From Arenicellales bacterium (lineage in GTDB: Bacteria; Pseudomonadota; Gammaproteobacteria; Arenicellales; JAHEKD01), in NCBI GenBank assembly GCA_028284225.1, contig JANQSD010000001.1, positions 1 to 64,000 of the forward strand: a stretch of DNA of 64,000 nucleotides. Direction: 5' to 3'. Within the stretch, counting starts at the first letter, position 1, and every line of letters starts with the position of its first letter. The translations under genes were made by a program, and so were the position numbers. This document shows, piece by piece, positions 1 to 64,000 of this stretch. Below the pieces are notes generated by a model, which did no database searches, was not told where the DNA came from, and was given only the letters and a program-made list of their open reading frames with translations.

Positions 1-491
<491 letters not shown>

Positions 492-634
492 ATAACACCC
501 AAATGATCTGGGTGTTGAGAAAGTCAACATACTTCTTTAGACTGCTTGAATTGTAAGAATATGTAGCCCTATAGGATAGAAATCCTTTAGGAGATCCTTC
601 AGCCTTTCGGCTTTAGGACGTGCTACGCACGGTT
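492..634 (+). other. 23S-5S internal transcribed spacer
   Basis: The spacer holds no tRNA. Just after the 23S end there is a perfect 8-bp stem, AACACCCA at 494-501 and TGGGTGTT at 509-516, probably part of rRNA processing. A second small hairpin, AGCCTTTCGGCT, lies at 601-612 just before 5S. Confidence 0.8.
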
Positions 635-752
635 TGCCTGGCGGCAATAGCAAGTGGGAACCACCTGATTCCATCTCGAACTCAGAAGTGAAAACGCTTA
701 GCGCCGATGATAGTGTGGCATTCGCCATGTGAAAGTAGGTCACTGCCAGGCT
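635..752 (+). rRNA. 5S ribosomal RNA
   Basis: The gene begins TGCCTGGCGG and ends CACTGCCAGGCT, so the closing helix TGCCTGGC/GCCAGGC is intact. The internal block CTCGAACTCAGAAGTGAAA is the conserved loop B-helix III region. The length of about 118 nt is normal. It is the last gene of the rRNA operon and is followed at once by an intrinsic terminator. Confidence 0.97.
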
Positions 753-764
753 AAATAATTAAAG

Positions 765-799
765 GACCTCGTCTGTTAAGGCGAGGTCTTTTGCTTTTT
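765..799 (+). terminator. rRNA operon terminator
   Basis: Stem GACCTCG (765-771) pairs with CGAGGTC (782-788). A T-rich tract follows (TTTTGCTTTTT). It lies 13 bases after the 5S end. Confidence 0.85.
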
Positions 800-808
800 A
801 GGTAGCAA

Positions 809-825
809 TACTTTCACATGGCGAA
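809..825 (-). repeat. Inverted fragment of 5S gene
   Basis: These 17 bases are the exact reverse complement of 5S positions 721-737. They sit between the two terminators and are probably rearrangement debris from a lost second 5S copy. Pairing with the 5S 3' half in the precursor RNA is possible but is inference. Confidence 0.7.
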
Positions 826-905
826 AAACACTTACATGTGAAAAAATGATGGAATCATTTTTCATGAGCGTAGCGAACCCGAATGGCAAATACAAAAGTA
901 TTTGT

Positions 906-932
906 AAAGTAGGTCACTGCCAGGCTAAATAA
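906..932 (+). pseudogene. 5S rRNA 3'-end remnant
   Basis: Twenty-seven bases are identical to 732-758, that is, the last 21 bases of the 5S gene plus six downstream. The following bases (ATTAAAGACCT) also resemble the first copy, and another terminator follows. The 5' four fifths of the 5S gene is missing. Between the two copies lie small AT-rich hairpins (843-861 and 887-904). Confidence 0.8.
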
Positions 933-940
933 ATTAAAGA

Positions 941-972
941 CCTGACTACAATCTTATGTAGTCAGGTTTTTT
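941..972 (+). terminator. Second intrinsic terminator after the 5S remnant
   Basis: A perfect 10-bp stem CCTGACTACA (941-950) / TGTAGTCAGG (957-966) is followed by six T. It would have ended an operon carrying the second 5S copy, and now insulates the glycan locus from rRNA readthrough. Confidence 0.85.
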
Positions 973-1023
973 ATGTCTTCTCTATTTATTAGTAAAGTGC
1001 TAACGGCTTATAAGTTTTCGCTT

Positions 1024-1029
1024 TATAAT
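1024..1029 (+). promoter_or_regulatory. Probable -10 box for the glycan locus
   Basis: A perfect TATAAT lies 27 bases before the exporter start codon and just after the terminator. No good -35 hexamer is seen 16-18 bases upstream, so the promoter call rests on the -10 box and position. Confidence 0.45.
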
Positions 1030-1055
1030 CAACGCCTTTGTGAATTATCTTAACT

Positions 1056-1916
1056 ATGTCGACACCTCAAGAAACAATACAGCAAGAATATTTTGGCCAT
1101 GATCATGTCACAGTTATCAAGCCGGAAAAGGGGTTATATGACCTGGATTTAAGGGAGTTGTGGGCATATAAAGAACTATTGCTGGTTTTAGTTGCCCGAG
1201 ATGTAAAGGTTAGATATAAACAAACCGTACTGGGTATTGCCTGGGCCGTAATTCAGCCCGTTACTACCATGGTTATTTTCAGTATTATCTTTGGTAATTT
1301 TGCCAAAATACCATCCGATGGATATGCCTATCCTGTTTTTGTCTATGCGGCATTATTACCCTGGGGTTTGTTTTCCAGTGCCGTAAGTAGTTCCGCCGGT
1401 TCAATGGTCGGATCATCTCATTTGGTTTCGAAGGTATATTTCCCCAGGATATTAATCCCGGTTAGCTCGGTAGGCGCGGCATTAGTAGACTTTTCAATAT
1501 CCGCTCTGATTTTACTGTGTTTAATGTTGTACTTTGATGTGGATATCACGCTGAGACTGATTTTCTTGCCGGGATTAATCTTTATTTTGTTGTTGACTGC
1601 ATTAGGTGTAGGGATATTTTTATCAGCCTTAACTGTTTCATACAGGGATTTTCGTTATGTTGTGCCTTTTATGATTCAAATCTGGATGTATTTAACACCC
1701 GTGATTTATCCGGTCAGCATCATACCTGATCATTGGCAATGGATAAGTTATTTAAATCCAATGACTGGTGTTATCGAAGCTTCCAGGGCAATTTTTCTAG
1801 GGTCTGAACTTAACTTTTTAGCTTTGGTGTTTTCTTTTATATTCGGACTGGTAATGCTGGTGCTTGGGGTAATGTATTTCAAGCGAGTAGAAAAACGTTT
1901 TGCGGATGTAATTTAA
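1056..1916 (+). CDS. wzm: Polysaccharide ABC exporter, permease (Wzm/KpsM type)
   Basis: Membrane subunit of an ABC-2 exporter that carries a finished polysaccharide on its lipid carrier across the inner membrane. The 286 residues match the family length. The amino-terminal segment has the characteristic RDVKVRYKQTVLGIAW stretch, then six hydrophobic segments between about residues 60 and 275, with the motif LTPVIYP near 215. The next gene, its ATPase, starts on the last base of this stop codon (TAATG), so the two are translationally coupled. No strong ribosome binding site precedes the ATG. A teichoic-acid or capsule exporter of the same fold is the alternative; the neighbouring glycosyltransferases fit any of these. 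Confidence 0.92.
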   Translation: MSTPQETIQQEYFGHDHVTVIKPEKGLYDLDLRELWAYKELLLVLVARDVKVRYKQTVLGIAWAVIQPVTTMVIFSIIFGNFAKIPSDGYAYPVFVYAALLPWGLFSSAVSSSAGSMVGSSHLVSKVYFPRILIPVSSVGAALVDFSISALILLCLMLYFDVDITLRLIFLPGLIFILLLTALGVGIFLSALTVSYRDFRYVVPFMIQIWMYLTPVIYPVSIIPDHWQWISYLNPMTGVIEASRAIFLGSELNFLALVFSFIFGLVMLVLGVMYFKRVEKRFADVI

Positions 1917-3187
1917 TGGCTGAACCAGAAATTGTTTTGACCGCTGAAAAACTGGGCAAACGTTATGTACTTGGGGGCCTGGAGCGATTAAACGATTCAT
2001 TCCGCGAAATGTTGATTGACTTGTTATTAGCACCTTTTAGGCGATTTAAAAAGCTTAGTGGAAAAGCTGATGAGTCAGAATTATTCTGGGCACTGAAAGA
2101 CATAAATTTCAGCATTAAACGCGGAGAAGTGGTTGGTATAATAGGAAAAAATGGGGCTGGTAAAAGTACACTATTAAAAATTTTAAGTCGTATTACAACG
2201 CCAACTGAAGGGACTGTTACAATTAAAGGAAACGTTGCCAGTCTCTTAGAAGTGGGTACTGGGTTTCATCCAGAATTGACGGGTCGTGAAAACATCTATC
2301 TTAACGGTGCCATTCTTGGCATGAAGAAGAAGGAAATCTCAGAAAAATTTGATCGCATAGTTGAATTTGCAAATATTGAAAAGTTTGTAGACACACCAGT
2401 CAAACGTTATTCTAGCGGTATGTATGTGAGATTAGCTTTTTCAATTGCTGCTCACTTAGATCCGGATATTTTAATAGTTGATGAAGTGTTAGCGGTTGGC
2501 GATATACACTTTCAAAAAAAGTGCCTTGGTAAACTTGAAGATATTTCATCACAAGGACGTACGGTGATATTTGTAAGCCACAATATGGCTTCTGTATTGA
2601 ATTTATGTAACAGAGGTATTGTGGTTGATTCTGGTAAGGTAATCTATGATGCTCCTATTGCTTCGGCAGTTAAAAAATATTTGGCATTAGGGTCTAATAG
2701 TGATGGTACCGGTAGAGTGATTTTTGACAATAATCAGAAACCAGCAGATCTGGATAACATATTCAGAAAAATAACGCTTTATGATGCTAATCATCAAGTT
2801 ACCTCTAGCTTTTCAGTGGGTGATAAGATGATTGTTGAAATTGAAGTAGATATGCTGAAAAATTTTGATGATCCCCAATTTAGTTTAGGTATAGATGATG
2901 AATTAGGTGTGAGGATTTTTACATTGTCAACATATTATTCTGAATACAACAGCTCGTCAATTTCTGGCGTTTATAACGTTAGGTGCCAGCTTGATGAGTT
3001 AACTTTAGCTCCCGGGGATTATAAATTAACCGTTTGTTTCGGAAATTCAACAAATTTAGTTAAGTATGTGAAGCATAATGTAATGACGATTAGAGTTCAT
3101 GATTCAAATTATTTTAATAATGGCCGATCTTATATCAAATCTTCTGGTCCGATCTTACAAAAGTCATCTTGGACTGAAATTAGATAA
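1916..3187 (+). CDS. wzt: Polysaccharide ABC exporter, ATPase with C-terminal glycan-binding domain (Wzt type)
   Basis: Cytoplasmic ATPase partner of the preceding permease. The Walker A motif GKNGAGKST lies at residues 77-85, the signature YSSGMYVRL near 165, Walker B ILIVDE at 185-190 and the H-loop SHN at 221. Beyond residue 260 there is an extra beta-rich domain of about 160 residues, as in Wzt proteins that recognise the terminal modification of the O-chain before export; KpsT-type ATPases lack it. This suggests export of a chain whose end is capped, for example by a methyl or other group, which fits the methyltransferase genes nearby. The ATG overlaps the preceding stop codon by one base. 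Confidence 0.92.
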   Translation: MAEPEIVLTAEKLGKRYVLGGLERLNDSFREMLIDLLLAPFRRFKKLSGKADESELFWALKDINFSIKRGEVVGIIGKNGAGKSTLLKILSRITTPTEGTVTIKGNVASLLEVGTGFHPELTGRENIYLNGAILGMKKKEISEKFDRIVEFANIEKFVDTPVKRYSSGMYVRLAFSIAAHLDPDILIVDEVLAVGDIHFQKKCLGKLEDISSQGRTVIFVSHNMASVLNLCNRGIVVDSGKVIYDAPIASAVKKYLALGSNSDGTGRVIFDNNQKPADLDNIFRKITLYDANHQVTSSFSVGDKMIVEIEVDMLKNFDDPQFSLGIDDELGVRIFTLSTYYSEYNSSSISGVYNVRCQLDELTLAPGDYKLTVCFGNSTNLVKYVKHNVMTIRVHDSNYFNNGRSYIKSSGPILQKSSWTEIR

Positions 3188-3196
3188 AGTTTTAAT

Positions 3197-4081
3197 ATGC
3201 AAGCGGTTACGAAATCCCCTCAGTGGTTGCTAGATCATGCACATAATGTTTATTCCCAGTCTGGCGAAGACGGAATTATCAGGAAAATTTTAGATGTGCT
3301 TCCAACAAACAATAAGTGGTGTGTCGAATTTGGGGCTTGGGATGGAAAACATCTGAGCAATGTTCGTAATTTAATCCTAGAGTTTGATTACAATGCTTTA
3401 TTGATCGAAGCGTCCAGGGATAAATATGAAGAATTGGTGGTGAATTATCAGACTCATAAGAATGTTATTACCCTTAATCAGTATGTGAATTTTTTGCCAG
3501 AAGATAATCTCGATACTATTTTGAGTGATCATTCACTACCCTTTGACTTTGATCTATTATCCGTGGATGTAGATGGAAATGATTATCATATTCTCGCAGC
3601 AATGCAGGAGTTCAAACCCAAGGTTGTATGTGTTGAATTTAATCCAACTATTCCTTCAGAGGTGCATTTCGTACAAAAGGCAGATGTTACTATTAACCAG
3701 GGCTCAAGTTTATTGTCGCTAACAGAATTGATGAGGAGTAAAGGATACGAACTGATTTGTGTCTTAAATGCTAATGCATTTTTTGTGGTGAATGAATATT
3801 TTCCACTCTTCGAGATAACTGATAACTCACCCAGTGTTTTAAGAAGGTCACATGCAAATCTTAGTTACATTTTCTCCGGTTTTGACGGACAGATGTTTCT
3901 TGTTGGCAGTCAATTTCTTCCCTGGCATGACCTTGAAATTGATCAAAATAAACTTCAACAAATTCCCAAGTATTTGCGAAAATATCCGCTTAATTACTCA
4001 CCTTTTCAAACTTTTTTATTCAAGTTGTATAGAAAGAAGTTAAGTCTATCTAAAAAAATCAAAAAGACTTTTTTTGGGTAA
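3197..4081 (+). CDS. FkbM-like SAM-dependent methyltransferase
   Basis: Probable class I methyltransferase of 294 residues acting on a sugar of the exported glycan. A glycine-containing motif I resembling SAM-binding sites (CVEFGAWDGKHLSN) occurs near residue 42, followed by an acidic residue at the end of the next strand (LLIEAS) and a DLLSVDVDGNDYHI block near residue 120. This arrangement is typical of FkbM-related proteins found in polysaccharide loci. It starts 9 bases after the ATPase gene. The acceptor cannot be deduced. It could be the chain-terminating methyltransferase expected with a Wzt carrying a C-terminal domain, but that is inference. Confidence 0.7.
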   Translation: MQAVTKSPQWLLDHAHNVYSQSGEDGIIRKILDVLPTNNKWCVEFGAWDGKHLSNVRNLILEFDYNALLIEASRDKYEELVVNYQTHKNVITLNQYVNFLPEDNLDTILSDHSLPFDFDLLSVDVDGNDYHILAAMQEFKPKVVCVEFNPTIPSEVHFVQKADVTINQGSSLLSLTELMRSKGYELICVLNANAFFVVNEYFPLFEITDNSPSVLRRSHANLSYIFSGFDGQMFLVGSQFLPWHDLEIDQNKLQQIPKYLRKYPLNYSPFQTFLFKLYRKKLSLSKKIKKTFFG

Positions 4082-4096
4082 ATATAGGTTTTTAAG

Positions 4097-5020
4097 GTGC
4101 AACACAAGCTACCGAAAATTAGTATCATCACGCCCAGTTTTAATCAAGCTCAATTTCTTGATCAAACTATTCAATCTGTATTGGACCAAGATTATCCAAA
4201 TCTTGAATATATAGTGATTGATGGTGGCAGTAGTGATGGGTCAGTTGATATTATTAGATCGTATGAAAGTAAACTGGATTACTGGGTATCCGAATCGGAT
4301 TCGGGGCAGGCTGAAGCTATAAATAAAGGTCTTAAACAGGCCACCGGCGAAATCGTTGCCTGGATAAACAGTGATGATTTTTATAAACCGGGTATTTTTC
4401 AAAAAGTGGCTGAGTACTATGGACTGGTAGCTGACAAATCGAAATTCTGGCTGATTTGTGCCATTGAAAAGCTAGACGAAAGAAATGACTTGAACAATGA
4501 GTTTTATCCTCAAAATACTATAAATAATGTTGAACAGTTCCTATCAAATCCTGAAAGAATAAATCAGCAGGGTTGTTTTTGGTCAAAGCAAATTATTGAT
4601 GACCTTGGATATCTTGAACCAGAGTTCCATCTTGGTTTGGATACGGAATACTTTTTGCGTTTTTTAGATAATGGGTATCAGATGCAAATTGATAACACAA
4701 TTATTGCAGCTGTATTCAGGATTCACGCAGACTCAAAGACAGCCAATTTCCATGGCGAAATACAATCCGCTGAGCAGGCCTTCTTGTATGATTGGACACA
4801 GGTTTATTTAAAATATTTAAAACCCAATCACCCTGAGTATCAGAAATTAAAGCATGATTATTTAGATATACTGGCCTATTGTGAAACCCGGTTTAGCCAG
4901 AATCACAAGATTAGTAAATCAAAAAGAATTGATTGGTTGATGAAAGCCGCCCGACATTCGCCCAGGCAAATATTATCCAAGTCTTTTTTGGGTAGCCTTA
5001 AGCGGATCGTGATTAATTAG
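4097..5020 (+). CDS. Glycosyltransferase family 2
   Basis: Inverting GT-A glycosyltransferase of 307 residues that should add one sugar during repeat-unit assembly at the cytoplasmic face. The family 2 fold is clear: SIITPSFNQ at residues 9-17, IDGGSSDGS at 41-49 and the nucleotide-sugar/metal site NSDD at 91-94. The start is a GTG preceded by TTTTTAAG, with no better upstream choice in frame. It continues the same-strand run of the locus. Donor and acceptor cannot be read from the sequence. Confidence 0.88.
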
Positions 5021-5034
5021 GTTTGTGACCATCG

Positions 5035-5937
5035 ATGAATAATGCACTAATCATTTTTTTCAATACTGATTTCTCTAAAAATATTCCTGCTTTAGAGCAA
5101 ATATATGGCCCTCGTTTTTCTGATATTTTGTACATCGTACCGGATCATAGTTCAAAATTGCGTAGTGATTATCTGAACCCCGCTATAGCTTATAAACAGG
5201 TAAACAATAAAGATACATTGATCAACAAAACCAGGCGTTTGTCGGGCAAAAAAAATGAGCATGAAATTGTTGATCACAGTTATAAAGAAAAAATCGAACG
5301 AGTCGTAGGATTTCAGTATTTTTTTCAAGATTACTTTTGGCAGGCTCGAAAGCGAATTCTTGCCATGGATGCACAGTGGTATTGGTTTGTTTCAGATGAT
5401 GTATTAATAAACCCATCTATTAATCAGGGTAACATTCATACTGCTCTTGAAAGGGACAATAGCCGATCATTGATAACACAGCCCCATCATCCAAGCACTG
5501 AATGGATCACCTGGTTTCAAGCGTCTAAGAATGTTGCAGCAGAAAAGCTACAGTCAGTAAATTGCTTTGCTGATCGTAAACCGGAGTTTGCAATTGGCTT
5601 TGACAAGAATAAACCTGGTCCATATGAAGAAACTCTAGTAGCAGGTTGTGCTGATTTATTTGCTATACATCATTCAAAAATTTCAGATTTTTTGAACTAT
5701 TGTCATCAAACAGCATTGAAAAAAATATTTGTTGAACTGGCTATCCCAAATATTCTGCTTTGCCATTGTTATCCGCTTGCTGTGATAAACGATTATATTT
5801 GGGACTTCAGCCCAAATAGAGGTGAGTGGGATAAAGTGACCGAGTTTCTAAAAACAGATAGTTATTATTATCATCCAGTAAAATTGTCCATCCTTGCAGA
5901 AGAACAAATAAAAATTCTAGCACTTTCCTCTGAGTAG
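5035..5937 (+). CDS. Putative glycosyltransferase, unassigned family
   Basis: I do not recognise a named family with confidence. The 300-residue protein has no signal peptide or membrane segment. Around residues 115-125 it has YWFVSDDVLI, a hydrophobic strand ending in an acidic pair that looks like the DxD site of a GT-A glycosyltransferase. It lies among glycan genes, so a sugar transferase role is the best guess. Its 3' end overlaps the convergent DUF5672 gene by 21 bases, an arrangement that marks the border between the plus-strand and minus-strand halves of the locus. Confidence 0.55.
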   Translation: MNNALIIFFNTDFSKNIPALEQIYGPRFSDILYIVPDHSSKLRSDYLNPAIAYKQVNNKDTLINKTRRLSGKKNEHEIVDHSYKEKIERVVGFQYFFQDYFWQARKRILAMDAQWYWFVSDDVLINPSINQGNIHTALERDNSRSLITQPHHPSTEWITWFQASKNVAAEKLQSVNCFADRKPEFAIGFDKNKPGPYEETLVAGCADLFAIHHSKISDFLNYCHQTALKKIFVELAIPNILLCHCYPLAVINDYIWDFSPNRGEWDKVTEFLKTDSYYYHPVKLSILAEEQIKILALSSE

Positions 5938-6750
5938 ATGAGGCAACCAAAAATCCTTATCGTATTTAAACCATGCGTGACAACCCAGGGGTAACTGGCG
6001 GTTATTGTTTTCAAAACAAAATTGCGGAGCATGTTCGAAAGAGAATTCCAGTGCTCGCATTAATGGCGCAAATTTAAAATCAGGGTTAAAGTGTCTGGCA
6101 TGGATATGCCAAAATTTATCTTCATGAGGAGCCAGTACACGCTTGGGTCCATATATGAAGCGTTTACTGAACCAGTCAATATTATTTCGATAAGGGACTA
6201 GCTTAGATACACAGCCAACCAGGCTAATCAATTTATTTAATCCAGTCCTGGTTCGTCCTATGTTCTGCCAATAACTGGAGGGTGTATTTACTAATACATC
6301 GGAGGTTGTTACTTTTAAACAGCTTTCGATATTTCGAATTGAAAAACCACTATTTCCGACGCCTATAAATTCGATTGAACCATTGTCAAGATATCGAACC
6401 CAGGGAGCACCAATGTAATCGTATTGATCACTGCAAAAATCAATGGCATTGTCAGCAAATACCAAACTATCAAGCTCGTAGATTAGCAGAAATTGATAGT
6501 TTGAGAATTTCTCATAAAACTTGGGTAATAATCTGAGGTAATTATTATCTACATAGTTTGCAAAAAACTTATCCTCAAAGTGAATTTTCCTGAACTCGTT
6601 GAGAATTTCTACCCCGCTTGGCGTTACAGAATACACATCATAGTCTTTAAAGAATTTTTTAGCATGAGATACTGATAATTCTTCATGCTCATTATCGATC
6701 GATTTATGATGAATAATTGCAACGGCAATTTTGTTGTATTTATTATTCAT
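5917..6750 (-). CDS. DUF5672 family protein, probable glycosyltransferase
   Basis: The protein has 277 residues with the hallmarks I associate with DUF5672: IYELDSLVF at 90-98 (an acidic strand end), YDYIGAPW at 110-117 and GVGNSGFSIR at 130-139. The pattern resembles the GT-A site of galactosyltransferase-like enzymes, where the glycine-rich segment follows the metal site. There is no signal peptide. It runs opposite to most of the locus, paired with the methyltransferase gene upstream of it on the same strand (30 bases away). The reaction is unknown; the sugar-transfer role is inference from the fold and the neighbours. Confidence 0.7.
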   Translation of the reverse strand: MNNKYNKIAVAIIHHKSIDNEHEELSVSHAKKFFKDYDVYSVTPSGVEILNEFRKIHFEDKFFANYVDNNYLRLLPKFYEKFSNYQFLLIYELDSLVFADNAIDFCSDQYDYIGAPWVRYLDNGSIEFIGVGNSGFSIRNIESCLKVTTSDVLVNTPSSYWQNIGRTRTGLNKLISLVGCVSKLVPYRNNIDWFSKRFIYGPKRVLAPHEDKFWHIHARHFNPDFKFAPLMRALEFSFEHAPQFCFENNNRQLPLGCHAWFKYDKDFWLPHLLRGKC

Positions 6751-6780
6751 CTTAGTAGTGCTAAAAATTAATAGATTGTG

Positions 6781-7581
6781 CTATTTTCGACCTTCAACAT
6801 AAAGGCTTTCAGATTGTCTTGACTCTCGATCGATGCATAAATCTGATATATATCCTTCTTGAAAATGCTGCTGTTTAACGTCTTTAAAGCCAAATTTTTC
6901 TAATACATAGCACAGTGTTTCGGCATCATAGGCGAATTTATGCTCAATACCTTGTCTGAAAACAACATTCATCATTTCCATTTTAGTATTGATTTTTTGA
7001 CCATACCATTTATCAATATGCTCACTATTTAACGGTCGGGTTGATTCGATAAGCTCCCAGTCTGATTGACAATAGCCGTTTAAATATTTGCCGGCGTCTG
7101 GAACCACGATTCTTAATACGCCATCAGGTTTTAAGATTCGGTGACATTCACTTAAAAAAAATGGAATTTCCTCTGAGTAATCCAGGTGCTCAACAAAATG
7201 CTCAGTGAAGATACCCGGGGTCGAGTTAGTAGATAGAGGTAAATGTTTTCTAATGTCATACACCAGTGAGACATTATTGTTCCAGTGAGTGTCAACATTT
7301 ATCCAGCCTTCAAGCCCGGATTCACCACAACCTAAATTAACGAACGCATTGTCAGGTAATGTTGGTGTTTTATAGTTGAGTAATTGCTTAATGTGATGTT
7401 TTATTCTGATTTTGATTAAGTGGATTTCGTATAATAATTGCACGTAAAAATGGTAAGATACGATCTTGAGAATTAACTTTTTAAGACCTTTACTGCGTTC
7501 AATCTCCTGTTTTCCATACAAAAAGAGGCTGTTGTTGGGTATGTTTTCAGACGCTTCTCTATTAATTTGTTTTGTAAACAT
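6781..7581 (-). CDS. SAM-dependent methyltransferase (type 11 like)
   Basis: A class I methyltransferase. The SAM motif FVNLGCGESG is followed by WINVD and by the post-motif block HRILKPDGVLRIVVPD, which is typical of methyltransferase type 11 proteins. About 70 residues precede the domain. The chosen start is ATG at 7581; an in-frame TTG at 7626 would add 15 residues but would leave only 41 bases to the divergent gene, and neither start has a good ribosome binding site. It pairs with the DUF5672 gene and probably modifies the same glycan. The substrate is unknown. Confidence 0.75.
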   Translation of the reverse strand: MFTKQINREASENIPNNSLFLYGKQEIERSKGLKKLILKIVSYHFYVQLLYEIHLIKIRIKHHIKQLLNYKTPTLPDNAFVNLGCGESGLEGWINVDTHWNNNVSLVYDIRKHLPLSTNSTPGIFTEHFVEHLDYSEEIPFFLSECHRILKPDGVLRIVVPDAGKYLNGYCQSDWELIESTRPLNSEHIDKWYGQKINTKMEMMNVVFRQGIEHKFAYDAETLCYVLEKFGFKDVKQQHFQEGYISDLCIDRESRQSESLYVEGRK

Positions 7582-7667
7582 TAAATCCAAAATTAAATAA
7601 TCAGATCGGACTCTATCATAAGCCAATACTTGTTTTTGTAAAAAATCATACCTGAGTTTTATTGAAA

Positions 7668-8672
7668 ATGAAAAAAAGCCTGGTTGTTACAACAATTGCT
7701 TCACCAAACGAATGCTTGTCTACTTTGGCATCCGGGGCGCTTGCTCATGCCTATGATTTTATTTGCATAGGAGACAAAAAATCACCGGATCAATTTCAGA
7801 TTGAAGGATGTGAATTCTATAGTGCCACTCGGCAACAACAGTTGAATTATTCGCTAGTCGATCAATTACCTTGGAATCATTATTGCCGGAAAAATCTGGG
7901 CTACTTGATCGCAATCGAAAATGGCTCGCAGCGGATACTTGAAACAGACGATGATAATTTTCCGGAAGATGATGACTTTTGGCAGGATGATTTATCCATA
8001 AACGTGACGGATCAAATCATTGGTGACGGATGGCTCAATATTTATTCGCATTTTGGAGTTGATGCCTGGCCACGCGGATTCCCCTTAGAGAAAATCAGGT
8101 TTCCTGATAGATTTGAGCAAGAATCAAGCGCCGTAAATCCCTATATAAAACAATGTTTGGTCAATGGCGACCCGGATGTGGATGCTATATTTCGTCTAAC
8201 CAGGGGTTTGGATATAACCTTTGAGCAGTATAATCCTGTAGCCTTAGGTGCTGGTGTTTGGTGCCCATTTAACAGTCAAAATACGCTTTGGGTGAAACAA
8301 TCCTTTCCACTTTTGTATTTACCGGTTACCTGTTCTTTTCGGGCTACAGATATTGTTAGAAGTTATGTGGCGCAAAGATGCTTATGGGCGATGGATGGCC
8401 AGGTTGTATTTTCAGGTGCAAATGCTAGGCAAATTCGTAACGAGCATAATCTTTTAAAAGATTTCGATGATGAAATTGTCATTTACTTAAAAGCACAAAG
8501 AATCAGGCATGAGTTATCTGCGTTGAAACTTGAAACAGGTGAAAATAAGCAAACGGTTTTGAACAATCTTGTTCAGTGTTATCGTAAGCTGGTCGAACTA
8601 AATGTTGTGGCAGAACAGGAGTTATTAATATTGCAAGCCTGGGCAAAAGATATAAACAAACTCTTGCGATAG
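7668..8672 (+). CDS. STELLO-like glycosyltransferase (DUF288 related)
   Basis: The sequence resembles STELLO/DUF288 glycosyltransferases, known from plants, worms and scattered bacterial glycan loci. The run KNLGYLIAIENGSQRILETDD at residues 76-96 (ATG numbering about two less), leading into an acidic DDDN cluster, is the family's likely nucleotide-sugar site. The product is soluble and about 334 residues long. ATG at 7668 is chosen over the in-frame TTG two codons upstream. The gene is divergent from the methyltransferase gene, so a promoter should lie in 7582-7667, and it starts a second plus-strand run of four genes. Donor and acceptor are unknown. Confidence 0.7.
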   Translation: MKKSLVVTTIASPNECLSTLASGALAHAYDFICIGDKKSPDQFQIEGCEFYSATRQQQLNYSLVDQLPWNHYCRKNLGYLIAIENGSQRILETDDDNFPEDDDFWQDDLSINVTDQIIGDGWLNIYSHFGVDAWPRGFPLEKIRFPDRFEQESSAVNPYIKQCLVNGDPDVDAIFRLTRGLDITFEQYNPVALGAGVWCPFNSQNTLWVKQSFPLLYLPVTCSFRATDIVRSYVAQRCLWAMDGQVVFSGANARQIRNEHNLLKDFDDEIVIYLKAQRIRHELSALKLETGENKQTVLNNLVQCYRKLVELNVVAEQELLILQAWAKDINKLLR

Positions 8673-8681
8673 TGAACAGCA

Positions 8682-9671
8682 ATGAAAGAGATTGAAATCG
8701 GTTTTGCCTGTTTGCCGAATAACTTTCAACAAAAAAACAACTTTATTTACAATACCTTAAGTAAAAAATATAAAGTTAAGCTAACTGACAAGCCTGAATT
8801 CCTGTTCTACTCGAGATTTGCCGGCGAACAGCCAAAATCCAGAGTCAGGGTATTTTTTACCGGTGAAAATCGACGTGTCGATATGACTGATTGTGACTGG
8901 GCATTCGGTTTTGACTATGAGGATCAGGTTGGTCATTATCAATATATGCGATTACCCTTATACGTGTTGCATGCTGCGGGATTGCGTGACTTTTGGCATG
9001 AATTGCCAACACGACTCAAAAAGCCCCTGGACCATCAGCTAGAAGCACAATTTGCTACGTTTCAACAAAGAGAATTCTGTGTTTATATTGCCGCGAATGA
9101 AACCTTACTCAGGGCACAGGTTTTTGATTTAATTAATCGCTATCGCACTATTACAGCACCGGGTAAATCAAAAAATAACGCAGCTCCAATTGAATCAGGT
9201 ACTGCATGGGATTCTCGATTGAATCCTGATTGGCAACAGGCCAAAATTGAATACATGAAACAATTTAGATTTGCTTTGGTTTTTGAAAACAGCAGCTATC
9301 CAGGCTATACCACTGAAAAGCTTGTCGATGCAATGATTGCAGGATGCATACCCATTTACTGGGGTAATCCCGAGATTAATAGAGAATTCAATCCTGATAG
9401 TTTTTATGATTTAACCCCATACATTAGCCGATCAGAATCCAGGCTCCCCAATCAAATAAAATCGGGTGTTGATCGATTTAGCCGTAAATTAATGCATTTG
9501 ACTAAGAAAAGTGGTTTAAAACGAGGTGTCCGGGATTTTATTGCATCACAGTCTGATACTGATCAATTATTTCATAAATTTCAGCAACCCTGGCTAAGTC
9601 AGCAACAACTTGATCAGTGGTTTGATTTTTCAAAGTATGAAAATCGACTTTTTGAAATTATTGAGAGTTAA
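8682..9671 (+). CDS. Glycosyltransferase family 10 (fucosyltransferase-like)
   Basis: Probable alpha-1,3/1,4-fucosyltransferase-type enzyme of 329 residues. The family 10 signature is well preserved: EFCVYIAAN near 131-139, then FALVFENSS (197-205), YTTEKLVDAMIAGCIPIYWG (209-228) and the FNPDSF block. In characterised members these residues bind GDP-fucose. No GDP-fucose synthesis gene (gmd, fcl) is present in the window, so fucose as the donor is not proven; other GDP- or UDP-sugars are possible. It starts 9 bases after the STELLO-like gene. Confidence 0.85.
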   Translation: MKEIEIGFACLPNNFQQKNNFIYNTLSKKYKVKLTDKPEFLFYSRFAGEQPKSRVRVFFTGENRRVDMTDCDWAFGFDYEDQVGHYQYMRLPLYVLHAAGLRDFWHELPTRLKKPLDHQLEAQFATFQQREFCVYIAANETLLRAQVFDLINRYRTITAPGKSKNNAAPIESGTAWDSRLNPDWQQAKIEYMKQFRFALVFENSSYPGYTTEKLVDAMIAGCIPIYWGNPEINREFNPDSFYDLTPYISRSESRLPNQIKSGVDRFSRKLMHLTKKSGLKRGVRDFIASQSDTDQLFHKFQQPWLSQQQLDQWFDFSKYENRLFEIIES

Positions 9672-9687
9672 CAAGCAACGATTGACC

Positions 9688-10644
9688 ATGAAAAATCAGC
9701 TCACCATGATTTATCTGCAAATTAACTCCGCACTAGGCAGATATAGACTCGATAAATTACTCGATAATGACAATCGATCTATCCATTGTGTGTTGATGTA
9801 TCACGGGATTGATAGTAATGATTGGGCTCCGCTAGATGTCCCCGAGCAGGCATTTTTTAATGAAATCAACTTTTATCAACAACAAGGCTATAACATTGTT
9901 GCAGCTGCATCTTGTGATGATGTGCCCAGGCCAACACTGGAGTTAACGTTTGATGATGGAAATAAAAATATTAAAGCTTCATTATTAAAGTTGGTTAGGC
10001 AAAAAATTCCATTTACTATAGCGATTTGCCCGGGCGTTGTTGATACTAATAGCATTTACTGGTTTGAAGAATTGTTAGCAAGAATTCAGGTTTTAAATCA
10101 AAACGATCAAACCGCATCAATACATGAATTGGAAAAATGTAAGTTGCAGTATTTTTCAGGGGAAATTGGACGCGATAAATTGTTGGATCATTATCGATCA
10201 AAGACCAAGCAACTTTCAGAACAAGAATTAAAAAACTCAAAAGCGGTACATGAAAATTTAAACTGGAGTGAGCTGAGGCAGTTAGTAGATTCGGGTTATT
10301 GCAATATCGCTTGCCACACATTATTTCATGACGCGATTACAGCCCTGACTACCGAACAACTAAAAGATGACTTGAATCAATGCAATAGTATGATAGAGCA
10401 AGAATTAGGTATTATGTGTGATCAATTTATCTGTCCGTTCGGCGATTACACTGAGCAATATCAAGGTGTTTTACAAGAGTGCGGTTATAAACGTATTTAC
10501 TTATCAAACGACAAGGTAAACTTTACTGACGCTACCAAGCTGAATGTCATTGATAGATTGAAAGGAGTGGGGTTAGGCAACTTTTCTGCACGTTATTTTG
10601 AACATCTTTGGTTGCAGAATCATAGTAATAGATTAAGGCCATGA
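9688..10644 (+). CDS. Polysaccharide deacetylase (NodB domain)
   Basis: Metal-dependent deacetylase of the carbohydrate esterase 4 / NodB type. The first motif TFDDG is at residues 87-91 and the second, HTLFH, supplies the two metal histidines at about 210-214; later PFGDY is the third-motif region. There is no signal peptide, so it probably acts in the cytoplasm on a lipid-linked or nucleotide sugar or is anchored by partners. The reading frame stays open upstream into the GT10 gene, but ATG at 9688 avoids a 62-base overlap. The stop overlaps the next start as ATGA. Confidence 0.85.
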   Translation: MKNQLTMIYLQINSALGRYRLDKLLDNDNRSIHCVLMYHGIDSNDWAPLDVPEQAFFNEINFYQQQGYNIVAAASCDDVPRPTLELTFDDGNKNIKASLLKLVRQKIPFTIAICPGVVDTNSIYWFEELLARIQVLNQNDQTASIHELEKCKLQYFSGEIGRDKLLDHYRSKTKQLSEQELKNSKAVHENLNWSELRQLVDSGYCNIACHTLFHDAITALTTEQLKDDLNQCNSMIEQELGIMCDQFICPFGDYTEQYQGVLQECGYKRIYLSNDKVNFTDATKLNVIDRLKGVGLGNFSARYFEHLWLQNHSNRLRP

Positions 10645-11282
10645 AAGTCATTGGAATCGGTTTAAATAAGACGGGAACAAGCACCTTAAAAACGTGCATG
10701 AAAACTTGGGGTTACAAGCACATGACCTTTGATCTGGATGCGTTTAACGCCTATCGGGAAAAGGACTTTGATTATCTGAGGCAAATCACTGATGCGCATG
10801 ACAGTTTTGAAAACTGGCCCTGGGCATTGATGTATCAGCGCTTATATGACTGGTACCCGGATGCTAAATTCATACTGACTATACGCAAGAATCCACAGAC
10901 CTGGTTTAAAAGCTTAAGTCGACATGGTAAGAGCCTCGGGCCTTTAACTGATTATGAAATTTATATCTATGGGTATGCCAACCCCAATGAGAATAAACAA
11001 GCGCATATTGATTACTATTGTCGACATAACAGGGAAGTTGCCGAATTTTTCCAGGATAAACCCGGAAAGTTATTAACCGTGTGTTGGGAGAATGGGGATG
11101 GCTGGAATGAATTAAGTGAGTTCCTAAATCTTAAACAACCCGATGTTGATTTCCCTCATTCAAATAAGACACCGTCTATGCTGAAAAAAATGGAAACTAA
11201 ATACCGGCCGATTTTAGGCCGCTATAAGCAAAAAATTCTAGAACCTATCTCAAAATGCCTGCGCTCGTTGATACGTCGTTAA
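10641..11282 (+). CDS. Sulfotransferase family protein
   Basis: Probable PAPS-dependent sulfotransferase of 213 residues that would add sulfate to the glycan. The 5'-phosphosulfate loop is GLNKTGTSTL (residues 6-15) and the 3'-phosphate segment is FILTIRKNPQTWFKSL near 78. It resembles the Sulfotransfer_4 branch. The gene overlaps the deacetylase by four bases. The last 14 or so codons and the stop lie inside a 141-bp dispersed repeat, so the present C-terminus (basic, ending RSLIRR) was probably supplied by the insertion of that repeat. The catalytic parts are upstream and look intact, so it is probably still functional. Confidence 0.83.
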   Translation: MKVIGIGLNKTGTSTLKTCMKTWGYKHMTFDLDAFNAYREKDFDYLRQITDAHDSFENWPWALMYQRLYDWYPDAKFILTIRKNPQTWFKSLSRHGKSLGPLTDYEIYIYGYANPNENKQAHIDYYCRHNREVAEFFQDKPGKLLTVCWENGDGWNELSEFLNLKQPDVDFPHSNKTPSMLKKMETKYRPILGRYKQKILEPISKCLRSLIRR

Positions 11283-11380
11283 ACGTTCGTTCAAAATGCT
11301 CATTTACCTCAAGTAAACTGCGCTTTTTCGCTCACGTTTGCCTCGTCTGAACATCGCTCGACTATTTTGAGATGGGTTCT
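11240..11380 (+). repeat. 141-bp palindromic-ended repeat, copy 1 (MITE-like)
   Basis: The ends are near-perfect inverted repeats, AGAACCTATCTCAAAAT and its complement ATTTTGAGATGGGTTCT. The same element, also exactly 141 bp and about 90 percent identical by my hand alignment, occurs in the other orientation at 47839-47979. It has no coding capacity of its own. It overlaps the 3' end of the sulfotransferase gene and lies 11 bases before the convergent TRAP gene. Size, terminal inverted repeats and dispersal fit a non-autonomous mobile element; no clear target-site duplication is seen. Confidence 0.85.
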
Positions 11381-11391
11381 ATAGGCAAAAA

Positions 11392-13320
11392 TTAGTTGGC
11401 TTTAAGGTTCACCAATCTTTGAATCAGCCAGACTAACAAATAAATACTGGTTAAAGCAGCGATGAAAATTATTATTTTTTCAGTAAAACTGCCATATAAA
11501 AACGGTGTATAGGCAAATAGTAAGGGTACAAGATACAGTCCTTTGGCGATCTTCCAGGATTGCAAACCCGTAGCCATAGGCGGTGATTTGGCAATTGCAG
11601 CTGCAGTAAAAGCGGTTAAGCAAACAGGGGGAGTAACATTACTGTCTTGGCTAAGCCAGAAAATAATCATATGAGCAGAAAGTAGTGCGCCGGTAATTAG
11701 TTCTGCGCTCACTAGTTCCTGTTTAACTGTTTGTGCCAGTTCTTGTGGGAGACTTACCAGCATTTGCTTTGCTGCAGCAGCATCTAATTGCACGCTGCCA
11801 GTCAAAAACTCCGGATTAACTAAAGACAGCATGGTTTTTGTTGTGTCAGTAAGTTCCCCGGACACAAGTGCATTAACTAACATGCTATCGCTAATCATCG
11901 TATACAGTGCTGGAGCGGATAGAGTGGCTAGAACGATATATGAAGCTGTTACGGGCAGACCCATACCCAATACTAAAGACGCCAGACCTATAAGAATAAT
12001 AGCGATGAGTAAATTACCACCGGCCCAGTCATTAATCATAAGTGAAAAAGTGTTACCAATCCCCGCCATGGCAATCACATTAACAATCAGTCCAACTGAG
12101 CATAATAGAATTGCAGTCATAATCATATTTTTAGCACCGAGAGCCAGGGCATCACAAATTTCTTTTGGTCCCATTTTATTAGGTGTTAACCAGGATGCTA
12201 CCACTACAGAAATGATGCTAAATCCTGCCGCATATGTTGGCGTGAACCCGTAAATCAATAAACCTATAAGTAGTGCGATAGGAATAATAAACGCCAAGCC
12301 ACCTTGCTTCATGATCTCAGAAGCTTTAGGTGTTTTTTCATTAAGTGCGGATAACCCTAGACGTTTAGCCTCACTACGCACAAAAAATGCCACAGTCAAG
12401 AAATACAAAAAGGCGGGTAAAACACTGACTGAAATGATAGTGGTATACGGGATTTGGGTATAGCTGGCCATGACAAATGCACCGGCGCCCATTATCGGCG
12501 GCATGAGTTGTCCGCCGGTCGAAGCGGCTGCCTCGACACCTGCTGCAAACTTGGATTCGAAGCCGGCTTTTTTCATCAAAGGGATGGTAATGACGCCGGT
12601 AGATGCTGTATTTGCTACCGCAGAACCGGAAATCGTACCCGTTAATCCAGACGCAATAACGGCTACCAGGCCTGGACCACCCACTATTTTACCTGCTAAG
12701 GCTTTGGCTAAATTAATGACGAAATCACCCGCACCAGAGCACAGTAAAAATGCACCGAATAAAATAAACATGAATACAAAAGTAGACGAAATGCTGGCGA
12801 TGTTGCCAAAAATACCATCATCGCCATAAATACTCCGAAAAAGCACAGTTTCAGTGCTTAATCCGGAGAATTTAAATACACCCCCAGCCCATTGTCCCCA
12901 CAATGTAACATAACTTAAAGCAATGATGATTAATACAGGAATGATCCAGCCAGTCGTGCGGCGAGTTAACTCAATCGTACCAAGGATCAAAGCTATGCCT
13001 GCAATCCATTCCATCCGGTTAAGCCGAACACCACGATCATAGATCGCATCTTCCATCAAAATAAGATAAACAGCGCTTACTGCAATTAAGACACCTAATA
13101 GCAAATTAATCACATTGACAGATTTCCTTAAGCCGCCTAACAGGGGATAACTTAATACACAAAGTAATGCAAAGCCTGCGAAGTGCAGTGAGTTATGTAA
13201 TAGAGGAGGCAGATTATCGATTGTGTTGTAATAAATGTGGCCCAGTGAAACCACAATTGCCAATACATAACCAATCCTGCCCAGACCTTTTAACTGGTCA
13301 GTAATTTCCTGGCTGGCCAT
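11392..13320 (-). CDS. TRAP transporter fused permease (TAXI type)
   Basis: Inner-membrane permease that imports a carboxylate-type solute with an ion gradient. At about 642 residues it is the fused form, with the small four-helix and large twelve-helix subunits in one chain, as is usual for TAXI-TRAP systems. Typical large-subunit stretches are visible, for example GLTGTISGSAVANTASTG and AASTGGQLMPPIMGAGAFVM. The start is set at ATG 13320 because AGGGA precedes it by six bases; an in-frame GTG lies four codons upstream inside that binding site. It follows the solute-binding protein gene, separated by a strong hairpin. Confidence 0.92.
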   Translation of the reverse strand: MASQEITDQLKGLGRIGYVLAIVVSLGHIYYNTIDNLPPLLHNSLHFAGFALLCVLSYPLLGGLRKSVNVINLLLGVLIAVSAVYLILMEDAIYDRGVRLNRMEWIAGIALILGTIELTRRTTGWIIPVLIIIALSYVTLWGQWAGGVFKFSGLSTETVLFRSIYGDDGIFGNIASISSTFVFMFILFGAFLLCSGAGDFVINLAKALAGKIVGGPGLVAVIASGLTGTISGSAVANTASTGVITIPLMKKAGFESKFAAGVEAAASTGGQLMPPIMGAGAFVMASYTQIPYTTIISVSVLPAFLYFLTVAFFVRSEAKRLGLSALNEKTPKASEIMKQGGLAFIIPIALLIGLLIYGFTPTYAAGFSIISVVVASWLTPNKMGPKEICDALALGAKNMIMTAILLCSVGLIVNVIAMAGIGNTFSLMINDWAGGNLLIAIILIGLASLVLGMGLPVTASYIVLATLSAPALYTMISDSMLVNALVSGELTDTTKTMLSLVNPEFLTGSVQLDAAAAKQMLVSLPQELAQTVKQELVSAELITGALLSAHMIIFWLSQDSNVTPPVCLTAFTAAAIAKSPPMATGLQSWKIAKGLYLVPLLFAYTPFLYGSFTEKIIIFIAALTSIYLLVWLIQRLVNLKAN

Positions 13321-13334
13321 CTTTTCCCTCACAG

Positions 13335-13365
13335 GTTCAGGTCAGAGATTATCTCTGACCTGAAC
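13335..13365 (-). promoter_or_regulatory. Intercistronic hairpin between TAXI gene and permease gene
   Basis: A perfect 14-bp inverted repeat, GTTCAGGTCAGAGA and its complement, has a 3-base loop. No T tract follows on the transcribed strand, so it is not a standard terminator. It starts 8 bases after the binding-protein stop codon and sits just before the permease ribosome binding site. Such stems often protect the upstream mRNA and raise the ratio of binding protein to permease. Confidence 0.75.
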
Positions 13366-13372
13366 AATGTAA

Positions 13373-14395
13373 TTATTGTGCGATTAAATTTTCAGGAACT
13401 TCAACGCCAGCTTCCTGAAAGTATTTGGCTGCACCCGGATGTAATGGTACGGGTAGTCCGGCCAGTGCTTTTTCTAATGCCATAGCATTAGTCGCTTTAT
13501 GAATTGCTTGCAGAAACGGTAGATTCTCAAAAATAGTTTTGGTGATCTTATAGACCGTTTCTTCAGGTACATCTGCATGGACGGCCAGGAAGTTTGGCTG
13601 AGCAACAGTATTGATAGCTTCGGATTGGCCTGGGTAAGTATCCGCTTCAATAACATAACGTGTCCACAGGCCTTTGCCTCCGTCTAATGTTGCGATCTGT
13701 TCGTCGGTGACCTCTAACATTGTGATCTTGTCGCCAATAGCAGCATACGCTTTGGTTACAGCTCCTGTCGGAACACCTGCAGCCGTATTCATCCCTTCAA
13801 CCTGACCATTTTGCAAGGCATCAGCGCTGGGTCCATAGCCTCCATAGAAAAGCTCATAATCGTTTTCAATGTCTATGCCTAAACCGGAAAATAGTGTTTT
13901 GTTTGAGCCGATAGTGCCGGAATTTTTCTTACCTAGTGCCATTGCACTACCTTTCATAGCCGCCAAATCATCAACATTGCCGGATTTAACATGGTCATTT
14001 TTGACTACAAATTGTTCAACATTCTGCCAAAGCATGGTTACTGCACGTAAATGCTCCTGAGGGCCGTCTGCTTCAACCGGCCCCGTGCCGGTAGCAGCAT
14101 AATGTCCGAATAAACCCTGCAAAATTGCAAATTGCGCTTCACCCTCACGTAATAGTTTCACGTTTTCGCCTGAGCCAGCCGAATTGATAGCTGACATCCC
14201 GATTTTTTCTTTGGGTTGTAGTTTAACTTTGGTCAGTGTTGCAAGGGCTACACCGACAGGATAATAAGTTCCACCGGTGCTCGCTGTGGCTAACAAATAG
14301 CTTTGTTCTTCTTGCGCATGGACCATGTTTGCAGAAATTGCAAACAGCCCAGCCAACGCAGATTGGGTAAGTAGACGAAATAATTTAGTAAGCAT
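13373..14395 (-). CDS. TAXI family TRAP solute-binding protein
   Basis: Periplasmic binding protein of 340 residues that delivers substrate to the downstream fused permease. A signal peptide covers about residues 1-27 (cleavage after VHA). The mature start has the family block LATASTGGTYYPVGVALATL, followed by SGENVKLLREGEAQFAILQG, both typical of TAXI proteins. It is the first gene of the transporter operon, with ATG preceded by GGAGAAC. The substrate is unknown; glutamate, alpha-ketoacids and other carboxylates have been reported for the family. Upstream lies a 275-base divergent region shared with the MATE gene. Confidence 0.92.
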   Translation of the reverse strand: MLTKLFRLLTQSALAGLFAISANMVHAQEEQSYLLATASTGGTYYPVGVALATLTKVKLQPKEKIGMSAINSAGSGENVKLLREGEAQFAILQGLFGHYAATGTGPVEADGPQEHLRAVTMLWQNVEQFVVKNDHVKSGNVDDLAAMKGSAMALGKKNSGTIGSNKTLFSGLGIDIENDYELFYGGYGPSADALQNGQVEGMNTAAGVPTGAVTKAYAAIGDKITMLEVTDEQIATLDGGKGLWTRYVIEADTYPGQSEAINTVAQPNFLAVHADVPEETVYKITKTIFENLPFLQAIHKATNAMALEKALAGLPVPLHPGAAKYFQEAGVEVPENLIAQ

Positions 14396-14612
14396 ATAGT
14401 TCTCCTGTTAGTTAATCTGTGCTTTAAAGTTCATCACTCAAAAGCCTTGCCAATGATTGCAAAGTATGGATATCTGCTCTGGCTTCAACTTGTGAGTTAT
14501 AGTTGGTATCGTATTTATATCATAACTGAAGGGATTGTTGTTTTTACCATGATGAATTCTAGTAGGTTAGGTTTGAGTATCGTTCTTATTTCATTTGTCT
14601 CCTCGAATTGTT

Positions 14613-14641
14613 TTGACACAGTTGGGCTTTAAACGTATTGT
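14613..14641 (+). promoter_or_regulatory. Probable sigma-70 promoter of the MATE gene
   Basis: TTGACA (14613-14618), 17 bases, then TATTGT (14636-14641). The -35 box is perfect and the -10 box matches four of six positions. The predicted transcript starts about 23 bases before the start codon. Nothing else is recognised in the 14396-14670 intergenic stretch. Confidence 0.6.
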
Positions 14642-14670
14642 CAGCAAACTGAATAATAAGTCTTACCCGG

Positions 14671-16068
14671 ATGTCAACTGCAGCAAGATTTCTAGACGGT
14701 TCAATTATGAAGCACGTCATTACTATGACCATGACGTCAGCCTTGGGCTTGATGACGTTATTCCTGGTCGATTTAGTTGATATGTATTTTCTCAGTCTGT
14801 TGGGTGAAGTCGAGCTTGCTGCGGCGGTGGGCTATTCCGGTAGTATTCTTTTTTTCACAACTTCAGTTTCAATCGGTGTTGCGATTGCTTGTGGAGCCCT
14901 GGTTTCAAGATCAATCGGAGAGCAAAACACACTTAAAGCTAAAAGATATGTGATCAATATCTATATCACCGGTGCGATATTTGCAATTTTCCTGGCCACT
15001 GTGATTTGGGTTTATGTACCTGAGCTTCTAGCCCTGTTGGGTGCACACGGTCGTACCCAAGAATTAGCAACCCAATATTTACGTATTATTATTCCATCCA
15101 TGCCGGTTATGCTGATTGCCATGTGTGCAGGTGCCGCGCTAAGAGCTGTAGGTGCCGCAGCTCTGTCCATGTATACGACCATCGCCGGAGGCTTAGTTAA
15201 TGCCGTATTGGACCCAATTCTTATTTTTGGCCTGGGTATGGGTATAAAAGGTGCTGCCTGGGCATCTGTTGCCGCGCGGTTTGTGATGATGTTCGTGGGG
15301 CTATATGGTTCAATCAAAAAACATGGTTTGGTTACACGCTTTAAATTCATTGATTGCCTGGCTGATCTTTCACCGATAGTGAAAATTGCCTTCCCGGCTA
15401 TATTGACTAATATTTCAACACCTATCGGCAATGCTTATGTAACAGCCTCTATGTCACAATTTGGTGATAGTGCTGTAGCGGCGATGTCTGTTATTGGGCG
15501 AGTGATTCCGGTCGCTTTTGCCGTGGTTTTTGCGCTGTCTGGTGCAGTCGGTCCAATTGTCGGGCAGAATTATGGTGCAGGGCAATATGATCGGGTTTCC
15601 AGGACTTTGTCAGACTCGATGTTATTTACTTTTGCTTATGTTTCCATCACTGCAATCGTCTTGTATTTATTGCGTGACCAGGTGCCGGCATTATTTAGCT
15701 TGACCGGTGTTTCAAATTCGTTGGTGGTTTTTTTCTGTACCTGGATTGTATTTACGTTTTTCTTTAATGGTGCTCAGTTTGTCGGTAATGCCATATTTAA
15801 TAATCTTGGTTTTCCCCAGTATTCAACCGTTTCTAATTTTGGCAAGGCCACCATCGGCACTATACCGTTTGTTTATTTTGGAGCGTTAATAGCGGGTGCA
15901 GAAGGAGTATTGGTTGGTCAGGCATTGGGCAGTGTGTTGTTTGGGATATTGACCTATTGGTATTGCCGGCGTTTAATTCAACGTTGTGCCGGTGGCCAAA
16001 CCAAGCCGAAGCGGAAAACCGGGTTCTTACGCCGATTCCCACTTTGGCCTTATTCGAGTAATAGATAA
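14671..16068 (+). CDS. MATE family efflux transporter
   Basis: Multidrug/toxin exporter of 465 residues, driven by sodium or protons, in the inner membrane. Twelve hydrophobic segments are visible. The amino-terminal LDGSIMKHVITMTMTSALGL followed by LVDMYFLSLLG matches the first helix of the MATE fold, and GAALRAVGAA near residue 155 fits the end of the first half. The start at 14671 keeps the conserved pre-helix segment, although the ribosome binding site is weak. The substrate is unknown. It converges on the DUF3461 gene. Confidence 0.9.
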   Translation: MSTAARFLDGSIMKHVITMTMTSALGLMTLFLVDLVDMYFLSLLGEVELAAAVGYSGSILFFTTSVSIGVAIACGALVSRSIGEQNTLKAKRYVINIYITGAIFAIFLATVIWVYVPELLALLGAHGRTQELATQYLRIIIPSMPVMLIAMCAGAALRAVGAAALSMYTTIAGGLVNAVLDPILIFGLGMGIKGAAWASVAARFVMMFVGLYGSIKKHGLVTRFKFIDCLADLSPIVKIAFPAILTNISTPIGNAYVTASMSQFGDSAVAAMSVIGRVIPVAFAVVFALSGAVGPIVGQNYGAGQYDRVSRTLSDSMLFTFAYVSITAIVLYLLRDQVPALFSLTGVSNSLVVFFCTWIVFTFFFNGAQFVGNAIFNNLGFPQYSTVSNFGKATIGTIPFVYFGALIAGAEGVLVGQALGSVLFGILTYWYCRRLIQRCAGGQTKPKRKTGFLRRFPLWPYSSNR

Positions 16069-16085
16069 AAACTAGTATCTGTGTG

Positions 16086-16469
16086 TTAGACAAGCCTTTC
16101 GATCATCGACCGCAATGAAGCGATATGCGCGTGCATTTCTTCTTCAATACGTGAAATTTCCTCATCAATATCTTTGAGTAAAACTTTACGAGAGCGTTTA
16201 CGCTTCAGAATTTGATCAAGTTCAGCCATGGCTTTGGTTAAAAATGGCGAAATTTCATGGACGATTTCGGTTTTTTGAGTGCCGCTGTCAACCATTACCA
16301 TTTTCTCAGAACGACCGAATTTGAAACGTTTGGTAACCGGTAAAAACGAATTCTTTTTGCGATTATAGACAACGCACAAGTGATCAACATTACCGACTTG
16401 GTGTAACGTATAACGACTAATTTCTTCAGGATTATTGACGCCCATTTCATTAAGTGTTGGATATTTCAT
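16086..16469 (-). CDS. DUF3461 (UPF0325) family protein
   Basis: A 127-residue soluble protein resembling E. coli YaeH (UPF0325). It opens MKYPTLNEMGVNNPEEISRY, close to the family start, has EISPFL in the middle and ends in a charged predicted coiled coil (residues 75-127). The function is unknown. It lies 24 bases downstream of the glutamate dehydrogenase gene on the same strand, so the two are probably co-transcribed. Its start codon is preceded by GGAGTTACT, a good ribosome binding site. Confidence 0.85.
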   Translation of the reverse strand: MKYPTLNEMGVNNPEEISRYTLHQVGNVDHLCVVYNRKKNSFLPVTKRFKFGRSEKMVMVDSGTQKTEIVHEISPFLTKAMAELDQILKRKRSRKVLLKDIDEEISRIEEEMHAHIASLRSMIERLV

Positions 16470-16493
16470 AGTAACTCCAATTGTTTTGCCGCG

Positions 16494-19400
16494 TTATTTT
16501 ACTTCAGCTTGCTTGGTTGAATCATTAGATTGACGCAAAATTTGTAATTCACCCAAAGCTACCGAAAGCATAGGAAAGTCCAGTTTGCCGCTACGTTTTA
16601 GTTCCCGCAATACATTCTTGAACCGTTGTTTGGCTTTGGTATTGCTGACATTCCAATTATCGATTCGCTGCTTGGCGTTGCCTTTACTGCCAGTTAGCAT
16701 ATCGGCGGTCAGCAAACGTTGGACTCGGTGTAATTGATTACGCAAACTTGACTTGGCTAATAAATGCCAGTGATTTTCTGCCGTTAAGTCGGCTATGCTG
16801 TCCCTGAGCCAGTGTAGGTCAAGAATATCACCGATAGAAAAATAAACCCCGCTGGTGACATTCATATCCACTCCTTTATCATTTGCAACCTCTACCAGAT
16901 CCATGGATGAAGACAGCGCGACAAAGGCTGCAACTTGCTCAGCAATTTCAGCCGGCACACCAGCGCGGGTAAGAGAGTCTTTGCGCTTTTTGTGCAAAAT
17001 TTTATTAGGCTTGGCAAAACAACGGGGGATGCAACCCCTGAGCTCTTCGATGCCAGGCTTGAAATAATTAATGGTTTGTTGAATATCAATCGGCATACGG
17101 CGATTGCGCAGTAGCCACAAGGTTGATCGCTCTAATAATCCGGCAGCGTCATTTAGCATCTGCATCTGTATATTGGCATCGACTTTGTTATCAAGGGCTT
17201 CAATCTGCGACCAGACTTTGTCAATTGAAAAAATTTCTCTGGAACATATAAACGCACGTGCTATATCTGCATAACTGGCACCGGTGATTTCAGCCAGTTG
17301 AAACGCAAATAACGGACCAGCCTGATTAACCATTTTATTGGTAATGTACGTCGCAACTATTTCCCGGCGCAAGCGGTGATCTGCTATGGTCGAGCGATAA
17401 TTTTTGACCAGTGTTTCAGGGAAGTACTGCTCTACAACATTGCGTAAAAAGTCATCATCAGGTGCATCAGAGTCCAACAATATATCGTAGATGTGTATTT
17501 TGCTGTAAGCTAATAATACAGATATCTCCGGTGCAGTGAGCCCCCGTTTTGATGCAGCATGTTCTTTGAGAATTTCGTCGCTGGGCAGAAACTCCAATTC
17601 ACGGTTCAAGCTACCTGATTTCTCCAGCATTTGTATAAAGCGGGCATGTTCTTTAACATGTTGCACCGTTTTGCTACGCTCGATACTGATGGCCTGGGTT
17701 TGATCGTAATTGTCAGTTAATACCAGATCTGCGACCGTATCAGTCATATCAGCAAGCAAATTGTTACGCTGTTTGACAGTCATGTCGCCATCTTCGACTA
17801 CTTCATTAAGTAAAATTTTGATGTTTACTTCATGATCAGAGGTATCGACACCGGCAGAGTTATCAATAAAATCTGTATAACACTTGCCACCATTACGGCA
17901 GAATTCAACGCGGCCTAGCTGAGTTAGGCCTAAGTTGCCGCCTTCACCAACGACTTTGCACCTGAGTTCATTGCCGTTTACCCTTAAGGAATCATTAGCT
18001 CGATCGCTGGCGTCATCGTGGCTTTCTTTGGAGGATTTAATATAAGTGCCAATGCCGCCATTCCAGATTAGATCAACAGGTGCTTTGAGCATAGTATTGA
18101 TCAGCTCATTAGGTGTCAGGCTGTCGGCAGTTGTATCCAGTAGTGCCTGTATTTGCGGTGAGAGTTTGATGGATTTAGCTGAACGTTCAAAAATAGCGCC
18201 ACCCTTAGAAATCAGTTTTTTATTGTAGTCCATCCAGGTAGAGCGCGGTAATTTGAACATGCGCTCACGTTCTTTAAATGATTTCTCCGGGTCCGGGTCT
18301 GGATCAAGAAAAATATGCATGTGGTTAAAGGCGCCAACCAGTTTAGTTTTTGACGACAATAACATGCCATTGCCAAAAACGTCGCCCATCATGTCCCCAA
18401 TACCGATAGCTGTGAACGGCTGGGTCTGAGTATCATGTCCAAGTTCGCGGAAATTTCGTTTTACCGATTCCCAGGCTCCACGAGCGGTAATGCCCATGCC
18501 TTTATGATCGTAGCCAACTGAGCCGCCTGAAGCAAATGCGTCATCCAGCCAGAAACCGTATTCTCTAGCTACACCATTAGCGATATCAGAGAATGTGGCG
18601 GTGCCTTTGTCGGCGGCGACAACCAGGTAAGGGTCATCATCGTCATGCCTGACTACATCTTTGGGTGGGACAATTTCACCTTTAACTATATTGTCGGTAA
18701 TATCAAGCAGGCCGCTCATGAAGATTTTATAGCAGGCAATACCTTCTTCTAATTGTGCATTCCTGTCACCGCCAATTGGTGGGCGCTTAACAAAAAAACC
18801 GCCCTTGGAGCCGGTAGGTACAATGACGGCGTTTTTAACCAGTTGGGCTTTGACCAATCCTAATATTTCTGTTCTGAAATCCTCACGTCGATCTGACCAG
18901 CGTAGACCACCGCGAGCAACTCGACCGCCACGCAGGTGTACAGCTTCTACCCGTGGAGAGTAGACAAATATCTCAAACATGGGGCGGGGCAGAGGTAGGT
19001 TGTTAATTTTTGACGGATCGAACTTAAATGAAATATAGGGCTTAGTAGAGCCATCAGCTTCCGATTGGAAATAGTTAGTTCGTAAACTGGCATCGACCAA
19101 ATTGATAAAACTTCTTAGGATTCGGTCATCATCCAGATTGTCAACTTGCTCTAATCCGATTTCGAGTTCCGCCTGTTTTGCTTTAATCGCATTCTGGCGA
19201 TCTCCATTATCAAGTTCCGGGTCAAATCGAGCTTTAAATAACTCAATTATCGAGCGACTTACATTGTGATTATCGATTAAACACTCAATCATGTACGGTT
19301 CACTATATCGAATCCCGATTTGGCGTAAATATTTGCTATAGCCACGCAGAGTAGCAACTTCACGCCAATTTAAACCGGCCTTTAGAACAAGCTGATTGAA

Positions 19401-21311
19401 GCCATCGTTTTCAGCATCACCTGACCAAACTCTTAAAAATGAATCCTGGAATATATCGGCTATCTGTTCTGCGTTGATTTCTGTCCCATCACGGGTCTGC
19501 ATGTTGAAATCATGAATCCAGGCACATTTGTTACTCGTTGTCTGCACTTTATAGGGTTTTTCGGCCAGAACTTTCAAACCCATATTCTCTACCACGGGCA
19601 ACGCATCAGATGGTGAGACCGCTTTATCTTGGGCATAAAGCTTCATTCTCAGACTGGTTTCATCAGCGGCAATCGGTCGATACATGTGAATATCAATGCT
19701 CTTGCTGGAACTCAGAGATTCCATTACTTGAATATCGCAGCCTGCTGATCTAGCAGTAAAATCGGATTGATAAGAGACGGTAAAAGCGTCGTCATACTTA
19801 TGCAGTAGAGCGGTGCCTTTTTCTTCCCCAAATTGATCAGTGAGTGCTTCTCGAATATGATCATTCCATGAACGAGCGGCTTCTATGATTTGCTGTTCGA
19901 TTCTTTCTTCTTTATATCTAGGGCGAGTGCCGGGTTTGATCCTGATAATAAAATGCACCCTGGCTAAGACTGATTCTGAAAAATGGGTATTAAATTGACT
20001 GGTGGTGCCTTTGTAGGCATGCATTAAAATATCTTGGATTTTTACGCGTAGCTCGCGGTTGTAACGTTCCTTAGGAACATAAACCATACAGGAATAAAAA
20101 CGGTCAAATTTGTCATGGCGGGAGAAAAAACGAATACGTTGGCGTTCTTGTAATGCCAGGATACCCATGGAAATATTAAATAAATCATCATCAGCTATGG
20201 CGAACAGGCTATCGCGCGGATAAGTTTCGAATATGTTTTCCAGTGCCTTATAGTCATGGCCCCCATGAGGTAATTTGCTTTTGGCTAAGACACGAGCAAC
20301 TTTGTCCCGCAGCAGTGGGATTTCATGGGTATTCTTGTTATAAGCGGCTGAAGTGAATAATCCAAGAATACAATACTGACCTAAAAGCTTGCCTTTATCG
20401 TCATATTTATTGATGCCAATAAAGTCCATATAGGCTGGGCGATGAATTCGAGAACGATTATTAGCTTTGGTGACGATGATCATTTCATCAACCAGATGTT
20501 TTACCGCTCCTGTGGGTAACAAGTCTTGATGGCCGTTCCGTAGCAGTCCTAATCCACTGCCTTTTTTCATTTTTAGTTCATTGCTACTAATGGTATCTTC
20601 ACAATAACCCAGAAAGGTAAAATGGTTGTCTTCAATCCAGCGGCAGAATTCAATGACTTCTTTATTAGTTTTAGCATCAAAAGGGCTTTTTTGTTTTCTA
20701 AGGTTAGCTGTCAATTGATTAACCTGCTTGCGCATGCGGTCCCAGTCGTCTACCGCATCAGCAACTTCATTTAGAACTGTAGTTAGCTCTGCCTCGATCT
20801 CTTTAAGTTTTTTGCCCTCGGTTTGCCGGTCAATTTCAAAGTGCATGATCGATTCGGAATTAAAACCCGTTTTGCGTGTGTCTGAGGGTTCAATATCAGT
20901 CAGCACACCTTGAGTAGAGCGTTTAGCAGAGACAACAGGATGAATAGTTAAATGAATGGTGGAATCCAAACGATTCAATGCCATTGAAATTGAATCAACC
21001 AAAAACGGACGATTCTTGGTAATAATCTCTACTACGGTATGAGTGGATTGCCAGCCGTGTTTATCGTATTCAGGATTATAGACGTGAATTTTGTTCTCGT
21101 CTTTTTTGCGTTTTTTAGCCAGTTGCAGAATCGCCATCGCTGAACCGGCCAAATCATGCAGATTTTGTTTTTCTAAATCAGCGATTGAAATTCGTTGGTA
21201 GAAAAGCTTCATGAATTTCTCTGCCTGATTTTTAACTTGCTTATCTAATGAATTAGGTAAGCTGCTAATAATCTTTTTGATTAAATCCTGATGGCCATTG
21301 ATGTCTGACAT
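16494..21311 (-). CDS. gdhB: NAD-specific glutamate dehydrogenase, 180-kDa class
   Basis: Catabolic enzyme oxidising glutamate to 2-oxoglutarate and ammonia with NAD. At about 1,605 residues it matches the large GDH of Pseudomonas and Streptomyces, with long amino- and carboxy-terminal regulatory regions flanking the catalytic core. The glutamate site PTGSKGGFFVKRPP is near residue 840, and the nucleotide-binding stretch GIGDMMGDVFGNGML near 980. ATG at 21311 is chosen because GCGGAG precedes it; an in-frame TTG lies ten codons upstream. With the Ast and putrescine genes in this window it would carry amino-acid carbon into the TCA cycle. The DUF3461 gene follows. Confidence 0.95.
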   Translation of the reverse strand: MSDINGHQDLIKKIISSLPNSLDKQVKNQAEKFMKLFYQRISIADLEKQNLHDLAGSAMAILQLAKKRKKDENKIHVYNPEYDKHGWQSTHTVVEIITKNRPFLVDSISMALNRLDSTIHLTIHPVVSAKRSTQGVLTDIEPSDTRKTGFNSESIMHFEIDRQTEGKKLKEIEAELTTVLNEVADAVDDWDRMRKQVNQLTANLRKQKSPFDAKTNKEVIEFCRWIEDNHFTFLGYCEDTISSNELKMKKGSGLGLLRNGHQDLLPTGAVKHLVDEMIIVTKANNRSRIHRPAYMDFIGINKYDDKGKLLGQYCILGLFTSAAYNKNTHEIPLLRDKVARVLAKSKLPHGGHDYKALENIFETYPRDSLFAIADDDLFNISMGILALQERQRIRFFSRHDKFDRFYSCMVYVPKERYNRELRVKIQDILMHAYKGTTSQFNTHFSESVLARVHFIIRIKPGTRPRYKEERIEQQIIEAARSWNDHIREALTDQFGEEKGTALLHKYDDAFTVSYQSDFTARSAGCDIQVMESLSSSKSIDIHMYRPIAADETSLRMKLYAQDKAVSPSDALPVVENMGLKVLAEKPYKVQTTSNKCAWIHDFNMQTRDGTEINAEQIADIFQDSFLRVWSGDAENDGFNQLVLKAGLNWREVATLRGYSKYLRQIGIRYSEPYMIECLIDNHNVSRSIIELFKARFDPELDNGDRQNAIKAKQAELEIGLEQVDNLDDDRILRSFINLVDASLRTNYFQSEADGSTKPYISFKFDPSKINNLPLPRPMFEIFVYSPRVEAVHLRGGRVARGGLRWSDRREDFRTEILGLVKAQLVKNAVIVPTGSKGGFFVKRPPIGGDRNAQLEEGIACYKIFMSGLLDITDNIVKGEIVPPKDVVRHDDDDPYLVVAADKGTATFSDIANGVAREYGFWLDDAFASGGSVGYDHKGMGITARGAWESVKRNFRELGHDTQTQPFTAIGIGDMMGDVFGNGMLLSSKTKLVGAFNHMHIFLDPDPDPEKSFKERERMFKLPRSTWMDYNKKLISKGGAIFERSAKSIKLSPQIQALLDTTADSLTPNELINTMLKAPVDLIWNGGIGTYIKSSKESHDDASDRANDSLRVNGNELRCKVVGEGGNLGLTQLGRVEFCRNGGKCYTDFIDNSAGVDTSDHEVNIKILLNEVVEDGDMTVKQRNNLLADMTDTVADLVLTDNYDQTQAISIERSKTVQHVKEHARFIQMLEKSGSLNRELEFLPSDEILKEHAASKRGLTAPEISVLLAYSKIHIYDILLDSDAPDDDFLRNVVEQYFPETLVKNYRSTIADHRLRREIVATYITNKMVNQAGPLFAFQLAEITGASYADIARAFICSREIFSIDKVWSQIEALDNKVDANIQMQMLNDAAGLLERSTLWLLRNRRMPIDIQQTINYFKPGIEELRGCIPRCFAKPNKILHKKRKDSLTRAGVPAEIAEQVAAFVALSSSMDLVEVANDKGVDMNVTSGVYFSIGDILDLHWLRDSIADLTAENHWHLLAKSSLRNQLHRVQRLLTADMLTGSKGNAKQRIDNWNVSNTKAKQRFKNVLRELKRSGKLDFPMLSVALGELQILRQSNDSTKQAEVK

Positions 21312-21439
21312 GCTAACTCCGCTTTGATTTGACTGACGCAAAAATTATTGCGTATCCGATTAATTTTGCAATTATATAAGGTATTTTTCAGCAAGTCATT
21401 CTTGTATATTCAGACTCTGTGTATTGAATCGTCAAGTCT

Positions 21440-21448
21440 TGTTATGAT
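21440..21448 (+). promoter_or_regulatory. Extended -10 promoter element for aacS
   Basis: TGTTATGAT, an extended -10 (TGn then TATGAT), ends 30 bases before the chosen start codon. No clear -35 box is needed or seen. It lies in the 167-base divergent region shared with the glutamate dehydrogenase gene. Confidence 0.4.
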
Positions 21449-21478
21449 AGCTAGTAGTTTTTAAAAATGGAGAATATA

Positions 21479-23425
<1,947 letters not shown>

Positions 23426-23505
23426 AAACAAGAGTAAATCACCAGACTTGATTATGTGCTTTTTTGAATTCAATTAGTCAGGCACTGGCTGTGGGATACG
23501 CGCAA

Positions 23506-23535
23506 TTGCCATTGATTGTAATTTACCGCTATACT
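23506..23535 (+). promoter_or_regulatory. Probable sigma-70 promoter of the PliI-like lipoprotein gene
   Basis: TTGCCA (23506-23511), 18-base spacer, TATACT (23530-23535); each hexamer matches the consensus at five of six positions. The predicted leader is about 120 nt and contains a small open frame. The rest of 23426-23662 shows no other feature. Confidence 0.55.
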
Positions 23536-23570
23536 TACATCAGGCAATAAAGGCGAGTTGGTTGTATGTT

Positions 23571-23660
23571 ATGGATAAATCACTAAACAACGCTGAAGGT
23601 TTTATCAAATATATACAAACCGGTAAGTTTGGTATGCTGTTAGATCTTAAAGGAAGTTAA
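23571..23660 (+). CDS. Possible 29-residue leader peptide
   Basis: A short frame starts ATGGATAAATCA and ends two bases before the TTG of the lipoprotein gene. Its last codons (GGAAGTTAA) contain the ribosome binding site of that gene, so translation could couple the two. It has no strong binding site of its own, and the peptide matches nothing I know. It may be chance. Confidence 0.25.
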   Translation: MDKSLNNAEGFIKYIQTGKFGMLLDLKGS

Positions 23661-23662
23661 AT

Positions 23663-24154
23663 TTGAAGTTACTATTACTGAAGGCTTTGATCTTACTGGC
23701 TGCATTGGCAGTCTCTAGTTGTGCTACCAAATCGGAAACAACAGATCACCATGAACTAAGGCTGCAATCAAATGTAGTTGCGATTGTATCAGAAGGGCCG
23801 TTGGAACCACGGAGCTTAGGAAGTTACAGTTTAAGAATTTATCAGATTTTAGATCCAAAGTATCCTTATGACAATTATGTTGCTGGAATGCTTGTTCCAC
23901 GAGATGGTTCGATTGAGGCATTGAAGGCTAAGGATATTAATGGCGACGGTGTAGAGGAGATAATCGTAATCACTCGAGTTGCCGGGTCAGGATCTTACAT
24001 CTCTGCTGTGGCTTACGAATACAACGGAGAGAAATTAAATGTCATTGCTTCAGTTAATGATCTTATGCCTGATATAGACCCCATCGAATCTTTGCTGTCG
24101 GCCTATAATGAAACATCAAGCTCCAATGAGCCTCCTGTAAGTCAAGACCAATAG
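23663..24154 (+). CDS. Putative PliI-like lysozyme inhibitor lipoprotein
   Basis: A 163-residue lipoprotein: hydrophobic signal followed by lipobox AVSSC with cysteine 20. The mature part has PRSLGSYSLRIYQ, GMLVPRDGSIEALKAKDING and RVAGSGSYISAVAYEY, a pattern I recall from PliI-type inhibitors of invertebrate lysozyme and their bacterial relatives; the DINGDG segment resembles a calcium-binding loop. Such proteins protect the cell wall in the periplasm. The start is TTG at 23663, set by AGGAAG six bases upstream. Family assignment is from memory of the motif and should be treated as moderate. Confidence 0.6.
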   Translation: MKLLLLKALILLAALAVSSCATKSETTDHHELRLQSNVVAIVSEGPLEPRSLGSYSLRIYQILDPKYPYDNYVAGMLVPRDGSIEALKAKDINGDGVEEIIVITRVAGSGSYISAVAYEYNGEKLNVIASVNDLMPDIDPIESLLSAYNETSSSNEPPVSQDQ

Positions 24155-24288
24155 GTTTTCATTTCAACAATATTTCTGCGGCTGGGCGTCTAAATTGTGA
24201 CTCCAGTTAGGGTTTCCCTGCTGACAATTTCTTTTTTGCCTGAGCTCGCTATTTTAAACTGAAAGCGACAAGTAAACTCGGTTTGCAT

Positions 24289-25329
24289 TTATTTTGATTG
24301 ACTGCGCCACTCAAGGAACCTTTCGTTGATAATATCTTGCAATGTTTCATGCCAGTTATAATCCAGCCAAATCGCGTTTTGCATATTCTTTTTATAAGTG
24401 GGCACGAAAACCAGAACCTGGCCAGCTTGAGGGAGTAAGCTTAGTGTTTTCAAGGTTTGTCTGTTAGTCGGACCGAAAGCATACTCGTAAGCTAGTTTGA
24501 ATTGAGCCGAATCAGACATAAGTTTCAGTAATAGTTGTTGGGCCTGATCGGTGTTTGTGGAGTTGTTATTAATACCCAGGTTCATTTCAACGACTAGTTG
24601 ACCATTCCACAGAATTTCCATGGGATGATTAAACTGCAAATCGTAAAATACGTTGTGTGGTCCGGCAGCTAACGACACTTGATTGTTTTCGATCAAGGCT
24701 TTTAGTTCTGTAACATCTTTCCACCAATGAGTATGCCGCTTTATGGTATCTAATTTGGCAAAGGCCAGTTTGATGCCCCGCTCTGTACTGAGTAATTGGT
24801 AAACTTCATTAATCGGAATTCCATAGGATAGTAGGGCCCATTCCAATGTGCCTATCGGGCTATCAGGCAATGCCCGCATGCCGGGGAATCGTTCGACATC
24901 AAATAAATCTGCTGCTGATTCCGGGCGTGTAGTCACCATATTAAATATCGGATAGGCGATTACCATTGAATAAGTGGCAAAATTTACGCCGCAATTATTG
25001 TTGTTTTTTTGTAAAAAATTTCTTCGCTGAAATAGCAGTTTGAATTCGTCAATGTCTTTTAGCCTGACGATTTGTTGGTTGCTGCAGGCTACATCTGCCT
25101 GGGCCGAGTTAAGGCTGACTAAATCAAACTTTTTGTTGAAGATATCTGTGTTATTACTATCAAGCTTCACTTCCATTTCGGTGATCGACTGTAACGTTGT
25201 TTGCAAGTTATCAAGATCAAAACCATTTTGGTTAGCTTGAGTTAAATTGATCGTTATTTGTGCATGACTTATTGAACCGAATAGCAAACAAGTCAGAGAG
25301 ATTAAAAGCTTGAGGCTGATGTGTTTCAC
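24289..25329 (-). CDS. Periplasmic solute-binding protein, PotD-like (orphan)
   Basis: An ABC-type extracellular binding protein of 346 residues with a signal peptide (about 1-23, ending ISHA). The stretch LFDVERFPGMRAL followed by GTLEWALLSYGI resembles the family that binds polyamines or similar cations (SBP_bac_8 clan). No ABC permease or ATPase gene is adjacent. Instead it starts with GTG on the stop codon of the ClC gene (GTGA overlap), so it is translated with a ClC protein. It may serve a distant ABC system, or have been recruited for another role. The ligand is unknown. Confidence 0.65.
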   Translation of the reverse strand: MKHISLKLLISLTCLLFGSISHAQITINLTQANQNGFDLDNLQTTLQSITEMEVKLDSNNTDIFNKKFDLVSLNSAQADVACSNQQIVRLKDIDEFKLLFQRRNFLQKNNNNCGVNFATYSMVIAYPIFNMVTTRPESAADLFDVERFPGMRALPDSPIGTLEWALLSYGIPINEVYQLLSTERGIKLAFAKLDTIKRHTHWWKDVTELKALIENNQVSLAAGPHNVFYDLQFNHPMEILWNGQLVVEMNLGINNNSTNTDQAQQLLLKLMSDSAQFKLAYEYAFGPTNRQTLKTLSLLPQAGQVLVFVPTYKKNMQNAIWLDYNWHETLQDIINERFLEWRSQSK

Positions 25330-27071
25330 AGGTTTTCCTCTTGCCTCAACGTCGAAGTGGTGTCCAGATAGGCCTTAATAATTGTAGATTCGTGTACGAT
25401 GCCAAGCATTCTTTTTGATTCGTTATCCTCAAGAACCGGGATGCTCTCACCGACAAAGTTCTCTATTCCATTCATGGCTTCCCAGATGGTGTTCTCTTGT
25501 AGCAGATAAAATCCATTTTGATCAACATGAGTGATAACACTTTGCTCCATATCTTCACCTTTATCAATCAATGCCGCCAATTTCACCAGGCTGATGCTGC
25601 CGCTAAGTATTGAGTTTTCATCTAACAAGTAAGCCTCAGTGGCATCAGCCTTAATCATGCTGCGCCGGGCTTGCCCTAGTGTGGTATCTGCTGTGATCGG
25701 ACAAAAATCATCGCTAATATAAGGTTTGATTTGTTTGATATTTAATACAGCCTTGTCTCGCCCGAGACCCAGATCAACGCCTCGATTTAGCAGCACCTTG
25801 TCAAACAATGAGCGGCCAAACAAGCGGTAAGCCACGATGTTGGATAACACAACACTGACCATGGCAGCTGTGGTAATACTGTAGTTGCGGGTTAGCTCAA
25901 GTACAATAATTATTGTCGTCAATGGTGCGCCGATCACCGGGCTGGTCACTGCCACCATGCCGCAAATTGTATAGAAAACCAATTCCGAACGTTCGATGCC
26001 GGGAATTTGATTCGCTATTATCCCGCACAATGTGCCAAACATGATGCCGGTAAAAACAGCTGGGCTGAACACACCCCCCGCAAAACCAAAGCCCAAGCAA
26101 AGCCCCGTCAACAAAATTTTCATGACCAGTAAAGTTGATAATTCAACACTGGTAAAAGCACCATCAATGGTTGCCAATCGGATCGCTTCTTTGCCGACCC
26201 CCATAACGTCCGGAAGCCAAAGTGCTGCTACGCCAACAGCAAAGCCAGCCATCATGGGTTTAAATACTTGATGTACGTTTAAGGTTTGGCTTAAACGCCC
26301 AAAATACAAAATGCTTTGCATAAATAGTTGTGCAACGATAGCACCGCATAAGCCAATTAATCCAAACAGCACAAACTCCTGTGCACTAGCCGTGTTGACA
26401 ATGCCGATCGAAAATAAAGGTAATTTGTCAAAGAATTGATTGGCGATAACAAAACCTACCGTCGACGCGACTGTAACAGGTGCAAAAGCACGTAACGAGT
26501 AGTGCCGCAGAATAACTTCATGGACGAATACAACACCGGTTATGGGTGCATTGAATACTGTCGATATTGCCGCAGCTACACCGCAGCACAAGGCAATATT
26601 ATCGTGATAAAACCTGTTGCCGGTGGTTTTAGCAATAGCAGTTCCGATGCTGCCGCCTAAATATGCAACAGGGCCATATTGGCCGACAGATGCGCCACAA
26701 CCCAGAGAGATCAGACTTGCCAGAATATTTACGAATCGGTTCCATAATGACTGGTCGTGGGAATGGCTTAGAGACTCCGAAATGATGTCTGCAACAGATT
26801 GAGGTCTTTTTTCCCGAGTTAAACGCCATATCAACCATCCAACAACGAGTCCGCCCAGTGAAGGGACGAGTAGCGTTGCTGAAGTTAAAACTACGGGATT
26901 AGTTGTTAAAGCTCTACTTTTTGCGGATACTTTTAACCAGTCGTTTAGAATAAAAATAAGTTCGATAAATCCAATTGAGGCAAGTGAGGCCAGTGCGCCG
27001 ATGATTGTGCCTAAAATTAGGGTGGTGCCTATAGATCCCAGTGTGGCACTGAATGTACTGTTTTTATCCAC
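25326..27071 (-). CDS. ClC-type chloride channel with CBS pair
   Basis: Voltage-gated-chloride-channel family protein of 581 residues: ClC membrane domain (about 15-430) and a C-terminal CBS pair (about 455-570). Conserved parts include GGVFSPAVFTGIMFG (selectivity filter) and GAPLTTIIIVLELTRN. The usual GREGP segment reads GQYGP at 130-134, so the gating glutamate (E148 in E. coli ClC-ec1) is tyrosine. In the helix aligned with FIIEEM, the proton glutamate E203 is valine (FVHEV, V186). The first filter motif GSGIP is also absent. The protein should therefore be uncoupled from protons, a channel or an unusual transporter. It overlaps the downstream binding-protein gene by four bases. Confidence 0.9.
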   Translation of the reverse strand: MDKNSTFSATLGSIGTTLILGTIIGALASLASIGFIELIFILNDWLKVSAKSRALTTNPVVLTSATLLVPSLGGLVVGWLIWRLTREKRPQSVADIISESLSHSHDQSLWNRFVNILASLISLGCGASVGQYGPVAYLGGSIGTAIAKTTGNRFYHDNIALCCGVAAAISTVFNAPITGVVFVHEVILRHYSLRAFAPVTVASTVGFVIANQFFDKLPLFSIGIVNTASAQEFVLFGLIGLCGAIVAQLFMQSILYFGRLSQTLNVHQVFKPMMAGFAVGVAALWLPDVMGVGKEAIRLATIDGAFTSVELSTLLVMKILLTGLCLGFGFAGGVFSPAVFTGIMFGTLCGIIANQIPGIERSELVFYTICGMVAVTSPVIGAPLTTIIIVLELTRNYSITTAAMVSVVLSNIVAYRLFGRSLFDKVLLNRGVDLGLGRDKAVLNIKQIKPYISDDFCPITADTTLGQARRSMIKADATEAYLLDENSILSGSISLVKLAALIDKGEDMEQSVITHVDQNGFYLLQENTIWEAMNGIENFVGESIPVLEDNESKRMLGIVHESTIIKAYLDTTSTLRQEENL

Positions 27072-27128
27072 TATTGATTTTTCTCTGTCGATGCCACTGT
27101 ACTAGATCGGTTTCACTCAGGCAATAAA

Positions 27129-27158
27129 AAAGGCGTTGTGGTTACCCACAACGCCTTT
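27129..27158 (-). terminator. Terminator of the outer-membrane protein gene
   Basis: A 13-bp stem AAAGGCGTTGTGG / CCACAACGCCTTT with a 4-base loop, followed on the minus strand by a T-rich tract (TTTTTATT). It lies 18 bases after the stop codon and separates this gene from the ClC gene. Confidence 0.9.
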
Positions 27159-27175
27159 TACAAAACTAGCTTTGC

Positions 27176-28168
27176 TTACTGCTCGAATAGGAAACGTAAG
27201 CCAGTCATGAAAATAGTGTTATCACCGGGCTCATCAAATAATGCACGTGCTTCTGCAAACCATTGTGCAGTGCCTTTACTGGTTTCAAATGCATCAAGAC
27301 CGCCCTGGATAAAGAAGCTACCATCGGTATTATCACTATCATTGATATCCCAAACACCGACACCACCGCCAATAAATCCATTGCTGCCCAGTTTATGGTT
27401 AACACCGATGTCAGCAAATGCAGTGGAGTGTGTGGAGTCGTCAAAGTTATACGCACCACCTAATTGAGCTAATAATGATGTTTTATCATTCAATGGCTTT
27501 AACAGACCCAGTATTGCGCCTGCAATCGCGCCATCGTTTTGGGTTTGGTGGCCATCACCATAACGCTCACTTTCATCTTCAGGACACTCATCACGCACTC
27601 GATCTTCATAGCCAATAAAAGGCGCGATAAAAGGAATAACTGAAGGTGCAGCCGCAACAACAGGTACTGGCTCAGGTGCAGGAGCAGGTGCTTCGGCAAC
27701 TTGAGTCAAAACGGCAAGATTACAGCAAACCTTTGGGATAACAAAAGTATGAGTATTGCCCGCATTGTCCACAGCCGCAATGCTGTAGGCATCGACAGGT
27801 GCATCACCACCCCAGCGTAGTTTGGTTACAGTATCTGCGTCACCAGTGGTACGGCGTCTAACGCCCATCCATTCAAAAGTAGTACCGATTGGCAACATGA
27901 CCTCACTGAACTCTCCATTTTGGATTTGCGTGATTAATGCATCAACATCACCTGGCCAGCCGGAGGTTGAAACCATATTGACAAAATCATCTCGGTTTTC
28001 AGTAACGTATTTTTGTAATTCAGCGGGATTATCAATACCCCCATCGCAAACCGGGTTGCTTATACCCATGGTTCGGATGGTTTTGTAGTCTTGTGCAACC
28101 GCAGTTCCGCTGGTTGCAATTAACAAACTCATCGCGGCAATAAATTTTCTTAAGGATGTGTTTTTCAT
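27176..28168 (-). CDS. Outer-membrane beta-barrel-like protein with cysteine-containing N-domain
   Basis: A 330-residue exported protein of unknown function. The signal peptide covers about residues 1-25 (ending AVAQ). An N-terminal domain (26-155) ends in the motif VIPKVCCNLAVL; I recall similar CCNL-containing proteins in marine proteobacteria. A proline/alanine linker (about 160-180) leads to a C-terminal half of alternating strands ending LRFLFEQ, like a small outer-membrane barrel whose last strand ends in an aromatic residue. GGAG precedes the ATG by eight bases. Its own terminator makes it a single-gene unit. Confidence 0.65.
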   Translation of the reverse strand: MKNTSLRKFIAAMSLLIATSGTAVAQDYKTIRTMGISNPVCDGGIDNPAELQKYVTENRDDFVNMVSTSGWPGDVDALITQIQNGEFSEVMLPIGTTFEWMGVRRRTTGDADTVTKLRWGGDAPVDAYSIAAVDNAGNTHTFVIPKVCCNLAVLTQVAEAPAPAPEPVPVVAAAPSVIPFIAPFIGYEDRVRDECPEDESERYGDGHQTQNDGAIAGAILGLLKPLNDKTSLLAQLGGAYNFDDSTHSTAFADIGVNHKLGSNGFIGGGVGVWDINDSDNTDGSFFIQGGLDAFETSKGTAQWFAEARALFDEPGDNTIFMTGLRFLFEQ

Positions 28169-28282
28169 TACATATGCTCCTGATTTTGATCAGATTCGAA
28201 TTAGTGTAAATAGACTTAACGGCATCTATAGCTACCGATTATCCCCAATTGTTGAATAAATTCCAATAAAAATTTGACGAAT

Positions 28283-28313
28283 AAACAACAAAATTTGAAT
28301 TTTGTTGTTTTTT
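28283..28313 (-). terminator. Probable AT-rich terminator after the putrescine operon
   Basis: A 13-bp inverted repeat, AAACAACAAAATT and its complement, with a 2-base gap, lies 24 bases after the aminotransferase stop codon. The arms end in A/T tracts, so it could work in both directions. Its low GC content lowers confidence. Confidence 0.5.
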
Positions 28314-28336
28314 TGCGACAAATAGCTTTTATTTAT

Positions 28337-29692
28337 TTAAGTCAGTAACTGCTTATAGGTTTTATCAAGTGCTATTGCCGCCTTTTCAATTAACTCATCG
28401 ATTTGATCATGACTAATAACCAATGGCGGTGAGATAATCATGGTGTCACCGACTGAACGCATAACCAGACCATTCTCGATACAGTTTTTGCGGCACTCAA
28501 ATCCTAACGTGCCCTTGTTATCAAAGCGTTGACGTGATGACTTATCCTTGACCAGCTCCAGAGCTCCAATCAAACCCGTTCCGCGGGCTTCAGCTACTAG
28601 AGCATGATCCCCAAGTTCTTGCCAGCGTTTTTGTAAATATGGGCCAACATCGTCTTTTGTTCGTTCGACTAGATTTTCTTTTTGCATGAGTTTTATATTT
28701 GCCGTTGCTACCGCACAAGCAGCAGGATGGCCGGAATAAGTAAAACCATGGGTGAATTCTTCACCTTTTTCTGAAAGCAGATCAGAGACTCTTTTGCTAA
28801 TCATCACCCCGCCGATAGGCAGGTATCCAGAAGAAAGGCCTTTAGCAATCGGCATCAAATCCGGCTCAAGTTGGTAATAGTCACTTCCAAACCATTTACC
28901 AAGTCGCCCGAATCCGCAAATGACTTCATCAACGACCAGCAGGATATCATACTTGTTACAAATTTCTTTTATTCGTGGCCAATAGGAAGCTGGTGGGACG
29001 ATGACCCCACCAGCGCCTTGGATGGGTTCAGCTACAAAAGCAGCAACCCGTTCCTCTCCAAGCTCCTGAATCTTATCTTCAAGTTGATTGGCGACTTGCA
29101 AACCGAACTTTTCCAGATCAATGTTCGGGGCCTGCTCAAAGCTGTACGGTTGATCAATATGGGCAAAGTTAGGCAAGGGTAGTCCACCTTGTTTATGCAT
29201 ACCAGGCATACCACCCAGGCTGGCGCCTCCTAGCGTACTGCCGTGGTAGGCATTCTTGCGGCTAATGATAATGTTTTTGTTTTTTTCACCATTGAGTTCC
29301 CAATAAAAACGCGCAGTGCGAATTACCGTATCATTGGCCTCAGAACCGGAATTCGTGAAGAAGACTTCTTGCAGGTTTGCTGGCGTGATATCTGCCAGGA
29401 TTTTTGCTAATTCAATTGCAGGTGGATGTGTGCATTGAAAAAAACTGTTGTAATAGGGCAGTTGCTTGAGTTGTTCTGTCGCCGCATCAATCAGTTCTTG
29501 GCGCCCGTAACCTACATTGACACACCAAAGCCCAGCCATACCATCAAGAATTTTATTGCCGTCAGAATCCCATAGATAAACATTTTCAGCTTTGCTGATG
29601 ACACGGCTGCCAGCTTTACTGAGTTGCTTATGGTCAGTGAAAGGGTGGCGAAAATGTTGGCTGTCAAGTTCTTGTAAAAGGCTGGTTTTCAT
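28337..29692 (-). CDS. spuC: Putrescine-pyruvate aminotransferase (SpuC-like)
   Basis: Class III PLP aminotransferase of 451 residues, likely moving the amino group of putrescine to pyruvate and giving 4-aminobutanal. Family features include LDGMAGLWCVNVGYG near residue 48, FFTNSGSEAND (PLP phosphate region), VVDEVICGFGRLG and the lysine of PIAKGLSSGYLPIGG, closest to SpuC and related omega-amino acid transaminases. ATG at 29692 is chosen although the frame is open 43 codons further upstream inside the preceding gene. It starts 10 bases after the glutamine-synthetase-like gene, which makes glutamylputrescine, so both belong to putrescine breakdown. Another omega-amine could be the substrate. 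Confidence 0.85.
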   Translation of the reverse strand: MKTSLLQELDSQHFRHPFTDHKQLSKAGSRVISKAENVYLWDSDGNKILDGMAGLWCVNVGYGRQELIDAATEQLKQLPYYNSFFQCTHPPAIELAKILADITPANLQEVFFTNSGSEANDTVIRTARFYWELNGEKNKNIIISRKNAYHGSTLGGASLGGMPGMHKQGGLPLPNFAHIDQPYSFEQAPNIDLEKFGLQVANQLEDKIQELGEERVAAFVAEPIQGAGGVIVPPASYWPRIKEICNKYDILLVVDEVICGFGRLGKWFGSDYYQLEPDLMPIAKGLSSGYLPIGGVMISKRVSDLLSEKGEEFTHGFTYSGHPAACAVATANIKLMQKENLVERTKDDVGPYLQKRWQELGDHALVAEARGTGLIGALELVKDKSSRQRFDNKGTLGFECRKNCIENGLVMRSVGDTMIISPPLVISHDQIDELIEKAAIALDKTYKQLLT

Positions 29693-29702
29693 AAAATCTA
29701 CT

Positions 29703-31040
29703 TCATACATTGAGTAATAAATGTTCACGCTCCCATGAACTGATAACGTGCAAAAATGCTGCGTGCTCTGATTCTTTGACAGAGGTATAGGCATTGACGA
29801 AACCGTTGCCGAGTAAATCAACTAAAGGCTGACAGTCTCTCAGCCGATTTACAGTCTCTTCTAAACTGCGCGGTAAACTAGACTCCTGCTCATAACCGCT
29901 GGTTTCCAGAGCCGCAGTAGGTTTGATTTTTTCCTTAATGCCCAAATATCCGCATGCCAGTGTTGTGGCAATAGCAAGATAAGGGTTAATGTCCGCACCT
30001 GCCAGGCGGTTTTCAATGCGCCGATTCTGTGGGTCAGAAAAAGGGATGCGCAAACCTGTAGTGCGATTATCATACCCCCAGAGTAAATTGATCGGGGCAG
30101 ACATATAAGGTGTTAAGCGCCGATACGAATTAACATTCGGGGCAAGTAAACACATGGCTTCCGGCAAGTATGTCTGCAGCCCACCAAGATACCAATAAAA
30201 CTCATCGCTTTCTTCACCGTTTTCTCGGGCGAACAGATTTCGGCCAGTTTGATTGTTAACAATACTCTGGTGAATATGAAAAGCGCTGCCAGGTTCACCT
30301 TCCATCGGTTTGGCCATAAACGTTGCGTAAATGTTATGCCGTAATGCTGTTTCACGCACGGTGCGCTTAAACAAAAAGGCCTGATCTGCCAGCTCGAGAG
30401 GTGCACCATGCAGCAGATTCACTTCGAGTTGTGCTGCTCCCATTTCATGAATTAATGTGTCGATGGCCAGGTCCTGCGCCTCGCAATAATCATAAATATC
30501 TTCAACTACCGGGTCAAATTCATTAACTGCATCGATGCTGTAAGACTGGCGGCTGGATTCTTGTCTGCCAGAGCGACCTATGGGTGGCTCCAGCGGGTAA
30601 TCGGCATCAGTATTCTTTTTCACCAGGTAAAATTCGAGTTCCGGAGCAATAATAGGCTGCCAGTCGTGATTGCTGTATAGGTCACAGACTTTTTTAAGTA
30701 ATTGTCTCGGGGCCAGATCGTTTGGTGTGCCGTCTGCACTAAAGGCATCATGAATTAATAAAGCAGTCGGGTCGGTGGCCCATGGGACCAAACGCCTTGT
30801 GCTTAAATCGGGTTTTAAAAGCATATCACCGTCATTTGGTGGCATTATTTCCTCATAATTGTCTGGATAATCACCAGTGACGGTTTGCATAAATATAGAC
30901 TGGGGCATGCGCATGCCGGCCTCTTCGCTATATTTGTGGGCGGGGATTAACTTTCCTCTGGCAATGCCAGACATGTCAGGAATAATAGCTTCAACTTCGT
31001 CAATATTGTGTTGCTTAAGCCATTCACTTAACGGTTGCAT
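29703..31040 (-). CDS. puuA: Gamma-glutamylputrescine synthetase-like (glutamine synthetase family)
   Basis: A glutamine synthetase fold enzyme of 445 residues that probably ligates glutamate to putrescine, as PuuA in E. coli and SpuI in Pseudomonas. Visible motifs are IIAPELEFYLV (metal glutamates), GAAQLEVNLLHG, GSAFHIHQS (catalytic histidine) and NRLAGADINPYLA. The opening DEVEAIIPDMSGIARGK is typical of the GlnA-like polyamine branch rather than of housekeeping GlnA, which also carries a tyrosine adenylylation site not seen here. It heads a two-gene operon with the aminotransferase. Confidence 0.85.
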   Translation of the reverse strand: MQPLSEWLKQHNIDEVEAIIPDMSGIARGKLIPAHKYSEEAGMRMPQSIFMQTVTGDYPDNYEEIMPPNDGDMLLKPDLSTRRLVPWATDPTALLIHDAFSADGTPNDLAPRQLLKKVCDLYSNHDWQPIIAPELEFYLVKKNTDADYPLEPPIGRSGRQESSRQSYSIDAVNEFDPVVEDIYDYCEAQDLAIDTLIHEMGAAQLEVNLLHGAPLELADQAFLFKRTVRETALRHNIYATFMAKPMEGEPGSAFHIHQSIVNNQTGRNLFARENGEESDEFYWYLGGLQTYLPEAMCLLAPNVNSYRRLTPYMSAPINLLWGYDNRTTGLRIPFSDPQNRRIENRLAGADINPYLAIATTLACGYLGIKEKIKPTAALETSGYEQESSLPRSLEETVNRLRDCQPLVDLLGNGFVNAYTSVKESEHAAFLHVISSWEREHLLLNV

Positions 31041-31142
31041 AAAATACGGGTTCGTTTTGTAAGTTTTGATATTCTAGCTTTGTTTTACGGGCGAAGCTAA
31101 TTTTGTGTAAACTTTACCCAATCCACTATCAAAGATATATTT

Positions 31143-33530
31143 ATGAGCATGTTTATTCGCCAATTAGCCTTGCTGATCTGCTTGTTGTTGGGTTCATCGT
31201 TGGCTTTTAGTGCAAGTTTATTGCCAACAAGCTCAGCGAACTCTGATGCTGGAAATACGATTTCAGTGCCTGAAGATTTAACGCCTGAGCAAGTCGGGGA
31301 TTTTGTTGCGCCGCTGGATGAGCAGCAAGTCAGGGAGTTATTAATCGGCAATCTGAAAGTTGAAGCCAGTAATAATCAAGCATCAAACCAGGAAGAATCT
31401 GTCTCGATTGTTAAGTTATTGAAAGGGATCAGCAACCCTTATACGCCGTTGGGAGGGGGTCTGGCAGCTATGTCTGCAGCCGCTGGAAGTTATTTCAGCC
31501 ATGTCTCTGATGTGATTAACACCATGACTGATGGTAATGGCGTGCAAGGATTTATAAAGCTTTTAGGATTATTAGTGTTAGTTCTGGTTGTCTCCTGGCT
31601 AATAGAGTTTGCCTGTCTTTACAAATGGCGTAAGAACAAAACTTCTCAAATTGATCTCGATCAGTCCGATGGATGGGAGTTTAAATTCAAGCGGCCGTTT
31701 TTACGCTTTTTGCTCAATTTTATTGGGTTGGCTATCTTTGCCGTAGTAGGCTATTTAATTACAACTTTGTTTCTTTCTGAAAACACCAATTCCTTTGCTG
31801 TGCTCATGCGTTTGTTTGATGCGGTCGTTGTCTATCGTTTTTTTATTATGGTGTTTCGAACCTTAATGAGTTCACCACCAATAGGTTTGGACTTAATTGA
31901 TGACACCATCAATAAAACCATGTTGATCAGGTGCATAGCAATCTTCCTTTTTCTCTTTTATATCGTGGCCGACGGTTTTTTTAATACCATGTACACGTAC
32001 GGTTTGTCTGATGCGCATTATGTGTTGTCGGCGGCAGTGATGTTTGGGTTGATCATCAATCCATTGATTATAGGCGCCGTTTGGTGGGCACGTTATGACA
32101 TTGATCGAATATTATTCGGCACAGTAGATGAGAGGATCAATAAGGAAAGCGGCTATCGTTTTGCCGCCAGAGCAGCAATTTGGCCAACAGTTGTTACCAT
32201 AGTCTTACTCTTGGTATTCTGTTTATGGCAGATTTTGGTAATCACGGGTAATACACAAGATCAAGAAGAAGTAGAGCAGGCCTGGTGGTTGGTGATTTTA
32301 TTTCCATTGGTGGATTTAGTGGTGGCCTCTTTGCTTTATAAATTGACCAGTATGCCGGTGTTTCAACATGCCCGGTTTCAGCAACGCAGGTATCGGGTGA
32401 CTTACATTATCCGCAATATTGTTAGGCTGGTTTTAATCACAGCCTTATCGTTGAATATTCTTGATGCGCTAAACATAGATATTTTAGAGCGTCTCGGGGC
32501 AGGCGAAAAAGATATTGTCGGAGTTATGACTGATATCGGCATAACAGTCGTAATTGGATTTATCATTTGGGAAGCAATACAACTATGGATCGAGCATAAG
32601 CTTCCGGATGAGCCGGAAGAGGGTATGTTGGACCTAGATGGTGAAGGGGGTGGTGCTGCAGCTACGCGCACCGAAACCTTGTTGCCGCTTTTAAGGACAA
32701 CATTGCTTATTGTACTTTTTCTGGTCGTAATTATGTCGGTTCTATATACGCTTGGTGTACAAATAGCACCGTTGTTAGCAGGTGCCGGTGTTGTAGGTAT
32801 AGCCGTAGGGTTTGGTTCCCAAAAGCTGGTGCAGGATATTATTTCAGGGGTTTTCTTTTTGGTCGATGATGCATTTCGCAAAGGCGAATATGTTGAATTG
32901 GCAGGTCTGCGCGGTACAGTTGAAAAACTTTCAGTGCGTTCAATGCGGCTGCGTCATCATTTGGGAGCTGTGCAAACCATCCCTTATGGTGAAATTCAAA
33001 CAGTAAAAAATCTCAGCCGTGACTGGGTTATTATGAAACTTGAACTACGTTTGCCTTATGACGTGGACATAGAGAAAGTACGCAAAATAATCAAGAAGGT
33101 TGGGCAGGAGATGATGGCGGATGAAGAAATTGGTCCGAATATGCTACAACCGCTAAAATCACAAGGGGTGATGCGAGTGGAAGAATCTGCGCTCATCATT
33201 CGTATGAAATTCACCGCCAAGCCAGGCGAACAATGGATTGTTCGGCGTGTTGCCTACACAAGAGTACGTGATGCCTTGTCAGCAGCCGGTATTGAATTTG
33301 CACACCGTGAAGTGAAGGTGCGCTTACCTAAGGAATTGGAAAATCTGCAAAAAATGGACTATGAACGCAAACTGCATCTTAAGGATGATGATCAAGTGGA
33401 ATCGGACGACAATCCTTCAATGGCGCCTGCTGCAGTTGCTGCCGCTGCAATGTCAGCTGTAGTCGCTAAAGAATTAGCAGCTGCAGAGAAAATAGACGAT
33501 GATGGTGATGGTGGTGCAGATGATCGATAA
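31143..33530 (+). CDS. Large mechanosensitive ion channel, MscS family
   Basis: Inner-membrane tension-gated channel of 795 residues. A signal-like segment (1-22) and about 90 periplasmic residues precede several extra transmembrane helices (about 140-450). The conserved MscS core follows: pore helix AGAGVVGIAVGFGSQKLVQD at about 546-565, then the beta domain with FRKGEYVELAGLRGTVEKLS. The C-terminus is acidic and alanine-rich (from about 745). Size and layout resemble YbiO/YnaI-like large members rather than MscS itself. It protects against hypoosmotic shock; a role in amino acid or osmolyte release is possible. It is a single gene. Confidence 0.92.
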   Translation: MSMFIRQLALLICLLLGSSLAFSASLLPTSSANSDAGNTISVPEDLTPEQVGDFVAPLDEQQVRELLIGNLKVEASNNQASNQEESVSIVKLLKGISNPYTPLGGGLAAMSAAAGSYFSHVSDVINTMTDGNGVQGFIKLLGLLVLVLVVSWLIEFACLYKWRKNKTSQIDLDQSDGWEFKFKRPFLRFLLNFIGLAIFAVVGYLITTLFLSENTNSFAVLMRLFDAVVVYRFFIMVFRTLMSSPPIGLDLIDDTINKTMLIRCIAIFLFLFYIVADGFFNTMYTYGLSDAHYVLSAAVMFGLIINPLIIGAVWWARYDIDRILFGTVDERINKESGYRFAARAAIWPTVVTIVLLLVFCLWQILVITGNTQDQEEVEQAWWLVILFPLVDLVVASLLYKLTSMPVFQHARFQQRRYRVTYIIRNIVRLVLITALSLNILDALNIDILERLGAGEKDIVGVMTDIGITVVIGFIIWEAIQLWIEHKLPDEPEEGMLDLDGEGGGAAATRTETLLPLLRTTLLIVLFLVVIMSVLYTLGVQIAPLLAGAGVVGIAVGFGSQKLVQDIISGVFFLVDDAFRKGEYVELAGLRGTVEKLSVRSMRLRHHLGAVQTIPYGEIQTVKNLSRDWVIMKLELRLPYDVDIEKVRKIIKKVGQEMMADEEIGPNMLQPLKSQGVMRVEESALIIRMKFTAKPGEQWIVRRVAYTRVRDALSAAGIEFAHREVKVRLPKELENLQKMDYERKLHLKDDDQVESDDNPSMAPAAVAAAAMSAVVAKELAAAEKIDDDGDGGADDR

Positions 33531-33562
33531 TGAGTCTGGGTTGTTTAAATAATTTTTAAAAT

Positions 33563-33600
33563 TTCATTTGAAAAATATGATATGATATATTTCATATGAA
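33563..33600 (+). promoter_or_regulatory. Paired palindromic operator and -10 box of the toxin-antitoxin operon
   Basis: TTCATTTGAA (33563-33572) and the perfect palindrome TTCATATGAA (33591-33600) differ by one base and lie 28 bp apart, close to three helical turns. Between them are two overlapping TATGAT -10-like boxes (33576-33586). The second palindrome covers the antitoxin start codon. This fits autoregulation by the antitoxin, and a leaderless transcript, since no ribosome binding site precedes the ATG. Confidence 0.5.
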
Positions 33601-33973
33601 TACAGCAACAAAAACTTATCAAGAGCCATCGGCACCACATGTCCTGTCAAAAGCAGTGTTATCAGTAGCTGATAGACTGGGGATAAGTGCCAAACAACTG
33701 GCGGCGATCGTTGGTTGTAGTGAAGCTGGTGTTTCCAGGCTCAAAAAAGGGCGCGGTATCGATCCGGCAAGTAAAGAGGGAGAGTTGGCTCTGTTGTTAG
33801 TGCGTTTATACCGTAGCCTTAACGCGATAGTTGGAGGCAATGATGAGCAATCTGAAAAATGGTTAAAAGCACATAATCATCATTTAGAGGCTGTTCCTTG
33901 TGAAAAAATTGACTCAGTTGAAGGATTGATCAATGTCATTCAGTATCTGGATGCCATGCGAGGAAAAATTTGA
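33596..33973 (+). CDS. Antitoxin, Xre/MbcA/ParS type (DUF2384)
   Basis: A 125-residue protein: helix-turn-helix-like N-terminal half (LSVADRLGISAKQLAAIVG, residues 22-40, then SEAGVSRLKKG) and a C-terminal toxin-binding domain that ends NVIQYLDAMRGKI. This is the usual antitoxin of RES-domain toxins, which neutralises the toxin and represses its own operon. No ribosome binding site is seen, and the start codon overlaps a palindrome. The toxin gene follows after 21 bases. The pair is complete. Confidence 0.9.
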   Translation: MNTATKTYQEPSAPHVLSKAVLSVADRLGISAKQLAAIVGCSEAGVSRLKKGRGIDPASKEGELALLLVRLYRSLNAIVGGNDEQSEKWLKAHNHHLEAVPCEKIDSVEGLINVIQYLDAMRGKI

Positions 33974-33994
33974 TCTTAAAGCCCTAAACATTTT

Positions 33995-34717
33995 ATGTCT
34001 TTCAACTTATGGGAGCATTGTCAGGGCAATCAGGCTATCCGTCGTCTTAGTGCTAAACCGTGGAGAGCGGTGGAGGCACAGCACAAAGTTATCACTCGTA
34101 AGTTAGTAGACTCGTTAGAAGAACAATTATTACTGGAAGAATTGTTAGAGGCGAACAAACCGTCACTGCCGGCTAACGATAATTTACACTACTTGCTCAC
34201 AACTCCATTTCGCTATCCACCGCTTAAGCATGGGTCTCGTTATGGTTCGAGATTAAGGCGAGGAATTTGGTATGGTTCAGCTAAAGTCAATACCGCACTG
34301 AGTGAAGTCGCTTATTATCGATTTCTTTTTTTGGCACATACTGAAGCAGAGTTGGAGACTATATACACAGATTTCACCTTGTTTAAGGCAAGTGTAAAAA
34401 CTTCCTGGGGTGTTGATTTAACACGTGAGCCTTTTTTAGAGTATACAAAGCAATTGACACATTCAACGGATTACAAAGTCACACAGGCTTTAGGTGATGA
34501 AATGCGCGAAAATAATGTGCAGGCGGTACGATTTTTTTCAGCACGAGACAGGCATAATGGTATTAATATTGCTGTTTTTAATCGCTTGGCTTTTAATCAA
34601 AAATCACCGCTGGAATTTCAACACTGGCATTGTGCCGCAAATCGGCAGCGAGTTGAATTTTTAAAGCAAGATCTAATTAAGCAATCAATAGTAAAATTCA
34701 ACAAAGACTATTTTTGA
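33995..34717 (+). CDS. RES-domain toxin
   Basis: A 240-residue protein whose core carries the RES family motifs: an arginine-containing TPFRYPP and GSRYGSR, GIWYGSAKVNTALSEVAYYRF (glutamate) and AVRFFSARD (serine). Characterised RES toxins consume NAD+ and stop growth. Its length is greater than the minimal domain because of an N-terminal helical part, as in Pseudomonas Res proteins. It follows the DUF2384 antitoxin gene and converges on the cyclase gene six bases away. Confidence 0.9.
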   Translation: MSFNLWEHCQGNQAIRRLSAKPWRAVEAQHKVITRKLVDSLEEQLLLEELLEANKPSLPANDNLHYLLTTPFRYPPLKHGSRYGSRLRRGIWYGSAKVNTALSEVAYYRFLFLAHTEAELETIYTDFTLFKASVKTSWGVDLTREPFLEYTKQLTHSTDYKVTQALGDEMRENNVQAVRFFSARDRHNGINIAVFNRLAFNQKSPLEFQHWHCAANRQRVEFLKQDLIKQSIVKFNKDYF

Positions 34718-34723
34718 ATAAAA

Positions 34724-35920
34724 TTAAAGGGTTATAGAATAAACTCGAAAGTCTTTATTAACACCTTTAAGCTGAGGTGAACCGAGGTTCTCCCACTCCA
34801 AGGGGAGCAGTTTAGAAAATGATTCTGACACAATCACTGATTTATTAAAATCTTTAGTTAAACTTTCCAATCGTGCAACTTCATTGGCGACAGGGCCGAT
34901 AACCGAGAATTCCAGCCGTGTTGGGGTGCCGATGTTTCCATAGTTTAATACGCCGGCATGTAAACCCAAGCCAAAATCTAAGGTATGAAGACCATCGGGT
35001 TTGCGCTTAAGATTGAGTTGATCAATTTTTTTCCTTGCGATAGTGGCTGCTTGCCAAGCCGATTTAGCCGCTTGATTAGACGTAGTGAAGTTCTCTACAG
35101 GAAAAATAGCAAGTACTGCATCGCCGATAAACCTTAAAACCTCACCGTTATTTTCTAATATTGAACCGGCAGTGCATTCAAAATAAATATTTAGTGTATC
35201 AAGAAATTCCTGACTGCTCAGGGTATCAGCCAGGTAAGTTGAATCACGCATATCGCTATACCAAATTACAGCATCAATAGAGACTAATTCACCTCTTTCA
35301 ATTTGTCCGCTGGCAACGCGATAGCCAGCATCGTGACCGAAATAAGCTTCAAGGATGTTAACTAAAGCACTTTCACGATCAGCCAGTTTTGAAACTAGGC
35401 CAAATGCAGGAAGAATTTGCGATATAACACCAAAAAATTCATTTGAAAATCCATCTTCATGTTGAGTTGTCCAAGTTGTAAGCATCCCATCTGTATCTTC
35501 TAGTGAAGCATTTTGACTATCGTTAAATGACACAGCTTTGGCATAATATTCTGTGCAACCTGCGTCTGCTAATTCGTTTAATATTGGAAAGCGTTGCCAA
35601 TCTCCCGGCTTATCAAGACGATACCTGAGTTCTTCAAGTGAATGATTAAACATATAAGAAATTGGACTTAAACGCCAATCGTCACCTTCAACGTAACCGT
35701 GTTCAGATTCGAAAGATTCTAAACCGGTCTGTTGATACCATCTGAGTGTTTTTGCTTCTACAAGTGGGTGCAAGGTTGGCATGCCAATACTGATTCTATG
35801 CAACTCAAATTCATTGGCTATGCGATTGCAAAACGCTACAAATAATGTTTCAAGTGAAAATTCTTTTAATCCCTCGCTGAGAATCCAGTCTTTTAAAGCT
35901 TGGGTATCAAATTTCCCCAT
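34724..35920 (-). CDS. Class III adenylate/guanylate cyclase
   Basis: A 398-residue protein with a C-terminal class III cyclase domain (about 210-398). The two metal aspartates are visible, Asp223 in WYSDMRDST and Asp267 in RFIGDAVLAIF, and the NxxxR pair is seen in VANEVARLE. The residue that usually selects adenine (lysine before the second metal motif) is arginine here, so the nucleotide is uncertain. The first 180 residues are soluble with no recognised sensor domain. The ATG follows the agmatinase stop codon with no base between, so the two are tightly coupled. Confidence 0.85.
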   Translation of the reverse strand: MGKFDTQALKDWILSEGLKEFSLETLFVAFCNRIANEFELHRISIGMPTLHPLVEAKTLRWYQQTGLESFESEHGYVEGDDWRLSPISYMFNHSLEELRYRLDKPGDWQRFPILNELADAGCTEYYAKAVSFNDSQNASLEDTDGMLTTWTTQHEDGFSNEFFGVISQILPAFGLVSKLADRESALVNILEAYFGHDAGYRVASGQIERGELVSIDAVIWYSDMRDSTYLADTLSSQEFLDTLNIYFECTAGSILENNGEVLRFIGDAVLAIFPVENFTTSNQAAKSAWQAATIARKKIDQLNLKRKPDGLHTLDFGLGLHAGVLNYGNIGTPTRLEFSVIGPVANEVARLESLTKDFNKSVIVSESFSKLLPLEWENLGSPQLKGVNKDFRVYSITL

Positions 35921-36898
35921 CTAAAGCTGTTGACCCATTTTTTTCTTGGCCTGAATACACAGGTAATCATGCGCAAAGGTCGCAGCGGCAATTGCGGTGA
36001 TTTCCGATTGATCAAATGGTGGTGAAACTTCGACCAAGTCCATGCCGATATAATTAATGTTTTCCAATGCGCGAAAAATCTCCAGTGCTTGAGCACTGGA
36101 AAGACCACCTATAACGGGTGTGCCTGTGCCCGGTGCGCAAGATGGATCAAGACAGTCAATATCGAAAGTAAGATAGGCTTGATGATCACCAACGATTGAA
36201 TAAACTTTTTCAACCGTAGCATCAATTCCGTTACGATGAATCCAGGGAGATGTAATGATGTTAAAACCGTGGTCAAAGTCATTATGGGTTCTTAGGCCGA
36301 TTTGCACAGATCGCTCCGGTATGATTAATCCTTCATTCGCAGCCCGTAAAAACATACTGCCATGATCAATCCGTGAGCCGTCATCTTGCCAGGTGTCGCA
36401 ATGAGCATCAAATTGCACCAGAGAAAGTGGTCCGTATTTTTCTGCATGTGCGCGTAATAGCGGGTAGCTAATAAAATGGTCGCCACCTAATGTGAGCATG
36501 GTCGCACCGCTGGCTAGAATTGTTGTGGCGTGAGCCTGCAATACTTCAACGACATTTTTCTGATAGCCAAAGTCAAAAAAACAATCTCCATAGTCAATGA
36601 CAGCTAAATGATCAAAAGGATCAAAGCCGAACGGGAAAGCTTTCAATTCTGCTAACTGTACTGATGCGGCCCTGATGGCATTAGGGCCTAGCCGTGTTCC
36701 CGGCCTATGGCTGGTGGCACAGTCATAAGGTACACCACTGACTACGACATCTACACCGGAGAGATCACGGGAATATTTTCGACGCAAAAAACTTAATACA
36801 CCACCATAGGTCATTTCATGATCGCGTCCGGTGTTCTTTACAGCTCTAAACGCTTGATCTCCATGCCCGCTGAGATCTTTAATAGTGCCTTCTGACAT
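35921..36898 (-). CDS. speB: Agmatinase
   Basis: Manganese ureohydrolase of 325 residues that cleaves agmatine to putrescine and urea. All metal ligands are visible: GGDHFISYP, FDAHCDTW (DxHxD) and TFDIDCLDP (DxD). The length fits agmatinase; guanidinobutyrase or proclavaminate amidinohydrolase are close relatives and cannot be fully excluded. It follows the alanine-dehydrogenase-like gene after 57 bases and runs straight into the cyclase gene. The putrescine made here could enter the aminotransferase/glutamylputrescine route encoded at 28-31 kb. Confidence 0.9.
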   Translation of the reverse strand: MSEGTIKDLSGHGDQAFRAVKNTGRDHEMTYGGVLSFLRRKYSRDLSGVDVVVSGVPYDCATSHRPGTRLGPNAIRAASVQLAELKAFPFGFDPFDHLAVIDYGDCFFDFGYQKNVVEVLQAHATTILASGATMLTLGGDHFISYPLLRAHAEKYGPLSLVQFDAHCDTWQDDGSRIDHGSMFLRAANEGLIIPERSVQIGLRTHNDFDHGFNIITSPWIHRNGIDATVEKVYSIVGDHQAYLTFDIDCLDPSCAPGTGTPVIGGLSSAQALEIFRALENINYIGMDLVEVSPPFDQSEITAIAAATFAHDYLCIQAKKKMGQQL

Positions 36899-36955
36899 GC
36901 TGAATTATCCAAAAAAGTGTTTAATATCTATCAATAACTCGGCTTTGGTTAACTG

Positions 36956-38059
36956 TCAACCTGAGCAAGAATTCAAAATTTCACTGAGGTCGGTGTGTTT
37001 TCTTTGTTGAACTTGTGCAGCTTCCTTTAAAGTTAATAACCCATTGAAAGTTGTTAACCCTTTTGCCAACCAAGGGTTTCGCTTAAGAGCTTCAAGTACA
37101 CCAAAATCAGCAATGTCATTGACATAAGGTAACAGCGCATTACCGTAACCTTGTGATGCAGTAACCGGCGTAGCACCCGGAATATTATCAACACAAAAGT
37201 GGCGAATGCCATCTACTTTATAGATCGGATCATCCCAACTTGTTGGTTTACAAGTTTCTATTGTACCGGCTGTATCACAGGAGACATCAACGATAACTGC
37301 AGTTGGTTTGAGGGTTTTTAACATTTCCCGTGTAATCAAGTGATCATCGCGGGTTTTATCCCAGAGCACACAGTTAACAATCATATCGGCTTGAGGAAGT
37401 AAGGCTGCCAGCTCATTTAACTGATGCGTTGTAAAATTATCTTGTGGCCAATCCAATTTAGAACGAAATAACGCCCCATCGTAATTGTCGAATCCCATGA
37501 CTTGCACGCCTAACGATAATAATGTCCGCAAAGCCCCACGGCCGACGCCTCCTAATCCGATTACGATAGCAGCACAGGCTGGAGCGCCGTAATGTGGGAA
37601 AAAATGTCTGCCGGTCCCACCATGAGAAGCTAAGGTTAGACGTAAACCCTCCAGCGCTCCAATTTCACCTGCCAAAGGGCAGTTTGGTGAGCCATATTGA
37701 TGAATTTCTTCGGCGGCTATAGAGGTTAATCCTCTTTCAAGCAGAACATCCAGTTGAGGGCGATCAGCTGCACTGTGCAAATTAGTAAAAATAATATGAT
37801 CAGATTTTAAGTAGTCAAATTCCACAGGTAAAATTTCTTTTACTTTGACAATTAGTTCGCTCCCGCTAAACAGAGATTCGGCTGTATTAACGATTTTTGC
37901 ACCTGCAGCAACATAATCCTGGTTAGTTGCTCCTGATAATAGGCCTGCATCTGATTCGACGATAACTTCATGCTTACTGCTAATTTGTTTAACGTGATTT
38001 GGTAGCAGTGCTACTCGACCTTCAGCAGGTTTGACTTCTTTCGCTATTCCAATTCTCAT
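36956..38059 (-). CDS. Alanine dehydrogenase/PNT family oxidoreductase
   Basis: NAD(P)-dependent enzyme of 367 residues. The opening RIGIAKEVKPAEGRVALLP is the family signature. The lysine of LIVKVKEI and the histidine of FTNLHSAADR match the catalytic pair of alanine dehydrogenase, and GLGGVGRGALRTLL is the nucleotide loop. Alanine dehydrogenase is possible, but N5-(carboxyethyl)ornithine synthase and saccharopine dehydrogenase (lysine-forming) belong to the same fold, and the agmatinase neighbour suggests a basic-amino-acid substrate. The start lies two bases after the flippase-like gene. Confidence 0.7.
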   Translation of the reverse strand: MRIGIAKEVKPAEGRVALLPNHVKQISSKHEVIVESDAGLLSGATNQDYVAAGAKIVNTAESLFSGSELIVKVKEILPVEFDYLKSDHIIFTNLHSAADRPQLDVLLERGLTSIAAEEIHQYGSPNCPLAGEIGALEGLRLTLASHGGTGRHFFPHYGAPACAAIVIGLGGVGRGALRTLLSLGVQVMGFDNYDGALFRSKLDWPQDNFTTHQLNELAALLPQADMIVNCVLWDKTRDDHLITREMLKTLKPTAVIVDVSCDTAGTIETCKPTSWDDPIYKVDGIRHFCVDNIPGATPVTASQGYGNALLPYVNDIADFGVLEALKRNPWLAKGLTTFNGLLTLKEAAQVQQRKHTDLSEILNSCSG

Positions 38060-38061
38060 CG

Positions 38062-39237
38062 TCAGATTATTGTTGTTTGATTATCAGTTTTGGTGCTTGG
38101 TAATTTATCTTTTGAGAATAACAAAAGTAAACCTCCGAACAGGGAAATAAACATACTCATGATCCTGAATAATATAGATAACGCAACACCTCTTGTACTC
38201 ATGATTTGTTGGGCATTGATGTTGTTGGGTAAGTAAGCAGCACCATATTGTCCAAACAAATTGCCAAATAATGCTTCGCCAATGCCCCAGCCGTTGGGCG
38301 CAATAGGTATGGCTGAAACTATGAATATAACGGGTACGAGAGCCAAGAACTCTGTTGCGGGTACGCCCATATTGATTGAGCGCGATAGTGCGTAAATACC
38401 AAGCATATTGATAATGTGGTTAATAACGCTAAAAAACCACCACATTAATACCCCACGCTTGTGGTCATGATATTGGCGAATCGCAGTATCCAGGTTGTAA
38501 ATTTGTTCGGTGACTTTTTCGGGCAGCTTTTTCACCAGTGCACTGAGTCCTAATTTGCGTCTGACCGAACGCTTAAGCAGCACAATCGCACAAAATGTGC
38601 CAACAATAATCCCAAACCATAACGTCAACGCGATTTCTTTAAATCGATCAAAAAATAGAGTGACAGTTACTAAACTGACAATGATTAATGCCGATAAACC
38701 TATTATTCTGTCTGCAATAACCGTCAAAATTGCGGTTAAACGCTTCTGTGGAGAATTCTTAGCAATATAGTATGCTTTAACTAGATCACCACCTGTTTGA
38801 CCCGGTACAAAATTATTAAAGAAAATCCCGATCCACGTCAGCCGAATGGCTTGATAAATATTTAAGGAGAGTTGTTGGGAATTAACCAGCCAATGCCATC
38901 TAAAAGCGCTGAACATGGCCACTACGATGAAGGCAAGTGCTCCAAGTAACAACCAAAATGGATTGGTTTGCTTTAAATAGGTAAAAAAACCTGGATTAAC
39001 CTGATGAGTGGACTGCTGCTTGGCTGATATTGACATTATCTGCCCTTGTGGATCCTTGAACTCAACAGGGTATTGGTTCCAGGAGCCTAAAATTTCACCT
39101 TGAACTATGATCTGTTCGGCACCCTGGTCGATAACGAGTGAATCCTGCCACTGTATGCGGAAAAAGACATAGGCCAGCAACGCACAAACAACCGTGAGCT
39201 TGGCTATAGAAATAAATGTTTTAGTAGATAAATTCAA
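38062..39237 (-). CDS. Flippase-like integral membrane protein (LPG synthase TM domain, UPF0104)
   Basis: A 391-residue membrane protein of the lysylphosphatidylglycerol synthase transmembrane family. The first helix (about 10-27) is followed by about 65 exported, beta-rich residues and then seven or more helices. The family motif FFNNFVPGQTGGDLVKAYYI lies near residue 138, with GWGIGEALFGN later. The aminoacyl transferase domain of MprF is absent, so a lipid flippase or glycolipid role is more likely. It is the first gene of a four-gene operon with the dehydrogenase, agmatinase and cyclase. Confidence 0.8.
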   Translation of the reverse strand: MNLSTKTFISIAKLTVVCALLAYVFFRIQWQDSLVIDQGAEQIIVQGEILGSWNQYPVEFKDPQGQIMSISAKQQSTHQVNPGFFTYLKQTNPFWLLLGALAFIVVAMFSAFRWHWLVNSQQLSLNIYQAIRLTWIGIFFNNFVPGQTGGDLVKAYYIAKNSPQKRLTAILTVIADRIIGLSALIIVSLVTVTLFFDRFKEIALTLWFGIIVGTFCAIVLLKRSVRRKLGLSALVKKLPEKVTEQIYNLDTAIRQYHDHKRGVLMWWFFSVINHIINMLGIYALSRSINMGVPATEFLALVPVIFIVSAIPIAPNGWGIGEALFGNLFGQYGAAYLPNNINAQQIMSTRGVALSILFRIMSMFISLFGGLLLLFSKDKLPSTKTDNQTTII

Positions 39238-39329
39238 GTAGTGAAAGTTAGTCGTTTAGATTCTCAACAGACCCGGATATTGTTCTGTAAAATAAAGGCC
39301 AGATTCTAACAAAAAGCGGTGACAAACAC

Positions 39330-39788
39330 TTGGAAATATCAGGTAGCTACGACTTAAGTCTTTCACAAAAGGATGTGTGGGATGCGATGATGGATACCAG
39401 TGTTTTAACTGACTGTATTCCAGCTTGTCAGGATATTGAGAAATTTTCTGATGATCACTTCCATGCCAAAGTGAAGGTTAAGTTTGGTTTTATTCCCGTT
39501 CGTTTTAACGTCAATGTCAAACTTTCAGCGATCAGTATGCCGGACAAATATTCACTTGAAGCAGAAGGTGAAGGTGGTTTGGCCCACGCTGCGAAAGCGG
39601 TTGGTAATGTTGAGTTTGTTCGAACCAATGAGCATACAACACGGGTTGATTTTTTGGGAGAAGTATTACCAGGCAGTAAGTTGTTTGAATTAGGTGAGCC
39701 GCTAATTCAAAAAACAGCAAGCAAATGGTTTAATCGATTTTTCGAGCGATTTGAACAGGTAGTTGCAACTGATAGGGTAGGTCTGTAG
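39330..39788 (+). CDS. CoxG-like SRPBCC protein
   Basis: A 152-residue START-like (SRPBCC) protein resembling the carbon monoxide dehydrogenase subunit G family. It begins MEISGSYDLSLSQKDVWDAM and has GEGGLAHAAKAVGNVEF in the second half. No CO dehydrogenase genes are present, which is common for CoxG relatives. The start is TTG with a weak binding site; no ATG lies nearby in frame. The DUF3187 gene begins on the base after its stop codon. Confidence 0.75.
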   Translation: MEISGSYDLSLSQKDVWDAMMDTSVLTDCIPACQDIEKFSDDHFHAKVKVKFGFIPVRFNVNVKLSAISMPDKYSLEAEGEGGLAHAAKAVGNVEFVRTNEHTTRVDFLGEVLPGSKLFELGEPLIQKTASKWFNRFFERFEQVVATDRVGL

Positions 39789-40769
39789 ATGAGAAACTCA
39801 ATTTTTACACTTTTGTTAGTTTGGTGCTGCCAAAGTGCTTGGGGTGATGATTTTTCTTTTCCCAATTACCTTCAAAATAACGCGAACCCTTTTGTGAGAA
39901 TTCATGGGCTGCCTGGTTATGTGGACGTCAGTCAAACTGAATCCGGACAAATTTTAACTGATGTGAATATCGAAATTACTAATGAGTTTCACCAACAAAT
40001 ACGGTCAGATGAAGAAATAAATCTTGATTACGAACGGGCACAGTTGAATCTAAATTTTAGCTATGGAATCAATGATGATCTATCAGTGGGTTTATTATTG
40101 CCTTATATCTCTAATAGCGGTGGATTTCTTGATGGCGTGATTGAAAATTGGCACGATTTGTTTGGTTTGCCACAAGGGGGTAGAGAAGAAGCGCCAAGGG
40201 ATAAATTTGATATTTCTTACCGGAACTCACAAACAAATTTATTGGTAGAAAACACCGGCAGTGGAATTGGTGATATAGCACTATTTTTGGACAAGCAATT
40301 AATTGTTTCTGAAGGGCAAAAGCTTCAGATGCGTGCGCAACTTAAATTACCAACCGGTGATGAAGATCAATTATTCGGTAGCGGTGGTTATGGCGCTTCA
40401 TTGAGTTTGCATGGTTCTAAGCAACTGTCTGAAAAATGGCACAGCTATGGCACGCTTGGTATCAGCTATCTAACTGAAGGTGATGTTCTTGAAGATCAAC
40501 AGGAGAATATAGTCGGCAATGCCGTTTTAGGCATGGCTTGGTACCCAAAACCGAAATTAAGGATTACCGCGCAATTAGATCTGAATTCACAGGTTTATCA
40601 GGATACTGATCTGGATGCGCTCAACGGCAAAGCAGGAGTGCTCAATATTTCTACTGCATATCGTATTTCAGATAATACCAGTCTGTTTTTGGGCTTTAAT
40701 GAAGATGTAATAAACAAAGACGCAGCGCCGGATTTCGGAATTAACTTTGGGTTTCAGTATCGGCATTGA
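39789..40769 (+). CDS. DUF3187 family outer-membrane protein
   Basis: A 326-residue exported protein: signal peptide (about 1-19, ending SAWG) and NPFVRIHGLPG, a hallmark of DUF3187. Alternating strands fill the rest and the last one ends FQYRH, consistent with an outer-membrane barrel. The function is unknown. The ATG directly follows the stop of the CoxG-like gene (TAGATG), so they are translated together. Confidence 0.75.
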   Translation: MRNSIFTLLLVWCCQSAWGDDFSFPNYLQNNANPFVRIHGLPGYVDVSQTESGQILTDVNIEITNEFHQQIRSDEEINLDYERAQLNLNFSYGINDDLSVGLLLPYISNSGGFLDGVIENWHDLFGLPQGGREEAPRDKFDISYRNSQTNLLVENTGSGIGDIALFLDKQLIVSEGQKLQMRAQLKLPTGDEDQLFGSGGYGASLSLHGSKQLSEKWHSYGTLGISYLTEGDVLEDQQENIVGNAVLGMAWYPKPKLRITAQLDLNSQVYQDTDLDALNGKAGVLNISTAYRISDNTSLFLGFNEDVINKDAAPDFGINFGFQYRH

Positions 40770-40811
40770 TTGGGATCATCTGAGCTTCGAAATGGCATTA
40801 TCTGCATTCCG

Positions 40812-40962
40812 TACCCTTCGGGTATGAAAGCTCGTCGAGGAATCTACACGATGTGGCTACAAATCCGATTAAATAAAATACATTTTAAAAAATGCCCGAA
40901 CAGCGATTGAGATATCCCTCGGTTCGCTCATGCTTCGCTCTCCCAGGATGACCTAAAGGTCA
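40812..40962. repeat. Intergenic repeat-like sequence between convergent genes
   Basis: This stretch holds a small hairpin TACCCTTCGGGTA (40812-40824) and, near 40909-40955, a motif of the type GATATCCCTCGGTTCGC followed by CATGCTTCGCTCT and AGGATGAC. Interspersed repeats of similar wording (rich in TTCGCTC and GGATGAC) occur in many proteobacteria. The right edge reaches the ferredoxin-NADP reductase stop codon, where TGACCTAAAGGTCA makes a 14-base inverted repeat. No second copy was found in the window. Confidence 0.4.
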
Positions 40963-41997
40963 CTTAGGTTCGCTTACCCCTAGTCGCTTATGCATCAACG
41001 GGCTGGTTGTTGTATATTGCACGAATTGTTTGGCATCCGGATTTAAATGTTTTTGGACACCGAACGCCGCTAAGGCTGCTTCGTGAAAACCACTTAAAAT
41101 CAATTTTTTCTTGCCGGGATAAGTGTTGATATCACCAACTGCAAATATACCTTCTTGGTCAGTTTGAAATTTCTCAGTATCAACTGTTAACTGATTTTTA
41201 TCGATACCGAGCCCCCAATTAGCAATAGGTCCTAATTTGGGAGACAACCCGTAAAATGCCAGGATTTCTTCTGCTTCAATTTGAATGATCTCATCGTCAA
41301 ATTTTTTGATTTCCAGTCCTGTTAAGCTGTCGCCAACCTCATTTTCTGTAATTCCTTTGATCATGCCATGGTAAACATCAAGATGATCATTTTTGGCTAA
41401 TTCCAGCACTTGCGCTGCCATGGCCGGTGCACCGCGAAATTCTTCCCGGCGATGAACTAATTTTATGCGTTTTGCAACTTTCATCAGCTCAAGCGTCCAA
41501 TCCAGGGCCGAGTCACCACCGCCCAGAATGATGACGTTTTTATCCCGGAATTTCTCAGGACTCGTTACTTTGTAGTTAATGCAATCACCTTCGTATTTTT
41601 CAACACCGGGTTTGCGCAAAGATCTGGGCTGAAATGAGCCTAAACCACCGGCGATAATAACGGTGCCCGCATCAAATTCAGTTTGAGCGGAAGTCATGAC
41701 TCTGAAGCGACCATCGTCATTTTTCTCTAATTCGGTGACTTCCTGATTTAAATGATAGGTCGGTTCAAACGGTTTAGCCTGTTCCATTAAACGATCGATT
41801 AATTCCTGGCCGCCGACAATAGGCAAGGCCGGAATATCATAAATAGGTTTGTCAGGATAAAGTTCACTACATTGGCCACCGGGTTGGGGTAATGAATCAA
41901 CAATATGAGTTTGTATGCCAAGTAATCCAAGTTCAAAGATTTGAAATAATCCGGCAGGACCAGCACCAATTACAACACAATCACATTTGATAGTCAT
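40960..41997 (-). CDS. Ferredoxin/flavodoxin-NADP reductase, thioredoxin-reductase-like
   Basis: FAD enzyme of 345 residues that moves electrons between NADP(H) and ferredoxin. The FAD site GAGPAG is at residues 12-17, the NADP site GGGDSALDW near 165, and the C-terminal FAD block GIFAVGDINTYPGK near 290. It lacks the CxxC disulfide of thioredoxin reductases, so it fits the YumC-type ferredoxin-NADP reductases. It is a single gene, divergent from lhr. Confidence 0.88.
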   Translation of the reverse strand: MTIKCDCVVIGAGPAGLFQIFELGLLGIQTHIVDSLPQPGGQCSELYPDKPIYDIPALPIVGGQELIDRLMEQAKPFEPTYHLNQEVTELEKNDDGRFRVMTSAQTEFDAGTVIIAGGLGSFQPRSLRKPGVEKYEGDCINYKVTSPEKFRDKNVIILGGGDSALDWTLELMKVAKRIKLVHRREEFRGAPAMAAQVLELAKNDHLDVYHGMIKGITENEVGDSLTGLEIKKFDDEIIQIEAEEILAFYGLSPKLGPIANWGLGIDKNQLTVDTEKFQTDQEGIFAVGDINTYPGKKKLILSGFHEAALAAFGVQKHLNPDAKQFVQYTTTSPLMHKRLGVSEPK

Positions 41998-42180
41998 AGT
42001 AGTTAAACTTTTAAAAAAATATAAAACGGGCGCACAATTCTACAGGTTTTTTTTCGATTTCCAAGCATCTCGCAGTGTTGTAGGCTTAAGTTTGTGACCA
42101 TAGCTTTCGCATTCAGGTTTCTCAAGTTGACGAGCTTCGCATCAAAGCGTACTCTGACCGAAGTAGTTTGAAAGTACATT

Positions 42181-45100
42181 GTGAAACAAGCCCTAGAATT
42201 CAAGAATCTATCATTGCAAGCAGGTTTTGAAAGCTTTCATGAATCTGTGCGTGAATGGTTTGCCCGTGTGGGTGAGCCTACAGAATGTCAGTTAAACGCC
42301 TGGTCGCGTATCAGCCAATCAGAAAATGTACTGATAACTGCCCCAACCGGTTCAGGCAAAACCTTGGCAGCGTTTTTATCGTGTATTAATCGTCTGGTAG
42401 AAGAATCTTTGGATTTTAGCGGTTTGGCAGATGAAACACGAGTGCTTTATATCTCTCCATTACGTGCACTCTCGAACGACATTGAAAAGAACCTGCAGGC
42501 ACCACTTGATGGAATCAACAATCAGTTATTGGGTGCCGGTCTGCCGGACCATGGTATTACATCGGCAGTGCGAACAGGTGATACTTCAGCCTGGGAACGG
42601 CAGAAAATTAATCGTAAACCACCACACATTCTTGTTTCCACACCTGAATCGTTATACATCCTGTTAACGTCCAAGGCAGGTAGACAAGTCTTGTCGACTG
42701 TGGATACAGTCATCGTAGATGAAATTCATGCGCTGATTGATAATAAGCGCGGTGCCCATCTGGCATTGTCACTACAACGCTTAGCGGCATTGCTGGGTCG
42801 TGACTTTCAGCGCATCGGCCTATCGGCAACCATTAAAGATAAAGAGCAGGTAGGTAAATTTCTCTGTAATGAGAATGATTTTCAAATTATTGATACAGGC
42901 AGTCAACGGCAGCGAGATTTAGAACTATGTCTGCCCGATTCAGCCTTGACTGCTGTAATGTCAGGCGAGGTATGGAAGCAGATATACGATCAATTGGTTG
43001 TGTTTAGCCAAGATCACCGTACGACCTTGGTATTCGTTAATACTCGTCGACTGGCTGAACGTTTGGCCCGACAGCTCGCAGAACGCCTTGATGAACAGTC
43101 GGTTTCTACCCATCACGGTAGTCTCTCCCGGGCTCATCGACTGGATGCCGAAAACCGTCTAAAAACCGGCCAATTAAAGATATTGGTGGCTACTGCATCG
43201 CTTGAGTTGGGTATTGATATTGGTGATGTTGACCTGGTCTGCCAAATTGGTTCTCCTGGTTCGATTTCAACATTCCTGCAGCGGGTAGGCCGTTCCGGGC
43301 ATGGTGTGAATCGTGTTCCCAAGGGGCGTTTGTTTCCAACAACATTAGAAGAATTGGTTGAATCAGTGGCCTTAATCGATGCTGTTCAGCGCGGTAAATT
43401 AGATACATTACTCGATATCGATAAACCACTTGATGTGTTGGCGCAACAAATTGTCGCGGAAGTCAGTGCCAAAGATTGGCGTATTGATGAGCTGTATAGC
43501 CGTTTCTCACAAGCCTCAATGTTCAATAATCTTACTCGTAATGAATTTGATCAAGTCCTTGTGATGCTAAATCAAGGTTTTACTAACAGGCGTGGACGCC
43601 GCTTTGCGTATTTGCATGTTGATGCTGTGAATGGTGTTGTTCGAGCTAGAAAAAGTGCCCGTTTAACTGCTTTGACGAATGGCGGTGCAATTCCTGAGTT
43701 ATTTGACTACGATGTATTTTTAGTGCCGGATAACTTTAGAGTCGGCAGTGTTAATGAAGATTTCGCATTTGAAAGCATGGCGGGTGATATTTTTCAGCTT
43801 GGTAATACTTCTTATCGTATTGTTAAGGTTGAAACGGGTAGAGTGCTGGTTGAAGATGCACACGGGCAACCACCGACGATCCCTTTCTGGTTTGGAGAGG
43901 CGCCAGGGAGAAGTTTTGAGCTTTCTGAATCTGTGAGTGAGCTGATGGCTTTTTGTGAGCAGTTATTTTGCAATAATGAGGCTGACCCAATAGCCCGGAT
44001 AGAAAAACAATACTCACTAGATAACCATGCTGCGGTACAAGTTTATGATTATTTGTTTTCAGCCTACTCATCTTTAACTGTTTTACCGACTTTCGACACA
44101 ATTGTGTTTGAGCGTTTTTTTGATGAAAATGACGATATGCATTTAGTGATTCATTCACTTTATGGTTCTCGCTTAAATCGGGCCTGGGGTTTGGCTCTGC
44201 GTAAACGATTTTGTCGGAAGTTTAATTTCGAGTTACAAGCTGCGGCACTGGAAAGCTCGATTATTTTATCCCTGGGCGCAACTCATAGTTTCCCACTTGA
44301 CGAAGTTAAGGGTTACTTAAATGCAAAAACAGTCAAGGAAGTTGTCATTCAGGCTATGCTTGATGCACCAATTTTTAATACACACTGGCGTTGGGTTTGC
44401 AATATTTCACTGGCCGTGAAACGCTATAACGGTGGCAAACGTTTGGCGCCTCAAATTCAGCGTAATAATGCAGAAGATCTGGCTGCCCAGGTGTTTCCGG
44501 ATCAATTAGCCTGTTTGGAAAACATTGCTGGAGAACGGGAAATACCGGATCATCCGTTAGTCAGTCAGGCTATTGATGATTGTATTTACGAAGTAATGGA
44601 CGTTAGCGGTCTGGAAGACGTTCTTGGCAAGATCAAAAACGAGAAAATTAAACTGGTTTTCAAAGATGTGCCGCAACCATCTTCATTGTCACAAGCCATT
44701 ATTAATGCCAGACCCTATGCCTTTTTGGATGATATACCAGCCGAAGAGCGTCGTACTCAAGCCTTACAATCGGCTGTATATGGTTCAAATACTGATATTC
44801 AGCAATATGGATTAATTCCCGAATTTGCTATTCAGCAATTGCGCGAAGAGATTATTCCTTTTACAAGGAGTAGTGAAGAATTACACGATGCGCTATGTGT
44901 TTATGGCTTGCTGGATATTAATAAATTCATAAATGCCAGTCAGTTGTCTGCATTTTTGGTACAGCTGACCGAGCAGCAAAGAGTCTTTAAGCTCGCCCTA
45001 AATGATTCGGCTGATCATTATTATGCTGCTGAGTGGCAACAAATTGTTAATCTGGTTTATCAAACAGGTGTCGACTCAGATCAAATCCAACAGACACCGG

Positions 45101-46410
45101 CATATGTAAAGCGGGCGCTTGATCAAGAGCAGGCCACTGTTGAATTGATTCGTGCGCAACTGGAATATTTAGGCCCGGTAACAGTTAAAGATTTAGCTGC
45201 TAACTTAGAATTGCCGGAGAGAAGAATCACACAGGCATTGTCGGTGTTAGAGCAAGAAGGCTTTGTCATGCAAGGTGAATATATTGAGATCGGGCAGACT
45301 CACTGGTGTGAACGACGGTTATTGGCCCGGCTACATCGTTATGCCTTGCATCAGGCGCGTGAATCAATAAAAGCTGTTACTAAAGAAAAATACATGCGGT
45401 TTTTACTCGACTGGCAACAGTTGACTCCCGAATCGAAAGGACGGGGAATAAATGCAGTAATGGCTACGATAGAGAAGCTACAGGGTTTTGCTATTGGCTT
45501 GAATCGTTGGCGTGAAATATTAGCAAATCGAATTGAAGGATTTGACATATCACAACTGGAGACATTGTTTCTGGCGGGACAGTTGATTTGGTATCGACCT
45601 CGATTTAATCATAATGGCGAGGCCAAAGTATCGGGGTTGCGCAAAAATTCTCAAATTATGATTTTTAAACGAGAAGCAGCAAAAATATTATTGAATTATC
45701 CTAATGATAAGCAACCCGGATTATCTTCTATCGCCACTCATGTTTTTGAAATATTACAGGCCAATGGATCGCTATTTTTTGATGAGATTTTAGAGATGTC
45801 GCGGCTTTTGCCCAGCCAACTGGAACAAGCCTTAAGCGAATTAGTTGATGCCGGCTTAATCGTTTGTGATAGTTTCCAGGCGCTATTGAAGCTGGTTAAT
45901 GTGAAACCTCAAAAACGTCAGTTAGCCAGACGTATTGGTCAGCAACAGCCATTTACAGGGCGTTGGTCGATTGTTAGGTCGACTGAGCCGGTTGAAACAC
46001 GAACACCGGATCAAGAGGATTTAAGGCTACAAACTGTTTGTGAGCTATTATTGAAGCGTTATGGCGTTATATTTTATTCATTATTGCAGCGTGAATCAGG
46101 CTTGCCTGGATGGCGTCAGTTGCGTTACATGCTTAAAAGAATGGAAGCTAGGGGAGATGTGGTTGGCGGTCGATTCGTTAAAGGGGTAGGCGGAGAGCAA
46201 TTTGCCCTTAATGATGCTGTAACACTATTACGCAAGCGTAAAAAAAGTGTATTGGCCAATGCTAATGCCATTAATGCCGTTGATCCCGTTAATCTGTCAC
46301 AAATACTAGACTTAGGTGAGCGTATACCTGTCAAGCCTAAAGCCAAGTTTGTTTTTAACGGTGAACGATTTTCACCAAGCATCGGCTCCTCAGTTGATCG
46401 CTACAGGTAG
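42181..46410 (+). CDS. lhr: ATP-dependent helicase Lhr
   Basis: Large superfamily 2 helicase of 1,409 residues, involved in DNA repair and close in size to E. coli Lhr (1,538). Walker A APTGSGKT is at 54-61, motif II is VDEIHAL, motif III LSATI, and motif VI QRVGRSGHG. The winged-helix, Lhr-specific and crosslink-type C-terminal regions continue to the end, so this is the full-length form and not the short Lhr-core form. The start is GTG with only a weak binding site; no ATG lies nearby in frame. A bidirectional terminator follows. Confidence 0.93.
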   Translation: MKQALEFKNLSLQAGFESFHESVREWFARVGEPTECQLNAWSRISQSENVLITAPTGSGKTLAAFLSCINRLVEESLDFSGLADETRVLYISPLRALSNDIEKNLQAPLDGINNQLLGAGLPDHGITSAVRTGDTSAWERQKINRKPPHILVSTPESLYILLTSKAGRQVLSTVDTVIVDEIHALIDNKRGAHLALSLQRLAALLGRDFQRIGLSATIKDKEQVGKFLCNENDFQIIDTGSQRQRDLELCLPDSALTAVMSGEVWKQIYDQLVVFSQDHRTTLVFVNTRRLAERLARQLAERLDEQSVSTHHGSLSRAHRLDAENRLKTGQLKILVATASLELGIDIGDVDLVCQIGSPGSISTFLQRVGRSGHGVNRVPKGRLFPTTLEELVESVALIDAVQRGKLDTLLDIDKPLDVLAQQIVAEVSAKDWRIDELYSRFSQASMFNNLTRNEFDQVLVMLNQGFTNRRGRRFAYLHVDAVNGVVRARKSARLTALTNGGAIPELFDYDVFLVPDNFRVGSVNEDFAFESMAGDIFQLGNTSYRIVKVETGRVLVEDAHGQPPTIPFWFGEAPGRSFELSESVSELMAFCEQLFCNNEADPIARIEKQYSLDNHAAVQVYDYLFSAYSSLTVLPTFDTIVFERFFDENDDMHLVIHSLYGSRLNRAWGLALRKRFCRKFNFELQAAALESSIILSLGATHSFPLDEVKGYLNAKTVKEVVIQAMLDAPIFNTHWRWVCNISLAVKRYNGGKRLAPQIQRNNAEDLAAQVFPDQLACLENIAGEREIPDHPLVSQAIDDCIYEVMDVSGLEDVLGKIKNEKIKLVFKDVPQPSSLSQAIINARPYAFLDDIPAEERRTQALQSAVYGSNTDIQQYGLIPEFAIQQLREEIIPFTRSSEELHDALCVYGLLDINKFINASQLSAFLVQLTEQQRVFKLALNDSADHYYAAEWQQIVNLVYQTGVDSDQIQQTPAYVKRALDQEQATVELIRAQLEYLGPVTVKDLAANLELPERRITQALSVLEQEGFVMQGEYIEIGQTHWCERRLLARLHRYALHQARESIKAVTKEKYMRFLLDWQQLTPESKGRGINAVMATIEKLQGFAIGLNRWREILANRIEGFDISQLETLFLAGQLIWYRPRFNHNGEAKVSGLRKNSQIMIFKREAAKILLNYPNDKQPGLSSIATHVFEILQANGSLFFDEILEMSRLLPSQLEQALSELVDAGLIVCDSFQALLKLVNVKPQKRQLARRIGQQQPFTGRWSIVRSTEPVETRTPDQEDLRLQTVCELLLKRYGVIFYSLLQRESGLPGWRQLRYMLKRMEARGDVVGGRFVKGVGGEQFALNDAVTLLRKRKKSVLANANAINAVDPVNLSQILDLGERIPVKPKAKFVFNGERFSPSIGSSVDRYR

Positions 46411-46442
46411 TGTCAAGCGGATTAAACCGGAATTTGCAATAA

Positions 46443-46468
46443 AAAAGGCTGCTCGCGAGCAGCCTTTT
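46443..46468. terminator. Bidirectional terminator between lhr and the cytochrome genes
   Basis: A perfect 26-bp palindrome, arm AAAAGGCTGCTCG, between convergent genes. A-tract and T-tract edges let it serve both strands. Confidence 0.9.
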
Positions 46469-46487
46469 AAACAGAATTCTTAGCTAT

Positions 46488-46829
46488 TTACCACTGATCT
46501 TCGCTAGGTGTGAATAGACCTTCCTGGCTGGCAAAGTACGCCGCTAAATCTTCGATATCGTCGTCACTAAGTGCAGCTGCAAAACCCTTCATAACAGCGT
46601 TGTCACGATCGCCGTCACGATAATCGACTAGCGCCTGAACTAAATAATCTTCATATTGCCCGGCCAAGTGAGGGTATTGTGGGCTAACACTGATACCGGT
46701 TTCACCATGGCAACTGACACAGGTCTGTGATTTTTCTTTGCCCTGAGCCGGATCGCCTGCATAACTGGCTAAGGATATGAATATCAGGCTAATAGAAATC
46801 CCTGCTATTTTGGTTAATCTTAAAATCAT
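46488..46829 (-). CDS. Small c-type cytochrome (second of a pair)
   Basis: Periplasmic monohaem cytochrome c of about 113 residues: signal peptide ending near ASYA, haem site CVSCH and an axial methionine in VMKGFAAAL. ATG at 46829 is chosen because GAGGGG lies six bases upstream; ATG at 46835 would touch that site. The first cytochrome gene ends ten bases before. The pair resembles tandem cytochrome c4/c5-like electron carriers to a terminal oxidase, but no oxidase is in view. Confidence 0.85.
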   Translation of the reverse strand: MILRLTKIAGISISLIFISLASYAGDPAQGKEKSQTCVSCHGETGISVSPQYPHLAGQYEDYLVQALVDYRDGDRDNAVMKGFAAALSDDDIEDLAAYFASQEGLFTPSEDQW

Positions 46830-46839
46830 CTTCATCCCC

Positions 46840-47154
46840 TCAGTTATTTTGAATGCCGGCGAAATAGGCCGCAATATCGGCAATGTCCTGGTCAGTCAAA
46901 GACGCTGCGTGGCCGCGCATAGTAGGGTGGGATCTTTCACCACTACGATATGCTTGCAAGGCAATTGATATGTATTCGCCTCCTTGTCCACCTAGCTTCG
47001 GCACACGATATCCCGGATAAGCATTTCGAATGCCATCCTGACCATGGCAACCCATGCAGGTAAAGGCAAGTTCTTTTCCTGTTTCTGCATTTCCTTCGGC
47101 GAATGCAAGGTTTGCAAAAAGCAAGCTGGCAAATAAACACAAAATTTTCTTCAT
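46840..47154 (-). CDS. Small c-type cytochrome (first of a pair)
   Basis: Periplasmic monohaem cytochrome c of 104 residues: signal peptide 1-19 (ending AFA), haem motif CMGCH and an axial methionine in TMRGHAASL. It shares about the same layout as the next gene, including the ending of the type DIADIAAYFA, so the two probably arose by duplication. The ATG at 47154 follows a stretch with no strong binding site; the frame stays open 13 codons upstream without a signal-peptide pattern there. Confidence 0.85.
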   Translation of the reverse strand: MKKILCLFASLLFANLAFAEGNAETGKELAFTCMGCHGQDGIRNAYPGYRVPKLGGQGGEYISIALQAYRSGERSHPTMRGHAASLTDQDIADIAAYFAGIQNN

Positions 47155-47430
47155 ATTAAGCAGCCTAGTGACTCCAGATCCTGTTAGTTTCAATCAATTC
47201 TATACGAATTTGTCGGCTCAGATTGTACTTGATTCTTTAGGTGACTTCTAGATTTATTGGGGGTTTGGAGTCGTTAATTTGTTTACTTGGATTTGTGACT
47301 CAACAACATTTGTATAGTGTTGATGTTAATTTTTACATTAACAATTTCAAACAATTATATGACAAGATTGTTAACTACTATGAACTAGACTTGACTATGC
47401 AGGTTCGATATGGTTCCATACGCATATAGT
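47155..47430. other. Intergenic region without a recognised gene
   Basis: AT-rich stretch upstream of the riboswitch. I see only short imperfect inverted repeats (for example around 47305-47345) and a TATAGT box at 47425-47430 that could be the -10 of the riboswitch promoter. No convincing coding frame on either strand. Confidence 0.5.
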
Positions 47431-47436
47431 ACGTTT

Positions 47437-47526
47437 AGCGTACCGAAAAGGCAAAGCTAGCTGAAAAGTAGCGACGCAAAGCTTCCGGTCTAAGGAGTAT
47501 TCTCTAAGATAGCGGGGTTGCCGAAT
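47437..47526 (+). ncRNA. Cyclic di-GMP-I (GEMM) riboswitch
   Basis: The sequence matches the class I c-di-GMP aptamer. GGCAAAGC precedes a hairpin with GAAA loop (47450-47472). The invariant GACGCAAAGC core is at 47473-47482, CCGGTCTAA at 47485-47493 and the closing AGCGGGGTTGCCGA at 47511-47524. It aligns with the Vibrio cholerae Vc2 aptamer throughout. No recognisable protein gene follows on this strand before the strong terminator at 47793. Confidence 0.88.
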
Positions 47527-47676
47527 CAGATAGACATGACAGTTATTCTAAGCTTCTTGTCCTCGCATTCTGCGATTCTTGCCACTAGTGATCCTTTATC
47601 CAAACTTTGCTTGTAATCACAAGATTGTTTTCGATAGCTATATTTGCCTGAGTTAATTACCTTAGAGGGTTTTGTC

Positions 47677-47754
47677 GTGTCGGGAAGGTGGATGGACAGT
47701 ACAAATGGGGTATTTGTAAATCGGGACGGGCAATTGCTAGATAAATTGCGATAG
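47677..47754 (+). CDS. Possible 25-residue peptide under the riboswitch
   Basis: GTG frame preceded at seven bases by AGAGGG, an excellent ribosome binding site. The peptide is short and charged, with no signal peptide and no family I recognise. A second, hydrophobic 26-codon frame starts at 47536 (ATGACAGTTATT) just after the riboswitch but has no good binding site. Either could be the regulated product, or the transcript could act as RNA. Weak evidence. Confidence 0.3.
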   Translation: MSGRWMDSTNGVFVNRDGQLLDKLR

Positions 47755-47792
47755 TCTCTCTCCTCCTTGGCATCAAGCCAAAGCGGCACTTC

Positions 47793-47821
47793 GGCCGGTC
47801 TCCCAGACCGGCCATTTTTTT
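47793..47821 (+). terminator. Strong intrinsic terminator downstream of the riboswitch
   Basis: Perfect 9-bp stem GGCCGGTCT / AGACCGGCC, 3-base loop, then seven T. The stem is far more GC-rich than the surroundings. It would end a riboswitch transcript of about 385 nt. Confidence 0.9.
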
Positions 47822-47838
47822 GCTGGATAAACTTGCCC

Positions 47839-47979
47839 AGAACCTATCTCAAAATAGTCGAGCGATGTTCAGATGAGGCAAAAGTGAGCGAAAAAGCACA
47901 GTTTACTGAGCATAAATGAGCATTTTGAGCGAGCGTTTAACGACGTCTCAACCAGCGCAGGCATTTTGAGATAGGCTCT
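47839..47979 (-). repeat. 141-bp palindromic-ended repeat, copy 2 (MITE-like)
   Basis: Same length and about 90 percent identity to the reverse complement of 11240-11380. Ends AGAACCTATCTCAAAAT and ATTTTGAGATAGGCTCT. It sits between the riboswitch terminator (18 bases away) and the stop codon of the next minus-strand gene (2 bases away). Confidence 0.85.
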
Positions 47980-47981
47980 AA

Positions 47982-48161
47982 TTAATTTTCTTCCGCCGGT
48001 ATGCCCCCAGAAGTTGGTGCGTTGGCGACCGAATAATGAATTATCTTGAATAATTCCCCCAAACTTTCTGCTTTTTCTCGTGCGCTTTGACCATAAGGCC
48101 AGATTGCTTTAGATTCTAGCGCAGTACAAAAAATTTTTGCTGCTACTTCTTTGTCGTTCAC
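47982..48161 (-). CDS. Small hypothetical protein
   Basis: A 59-residue acidic, soluble protein I do not recognise. GTG at 48161 is chosen because GGGAG lies six bases upstream, an ideal ribosome binding site; an upstream in-frame TTG would include it. The composition (no long hydrophobic stretch, normal codon use) is compatible with a real protein. Its stop codon lies next to the mobile repeat. The region 48162-48406 to its right holds nothing else that I can support, apart from the ribosome binding site of the next gene. Confidence 0.5.
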   Translation of the reverse strand: MNDKEVAAKIFCTALESKAIWPYGQSAREKAESLGELFKIIHYSVANAPTSGGIPAEEN

Positions 48162-48406
48162 CTTTATCTCCCAACGCAAATGTTTAACTATTATTTAATT
48201 TTTAAATCTTATCATGTCGCGATGAAATTCCAAGATAATTTTGTCTGTTCGAAGAAGTAAGAAACTCGGCTATAAACATCATGATGAACCCCAATCCGGA
48301 GTATGTAATCAGATTCGTAGCCCAAAGCTTTTGCTGTATAGTTCGGGTTAAAATTTTCCTTTGGTTAGAGCGAATGTCAACAGACCTAAATAACGTGAGG
48401 TAATAC

Positions 48407-49918
48407 ATGGGACAAATTAGTTCATTTTTATTGTTGATGATGCAGATTTTTTCAGCTGTATTCATAAGTTTGATCGGTTTGTTATTACTTGCCGTAGTCA
48501 TCATGTATATTCGCGATGTAACTCAGACTTCACACGCTATCCGCCGAAATTATCCGGTGATAGGTCGCTTTAGATATTTCTTCGAGCATATGGGGGAATT
48601 TTTTCGCCAGTATTTTTTTGCATTGGATAGAGAAGAAATGCCGTTTAATCGTGCTGAAAGATCGTGGGTTTATCGAGCGGCTAAAGACCTGGATAACACC
48701 ATTGCATTTGGTTCTTCCAAAGACTTACGTCATGTTGGTACGGTTTTGTTTGTTAATTCTCCCTTCCCGACACTTAGTGAGGATATGGTGGCTCCTCAGG
48801 CCGTTACTATCGGCCCATATTGTGAGAAGCCATATACAACAAGTTCGTTGTTTAACATCTCAGGCATGAGCTACGGTGCGGTTTCCAAGCCGGCAGTGCT
48901 GGCATTGTCGAATGGTGCTAGGAAGGCGGGCGCATGGATGAATACGGGTGAGGGTGGTTTGTCTGAATATCATTTGCAAGGTGGTGCTGACATAGTATTC
49001 CAGATTGGTACAGCAAAATACGGTGTGCGTGATGAAAATGGCGAATTTGATGAAGATAAATTAAAAGCGATCGCTAATATCGAACAAGTCAAAATGTTTG
49101 AATTAAAACTTAGCCAGGGAGCTAAGCCGGGCAAGGGAGGCATTTTGCCGGCAGCCAAAGTTACCGAAGAGATTGCTCAAATCAGAGGTATTGCTGCAAA
49201 TTCAGATTCGATAAGCCCCAACCGTCATCCGGAGATTAACAGTATTGATGATTTGCTCGACATGATTGCGTATATCCGTAAAATCACGGGCAAACCGGTC
49301 GGTTACAAAGCTGTAGTCGGTGCCTACGGCTGGTTAGATGATTTGATGGATAGAATTATTCAACGGGGCATAGAGAATGCACCGGACTTTATTACCGTTG
49401 ATGGTGGTGATGGTGGTACGGGTGCGGCGCCTATGTCGTTGATGGATGACGTCGGCCTGCCATTGCGTGAAGGTCTGCCAATGCTAGTTGATCATGTGAC
49501 TGCAGCCGGATTAAAACAGCGTATTAAAATTATTGCTTCAGGAAAGTTGATTACCCCAAATCAGGTTGCTTGGGCGCTGTGTGTGGGTGCAGACTTTGTG
49601 GCCTCAGCTAGGGGTAACATGTTTGCCCTGGGCTGTATTCAAGCATTGCAATGCAATAAAAACACGTGTCCAACAGGGATTACTACGCATAACCCAAAAT
49701 TGCAACGTGGGCTGGATCCAACCGACAAGGCAGTTAGAGTGGCAAATTATATTAAAAACATTGTTTATGAAGTTGGTGTAATTTCACATTCATGTGGTGC
49801 TAAAGAACCGCGGGAATTAGCGCGTAGAAATGCTAGAATTGTGCAGGAAAGTGGACGCAGTGTGCCACTGAACGAATTATATCCGGACAAATACTCAGAA
49901 GAGCAAAGGGCAGCTTAA
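48407..49918 (+). CDS. FMN-binding glutamate synthase family protein
   Basis: A stand-alone protein of 503 residues homologous to the FMN domain of glutamate synthase large subunit. It has one N-terminal membrane segment (about 8-32). GEGGLSEYHLQGGADIVFQI, LKLSQGAKPGKGG and DGGDGGTGAAP form the FMN barrel, and CIQALQCNKNTC gives the Cx5Cx4C ligands of a 3Fe-4S cluster. The amidotransferase and beta-subunit parts are absent, so it cannot use glutamine in the classical way; the true substrate and electron donor are unknown. A good binding site (GAGGT) precedes the ATG. Confidence 0.9.
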   Translation: MGQISSFLLLMMQIFSAVFISLIGLLLLAVVIMYIRDVTQTSHAIRRNYPVIGRFRYFFEHMGEFFRQYFFALDREEMPFNRAERSWVYRAAKDLDNTIAFGSSKDLRHVGTVLFVNSPFPTLSEDMVAPQAVTIGPYCEKPYTTSSLFNISGMSYGAVSKPAVLALSNGARKAGAWMNTGEGGLSEYHLQGGADIVFQIGTAKYGVRDENGEFDEDKLKAIANIEQVKMFELKLSQGAKPGKGGILPAAKVTEEIAQIRGIAANSDSISPNRHPEINSIDDLLDMIAYIRKITGKPVGYKAVVGAYGWLDDLMDRIIQRGIENAPDFITVDGGDGGTGAAPMSLMDDVGLPLREGLPMLVDHVTAAGLKQRIKIIASGKLITPNQVAWALCVGADFVASARGNMFALGCIQALQCNKNTCPTGITTHNPKLQRGLDPTDKAVRVANYIKNIVYEVGVISHSCGAKEPRELARRNARIVQESGRSVPLNELYPDKYSEEQRAA

Positions 49919-49997
49919 ATTACAAACATAATGTAATACCTGGAACTCCGTCTGAGTTTTGATGACTAATTTCAATACTTGAACTGATCAGTAATTA

Positions 49998-50495
49998 ATG
50001 ACTACGACGACTAAATATTTTGGCCTTGGCCTATTGGTGTGTATTGCTCTAATGGCGGGTGCATTATTTATGCAATATCAAATGGAGTTAGAACCCTGCC
50101 CGCTCTGCTTGATGCAACGCATGGTGTTTATTGCCATTGGTTTTGTTTGCCTGGTGGGTTTGGTTTTAAAGTTTTCCTGGCTACGGAAACTTTGTGCGGG
50201 ACTAGTATCCTTCTTTGCTTTGGTCGGCATCGGTTTAGCCGCTCGTCAATTATGGCTTCAAAGCTTGCCTGAAGATCAAGTGCCTACTTGTGGGCCCGGT
50301 TTTGACTACATGATTAATAATTTTCCACTTGCTAAAGCGTTGTCATTGATTCTTTCAGGTTCAGGTGAATGTGCGGAAGTACAGTGGACTTTTTTGGGTA
50401 TTAGTATTCCAGGTTGGTCACTATTGTTTTTTATCGGTTTTGTTCTCCTGGGCCTTTATTTGCTATTTGCACGACGATTTCGAGTTGCTGTCTAG
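49998..50495 (+). CDS. dsbB: Disulfide bond formation protein DsbB
   Basis: Inner-membrane protein of 165 residues that reoxidises DsbA with quinone. Four helices are visible. The two periplasmic disulfide pairs are Cys34/Cys37 (EPCPLC) and Cys98/Cys125 (PTCGPG and GECAE). The 3' end overlaps the convergent dapE gene by four bases. No dsbA is in the window. Confidence 0.95.
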   Translation: MTTTTKYFGLGLLVCIALMAGALFMQYQMELEPCPLCLMQRMVFIAIGFVCLVGLVLKFSWLRKLCAGLVSFFALVGIGLAARQLWLQSLPEDQVPTCGPGFDYMINNFPLAKALSLILSGSGECAEVQWTFLGISIPGWSLLFFIGFVLLGLYLLFARRFRVAV

Positions 50496-51625
50496 CAGAG
50501 CATTTTTTCACTGATTTGCAGATATATTTCTGTCAGTTTTATTAAATCTTGAAGCGAAACATGCTCGTTTGCCTTGTGTATACTGGCATTGATCGGGCCT
50601 AATTCAACTACCTGTGTGCCGGTTGGTGCTATAAATCTGCCATCGGATGTGCCGCCTGAAGTCGATAATTCAGTATCTAAGCCGGTAAAAGATTTAATCA
50701 CTTGTTGGGTAACATCAATCAACTTACCATTTTCGGTAATAAATGGTCTGCCAAATGCTTGCCATTCAAGGTCATAATTGATGTTTAAACCATCAAGGAT
50801 TTGATGAGTCTGAGCAATAATAGCTTGTTCATCCAGTTCCGGCGAATAACGAAAATTAAAATTAACTTTTGCCTGGCCTGGAATGACGTTTCCTGTTCCT
50901 TCACCGGCGACAAGGTTAGAAATCTGAAAAGACGTAGGCGGGAAAAACTGATTACCTTGATCCCAAACTTTTTCAGTCAGTTTGGTGATGACTTTACCTA
51001 AAGGATGAATTGGATTATCAGCTAAATGCGGGTAAGCAATATGGCCTTCCTTTCCACGGATAGTTAACCAGCCGGACAATGAGCCACGACGACCAACCTT
51101 AATAGTATCGCCAAGGATTTCAGTGCTGGAAGGTTCTCCAAGTAAACAATAATCGAGTTTTATCCCGGATTCCTTGAAGTGCTCCATAATTTTGCGAATT
51201 CCATTGACTGCTGGTCCTTCCTCGTCACTTGTAAGCAACAAAGCAATAGTTCCGCCATGATTAGGATGTTCAGCAACAAATAATTCTAGTGCGTGCGCCA
51301 TTGCCGCAACACTGCCTTTCATATCTGCCGCGCCGCGCCCATATACGATTCCATTATCAACAACGGCTGAAAAGGGAGGGTGTTTCCACTCTTGCTCAGG
51401 CCCAGGTGGGACTACGTCCGTATGTCCGGCAAATACAAAAACCGGAGCCTGTGTGCCATGTGTTGCCCATAGATTGCTGACTTCATCATATTGAAAGTGT
51501 TCAATCTTAAAACCGCAGCTAGCTAATCTGTCCGCAATTAATTGCTGGCAACCTTTATCGTTTGGTGTAACCGATTCCCGCTGGATTAATTGTTGTGCTA
51601 GTTCAACTGTAGGATGTTTGTTCAT
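50492..51625 (-). CDS. dapE: Succinyl-diaminopimelate desuccinylase
   Basis: M20 zinc enzyme of 377 residues in lysine and peptidoglycan precursor synthesis. FAGHTDVVPPG, GRGAADMKG and LLTSDEEGPA carry the metal ligands and catalytic glutamates, and STSGGTSDGRF near the end is DapE-specific. Length and motifs fit the proteobacterial enzyme. It stands alone and converges on dsbB. Confidence 0.95.
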   Translation of the reverse strand: MNKHPTVELAQQLIQRESVTPNDKGCQQLIADRLASCGFKIEHFQYDEVSNLWATHGTQAPVFVFAGHTDVVPPGPEQEWKHPPFSAVVDNGIVYGRGAADMKGSVAAMAHALELFVAEHPNHGGTIALLLTSDEEGPAVNGIRKIMEHFKESGIKLDYCLLGEPSSTEILGDTIKVGRRGSLSGWLTIRGKEGHIAYPHLADNPIHPLGKVITKLTEKVWDQGNQFFPPTSFQISNLVAGEGTGNVIPGQAKVNFNFRYSPELDEQAIIAQTHQILDGLNINYDLEWQAFGRPFITENGKLIDVTQQVIKSFTGLDTELSTSGGTSDGRFIAPTGTQVVELGPINASIHKANEHVSLQDLIKLTEIYLQISEKMLC

Positions 51626-51756
51626 GGCTCAAGCCTATCAAGAAGCAGATTCGATTGAAACTGCTTTTTTAATTGACATCCAATCTTTTTTGGCGATAAT
51701 GCGGTGGGTTAAATATTCTTAATGAAAAACAAAATTAATCAATTTACAAGGTAGTT

Positions 51757-52266
51757 ATGATGAAAAATATTAGATTATTAGTAGGTATTTCGTTTGTTTT
51801 ATTCTTGACCGCATGTGGTGGCAGCAGTAGCTCCGGCGGTGGCGGGGGTTCTAACTCACTAGCTGGTGTTTATGTCGGTGGTGGACCCGCAACGTTTAGA
51901 GTCGGTTCAAATACTGTCACAGATCAAACAGCGGCGAGAGTTGTGATTAATACTGATGGAACAGTACAGGCTTCAGATGGCTCGGGTGATTTTCAAACAA
52001 ATGGTCGTCTTAATGGCAATAGATTTCAAACCTCAGGGCCTGCAAGATTCGATGTAGGTTCAGGAGTCGTTTGTAATTTAAACCTAAACTATTCAGGTCA
52101 GGTAAATGGTGATCGAATAACGGGTTCTTATGCAGGAAGAGGAACTTGCTCAGGTATAGGGGCTGCATCTGTAAACGGCACATATACCGCAAATAAAACC
52201 CAAAGCTTTTCAAGAGCGTCAAGTGGCTCAAGCATTAGGAATTCTTTATCAAATTTGAGCTATTAA
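51757..52266 (+). CDS. Hypothetical glycine/serine-rich lipoprotein
   Basis: A 169-residue lipoprotein: hydrophobic signal, lipobox LTAC (cysteine 20), then a serine/glycine linker (GGSSSSGGGGGS). The mature domain has repeated short strands with glycine turns, such as GTVQASDGSGDFQTNGRL and LNYSGQVNGDRITGSYAGRG, resembling small lipoproteins of beta-structure often surface-linked. I do not recognise a family. AAGGTAG precedes the ATG. It is followed by a hairpin terminator. Confidence 0.6.
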   Translation: MMKNIRLLVGISFVLFLTACGGSSSSGGGGGSNSLAGVYVGGGPATFRVGSNTVTDQTAARVVINTDGTVQASDGSGDFQTNGRLNGNRFQTSGPARFDVGSGVVCNLNLNYSGQVNGDRITGSYAGRGTCSGIGAASVNGTYTANKTQSFSRASSGSSIRNSLSNLSY

Positions 52267-52296
52267 GTTCAAAATAGATAGCTTTTTTAGTGTATT

Positions 52297-52323
52297 GCTG
52301 TGCTGTTAATTTCGCAGCACAGC
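52297..52323 (+). terminator. Probable terminator of the lipoprotein gene
   Basis: Perfect 9-bp stem GCTGTGCTG / CAGCACAGC, 9-base loop, then a T-containing stretch (TATAGTCAAATTTTTT). The rest of the 236-base gap before the next gene shows no other feature. Confidence 0.6.
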
Positions 52324-52502
52324 TATAGTCAAATTTTTTATCATCAACTTAGGTGTGCATTTGAATACATACCTGCCCAAAGCTAACACCGGTAAAACTA
52401 TTTTTTAGCCTGAATTAGCAAATGCGAATATAATTCGTTATTTGTGTTACAAATTCAGAGAACCTGGGTTTGTTATGTGATTTTGCTGAAAGAAATACCT
52501 AA

Positions 52503-53516
52503 GTGCCAGTCATTCCTAATTCCAACCAATGCACATCTAAAGCCGGCTTCGGTACAGCCGGGATTATGGGGTCAGCTTTTTCAGACCGTGGCAGGTTGAA
52601 ATTATTGGAACTTGCTTACTCGCTTGGTGTTACTCATTTTGACACGGCTCCACTTTATGGAATGGGTGAAGCCGAGAGTTTATTAGGAAAGTTCATTCAA
52701 AATAAAAGAAGTAGTCTGACTATAGCGACCAAGTTTGGGCTCAATCCCCCCCCACTAGCTGGCTATCAGCGGTTAGCATTACCAGTTGCCAGATATTTAA
52801 ATAGACGATTCCCTGAAGTCAGGCGGTACATAGATCAAAATCGTGCTTCACAAAATGTTAAAACGGGTACCAATGCCAGTGTATCGAAGCCCCAAAGTCC
52901 CAATTTACAGCCTTATAAGGTGGAGGAATTGGAGAAAAGCCTGGATAACAGTCTGCGTAAATTACGAAGTGATTATGTTGATATTTACTTACTACATGAA
53001 TGCAAACTGGGACATATTCATGATGATTTATTGGCCAAACTGGAAGATTTAGTTAGTGCAGGCAAAATAATATCTTATGGACTTGCAACCGGTAAATCTG
53101 AGTCCAGCAAAATTTTGAATCACTATCCGTCATTTAAGGGCTGTGTTCAGATTGGGCACAATGTAATAGACGGCAATCTGGAGTCTATCAATATCGAGAA
53201 TAACCTCTTGACTATTATTCATAGTGTTTTACTGCCTTTGTGTTCAAATTTGAACGCATATTTTCTTAAGGATAAACAGGCATTGAAAAAATGGTCGAGT
53301 GAACTAAATTACGATCTCGGAAAAGATGATGCTATAGCTAAATTTTTATTACTTTTATCAGTACAACAAAATGAAAATGGGATAGTACTTTTTTCATCCA
53401 GTAAACTTGTAAATATTGAATCAAACCTAAAAGCAATTAACGCAGAAGATATCAGCATTGAACAAATCGAAATTTTTAAGAATTTGATAAGTGCAAATGC
53501 TAAAAAATTCCAATGA
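52503..53516 (+). CDS. Aldo/keto reductase family protein
   Basis: A 337-residue TIM-barrel oxidoreductase. The catalytic aspartate and tyrosine are in HFDTAPLYG, the lysine in ATKFGL and the histidine in IYLLHEC, so the tetrad is complete. The NADPH-binding end is divergent. The start is GTG after GAAAGAAATACC. The stop overlaps the start of the GMC oxidoreductase gene (ATGA), so the two work together, a pairing often seen in surface-sugar loci. The substrate is unknown; a nucleotide or glycan sugar is a reasonable guess. Confidence 0.85.
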   Translation: MPVIPNSNQCTSKAGFGTAGIMGSAFSDRGRLKLLELAYSLGVTHFDTAPLYGMGEAESLLGKFIQNKRSSLTIATKFGLNPPPLAGYQRLALPVARYLNRRFPEVRRYIDQNRASQNVKTGTNASVSKPQSPNLQPYKVEELEKSLDNSLRKLRSDYVDIYLLHECKLGHIHDDLLAKLEDLVSAGKIISYGLATGKSESSKILNHYPSFKGCVQIGHNVIDGNLESINIENNLLTIIHSVLLPLCSNLNAYFLKDKQALKKWSSELNYDLGKDDAIAKFLLLLSVQQNENGIVLFSSSKLVNIESNLKAINAEDISIEQIEIFKNLISANAKKFQ

Positions 53517-55126
53517 TAATAGACTTCAATAGCCCTCAAGCTCCAGCGACTTACAAATCAAAAATTTGCATTGTCGGCAGTGGTGTTATCGGATTAACAG
53601 TTCTTTCAGAATTCTTGAATTCAGTAGAGGTGGATATTCTGGTGATTGAGAGCGGTGGATTTGATATTAATGGCAAACTCAAATCATTGGATGATGTAAC
53701 TAATATCGGTGATGTGAACTCAGGTGTAGAAGGATCCAGAGCAAGAATGTTTGGGGGAACGAGTGCATTGTGGGGTGGGCAAGTGTTACCTTTTAGCCAG
53801 CAGGACTTTGACACAAGGAGTTGGGTTAATCATTCTGGCTGGCCGATTAATCTTGATAAGCTGGAAAATTACTACCAGCGAGCCTCAAATTTGCTGAATC
53901 TGGATAATGCAGAGTTTTCAGAAAATATCTGGCGAAAAGATTCGGATATAAAAAACCGGATAAATAATCAAGTGTTCCATTTGACTTTTTCAAAATGGAG
54001 CCCGAAACCGAACTTAGGACTAAGATTTAAACAAGATATCCAAAAATCTAAGCGCGTAACATTATTGTCGAATGCCAATGTCATGGCAATGCATTTCGAT
54101 ACATTATCTGAGTCAATAAAAAAAATAAGGTTAAAAAGTTTATCCGGGAACAATGCTGAAGTAGAGGCGGATGTTTTCATTTTGTGTTGCGGTGGAATAG
54201 ATAATGCACGTATTTTGCTCGCATCTAACAATGTTTGCGAAAGTGGCGTTGGTAATAGCTACGGTAATGTAGGAAGATATTATCAAGATCACATCGGAAT
54301 TTACGGTGGTAGATTATTTCCAATAAATTTCAAAAATTTTGAGAATTTGTTTTCAACTTTTCTGGTCGGGAAACATAAATATCTGCCTAAGCTTACATTA
54401 AGTGAGAAATTTCAAACTGATGCACAGTTGTTAAATGTAAATGCAAGTATATCGATTCAGGCTCATGGGAATTCACCTATAAGCAATATAAAAAACTTCT
54501 ATTCTACTTTGCGTTCCCAGGGGGTGAATTTATCCAGTGTCAGATCATTAATGAGTGTGGCTAAATCACCAATAGAGCTTTTCAAAGTCCTTAATTCGTA
54601 TTACCTGAAACATAGAAAGTATTTCCCCAAAGATGCCGGCTATTTTTTGATCGCCAATTGTGAAACTGAACCTGATCGGCAGAGTTATATAAAACTAAGC
54701 GAAGAAAAAGACATACTAGGCATGCCTAAAGCCGAGATAAACTGGAAAATCTCTGATTTAAGTCGAAAAACACTGTTAAAATTTTATCAGTTGGTAAGTG
54801 AAGAACTTAGCAGATTGCAAATTGCTGATGTAAAAATAAAACCCGAATTATTCAGGTCCACAGATGAGTGGAAACAACCTTGTTACTCTTTATATCATCA
54901 TATAGGTTCAACTCGTATGAGTGGCGACCCTAAGACGGGCGTCGTTGATTCTGACTGTAAGGTATATGGCACCAGGAATTTATATGTTGCTGGAACCTCA
55001 GTGTTTCCAACCGGCAGTTGTGCAAACCCAACGTTCACTGCAATGGCATTGGCACTTCGACTTACAGATCATATTAAAGCGCAACAGTCCCTAATCCAAA
55101 GCGATTGCTACACACTGAAAGTATGA
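53513..55126 (+). CDS. GMC family FAD-dependent oxidoreductase
   Basis: A 537-residue flavoenzyme. The dinucleotide fold CIVGSGVIGLTVLSE lies near residue 19 with the glycine-rich GxGxxG-like core, followed by GGTSALWGGQVLPF and SGWPI. The C-terminal YVAGTSVFPTGSCANPTFTA is the family signature (second GMC region). It oxidises an alcohol, possibly a sugar or polyol, with FAD. It overlaps the aldo/keto reductase gene by four bases and its tail overlaps the convergent TylF-like gene by 36 bases. Confidence 0.88.
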   Translation: MIIDFNSPQAPATYKSKICIVGSGVIGLTVLSEFLNSVEVDILVIESGGFDINGKLKSLDDVTNIGDVNSGVEGSRARMFGGTSALWGGQVLPFSQQDFDTRSWVNHSGWPINLDKLENYYQRASNLLNLDNAEFSENIWRKDSDIKNRINNQVFHLTFSKWSPKPNLGLRFKQDIQKSKRVTLLSNANVMAMHFDTLSESIKKIRLKSLSGNNAEVEADVFILCCGGIDNARILLASNNVCESGVGNSYGNVGRYYQDHIGIYGGRLFPINFKNFENLFSTFLVGKHKYLPKLTLSEKFQTDAQLLNVNASISIQAHGNSPISNIKNFYSTLRSQGVNLSSVRSLMSVAKSPIELFKVLNSYYLKHRKYFPKDAGYFLIANCETEPDRQSYIKLSEEKDILGMPKAEINWKISDLSRKTLLKFYQLVSEELSRLQIADVKIKPELFRSTDEWKQPCYSLYHHIGSTRMSGDPKTGVVDSDCKVYGTRNLYVAGTSVFPTGSCANPTFTAMALALRLTDHIKAQQSLIQSDCYTLKV

Positions 55127-55786
55127 ACCCGCATAGGCCAGTACCCGATAAGAACGTCGATAAGATTTGATATAGTCAGATAAAGCCCAAAACTCATCCA
55201 TAGAAGAAAACTCATCAAAAATAATGATGTCACCCGTTTTCATAACCTGGTCAAACTTGGTTAAACAATAAAGAGCAGATGAGTAAAGATCGCTATCAAT
55301 GTGGAGAATATTGATACGATTGCTATCGAGTTGCGTAGCGTCTAGAAAGTCAGGTACGGTGTCCTGGAATAGTCCTTCAATTAATTGTACTCTGGAATCA
55401 TCGATTTTTACATTTTCTATACTGCCGCCAACATTAAAAGTGCCTGGATCAGCATTCGCAGTTAAACCCTCCCAGGTTTCCGGCAAGCCTTTAAACGTAT
55501 CGAAACCGAAGTATTTTGAGTCAGGATTGGAATCTAGTTTATTCCAGGATTTTATGGCTGCTCCAAACCACACGCCCATTTCAAAATAATTAATAGCATT
55601 ACCTGCCACTCTATTTCGATATAAGAATTCATAAAGCTGCTCTCGCCCTTCGAAACTTGGGATGGCCGCAGTAATATTATTTTTTTTCCAGGTATTAAAC
55701 TCAGGTAACCTGGAAAAATATCTGAATGCAAAGCTGTCAGGTAATACTTTAGCCAGTAAATCCTTTAGAAAAAAGTTTGATCTCAT
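55091..55786 (-). CDS. TylF/macrocin O-methyltransferase-like protein
   Basis: A SAM-dependent O-methyltransferase of about 231 residues, like TylF/MycF that methylate sugars on antibiotics and polysaccharides. The SAM site region is YFEMGVWFGAAIKSW; INILHIDSDLYSSALYCL and GDIIIFDEFSS are the metal-binding acidic blocks. ATG at 55786 follows the aminotransferase stop by seven bases. It is last in the arginine operon by position, but functionally it looks tied to the convergent aldo/keto reductase-GMC pair. Confidence 0.78.
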   Translation of the reverse strand: MRSNFFLKDLLAKVLPDSFAFRYFSRLPEFNTWKKNNITAAIPSFEGREQLYEFLYRNRVAGNAINYFEMGVWFGAAIKSWNKLDSNPDSKYFGFDTFKGLPETWEGLTANADPGTFNVGGSIENVKIDDSRVQLIEGLFQDTVPDFLDATQLDSNRINILHIDSDLYSSALYCLTKFDQVMKTGDIIIFDEFSSMDEFWALSDYIKSYRRSYRVLAYAGSYFQCVAIALD

Positions 55787-55793
55787 GGATTCA

Positions 55794-57005
55794 TCATAAG
55801 TTGATTTCAGACAAAGCCAGTTCAAATTTTTCTAATCCGTCGTCTATATCCTGGTTTGGAATAATCAATGACGGCGCGAGTCTAATCACATTCGGGCCGG
55901 CAACCAGTACCAGCAATTGCTGCGTGAGTGCAGCATTCAATACGTTACGTGATTTGCCTTGCATTTTTTTGTTTAAGACACAGCCCAGTAATAAACCTTG
56001 GCCACGAATTGCATCAAAGATCTTGTGCTTGTTATTGATTTTGCCTAAGCCTTTCAGCAAACGGTTATGTTTGGTTTTGACACCGTCTAATACCTTTTTG
56101 CTGCTGATGATGTCTAAAACAGCCTCAGCAATAGAGCATCCCAGGGGGTTGCCGCCGTAGGTACTGCCGTGGGTGCCTACTATAAAGCTGTCCGCAACTT
56201 TTTGGGTGGCAAGCATGGCGCCAAACGGAAATCCGCCACCGATACCTTTGGCCGTCGTTAATATATCCGGCGTTACTCCCATCTGCATGTAGGCGTATAA
56301 ACTACCGCTGCGTCCGGCACCACTTTGCACTTCATCGTAGATTAATAACGCGCTGTGTTTATCGCAGAGTTTGCGTACACCTTTAGCAAATGCAGCTGTT
56401 GCGGGAATAATACCGCCTTCACCTTGAATAGGTTCCATAACTACCGCACAGGTACGACCGGATATGGCCTGCTCAAGTGTTTTTAAATCATTAAAGGGCA
56501 GATGAGTTAAGCCTTCAATCGGCGGGCCGAAGCCTTCAGTGTATTTGGGTTGACCGCCTACTGATACAGTGAACAGTGTGCGTCCATGAAAGGATTGACG
56601 AAAAGAAATAATTTCGTGTTTGTGATCACCGTAGTGATCATAAGCATAGCGGCGGGCGAGTTTAAATGCCGCTTCATTGGCTTCGCCACCGGAATTACAA
56701 AAAAATACTCGTTCAGCAAAGGTTTTCTGACACAATTTTTTAGCCAGCCTGAGTGCCGGTTCATTGGTGAGCACGTTGCTTAAGTGCCAGATTTTTTCAC
56801 CTTGTTGTTTTAGCACCTCAACGAGTTTGGGGTGACAATGCCCGAGTGATGAAACCGCAATGCCGCCGGCAAAGTCGATATATTCCCGCTCATGCTGATC
56901 CCAAACTTTCGATCCCTGGCCTCTGATTGGAATGATGTCAAGAGGTGAGTAGTTGGGCACCATTACTTGATCAAACAGATCACGCTTAATTAGTTGCTTG
57001 GCCAT
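55794..57005 (-). CDS. astC: Succinylornithine/acetylornithine aminotransferase
   Basis: Class III PLP aminotransferase of 403 residues. Motifs include [47 protein letters not shown] and [13 protein letters not shown] with the PLP lysine. It belongs to the ArgD/AstC group; context (astB, astD, astA) argues for the succinylornithine step of arginine degradation, though it may also serve arginine synthesis, since the two activities overlap in this group. AGGAAG precedes the ATG by four bases, and the gene starts eight bases after astB. Confidence 0.88.
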
Positions 57006-57013
57006 GTTACTTC

Positions 57014-58351
57014 CTAATGCTGAAAGGGATAAATCGATCCCAGTTGTAATATTGTTGTTAATTCGTCCAGTGCAGTGCGCGATTCAACCAATAATTGCGG
57101 ATCTGTCAGGGACTGATAATCAAGTCGGTCACGGTAATGTTTATCAACCCATTGGTCAAGTTGATCAAACAAATTTTTCGACATAATTACGCCCTTATTG
57201 ATTGAATTAAACTCAGATTCAGTCAACACGACTCGTAAGCGTAAACAGGCAGGTCCGCCACCATTGGCCATGCTTTGACGCAAGTCTTTGACAATCAACT
57301 GTTTGATCGGGTTATCAGCTTGTTTCACTTCTTGTAAATAATCCCAGACTACAGGATTTTCTTGGCACTCTTGCGGTAACACCAGAGCCATAGATTGGTT
57401 GGGCAGGGTAATTAGTTGACTGTTAAATAAATAACTTTTAACAGCCTGTTCAACACTGATTTGCTGATCATCAACACAGATAAAATAGAATGCCTGGTCA
57501 GCAAAAAAATGATCAATCTGTTTTTTGAGCTCGTCTTCATTTAAAAAAGCCTGCTGATGATAAAACAGCACATTTTCATTACCTACCGCTATAACGTCAT
57601 TATGAAAAACACCTTGGTCGATTACAGTCGGGTTTTGTTGGGCAACTAAACTGGAGCCGGTTTTTAATCGATGTGAACGAATGATTGATTTACTGGCTTC
57701 CAGAGTTTGCCTGGCAGGAAATTGACCAGGTTTAGGCGCATTTTGGTTAAAAAATTGTTGGCCGTAAACGAACACTTCGAGCCCGGTTGATTCATGTGAA
57801 ACACATAAACGGGTGTGATTGGCCGCACCTTCATCACCCAGAGATTCATGGTGAGGCAGTGGATCATGAACAGTGAATTTTTCCGGATCGGTGAAAATCG
57901 ACAATAAAATACTCTTGGTGGTTTGATCTTCAATTGATCGATGTAACTTGTTAATCAAATTTGCCGGGGTGAGGTGTAATTTGTGATCGTCTGTGTCGGC
58001 GCTTGGAGAAACGGTAGCGGCGTTGGCTGTCCACATAGAAGAGGCGGAACAGGTGGCTTGAAATAGATTCGGCGATTGCTTGGCCGCTTTTTCGATGATC
58101 TGTGTTTCAGTGCCGTTAAAACCACATTGCTTTAAAAACTGAATCGAGGGTCGTTCTTGGGGAGGTAATACTGCTTGAGGTAACCCTAAATCATGCAAGG
58201 CCTTCATTTTTCTCAAACCCTGTTTAGCCGCTTCTTTAGGGTTTGAAGTATTGCCTTCATTCGCTGCAGAGGCCACATTGCCTAGTGATAAACCGGAATA
58301 GTTATGGGTAGGGCCAACCAAACCATCAAAGTTGAATTCTTTAGCTGTCAT
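57014..58351 (-). CDS. astB: N-succinylarginine dihydrolase
   Basis: Second enzyme of the Ast pathway: N2-succinylarginine to succinylornithine, ammonia and CO2. The 445 residues match the 447 of E. coli Ast[20 protein letters not shown] at the start and [14 protein letters not shown] near the end (catalytic cysteine region) are diagnostic of the guanidino-modifying fold of this family. The start overlaps the astD stop by four bases (ATGA). Confidence 0.95.
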
Positions 58352-59814
58352 AGTGTTACCCCTGGAGTCAGGTTGTCAGGAAGATGGATTGAATCCGTTT
58401 CGAGCGAGGCAACCGGATAAGCACAATAATCTGCCGCGTAATAAGCACTGGCTCTGTGATTACCGCTGATACCAATGCCGCCAAATGGAGCGCTACTACT
58501 GGCTCCGGTGGTTTGAGTGTTCCAATTAACGATGCCGGCATTGATTTTTTGAACAAACAAGTCATAGTCCTTTTGTTCACCACCTAATAATCCCGCAGCC
58601 AGACCAAAACGAGTATTATTCGCCTGGTTAATCGCTTGTTCGAATTCATTATATCGAATCACTTGTAACAGTGGTCCGAAGTACTCTTCGTCTGGAATTT
58701 CTACATGAGTAACATCAACAATGCCGGGTGTAACAAAGCCCGTTTCAGGATTTGAATGTTTCAATTCAAGTAGAGAAATTGCACCAGCATTGATTAGTCG
58801 TTGATAGGCTTGTTGCAAGCCTTTGGCAGCAACATTGCTAACTACCGGGCCCATAAATGGCACGGGTTCATCATCATGTTTGCCGATAATCAGTTTTTGT
58901 GTTGTGGATACAAGAGCGTCGATTAATTGGTCACCATCACTACTTTGGGGAACAAATAAACGTCGGGCACAGGTACAGCGTTGGCCGCTGGTTATAAACG
59001 CCGATTGAATGATTGTATAGGTTAGTGCTTTTATATCACTAATATCTTTAATGATCAGAGGGTTATTGCCACCCATTTCTAAAGCCAGGATTTTTTCAGG
59101 TTGGCCGGCATATTGCTGGTGTAATAATCTGCCAGTATTTGCACTTCCTGTGAACAGTAGCCCGTTAATTCCAGGGTGTGCAGCCAGGGCCTTGCCGGTT
59201 TCAACTTCACCTTGAAGCAAATTGATTACACCATTTGGCAGTCCAGCCTGTTGCCAAAGTTGCACGGTAAATTCGGCGGTATATGGTGTTAATTCGCTTG
59301 GTTTAAAGAGTATAGTGTTGCCTGCAATTAGGGCGGGGACAATATGACCATTGGGTAAATGACCAGGAAAGTTATAAGGTCCATAGACAGCGAGTACCCC
59401 ATGCGGTTTATGGCGTAGAGTTTGTTTGCTGGATCCCATTTCATTAACATGAGTTCCTGTGCGCTGTTGATGAGCGTTAATGGAAATTTGAATTTTGCCT
59501 TTCATTGCGGCAACTTCAGTCAATGCTTCCCATACGGGTTTGCCCATTTCAAAGCTAATAATTCGGGCTAGTTCAGCCTTATTTTGTTCTAACAGCTCGG
59601 CAAACTTTTGAATCGGTTTAAGTCGTTGCTCAAAATTTAAACTTGACCAGTTAGCAAATGCTGAACGCGCACTACTAACAGCATTTTCAACTTGATTCTT
59701 GTCAGCATTGCGACCTTGCCAGATAATATCTCCGGTAGCCGGATCAATTGAGTTGAATGTCGGGCCGGTTGCGTCTATCCATTGGCCGTTGATAAATAAT
59801 TTTCCAGAGTGCAT
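58348..59814 (-). CDS. astD: N-succinylglutamate 5-semialdehyde dehydrogenase
   Basis: NAD-dependent aldehyde dehydrogenase of 488 residues, fourth step of the Ast pathway. PYNFPGHLPNGH (substrate channel), FTGSANTG, LEMGGNNP (catalytic glutamate) and SGQRCTCARR (catalytic cysteine) are visible, and INGQWIDATG at the start fits AstD. A 134-base gap separates it from the M20 gene, the only break in the operon, and may hold an internal promoter; a short inverted repeat TTGGGTTACCCAA lies there. Confidence 0.95.
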   Translation of the reverse strand: MHSGKLFINGQWIDATGPTFNSIDPATGDIIWQGRNADKNQVENAVSSARSAFANWSSLNFEQRLKPIQKFAELLEQNKAELARIISFEMGKPVWEALTEVAAMKGKIQISINAHQQRTGTHVNEMGSSKQTLRHKPHGVLAVYGPYNFPGHLPNGHIVPALIAGNTILFKPSELTPYTAEFTVQLWQQAGLPNGVINLLQGEVETGKALAAHPGINGLLFTGSANTGRLLHQQYAGQPEKILALEMGGNNPLIIKDISDIKALTYTIIQSAFITSGQRCTCARRLFVPQSSDGDQLIDALVSTTQKLIIGKHDDEPVPFMGPVVSNVAAKGLQQAYQRLINAGAISLLELKHSNPETGFVTPGIVDVTHVEIPDEEYFGPLLQVIRYNEFEQAINQANNTRFGLAAGLLGGEQKDYDLFVQKINAGIVNWNTQTTGASSSAPFGGIGISGNHRASAYYAADYCAYPVASLETDSIHLPDNLTPGVTL

Positions 59815-59948
59815 GATTAATTCTCAAAAAAATTGGGTTACCCAAATACCCCTCCTAACCTTCTCTGAAAGGGATGGGCAATGATTCAGAAGAGAAGCTG
59901 TTCGGGTTAGTGTCAATGTTATTCGTCGGCAAATGAAACGAGCCTTTA

Positions 59949-61169
59949 TTAACCTTCCCACTTCACTTCCCCAGCCGCCAGCCTCATCAACAATAACGCT
60001 GTCAATTTGGCCCGCTCAGTAAGACTATTCACTTTTATATACTCATCACTGCTGTGAATAGACCCACCGATCACGCCCATAGTGTCGATGTTAGCCAAAC
60101 CGGCAGCGGCCAGATTATTACCATCACAGCAGCCACCTGTGTCCTTCCAGGCGATTGTTGTATTAAGCTTTTCGCCGGTTTGTTTGATTAGACCGAACAG
60201 GTTGTTGGTATTTTCATCAAGCAGCTTTGGTTTGCGACCAAACTTACCGTGAATTTTTATATTGATACTATCTCGGTTGTTCAATTCATTCGCAATTTGA
60301 TCGATCTGATCGAGAAACCATTTTTCATGTTCAGCCTGAGTAATTCTGACGTTGAACTTGAGCATGGCTAAATCAGGAACAATATTGACGGGGCCGCCGC
60401 CATGAATAAATCCGGGATTAATAGTGACGCCGTCGACTTGTCCATTTAAATCATCCAATTTGCCAGTGAAATCAGATAAGGCTCTGATCGCATTGCGACC
60501 AAGATGGTGTTCACGACCGGCGTGAGCGGCTTTGCCCGAGACCACAACAGAGAAATTACCACTGCCTTTACGGGCGCCTGCCAGTGTTCCATCGGGTAAT
60601 GAAGGTTCAAAAATCAGACCGAAGTCGTTTTTTTCAGCAGACTTTGCGATTAATGCTGAAGAACTTAAAGAACCGATTTCTTCATCCGGGTTAATAAGAA
60701 CCTGCCAACCTATCTGTCCGGCCCAGGGTGATTGCTCAAGTGCGGTCAGGGCTGTGTGTAAAATAACTAATCCACCTTTTAAATCTGCGACACCAGGGCC
60801 ATTTAATGTGTTTTTATCCAGCCACTTGCAGCGCTGAAAAGTGTGATTAAGGTCATAAACCGTATCCATGTGTCCCATTAGTAATATTTGCAATGGAGCA
60901 TGTGCGTGCTTGCTCAATGTGAGAGCCTGCCCAACTTTTTGATCGAATTCATTGCCTGATTCGTCAATCGTGGGTAAATCAGGTAGCGCTATAGATTCGA
61001 TGGGCGTATCAAAGCTCGAAAATTGTTCTGCAAGTTTAGTTTTTATTCGCTCAAGGCCATCAAGATTTAAACTGCCTGAATTAATTTCGGCAAGCTCAAT
61101 GACATTGTTAATCATTTTGTCGTTTTGAGCATCGACCCAGTTTAGTTGATTTTGATAATCTTGATTCAT
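59949..61169 (-). CDS. M20 family metallopeptidase/amidohydrolase
   Basis: A zinc amidohydrolase of about 406 residues of the carboxypeptidase G2/ArgE-like type. LLMGHMDTVYDL, GPGVADLKGGLVI and LINPDEEIGS carry the metal ligands and catalytic glutamate, and AAHAGREHHLGRNAI is the dimerisation domain. It lies between astA and astD, yet the window lacks astE, the usual succinylglutamate desuccinylase. It may therefore perform the last step of the pathway (release of succinate from succinylglutamate). ATG at 61169 is chosen; a TTG at 61178 would overlap astA by four bases. Confidence 0.85.
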   Translation of the reverse strand: MNQDYQNQLNWVDAQNDKMINNVIELAEINSGSLNLDGLERIKTKLAEQFSSFDTPIESIALPDLPTIDESGNEFDQKVGQALTLSKHAHAPLQILLMGHMDTVYDLNHTFQRCKWLDKNTLNGPGVADLKGGLVILHTALTALEQSPWAGQIGWQVLINPDEEIGSLSSSALIAKSAEKNDFGLIFEPSLPDGTLAGARKGSGNFSVVVSGKAAHAGREHHLGRNAIRALSDFTGKLDDLNGQVDGVTINPGFIHGGGPVNIVPDLAMLKFNVRITQAEHEKWFLDQIDQIANELNNRDSINIKIHGKFGRKPKLLDENTNNLFGLIKQTGEKLNTTIAWKDTGGCCDGNNLAAAGLANIDTMGVIGGSIHSSDEYIKVNSLTERAKLTALLLMRLAAGEVKWEG

Positions 61170-61174
61170 AGAGA

Positions 61175-62188
61175 TCAAAAGTTTGTAAACCGAATTCTGT
61201 CGCCTACGGATACTTGCAACACTTTTGCCAACTCAGGGTCAATAGTAATTCTGCCGTCAGATTGATGATCCAGTTTCCCCCGGCTTAGTCTGAAATTATT
61301 AAGGTGTGTGTTACAGGCCATATAGACCAGGTCGCTTTTGATCGGTTCAATGTTACTGATTTCTGCGGATTGACTGTTCCGGGCAGTTTGAATTTCACTG
61401 ACGGGGCATTTGATTACAGGACCGGCATCAAACACGTCCACACAACCATCATTTCGAAATCCTTCACGCTCTAGCATTTTTAAAGCTGGGACGGTGTGAT
61501 CATGGGTTTGTCCTATCATTTCCTGGGCATTTTCAGGCAGCAAGCGAATATAAATTGGATATTTAGGCATCATATCAGCGATAAACTGAAAATGACCCAG
61601 AGCATTGAACTGATCCGCTTCAATAAAATTCATGGGGAAAAAATGCCCGCCTATACTGTTCCAAAATGCTGACTGACCACTCTCGTCAACCTTGCCACGC
61701 ATCTCAGCGATAACGAACTCGGGAAAGCGTTCAATAAATTCAGCCATGAACAAAAAGCGGCTACGTGATAACAGCTTTCCATTGCCGTCTTTGCGATAGT
61801 CGGGAGTTAAAAATAAACTCACTATTTCAGCACAGCCACGATGTTCCTCAACCATTTGCAGGACTCGTACCGGCTCGTAATATTCGAGTTCCTGTGAAGT
61901 ATGGGTCAGGCTTAATACACGAAAAGTATAAAAAGGACGATGGATTCCTACAGTCGAGTAGATGCCGCAACATCCTGCGATTCTCGAATTGATCGGATCT
62001 TCGAGTACAAAAAAGTAATACTCATCATCAGGTGCATTTATTTCAGCAGAAAAGCTGGCTACGGTTTGCTCAAGTTTACCCAGCATGCTTTCAACGTTAT
62101 CGGTGAAATTAGTCATGCCTGGCCCAGATTCTCTTGCCAGTTGCAATAGGGACTCTAAATCTTCAATTTTTGCCGGACGTATGAGCAT
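61175..62188 (-). CDS. astA: Arginine N-succinyltransferase
   Basis: First enzyme of the Ast pathway: arginine plus succinyl-CoA. The length of 337 residues fits AstA (E. coli 344). The start MLIRPAKIEDLESLLQLA and the pattern SLFLTPDYRKDGNGKLLSRS (acyl-CoA site) are typical, as is EMRGKVDESGQSAFWNSIG. It is the first gene of the operon, divergent from the Lrp-type regulator gene. The start has only a weak ribosome binding site. Confidence 0.95.
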   Translation of the reverse strand: MLIRPAKIEDLESLLQLARESGPGMTNFTDNVESMLGKLEQTVASFSAEINAPDDEYYFFVLEDPINSRIAGCCGIYSTVGIHRPFYTFRVLSLTHTSQELEYYEPVRVLQMVEEHRGCAEIVSLFLTPDYRKDGNGKLLSRSRFLFMAEFIERFPEFVIAEMRGKVDESGQSAFWNSIGGHFFPMNFIEADQFNALGHFQFIADMMPKYPIYIRLLPENAQEMIGQTHDHTVPALKMLEREGFRNDGCVDVFDAGPVIKCPVSEIQTARNSQSAEISNIEPIKSDLVYMACNTHLNNFRLSRGKLDHQSDGRITIDPELAKVLQVSVGDRIRFTNF

Positions 62189-62217
62189 CGGATATATTCA
62201 GTGATTAGTAATTGTCC

Positions 62218-62224
62218 TATAATA
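62218..62224. promoter_or_regulatory. Overlapping divergent -10 boxes, astA and regulator
   Basis: TATAAT (62218-62223) on the plus strand and TATTAT (62219-62224) on the minus strand share five bases in the middle of the 126-base divergent region. No strong -35 hexamers are seen on either side. The region is AT-rich, a plausible Lrp binding region. Confidence 0.4.
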
Positions 62225-62314
62225 CGATTTTGTTTGCAGATATTTATTCTATTTTTATAAAAATTAATAGTAATTAATTCTGCGAAAGTGAGTTGGTATC
62301 ATTAGGGAAGAAAA

Positions 62315-62785
62315 ATGGAACAAAAATTGGATCAACGTGACTGGAAAATTTTAAGAATTCTGCAAAAAGAAGGTCGAATCAGCAATGTAGAGTTAGCCAA
62401 GCGGGTCAATTTAACCACAACTCCTTGTTTGGAAAGAGTTAGACGACTGGAGCGTGAAGGCTACATCAATGGTTATCAAGCTAATTTGGATGCCGGGAAA
62501 TTGGGCTATGGGCTAATCGTATTTGTACAAATCAGACTGGCAGCGGATAAGGGCCAAAACATTTATGACTGGTTTTCACGTGAAGTTAAAACTGTAGCTA
62601 AAGTTACTGAGTGCTATATGTTGGCAGGAGAGTTCGATTACTTATTGAAAGTACAAGTTAAAGACATGAAGGATTTTCAGCGCTTTATGGGTGAGACTTT
62701 GAATTATTTGCCTGGTGTTTCAGTTACGCAAAGCCAGGTGGTTATGGAAGTTGTTAAGGAAAAGCAGCTGGCCTTAGCTGAATAG
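62315..62785 (+). CDS. Lrp/AsnC family transcription regulator
   Basis: A 156-residue regulator: winged helix-turn-helix (about 5-60, with DWKILRILQKEGRISNVELA and TTPCLERVRRLEREGYI) and a C-terminal RAM domain (about 70-150). These proteins bind amino acids. Its divergent position to astA and its place before an arginine/ornithine-type ABC importer suggest it controls arginine uptake and catabolism, possibly sensing arginine or a related amino acid; this is inference. GGGAAG precedes the ATG. Confidence 0.9.
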   Translation: MEQKLDQRDWKILRILQKEGRISNVELAKRVNLTTTPCLERVRRLEREGYINGYQANLDAGKLGYGLIVFVQIRLAADKGQNIYDWFSREVKTVAKVTECYMLAGEFDYLLKVQVKDMKDFQRFMGETLNYLPGVSVTQSQVVMEVVKEKQLALAE

Positions 62786-62896
62786 GTTTTTATCATCTTT
62801 GTTGCTCATTCCAGAGCCATCTCCGCTCGTCATTTCGGCCTGCGGGCCGGGATCGATTGAATAAAAAGTTGCAATATTATCGAGTAACGATTACTT

Positions 62897-62902
62897 TATA
62901 AT
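62897..62902 (+). promoter_or_regulatory. -10 box of the basic-amino-acid importer operon
   Basis: A perfect TATAAT overlaps the most upstream ATG of the ATPase frame (62901). Transcripts would start near 62909, after that ATG, so the real start must be the TTG at 62925. A TTGCAA lies 22 bases upstream, too far for a normal -35 box. Confidence 0.5.
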
Positions 62903-62924
62903 GCTTGTCACACGGAGAATAACA

Positions 62925-63764
62925 TTGTCAGAAAATGTAGCAGCATTACAAACAGAGAATGCTGATCACCAAGTGGGTGATTCTGTCGTCACAAATGAAG
63001 CTATCGCTGCACTAGAAATAAAGGATATTCATAAAAGGTTCGGTGACCTTGAAGTTTTAAGAGGAATTTCCTTAACAGCCAATGACCACGATGTTATTTC
63101 TATCCTCGGTAGTAGTGGTTCAGGAAAAAGCACTTTTCTACGCTGTATTAATTTACTGGAAACACCAACCAGTGGAGAAGTAGCAGTTTATGGCGAGATG
63201 ATAAAAATGAAACAGGGCAGGAACGGCCCTGAGGCGGCTGATAAAGAGCAAGTGCAGCGAATCCGCAGTCAGTTGGCAATGGTTTTTCAGCAATTCAATT
63301 TGTGGGCGCACATGACAGTATTGCAAAATGTTATGGAAGCACCGTTGCACGTTCTAAAGTTGAGTAAGGCTGATGCCAGAGAAAGAGCAGAGAAATACAT
63401 CGAACGGGTAGGGATGATTGATCGCAAAGATTTTTATCCTTCTCAGTTATCAGGTGGACAACAACAACGCGTCGCCATCGCTAGAGCACTGGCAATGGAA
63501 CCTAAAGCTTTATTATTTGATGAGCCGACTTCGGCTCTTGATCCAGAGCTGGTTAATGAAGTTTTGAAGGTAATGCGTACCTTAGCTGAAGAAGGACGCA
63601 CGATGTTGGTTGTTACTCATGAAATGGGGTTTGCACGAGAGGTCTCAGATCGGGTTATTTTCCTTCATCAAGGTAGAGTTGAAGAGAATGGTTTGCCCGA
63701 GCAGGTTTTTGATGCACCAAAATCACAACGATTTAAAGATTTTCTTTCAGGTAATCTGAAATAA
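62925..63764 (+). CDS. Amino acid ABC importer, ATPase (HisP/ArtP/AotP type)
   Basis: ATPase of a polar-amino-acid importer, 279 residues. Walker A is GSSGSGKST, the signature [16 protein letters not shown], Walker [13 protein letters not shown], and the D-loop and H-loop (VVTHEM) are intact. The insert [17 protein letters not shown] is of the kind seen in histidine/lysine/arginine/ornithine importers. TTG at 62925 is chosen because GGAG lies seven bases upstream and the promoter -10 box covers the upstream ATG. About 30 unconserved residues precede the ABC domain. Next to the Ast operon it likely imports arginine or ornithine. Confidence 0.9.
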
Positions 63765-63831
63765 AGGGGTTTTGACCTGACAGATTTTACATTTTAATAT
63801 TTATCTATCTACATGTTAATCAGGAGTTTTT

Positions 63832-64000
63832 ATGAAATTTTATAGACTATTCACTACAGCATTTTTAGCGGTGATTCTTGCTGTATCAGCGCAAGCGGCA
63901 GACTGGAGTAAAGTCAGAATAGGAGTCGAAGGAGCTTATCCTCCGTTTAGTGAAATTACACCTGAAGGCGAACTTAAAGGTTTTGACATTGATATTGCTT
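63832..64000 (+). CDS. Amino acid ABC importer, periplasmic binding protein (partial)
   Basis: Start of a substrate-binding protein of the lysine/arginine/ornithine type. CAGGAG lies six bases before the ATG. A signal peptide (about 1-22, ending AQAA) is followed by VRIGVEGAYPPFSEITPEG and LKGFDIDIA, which is the family opening. The gene is cut by the window end after 56 codons. It belongs with the ATPase gene 67 bases upstream. Confidence 0.9.
   Translation, partial: MKFYRLFTTAFLAVILAVSAQAADWSKVRIGVEGAYPPFSEITPEGELKGFDIDIA

Follow-up and report, generated by a model that had tools for sequence, protein, structure and literature searches.

A PotD-type binding-protein gene overlapping a ClC gene forms a conserved two-gene unit and may encode a periplasmic subunit of a tyrosine-type ClC

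What does a soluble periplasmic binding protein (SBP) do when its gene begins inside the stop codon of a ClC-family anion transport gene? The question is raised by a locus in a 64,000-nucleotide stretch of an Arenicellales genome, hereafter the window. Both open reading frames, their coordinates, their shared strand and the GTGA overlap of the SBP start with the ClC stop agree with the original prediction (Table 1). The ClC matches Pfam Voltage_CLC at E 7e-71 (239.7 bits against a gathering score of 24.8), with a weak CBS match, and misses the NCBIfam equivalog cut-offs for ClcA (160.1 of 350 bits) and ClcB (118.6 of 425), scoring 237.6 of 482 bits for PRK01862. The ClC gene of a relative (locus L049) has an ATG at the same place as the window's GTG start. 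The SBP matches Pfam SBP_bac_8 at E 4e-17 (63.4 bits against a gathering score of 27), and by-eye inspection of its N-terminus showed no lipobox. A gene for a PliI-type periplasmic lysozyme inhibitor (23663-24154, plus strand; Pfam E 2e-34) runs convergent with the pair.

Table 1. Features of the ClC-SBP locus, in window positions
Feature	Position	Strand	Remarks
ClC-family anion transport protein	25326..27071	-	581 aa; C-terminal CBS-like part; GTG start
PotD-type (SBP_bac_8) periplasmic binding protein (SBP)	24289..25329	-	346 aa
GTGA overlap	25326..25329	-	SBP start GTG + ClC stop TGA
AGAGG, Shine-Dalgarno-like, within ClC 3' end	25337..25341	-	read from sequence
Predicted Sec signal peptide of SBP (residues 1-23, ...SHA/Q)	25261..25329	-	by eye
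Terminator hairpin, 14-pair stem + U run, upstream of pair	27115..27170	-	folding: -24.9 kcal/mol, z -4.99
ClC residues 291-306 (K-L linker by EcClC alignment)	26154..26201	-	strongest paired-specific conservation
ClC residues 40-55 (helix B end / B-C loop)	26907..26954	-	second paired-specific patch
ClC residues 207-222 (towards I-J linker)	26406..26453	-	third, weaker patch
Tyr132 codon replacing external (gating) glutamate	26676..26678	-	VGQYGP vs EcClC LGREGP
SBP residues 179-197 with R184, L188	24739..24795	-	E/D and R in ABC/BCCT-linked relatives

A hairpin upstream of the pair, revealed by folding and overlooked by a simple terminator scan, terminates the gene before it, which makes a separate transcript for the pair probable. 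Translation of the SBP from within the ClC gene would hold both proteins in proportion. Upstream of the pair, at 28337-31040 on the minus strand, lie a glutamine-synthetase-like gene and a class III aminotransferase gene, possibly of polyamine catabolism; the former scores under the gamma-glutamylputrescine synthetase cut-off. We dropped a conserved link between these genes and the pair, since the terminator lies between them and the neighbors differ in other genomes.

The original prediction carried the concern that the pair might be confined to one species, and it is not: the pair is present in 73 genomes from seven families, and on one Octadecabacter arcticus plasmid. Within the window's order, ClC relatives (E ≤ 1e-20) were found in 75 of 109 genomes and SBP relatives (E ≤ 1e-5) in 71 of 109. 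Thirteen genomes from four families carry both genes adjacent on the same strand (13 of the 30 with a retrieved ClC locus), and their SBPs are the 13 top SBP matches. Class-wide samples of 369 genomes each contributed two of the three genomes of a further family, f166, and a phylum-wide sample of 398 genomes contributed members of families f196 and f182. When these two families were searched, 40 of 161 f182 genomes and 20 of 160 f196 genomes had the ClC at E ≤ 1e-140. Profile search followed by junction analysis placed the pair at 64 of 65 loci (13 in the window's order, two in f166, 30 of 30 in f182, 19 of 20 in f196), and the total of 73 adds nine f182 genomes judged by coordinates. Pairing at L203, and at several high-GC loci where antisense reading frames mask the SBP, rests on the profile search; a metagenome-assembled Gammaproteobacteria bacterium (L010, JAHEKD010000310.1) shares its layout with the G041 contig and was counted once. 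The plasmid pair, on pOA238_118 of O. arcticus 238 (Alphaproteobacteria), consists of WP_015497669.1, annotated as a chloride channel, and WP_015497668.1, a hypothetical protein, with a 14-nt overlap. This ClC is 40% identical to that of the window; its SBP is very divergent, with no Pfam match and a profile match over 68 columns only (probability 92.6%).

The junction itself is conserved. The SBP gene overlaps the ClC stop in 64 of the 65 loci examined, and an in-frame ATG gives an overlap of exactly 14 nt in 54 of the 64 junctions, where the start was chosen in the order 14 nt, 4 nt, nearest whenever several were possible. The remaining junctions use GTG at 11 nt (three), GTG (two), ATG (two) or TTG (one) at 4 nt, and ATG at 8 nt and at 35 nt (one each), the window belonging to the 4-nt group. 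Most junctions have a purine-rich, Shine-Dalgarno-like stretch within the end of the ClC gene. A chance overlap is excluded by this recurrence, by the shared 14-nt length and by the co-occurrence of the two genes in f182. Among the 161 genomes of that family, 39 carry both genes (paired-type SBP at E ≤ 1e-114), one carries the ClC alone, and 121 carry neither (Fisher p 1e-36, relatedness ignored); all 39 co-carriers have the genes adjacent on the same contig and strand. No f182 genome has a paired-type SBP without the ClC. The reverse state exists in three genomes with two-gene near relatives: G891 of f182, G1160 (L188) and G467, in which the ClC is followed directly by an msrA-like gene, the one that stands behind the SBP in G372. 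Retention of the ClC in these genomes indicates that the SBP is not essential to it. The ClC of G1160 (L188 / L208) equals that of G1078 in the tree (branch length 0), with the SBP gene missing; its end runs into a tandem dipeptide repeat, and an assembly error may explain the absence.

Could the SBP belong to an ABC importer? As the original prediction held, ABC membrane genes are lacking nearby: a search of the window with its own genome's potABC-type genes returned just two ATPase-like stretches, at 2036-2836 and 63006-63770. When the potABC-type and BCCT genes of the window's genome were used to query 76 paired loci, some being longer stretches of the same genomes, ABC genes lay near one (L060), in a separate operon with its own SBP. 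Linkage to an ABC permease elsewhere, a second concern attached to the prediction, was seen for no SBP of the paired clade as its own neighbor; it is the relatives outside the clade that are ABC-linked. In a tree of 89 rows, a branch with SH-aLRT support of 100 splits 64 paired SBPs from 25 others, of which 19 lie beside an ABC ATPase and/or permease, two (from the window's genome) lie beside a BCCT transporter, and four (L075, L083, L086 and L119) are unmatched and carry the "ABC" label in the tree by default. Paired SBPs thus have no adjacent permease or ATPase of their own and fall outside the ABC-linked side of the tree. We also ruled out that the window SBP belongs to the potABC-type operon on its contig, as that operon's own SBP lies in another clade. 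We consider it very improbable that adjacency reflects co-expression only, with the SBP either a relic or working for a chemoreceptor or for an ABC importer encoded far away. A same-family ABC system does lie about 17 kb beyond the window, though with its own SBP; the separate clade, the same overlap across many families, and the lack of any paired SBP without a ClC in the 161 genomes argue against this account.

The pair is an isolated two-gene unit whose surrounding genes, identified by eye, vary by lineage. A betaine link was rejected: genes resembling betaine catabolism (by eye) lie beside the pair in some f196 genomes and are absent in other lineages. At one paired locus (L199), TRAP-like genes, named by eye, with their own SBP lie 2.7 kb off; the paired SBP's partner is the ClC rather than DctQ/DctM. 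Genome G262 carries another, distant ClC-like gene immediately upstream of its pair (L206:4274-6046). The window's genome also has two further PotD-type SBP genes directly upstream of BCCT transporter genes (L007:8412-11177, on C1, and L008:6233-9005, on C12; Pfam BCCT E 2e-170 and 1e-167), where the SBPs adjoin secondary transporters instead of ABC permeases.

What sets the paired ClCs apart? At the position of the external glutamate, all 65 have tyrosine (64 GQYGP, one GHYGP), whereas the 67 unpaired rows, which are those retrieved by our searches and are not phylogenetically independent of the paired set, comprise 35 with glutamate and 32 with tyrosine or histidine (one, GPYGA, by motif). 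None of the 35 sampled glutamate-bearing ClCs is paired, and 32 of the 97 Tyr/His-type ClCs lack an SBP. In the ClC tree the paired label requires six changes, against 44 in shuffles; this tree was built with FastTree and the SBP tree by a quick search, and both contain long branches, foremost L193 in the latter. In several genomes a second Tyr-type lineage without an SBP stands behind ubiE-ubiJ-ubiB-like genes, named by eye (L061, L062, L063, L066), and an unpaired Tyr-type ClC of G026 closely follows a BCCT-family gene (L067:627-3820). The internal glutamate (E203 of EcClC, E185 in the window) is kept in 65/65 paired, 31/31 unpaired Tyr-type (L188 excluded) and 35/35 Glu-type proteins. The Ser107 position is proline in 62 of the 65 paired ClCs, 16 of the 31 unpaired Tyr-type ClCs and none of the 35 Glu-type ClCs, 34 of which have valine or isoleucine there; the window ClC has valine. 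Set against the marks of an antiporter, the window ClC lacks the external glutamate of GREGP and retains the internal one. CLC-ec1 E148Q catalyzes downhill Cl- transport (PMC7253180), and a neutral residue at the external glutamate therefore fits a passive pathway. By this analogy, the paired Tyr-type ClC is probably a passive anion pathway without proton exchange.

If the SBP contacts the ClC, a conserved surface would be expected on the side facing it. Ten of the 28 ClC positions conserved in paired but not in unpaired Tyr-type proteins fall in residues 295-310, and a position shuffle reproduced the clustering in 0 of 2000 trials (relatedness ignored). All three patches of Table 1 lie, we assume from EcClC helix names and topology, on the periplasmic side. 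When variability was ranked by percentile in sets of similar divergence, the B-C window reached the 94th-96th in the two unpaired sets, Tyr-type and Glu-type, compared with the 50th in the paired set, and the K-L window reached the 85th (unpaired Tyr-type) and 35th (Glu-type), compared with the 21st-26th in the paired set. The I-J window differs little between paired and other sets. Judged from these alignments, this is the trace expected of a docking surface for a periplasmic partner.

The paired SBPs also differ from their ABC- and BCCT-linked relatives. With Octadecabacter excluded, R184 and L188 are each present in 63 of 63 paired SBPs; the other 25 have E or D (21 of 25) and R (25 of 25), respectively. 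R188 is invariant in ABC-type SBPs and is also carried by BCCT-linked ones, so it is not a clean mark of ABC docking. A profile of the paired SBPs matches 8JV1 (E 5e-71), MotA 5L9G (7e-52) and the GABA-binding protein 4EQ7 (4e-43) in the PDB; judged by titles, the nearest solved relatives of the canonical paired SBPs bind polyamines, GABA, and mannopine or other opines. The 61 canonical paired SBPs keep WGG.Y, NGRFF, W251 and Y285.P.R, residues that we infer by analogy to line the ligand pocket. Most of this set is gone from the window SBP and from that of its genus mate, and the Octadecabacter SBP has departed further still. A structure predicted for the window SBP, with one relative as input, was discarded (pLDDT 34). 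With so many canonical residues lost, the ligand of the window SBP may be different or absent, and the window's pair may be a ligand-gated arrangement turned to a structural or other purpose.

These residues bear on two further accounts. The main rival to a gating role is SBP-dependent transport, in which the SBP captures an anion (or zwitterion) and hands it to the ClC. Its genomic evidence is of the same kind as that given for TAXI-GltS (PMC12344293), the canonical paired SBPs retain their full set of conserved residues, WGG.Y and NGRFF included, and the proline at the Ser107 position suggests that selectivity may have changed. We nevertheless judge delivery unlikely: a passive pathway would be unable to concentrate an anion against an inside-negative potential, the nearest solved relatives are not binders of inorganic anions, and many conserved SBP residues are gone in the window's genus and in Octadecabacter. 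Less probable again is an account in which transport by the Tyr-type ClC is coupled in some other way and not passive, while the SBP, with no ligand role, serves assembly or stability as Ostm1 or barttin do for mammalian CLCs. Retention of the internal glutamate in every paired ClC is compatible with this, as is the erosion of SBP residues in two lineages that keep the overlap, but mere stability would not need the strong residue conservation of the 61 canonical SBPs.

We propose, with a slight preference over the accounts above taken together, that the two genes form a conserved unit in which an uncoupled ClC has the SBP as a periplasmic subunit dedicated to it, most likely acting in gating and not in substrate feeding. 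The ClC-SBP partnership is well supported by gene order and co-occurrence; gating by the SBP, its ligand and the ion carried are what we infer. A ClC without the external glutamate would carry anions passively, and a soluble SBP that has departed from ABC systems would serve as its dedicated partner, docking from the periplasm onto the ClC dimer at the B-C, I-J and K-L regions. Opening or closing of the SBP, whose ligand in the canonical lineages would be amine-like, would raise or lower anion flow. A subunit suits the data better than a substrate shuttle because the canonical residues are eroded in the window's genus and in Octadecabacter while the overlap is kept. The original proposal, that the SBP works with, or senses a ligand for, the ClC pathway, is supported in part: an orphan SBP is tied to the ClC with no ABC partner. 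The ligand may or may not be an anion; the amine- and polyamine-binding relatives of the canonical members and the eroded residues of the window SBP lead us to favor sensing or gating over delivery of an anion. More tentatively, and with the odds somewhat against it, the pair may represent an anion channel of a new, two-component type, a ligand-gated proteobacterial anion conductance in which a ClC devoid of the gating glutamate takes its gate from a soluble polyamine-family SBP.

Is such a system known? It had been suggested that the pair matches no described system, and this holds within the literature searched, which left most subscription journals outside its scope: neither a ClC-SBP pair nor a soluble partner of bacterial ClCs was described there. 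The closest precedent is TAXI-GltS of Bordetella pertussis, where TAXI SBPs are proposed to hand substrate to GltS (PMC12344293). There too, a secondary-transporter gene is overlapped by the gene of an SBP whose usual membrane partner is missing, and the arrangement recurs in distant bacteria; the ClC-SBP pair likewise shows the conserved adjacency and translational overlap expected of an SBP-dependent secondary transporter of the TAXI-GltS kind. TAXI-GltS differs in its protein families, a TAXI SBP for glutamate and a Na+/glutamate symporter, and in its known fusions (PMC12344293), of which none was noticed for the ClC-SBP pair. The ClC-SBP pair would extend the emerging theme, exemplified by TAXI-GltS, of SBPs separated from their usual importers.

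By sequence, the paired SBPs belong to the same family as the PotD/SpuD-type amine-binding proteins (8JV1, MotA 5L9G, GABA-binding 4EQ7), but these are listed mostly as ABC binding proteins, and the paired SBPs form a clade of their own with R184 and L188 where the other SBPs of the tree have mostly E/D and R. The paired ClCs share with the H+/Cl- exchanger EcClC (CLC-ec1) the Voltage_CLC family and the internal glutamate; unlike EcClC, they have tyrosine at the external glutamate, and GSGIP is replaced by a GPPD-like motif or SVAD. EcClC is not known to have a binding-protein partner. Bacterial ClCs serve as structural models for the whole family, and the pairing of an SBP with ClCs devoid of the gating glutamate would connect binding-protein biology to anion channels.

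Mammalian ClCs, too, can have accessory proteins dedicated to them, as in ClC-K/barttin and ClC-7/Ostm1. As unrelated membrane proteins, barttin and Ostm1 differ from the soluble SBP of the ClC pair. Like the paired ClCs, ClC-K, the partner of barttin, has no gating glutamate, the position being Val166 (PMC10135884). The ClC-SBP pair would offer simple bacterial proteins for testing periplasmic ligand control of an anion pathway. GluR0-type channels, in which a binding-protein domain is fused to a K+ channel, provide a parallel to the proposed gating of an ion channel by a periplasmic-binding-protein fold. They are fused and cation-selective, whereas the ClC pair comprises two separate proteins and an anion pathway.

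Follow-up and report, generated by a model that had tools for sequence, protein, structure and literature searches.

In the textbook view, c-di-GMP riboswitches act in cis on genes for motility, pili and adhesins. Free-standing c-di-GMP-I RNAs are already known, as are trans-acting RNAs derived from riboswitches for SAM and B12. The merRNA of Bdellovibrio bacteriovorus is, according to the available part of its description, 445 nt long and was proposed to be a c-di-GMP store owing to its extreme expression (PMC3627812). In Clostridioides difficile, the accessible text on RCd5 gives a GEMM-containing RNA of 398 nt (PMC3649979), and an excerpt of a 2018 paper lists five orphan class I aptamers without a downstream coding sequence, which its authors took to be either non-functional or acting other than in cis (PMC6200980). 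Among RNAs in which an aptamer for another metabolite is joined to a trans-acting part, SreA pairs with an mRNA, and the partner of Rli55 and EutX is the protein EutV (PMC8383071). Pyrimidine-rich targeting motifs have been described independently: the CCUCCUCCC motif of the alphaproteobacterial alpha-r14 / cuckoo RNAs as anti-Shine-Dalgarno (PMC10746234), and the betaproteobacterial toxic sRNA RF02278 as complementary to ribosome-binding sites (PMC5688073). In the literature searched, no c-di-GMP aptamer joined to an anti-Shine-Dalgarno-type sRNA end was found.

The locus considered here lies in a window of 64,000 nucleotides (the whole stretch of DNA that was analysed) from an Arenicellales bacterium. 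A sequence-only reading of the window had proposed a full GEMM aptamer, followed by about 270 bases with only tiny frames and a strong GC-rich terminator. The Rfam model RF01051 (gathering score 35) matched over its full length (1–87 of 87) on the forward strand with an E-value of 1.9e-13 for the window, which bears out the aptamer; the orthologue in a second genome of the same genus (G001, here the sister genome) scored 78.2 bits. The window RNA is thus a predicted c-di-GMP-I riboswitch aptamer, and the surrounding unit is made up of the following features.

47358–47375 (+): TATGACAA(g)xTTGTTAAC, a conserved element 5′ of the presumed promoter and possibly an operator; kept in the sister genome
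47391–47419 (+): presumed promoter, with −35 TTGACT (47391–47396) and a weak −10 TTCCAT (47414–47419) after TGG
47429–47443 (+): 5′ hairpin GUACGUUUAGCGUAC at the presumed 5′ end of the RNA, sharing bases with the start of the aptamer model; the sister genome retains the stem and has a different loop
47440–47525 (+): predicted c-di-GMP-I riboswitch aptamer, RF01051 at 77.2 bits; compensatory change A-U to G-C in P2 relative to the sister genome
47526–47654 (+): variable linker, 45% identical to the sister genome
47655–47697 (+): purine-rich conserved block 1 (AATTACCTTAGAGGGTTTTGTCGTGTCGGGAAGGTGGATGGAC), able to pair in part with block 2; 40/43 identical in the sister genome
47700–47718 (+): hairpin with a G-rich loop, kept in both species with a different stem sequence; z −1.4 in the window and −3.4 in the sister genome
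47753–47797 (+): conserved block 2, consisting of CUCUCUCCUCCUU (47756–47768, anti-Shine-Dalgarno type) and a small hairpin; 43/45 identical in the sister genome
47767–47781 (+): the small UUGGC-AUCAA-GCCAA hairpin within block 2
47793–47821 (+): intrinsic terminator and its U tract, closing the unit at the 3′ end and possibly serving as an Hfq-binding tail; one stem pair changed from G-C to A-U in the sister genome

All strongly conserved stretches of the RF01051 alignment are present in the window aptamer (GGCAAA, the GAAA tetraloop, GACGCAAAGC and the closing GCCG). The predicted ligand pocket retains the first G of GGC, the base by which c-di-GMP aptamers are told apart from cGAMP variants. 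No further RF01051 match was found in the 4.09-Mb genome by a fast search of a kind that may overlook weak RNA matches (when used for anti-hemB-type sRNAs, it passed over the locus described here), which makes such whole-genome negatives soft. At the other end of the unit, the terminator was confirmed as strong and G+C-rich: the stem-loop GGCCGGTCTCCCAGACCGGCC at 47793–47813, followed by ATTTTTTT, has a stem of 9 bp and a folding energy of −18.0 kcal/mol (z −6.0). The 5′ hairpin GUACGUUUAGCGUAC has a z of about −3 in both genomes. The presumed promoter was not detected by a scan for the sigma-70 consensus. Its TTGACT occurs at the equivalent place in the sister genome, and both this hexamer and TATGACAA-TTGTTAAC are retained there inside an upstream stretch that is otherwise 57% identical.

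The interval between aptamer and terminator is about 270 nt long, and its forward-strand frames are small (at most 36 amino acids) and do not start with ATG. This part of the sequence-only reading stood; the frames of 25–26 residues that it had singled out are not conserved. Instead of the same-strand gene directly downstream that marks a cis-regulator, the terminator comes first, and the next gene lies 882 nt past the aptamer and is truncated in the sister genome. That gene, the next real one on the forward strand, is glutamate-synthase-like (PF01645 Glu_synthase; 48407–49918). Between it and the unit lies a 65-codon frame that runs on the opposite strand and matches no Pfam family. Upstream of the unit are two cytochrome c genes, likewise on the opposite strand. 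A MITE-like element, about 141 bp long and bounded by AGAACCTATCTCAAAAT as terminal inverted repeats, occurs twice in the window (47839–47979 and 11240–11380), and one copy is present elsewhere in the sister contig (L045, about 2878–3018).

A search of related genomes for the aptamer with its downstream segment, as the sequence-only reading had suggested, located the unit at the same place in the sister genome (contig C475 = L045): aptamer, both blocks and terminator are present, flanked by the same cytochrome c and glutamate-synthase-like genes. Identity is 93% for the 5′ hairpin plus aptamer, 93% for block 1 and 96% for block 2, versus 45% for the linker, 43% for the loop region and 36% for the sequence after the terminator. 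Several of the differences preserve structure, namely the A-U to G-C exchange in P2 of the aptamer, the G-C to A-U exchange in the terminator stem, and the hairpin that is formed with a different stem. The islands of conservation and the structure-keeping changes are, as judged from one genome pair (the window genome and G001, one of the two being 75% complete), the pattern of a predicted functional RNA and not of a decaying leader. Block 2 is confined to these two genomes among the 109 of the order, and neither a pattern nor a covariance model derived from both copies found further relatives of the 3′ part in these 109 genomes. BLAST likewise gave none in 369 gammaproteobacterial genomes. Plasmid records gave matches to the aptamer alone, and phage and viral records gave none to any part of the unit.

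The 3′ end was compared with known sRNA families. The last ∼67 nt (47755–47821) match the anti-hemB sRNA model RF02837 with 31.2 bits (E-value of 2e-5 for the stretch searched) and the 3′ end of the sister unit does so with 28.8 bits (8e-5), both below the gathering score of 49.5. As in anti-hemB, a CUCCUCC motif and an intrinsic terminator are present at the 3′ end. The first hairpin of anti-hemB, which carries CUCCUCC in its loop, does not form in the window unit (4 of 6 pairs are broken), and membership of the family is therefore not claimed; the score below the cut-off points the same way. The predicted 3′ end of the window unit resembles the anti-hemB family without belonging to it. Weaker matches in the window were obtained to RF02278, SorY, mmgR and SorX, most of which have CU-rich or CUCC-type motifs. 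The anti-hemB family was described from Burkholderia. sRNAs of the anti-hemB type (RF02837) occur in several families of the order itself (L154–L163, in G007, G022, G028, G006 and others), four of them above the cut-off.

Compared with the described systems, the unit is like merRNA in being free-standing, of similar length, without a conserved downstream open reading frame and confined to one lineage; as in merRNA, the aptamer sits in a non-coding RNA that is conserved within its lineage (here two genomes). It differs in its sRNA-like 3′ end: the available part of the merRNA paper reports no anti-Shine-Dalgarno-type end, the comparison being one of descriptions and not of sequences (PMC3627812). 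With RCd5 and the orphan aptamers of C. difficile it shares, as far as the accessible excerpts describe them, a c-di-GMP-I aptamer RNA without a gene, and those belong to another phylum (PMC3649979, PMC6200980). SreA, Rli55 and EutX similarly join a metabolite aptamer to a trans-acting RNA, but their aptamers bind SAM or B12 and they are found in Firmicutes (PMC8383071). RF02837 and RF02278 have the same order of a CU-rich CUCCUCC motif and an intrinsic terminator. They are, in contrast, short stand-alone sRNAs whose motif belongs to the loop formed by a stable hairpin, which the window unit lacks, and no aptamer at gathering score lies near the ten best anti-hemB-type loci of the order. The alpha-r14 / cuckoo RNAs also use an anti-Shine-Dalgarno pyrimidine motif as targeting site; they differ in having several motif-bearing hairpins, in belonging to alphaproteobacteria and in having no ligand sensor (PMC10746234). 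The proposal of an undescribed regulatory unit thus needs narrowing: free-standing c-di-GMP-I RNAs are known from Bdellovibrio and C. difficile, and what the available parts of those reports do not contain is the anti-Shine-Dalgarno-type 3′ module.

We lean, with no more than modest conviction, towards a free-standing non-coding RNA in which a c-di-GMP aptamer heads a trans-acting sRNA of the anti-Shine-Dalgarno type that would act with Hfq. The locus would give one RNA of ∼395 nt (about 47427–47821), presumably as a single transcript. Its 5′ part would bind c-di-GMP, and its 3′ part would be a regulatory RNA laid out like an anti-Shine-Dalgarno sRNA, with the pyrimidine-rich CUCUCUCCUCCUU and a Rho-independent terminator at its end. 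The ligand, supplied by what is apparently a single GGDEF/EAL hybrid, would set the amount or the exposure of the active 3′ sRNA, which together with Hfq may repress mRNAs with purine-rich ribosome-binding sites in trans. Hfq is encoded in the genome. The only GGDEF match and the only EAL match found there belong to one Cache-HAMP-GGDEF-EAL protein of 845 amino acids (G000:C10:154249-155490; L167:2193-4730, reverse strand). In this protein, GGDEC stands in place of GGDEF and EIL in place of EAL. Since a single GGDEF/EAL protein was found, the aptamer may rank among the principal outputs of what would be a very small c-di-GMP network.

In principle, the RNA could be a merRNA-like sponge or store of c-di-GMP whose 3′ part is a structural body and terminator only. 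The available part of the merRNA report describes a free-standing c-di-GMP riboswitch RNA of 445 nt without a downstream open reading frame (PMC3627812), which the window unit resembles in size and layout, and buffering would be easy in a cell that apparently has a single diguanylate cyclase. A structural body, however, need not retain CUCUCUCCUCCUUGGCAUCAAGCC letter for letter (43/45) beside a drifted linker, and the presumed −10 is weak, so that we regard this explanation as unlikely, though worth taking seriously. A long transcription-attenuation leader of the glutamate-synthase-like gene, with c-di-GMP controlling read-through of the terminator at 47793–47821, is quite unlikely. The gene or its remnant is indeed next on the same strand in both genomes (about 590 nt downstream in the window and about 140 nt in the sister genome), and in Bacillus thuringiensis the c-di-GMP-I riboswitch Bc1 combines a long expression platform with two terminators (PMC11218506). 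Yet in the sister genome the gene is reduced to a frameshifted remnant of ∼56 amino acids in two frames while the unit is intact, and the unit is therefore not simply the leader of that gene. Moreover, when 80 relatives of this gene were screened with a simple pattern, none had an aptamer upstream (loci with short flanks being uninformative), the terminator is separated from the aptamer by its ∼270-nt interval with no evident anti-terminator, and in the window the MITE, with an inverted repeat of its own, separates terminator and gene. That two adjacent elements are present, an aptamer ending its own RNA and an independent sRNA with a promoter in the linker, is decidedly improbable. The linker is not conserved and contains a promoter-like pair (ATCACA / TATATT) that ends at 47644, just 5′ of block 1, but the pair is absent from the sister genome and the number of promoter-like pairs given by the scan is close to that in shuffled sequences (5 versus 3.2±2.1). 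There is also no terminator between the aptamer and block 1, and the order of the elements is the same in both genomes.

Coding and decay were weighed against the same genome pair. A riboswitch-controlled micropeptide from block 1, making the RNA dual-function or coding (MSCREGGWTVQMGYL in the window and MSYREGGWTNLTNRGIS in the sister genome), would use a TTG or ATG start, respectively, which lies at a homologous position after an AGAGG-like sequence. Only 9 residues correspond, however; the remainder diverges and covers the hairpin. Six of the first eight codons are letter-identical although identity is about 70% in the neighbouring cytochrome c DNA, and the two differences fall in the start codon and in a codon with a non-synonymous TGT/TAT exchange; the constraint is therefore on nucleotides. 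No open frame is common as such to the two units and the nucleotide conservation is too tight for coding at such divergence, which makes a peptide product, one of the options that the sequence-only reading had put forward, very improbable. Its other suggestion, that the original target was lost, has in its favour that no gene follows. This is scarcely credible given that the aptamer with its compensatory change, the 3′ blocks and the terminator are kept in the second species, the 3′ part being conserved far above its flanks, and a decayed riboswitch was rejected on these grounds. Its third option, a non-coding RNA, is supported by the conserved 3′ blocks and terminator and by the orthologous unit.

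For the trans-acting sRNA that we favour, gating could occur by sequestration of the seed by block 1, by processing to a 3′ fragment of ∼70 nt, or by premature termination in the linker. In the RNAalifold consensus, GGAAGGUGGAUGGAC pairs with GUCUCUCUCCUCCUU and UGUCGU with GCGGCA (block 1 with block 2), so that pairing of the seed with the purine-rich block 1 might be the off state. The complementarity between blocks 1 and 2, or between the aptamer and either block, was no better than that of shuffled sequences and this step is therefore a guess; a sequestration switch was not visible in the accessibility of the full RNA either. In the computed accessibility of a 3′ fragment of ∼72 nt the seed is largely accessible; processing, which would expose it, is thus an alternative. 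An excess of C over G in the linker could suggest Rho and is significant in the sister genome only. Genes with a perfect AAGGAGGA start site were sought as targets, none of which was common to both genomes, and no convincing target site was seen in the GGDEF/EAL gene or in the genes of the window. The full scheme, in which one GGDEF/EAL enzyme and one aptamer would govern one gated anti-Shine-Dalgarno sRNA, the sole RNA output, and this sRNA would act as a global post-transcriptional regulator by repressing many genes in trans, is conceivable but doubtful.

With the exception of L009 and L011, each of the 22 further aptamers detected in the order is followed within ∼300 nt by the start of a frame of 90 codons or longer (frames that were not individually confirmed as genes). 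These two represent a second orphan c-di-GMP-I unit, in family f7 (L009 in G007 and L011 in G016). It lies on the reverse strand, at about 1501–1940 (L009) and 1501–1860 (L011) of the reverse complement, in the order ubiB-like gene, aptamer, conserved block of ∼46 nt (78% identical), terminator and convergent dksA/traR-like gene. The block reads TTGTTRCGGAGWGTGACGCAACC..GGGTTGT..GGGRTACAG and no same-strand gene follows it; the L011 aptamer reaches the gathering score of RF03167. The f7 unit is unrelated in sequence to the window unit, which suggests that putative c-di-GMP-sensing non-coding units arose more than once. In family f2 (L005, L013–L015, L017 and L019–L024), many c-di-GMP-I aptamers lie ahead of frames for large proteins that resemble one another in sequence and are apparently exported, and c-di-GMP therefore probably controls surface or secreted proteins there.

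Overall, c-di-GMP in the window organism probably controls other genes through RNA rather than protein. If this is true, one second messenger would reach many mRNAs via a single RNA, and a cis-switch would have been turned into a global post-transcriptional regulator. The c-di-GMP aptamers that so far stand as unexplained orphans in Bdellovibrio and C. difficile would thereby be given a testable function, for which the near-minimal c-di-GMP apparatus of this genome would offer a clean test system.
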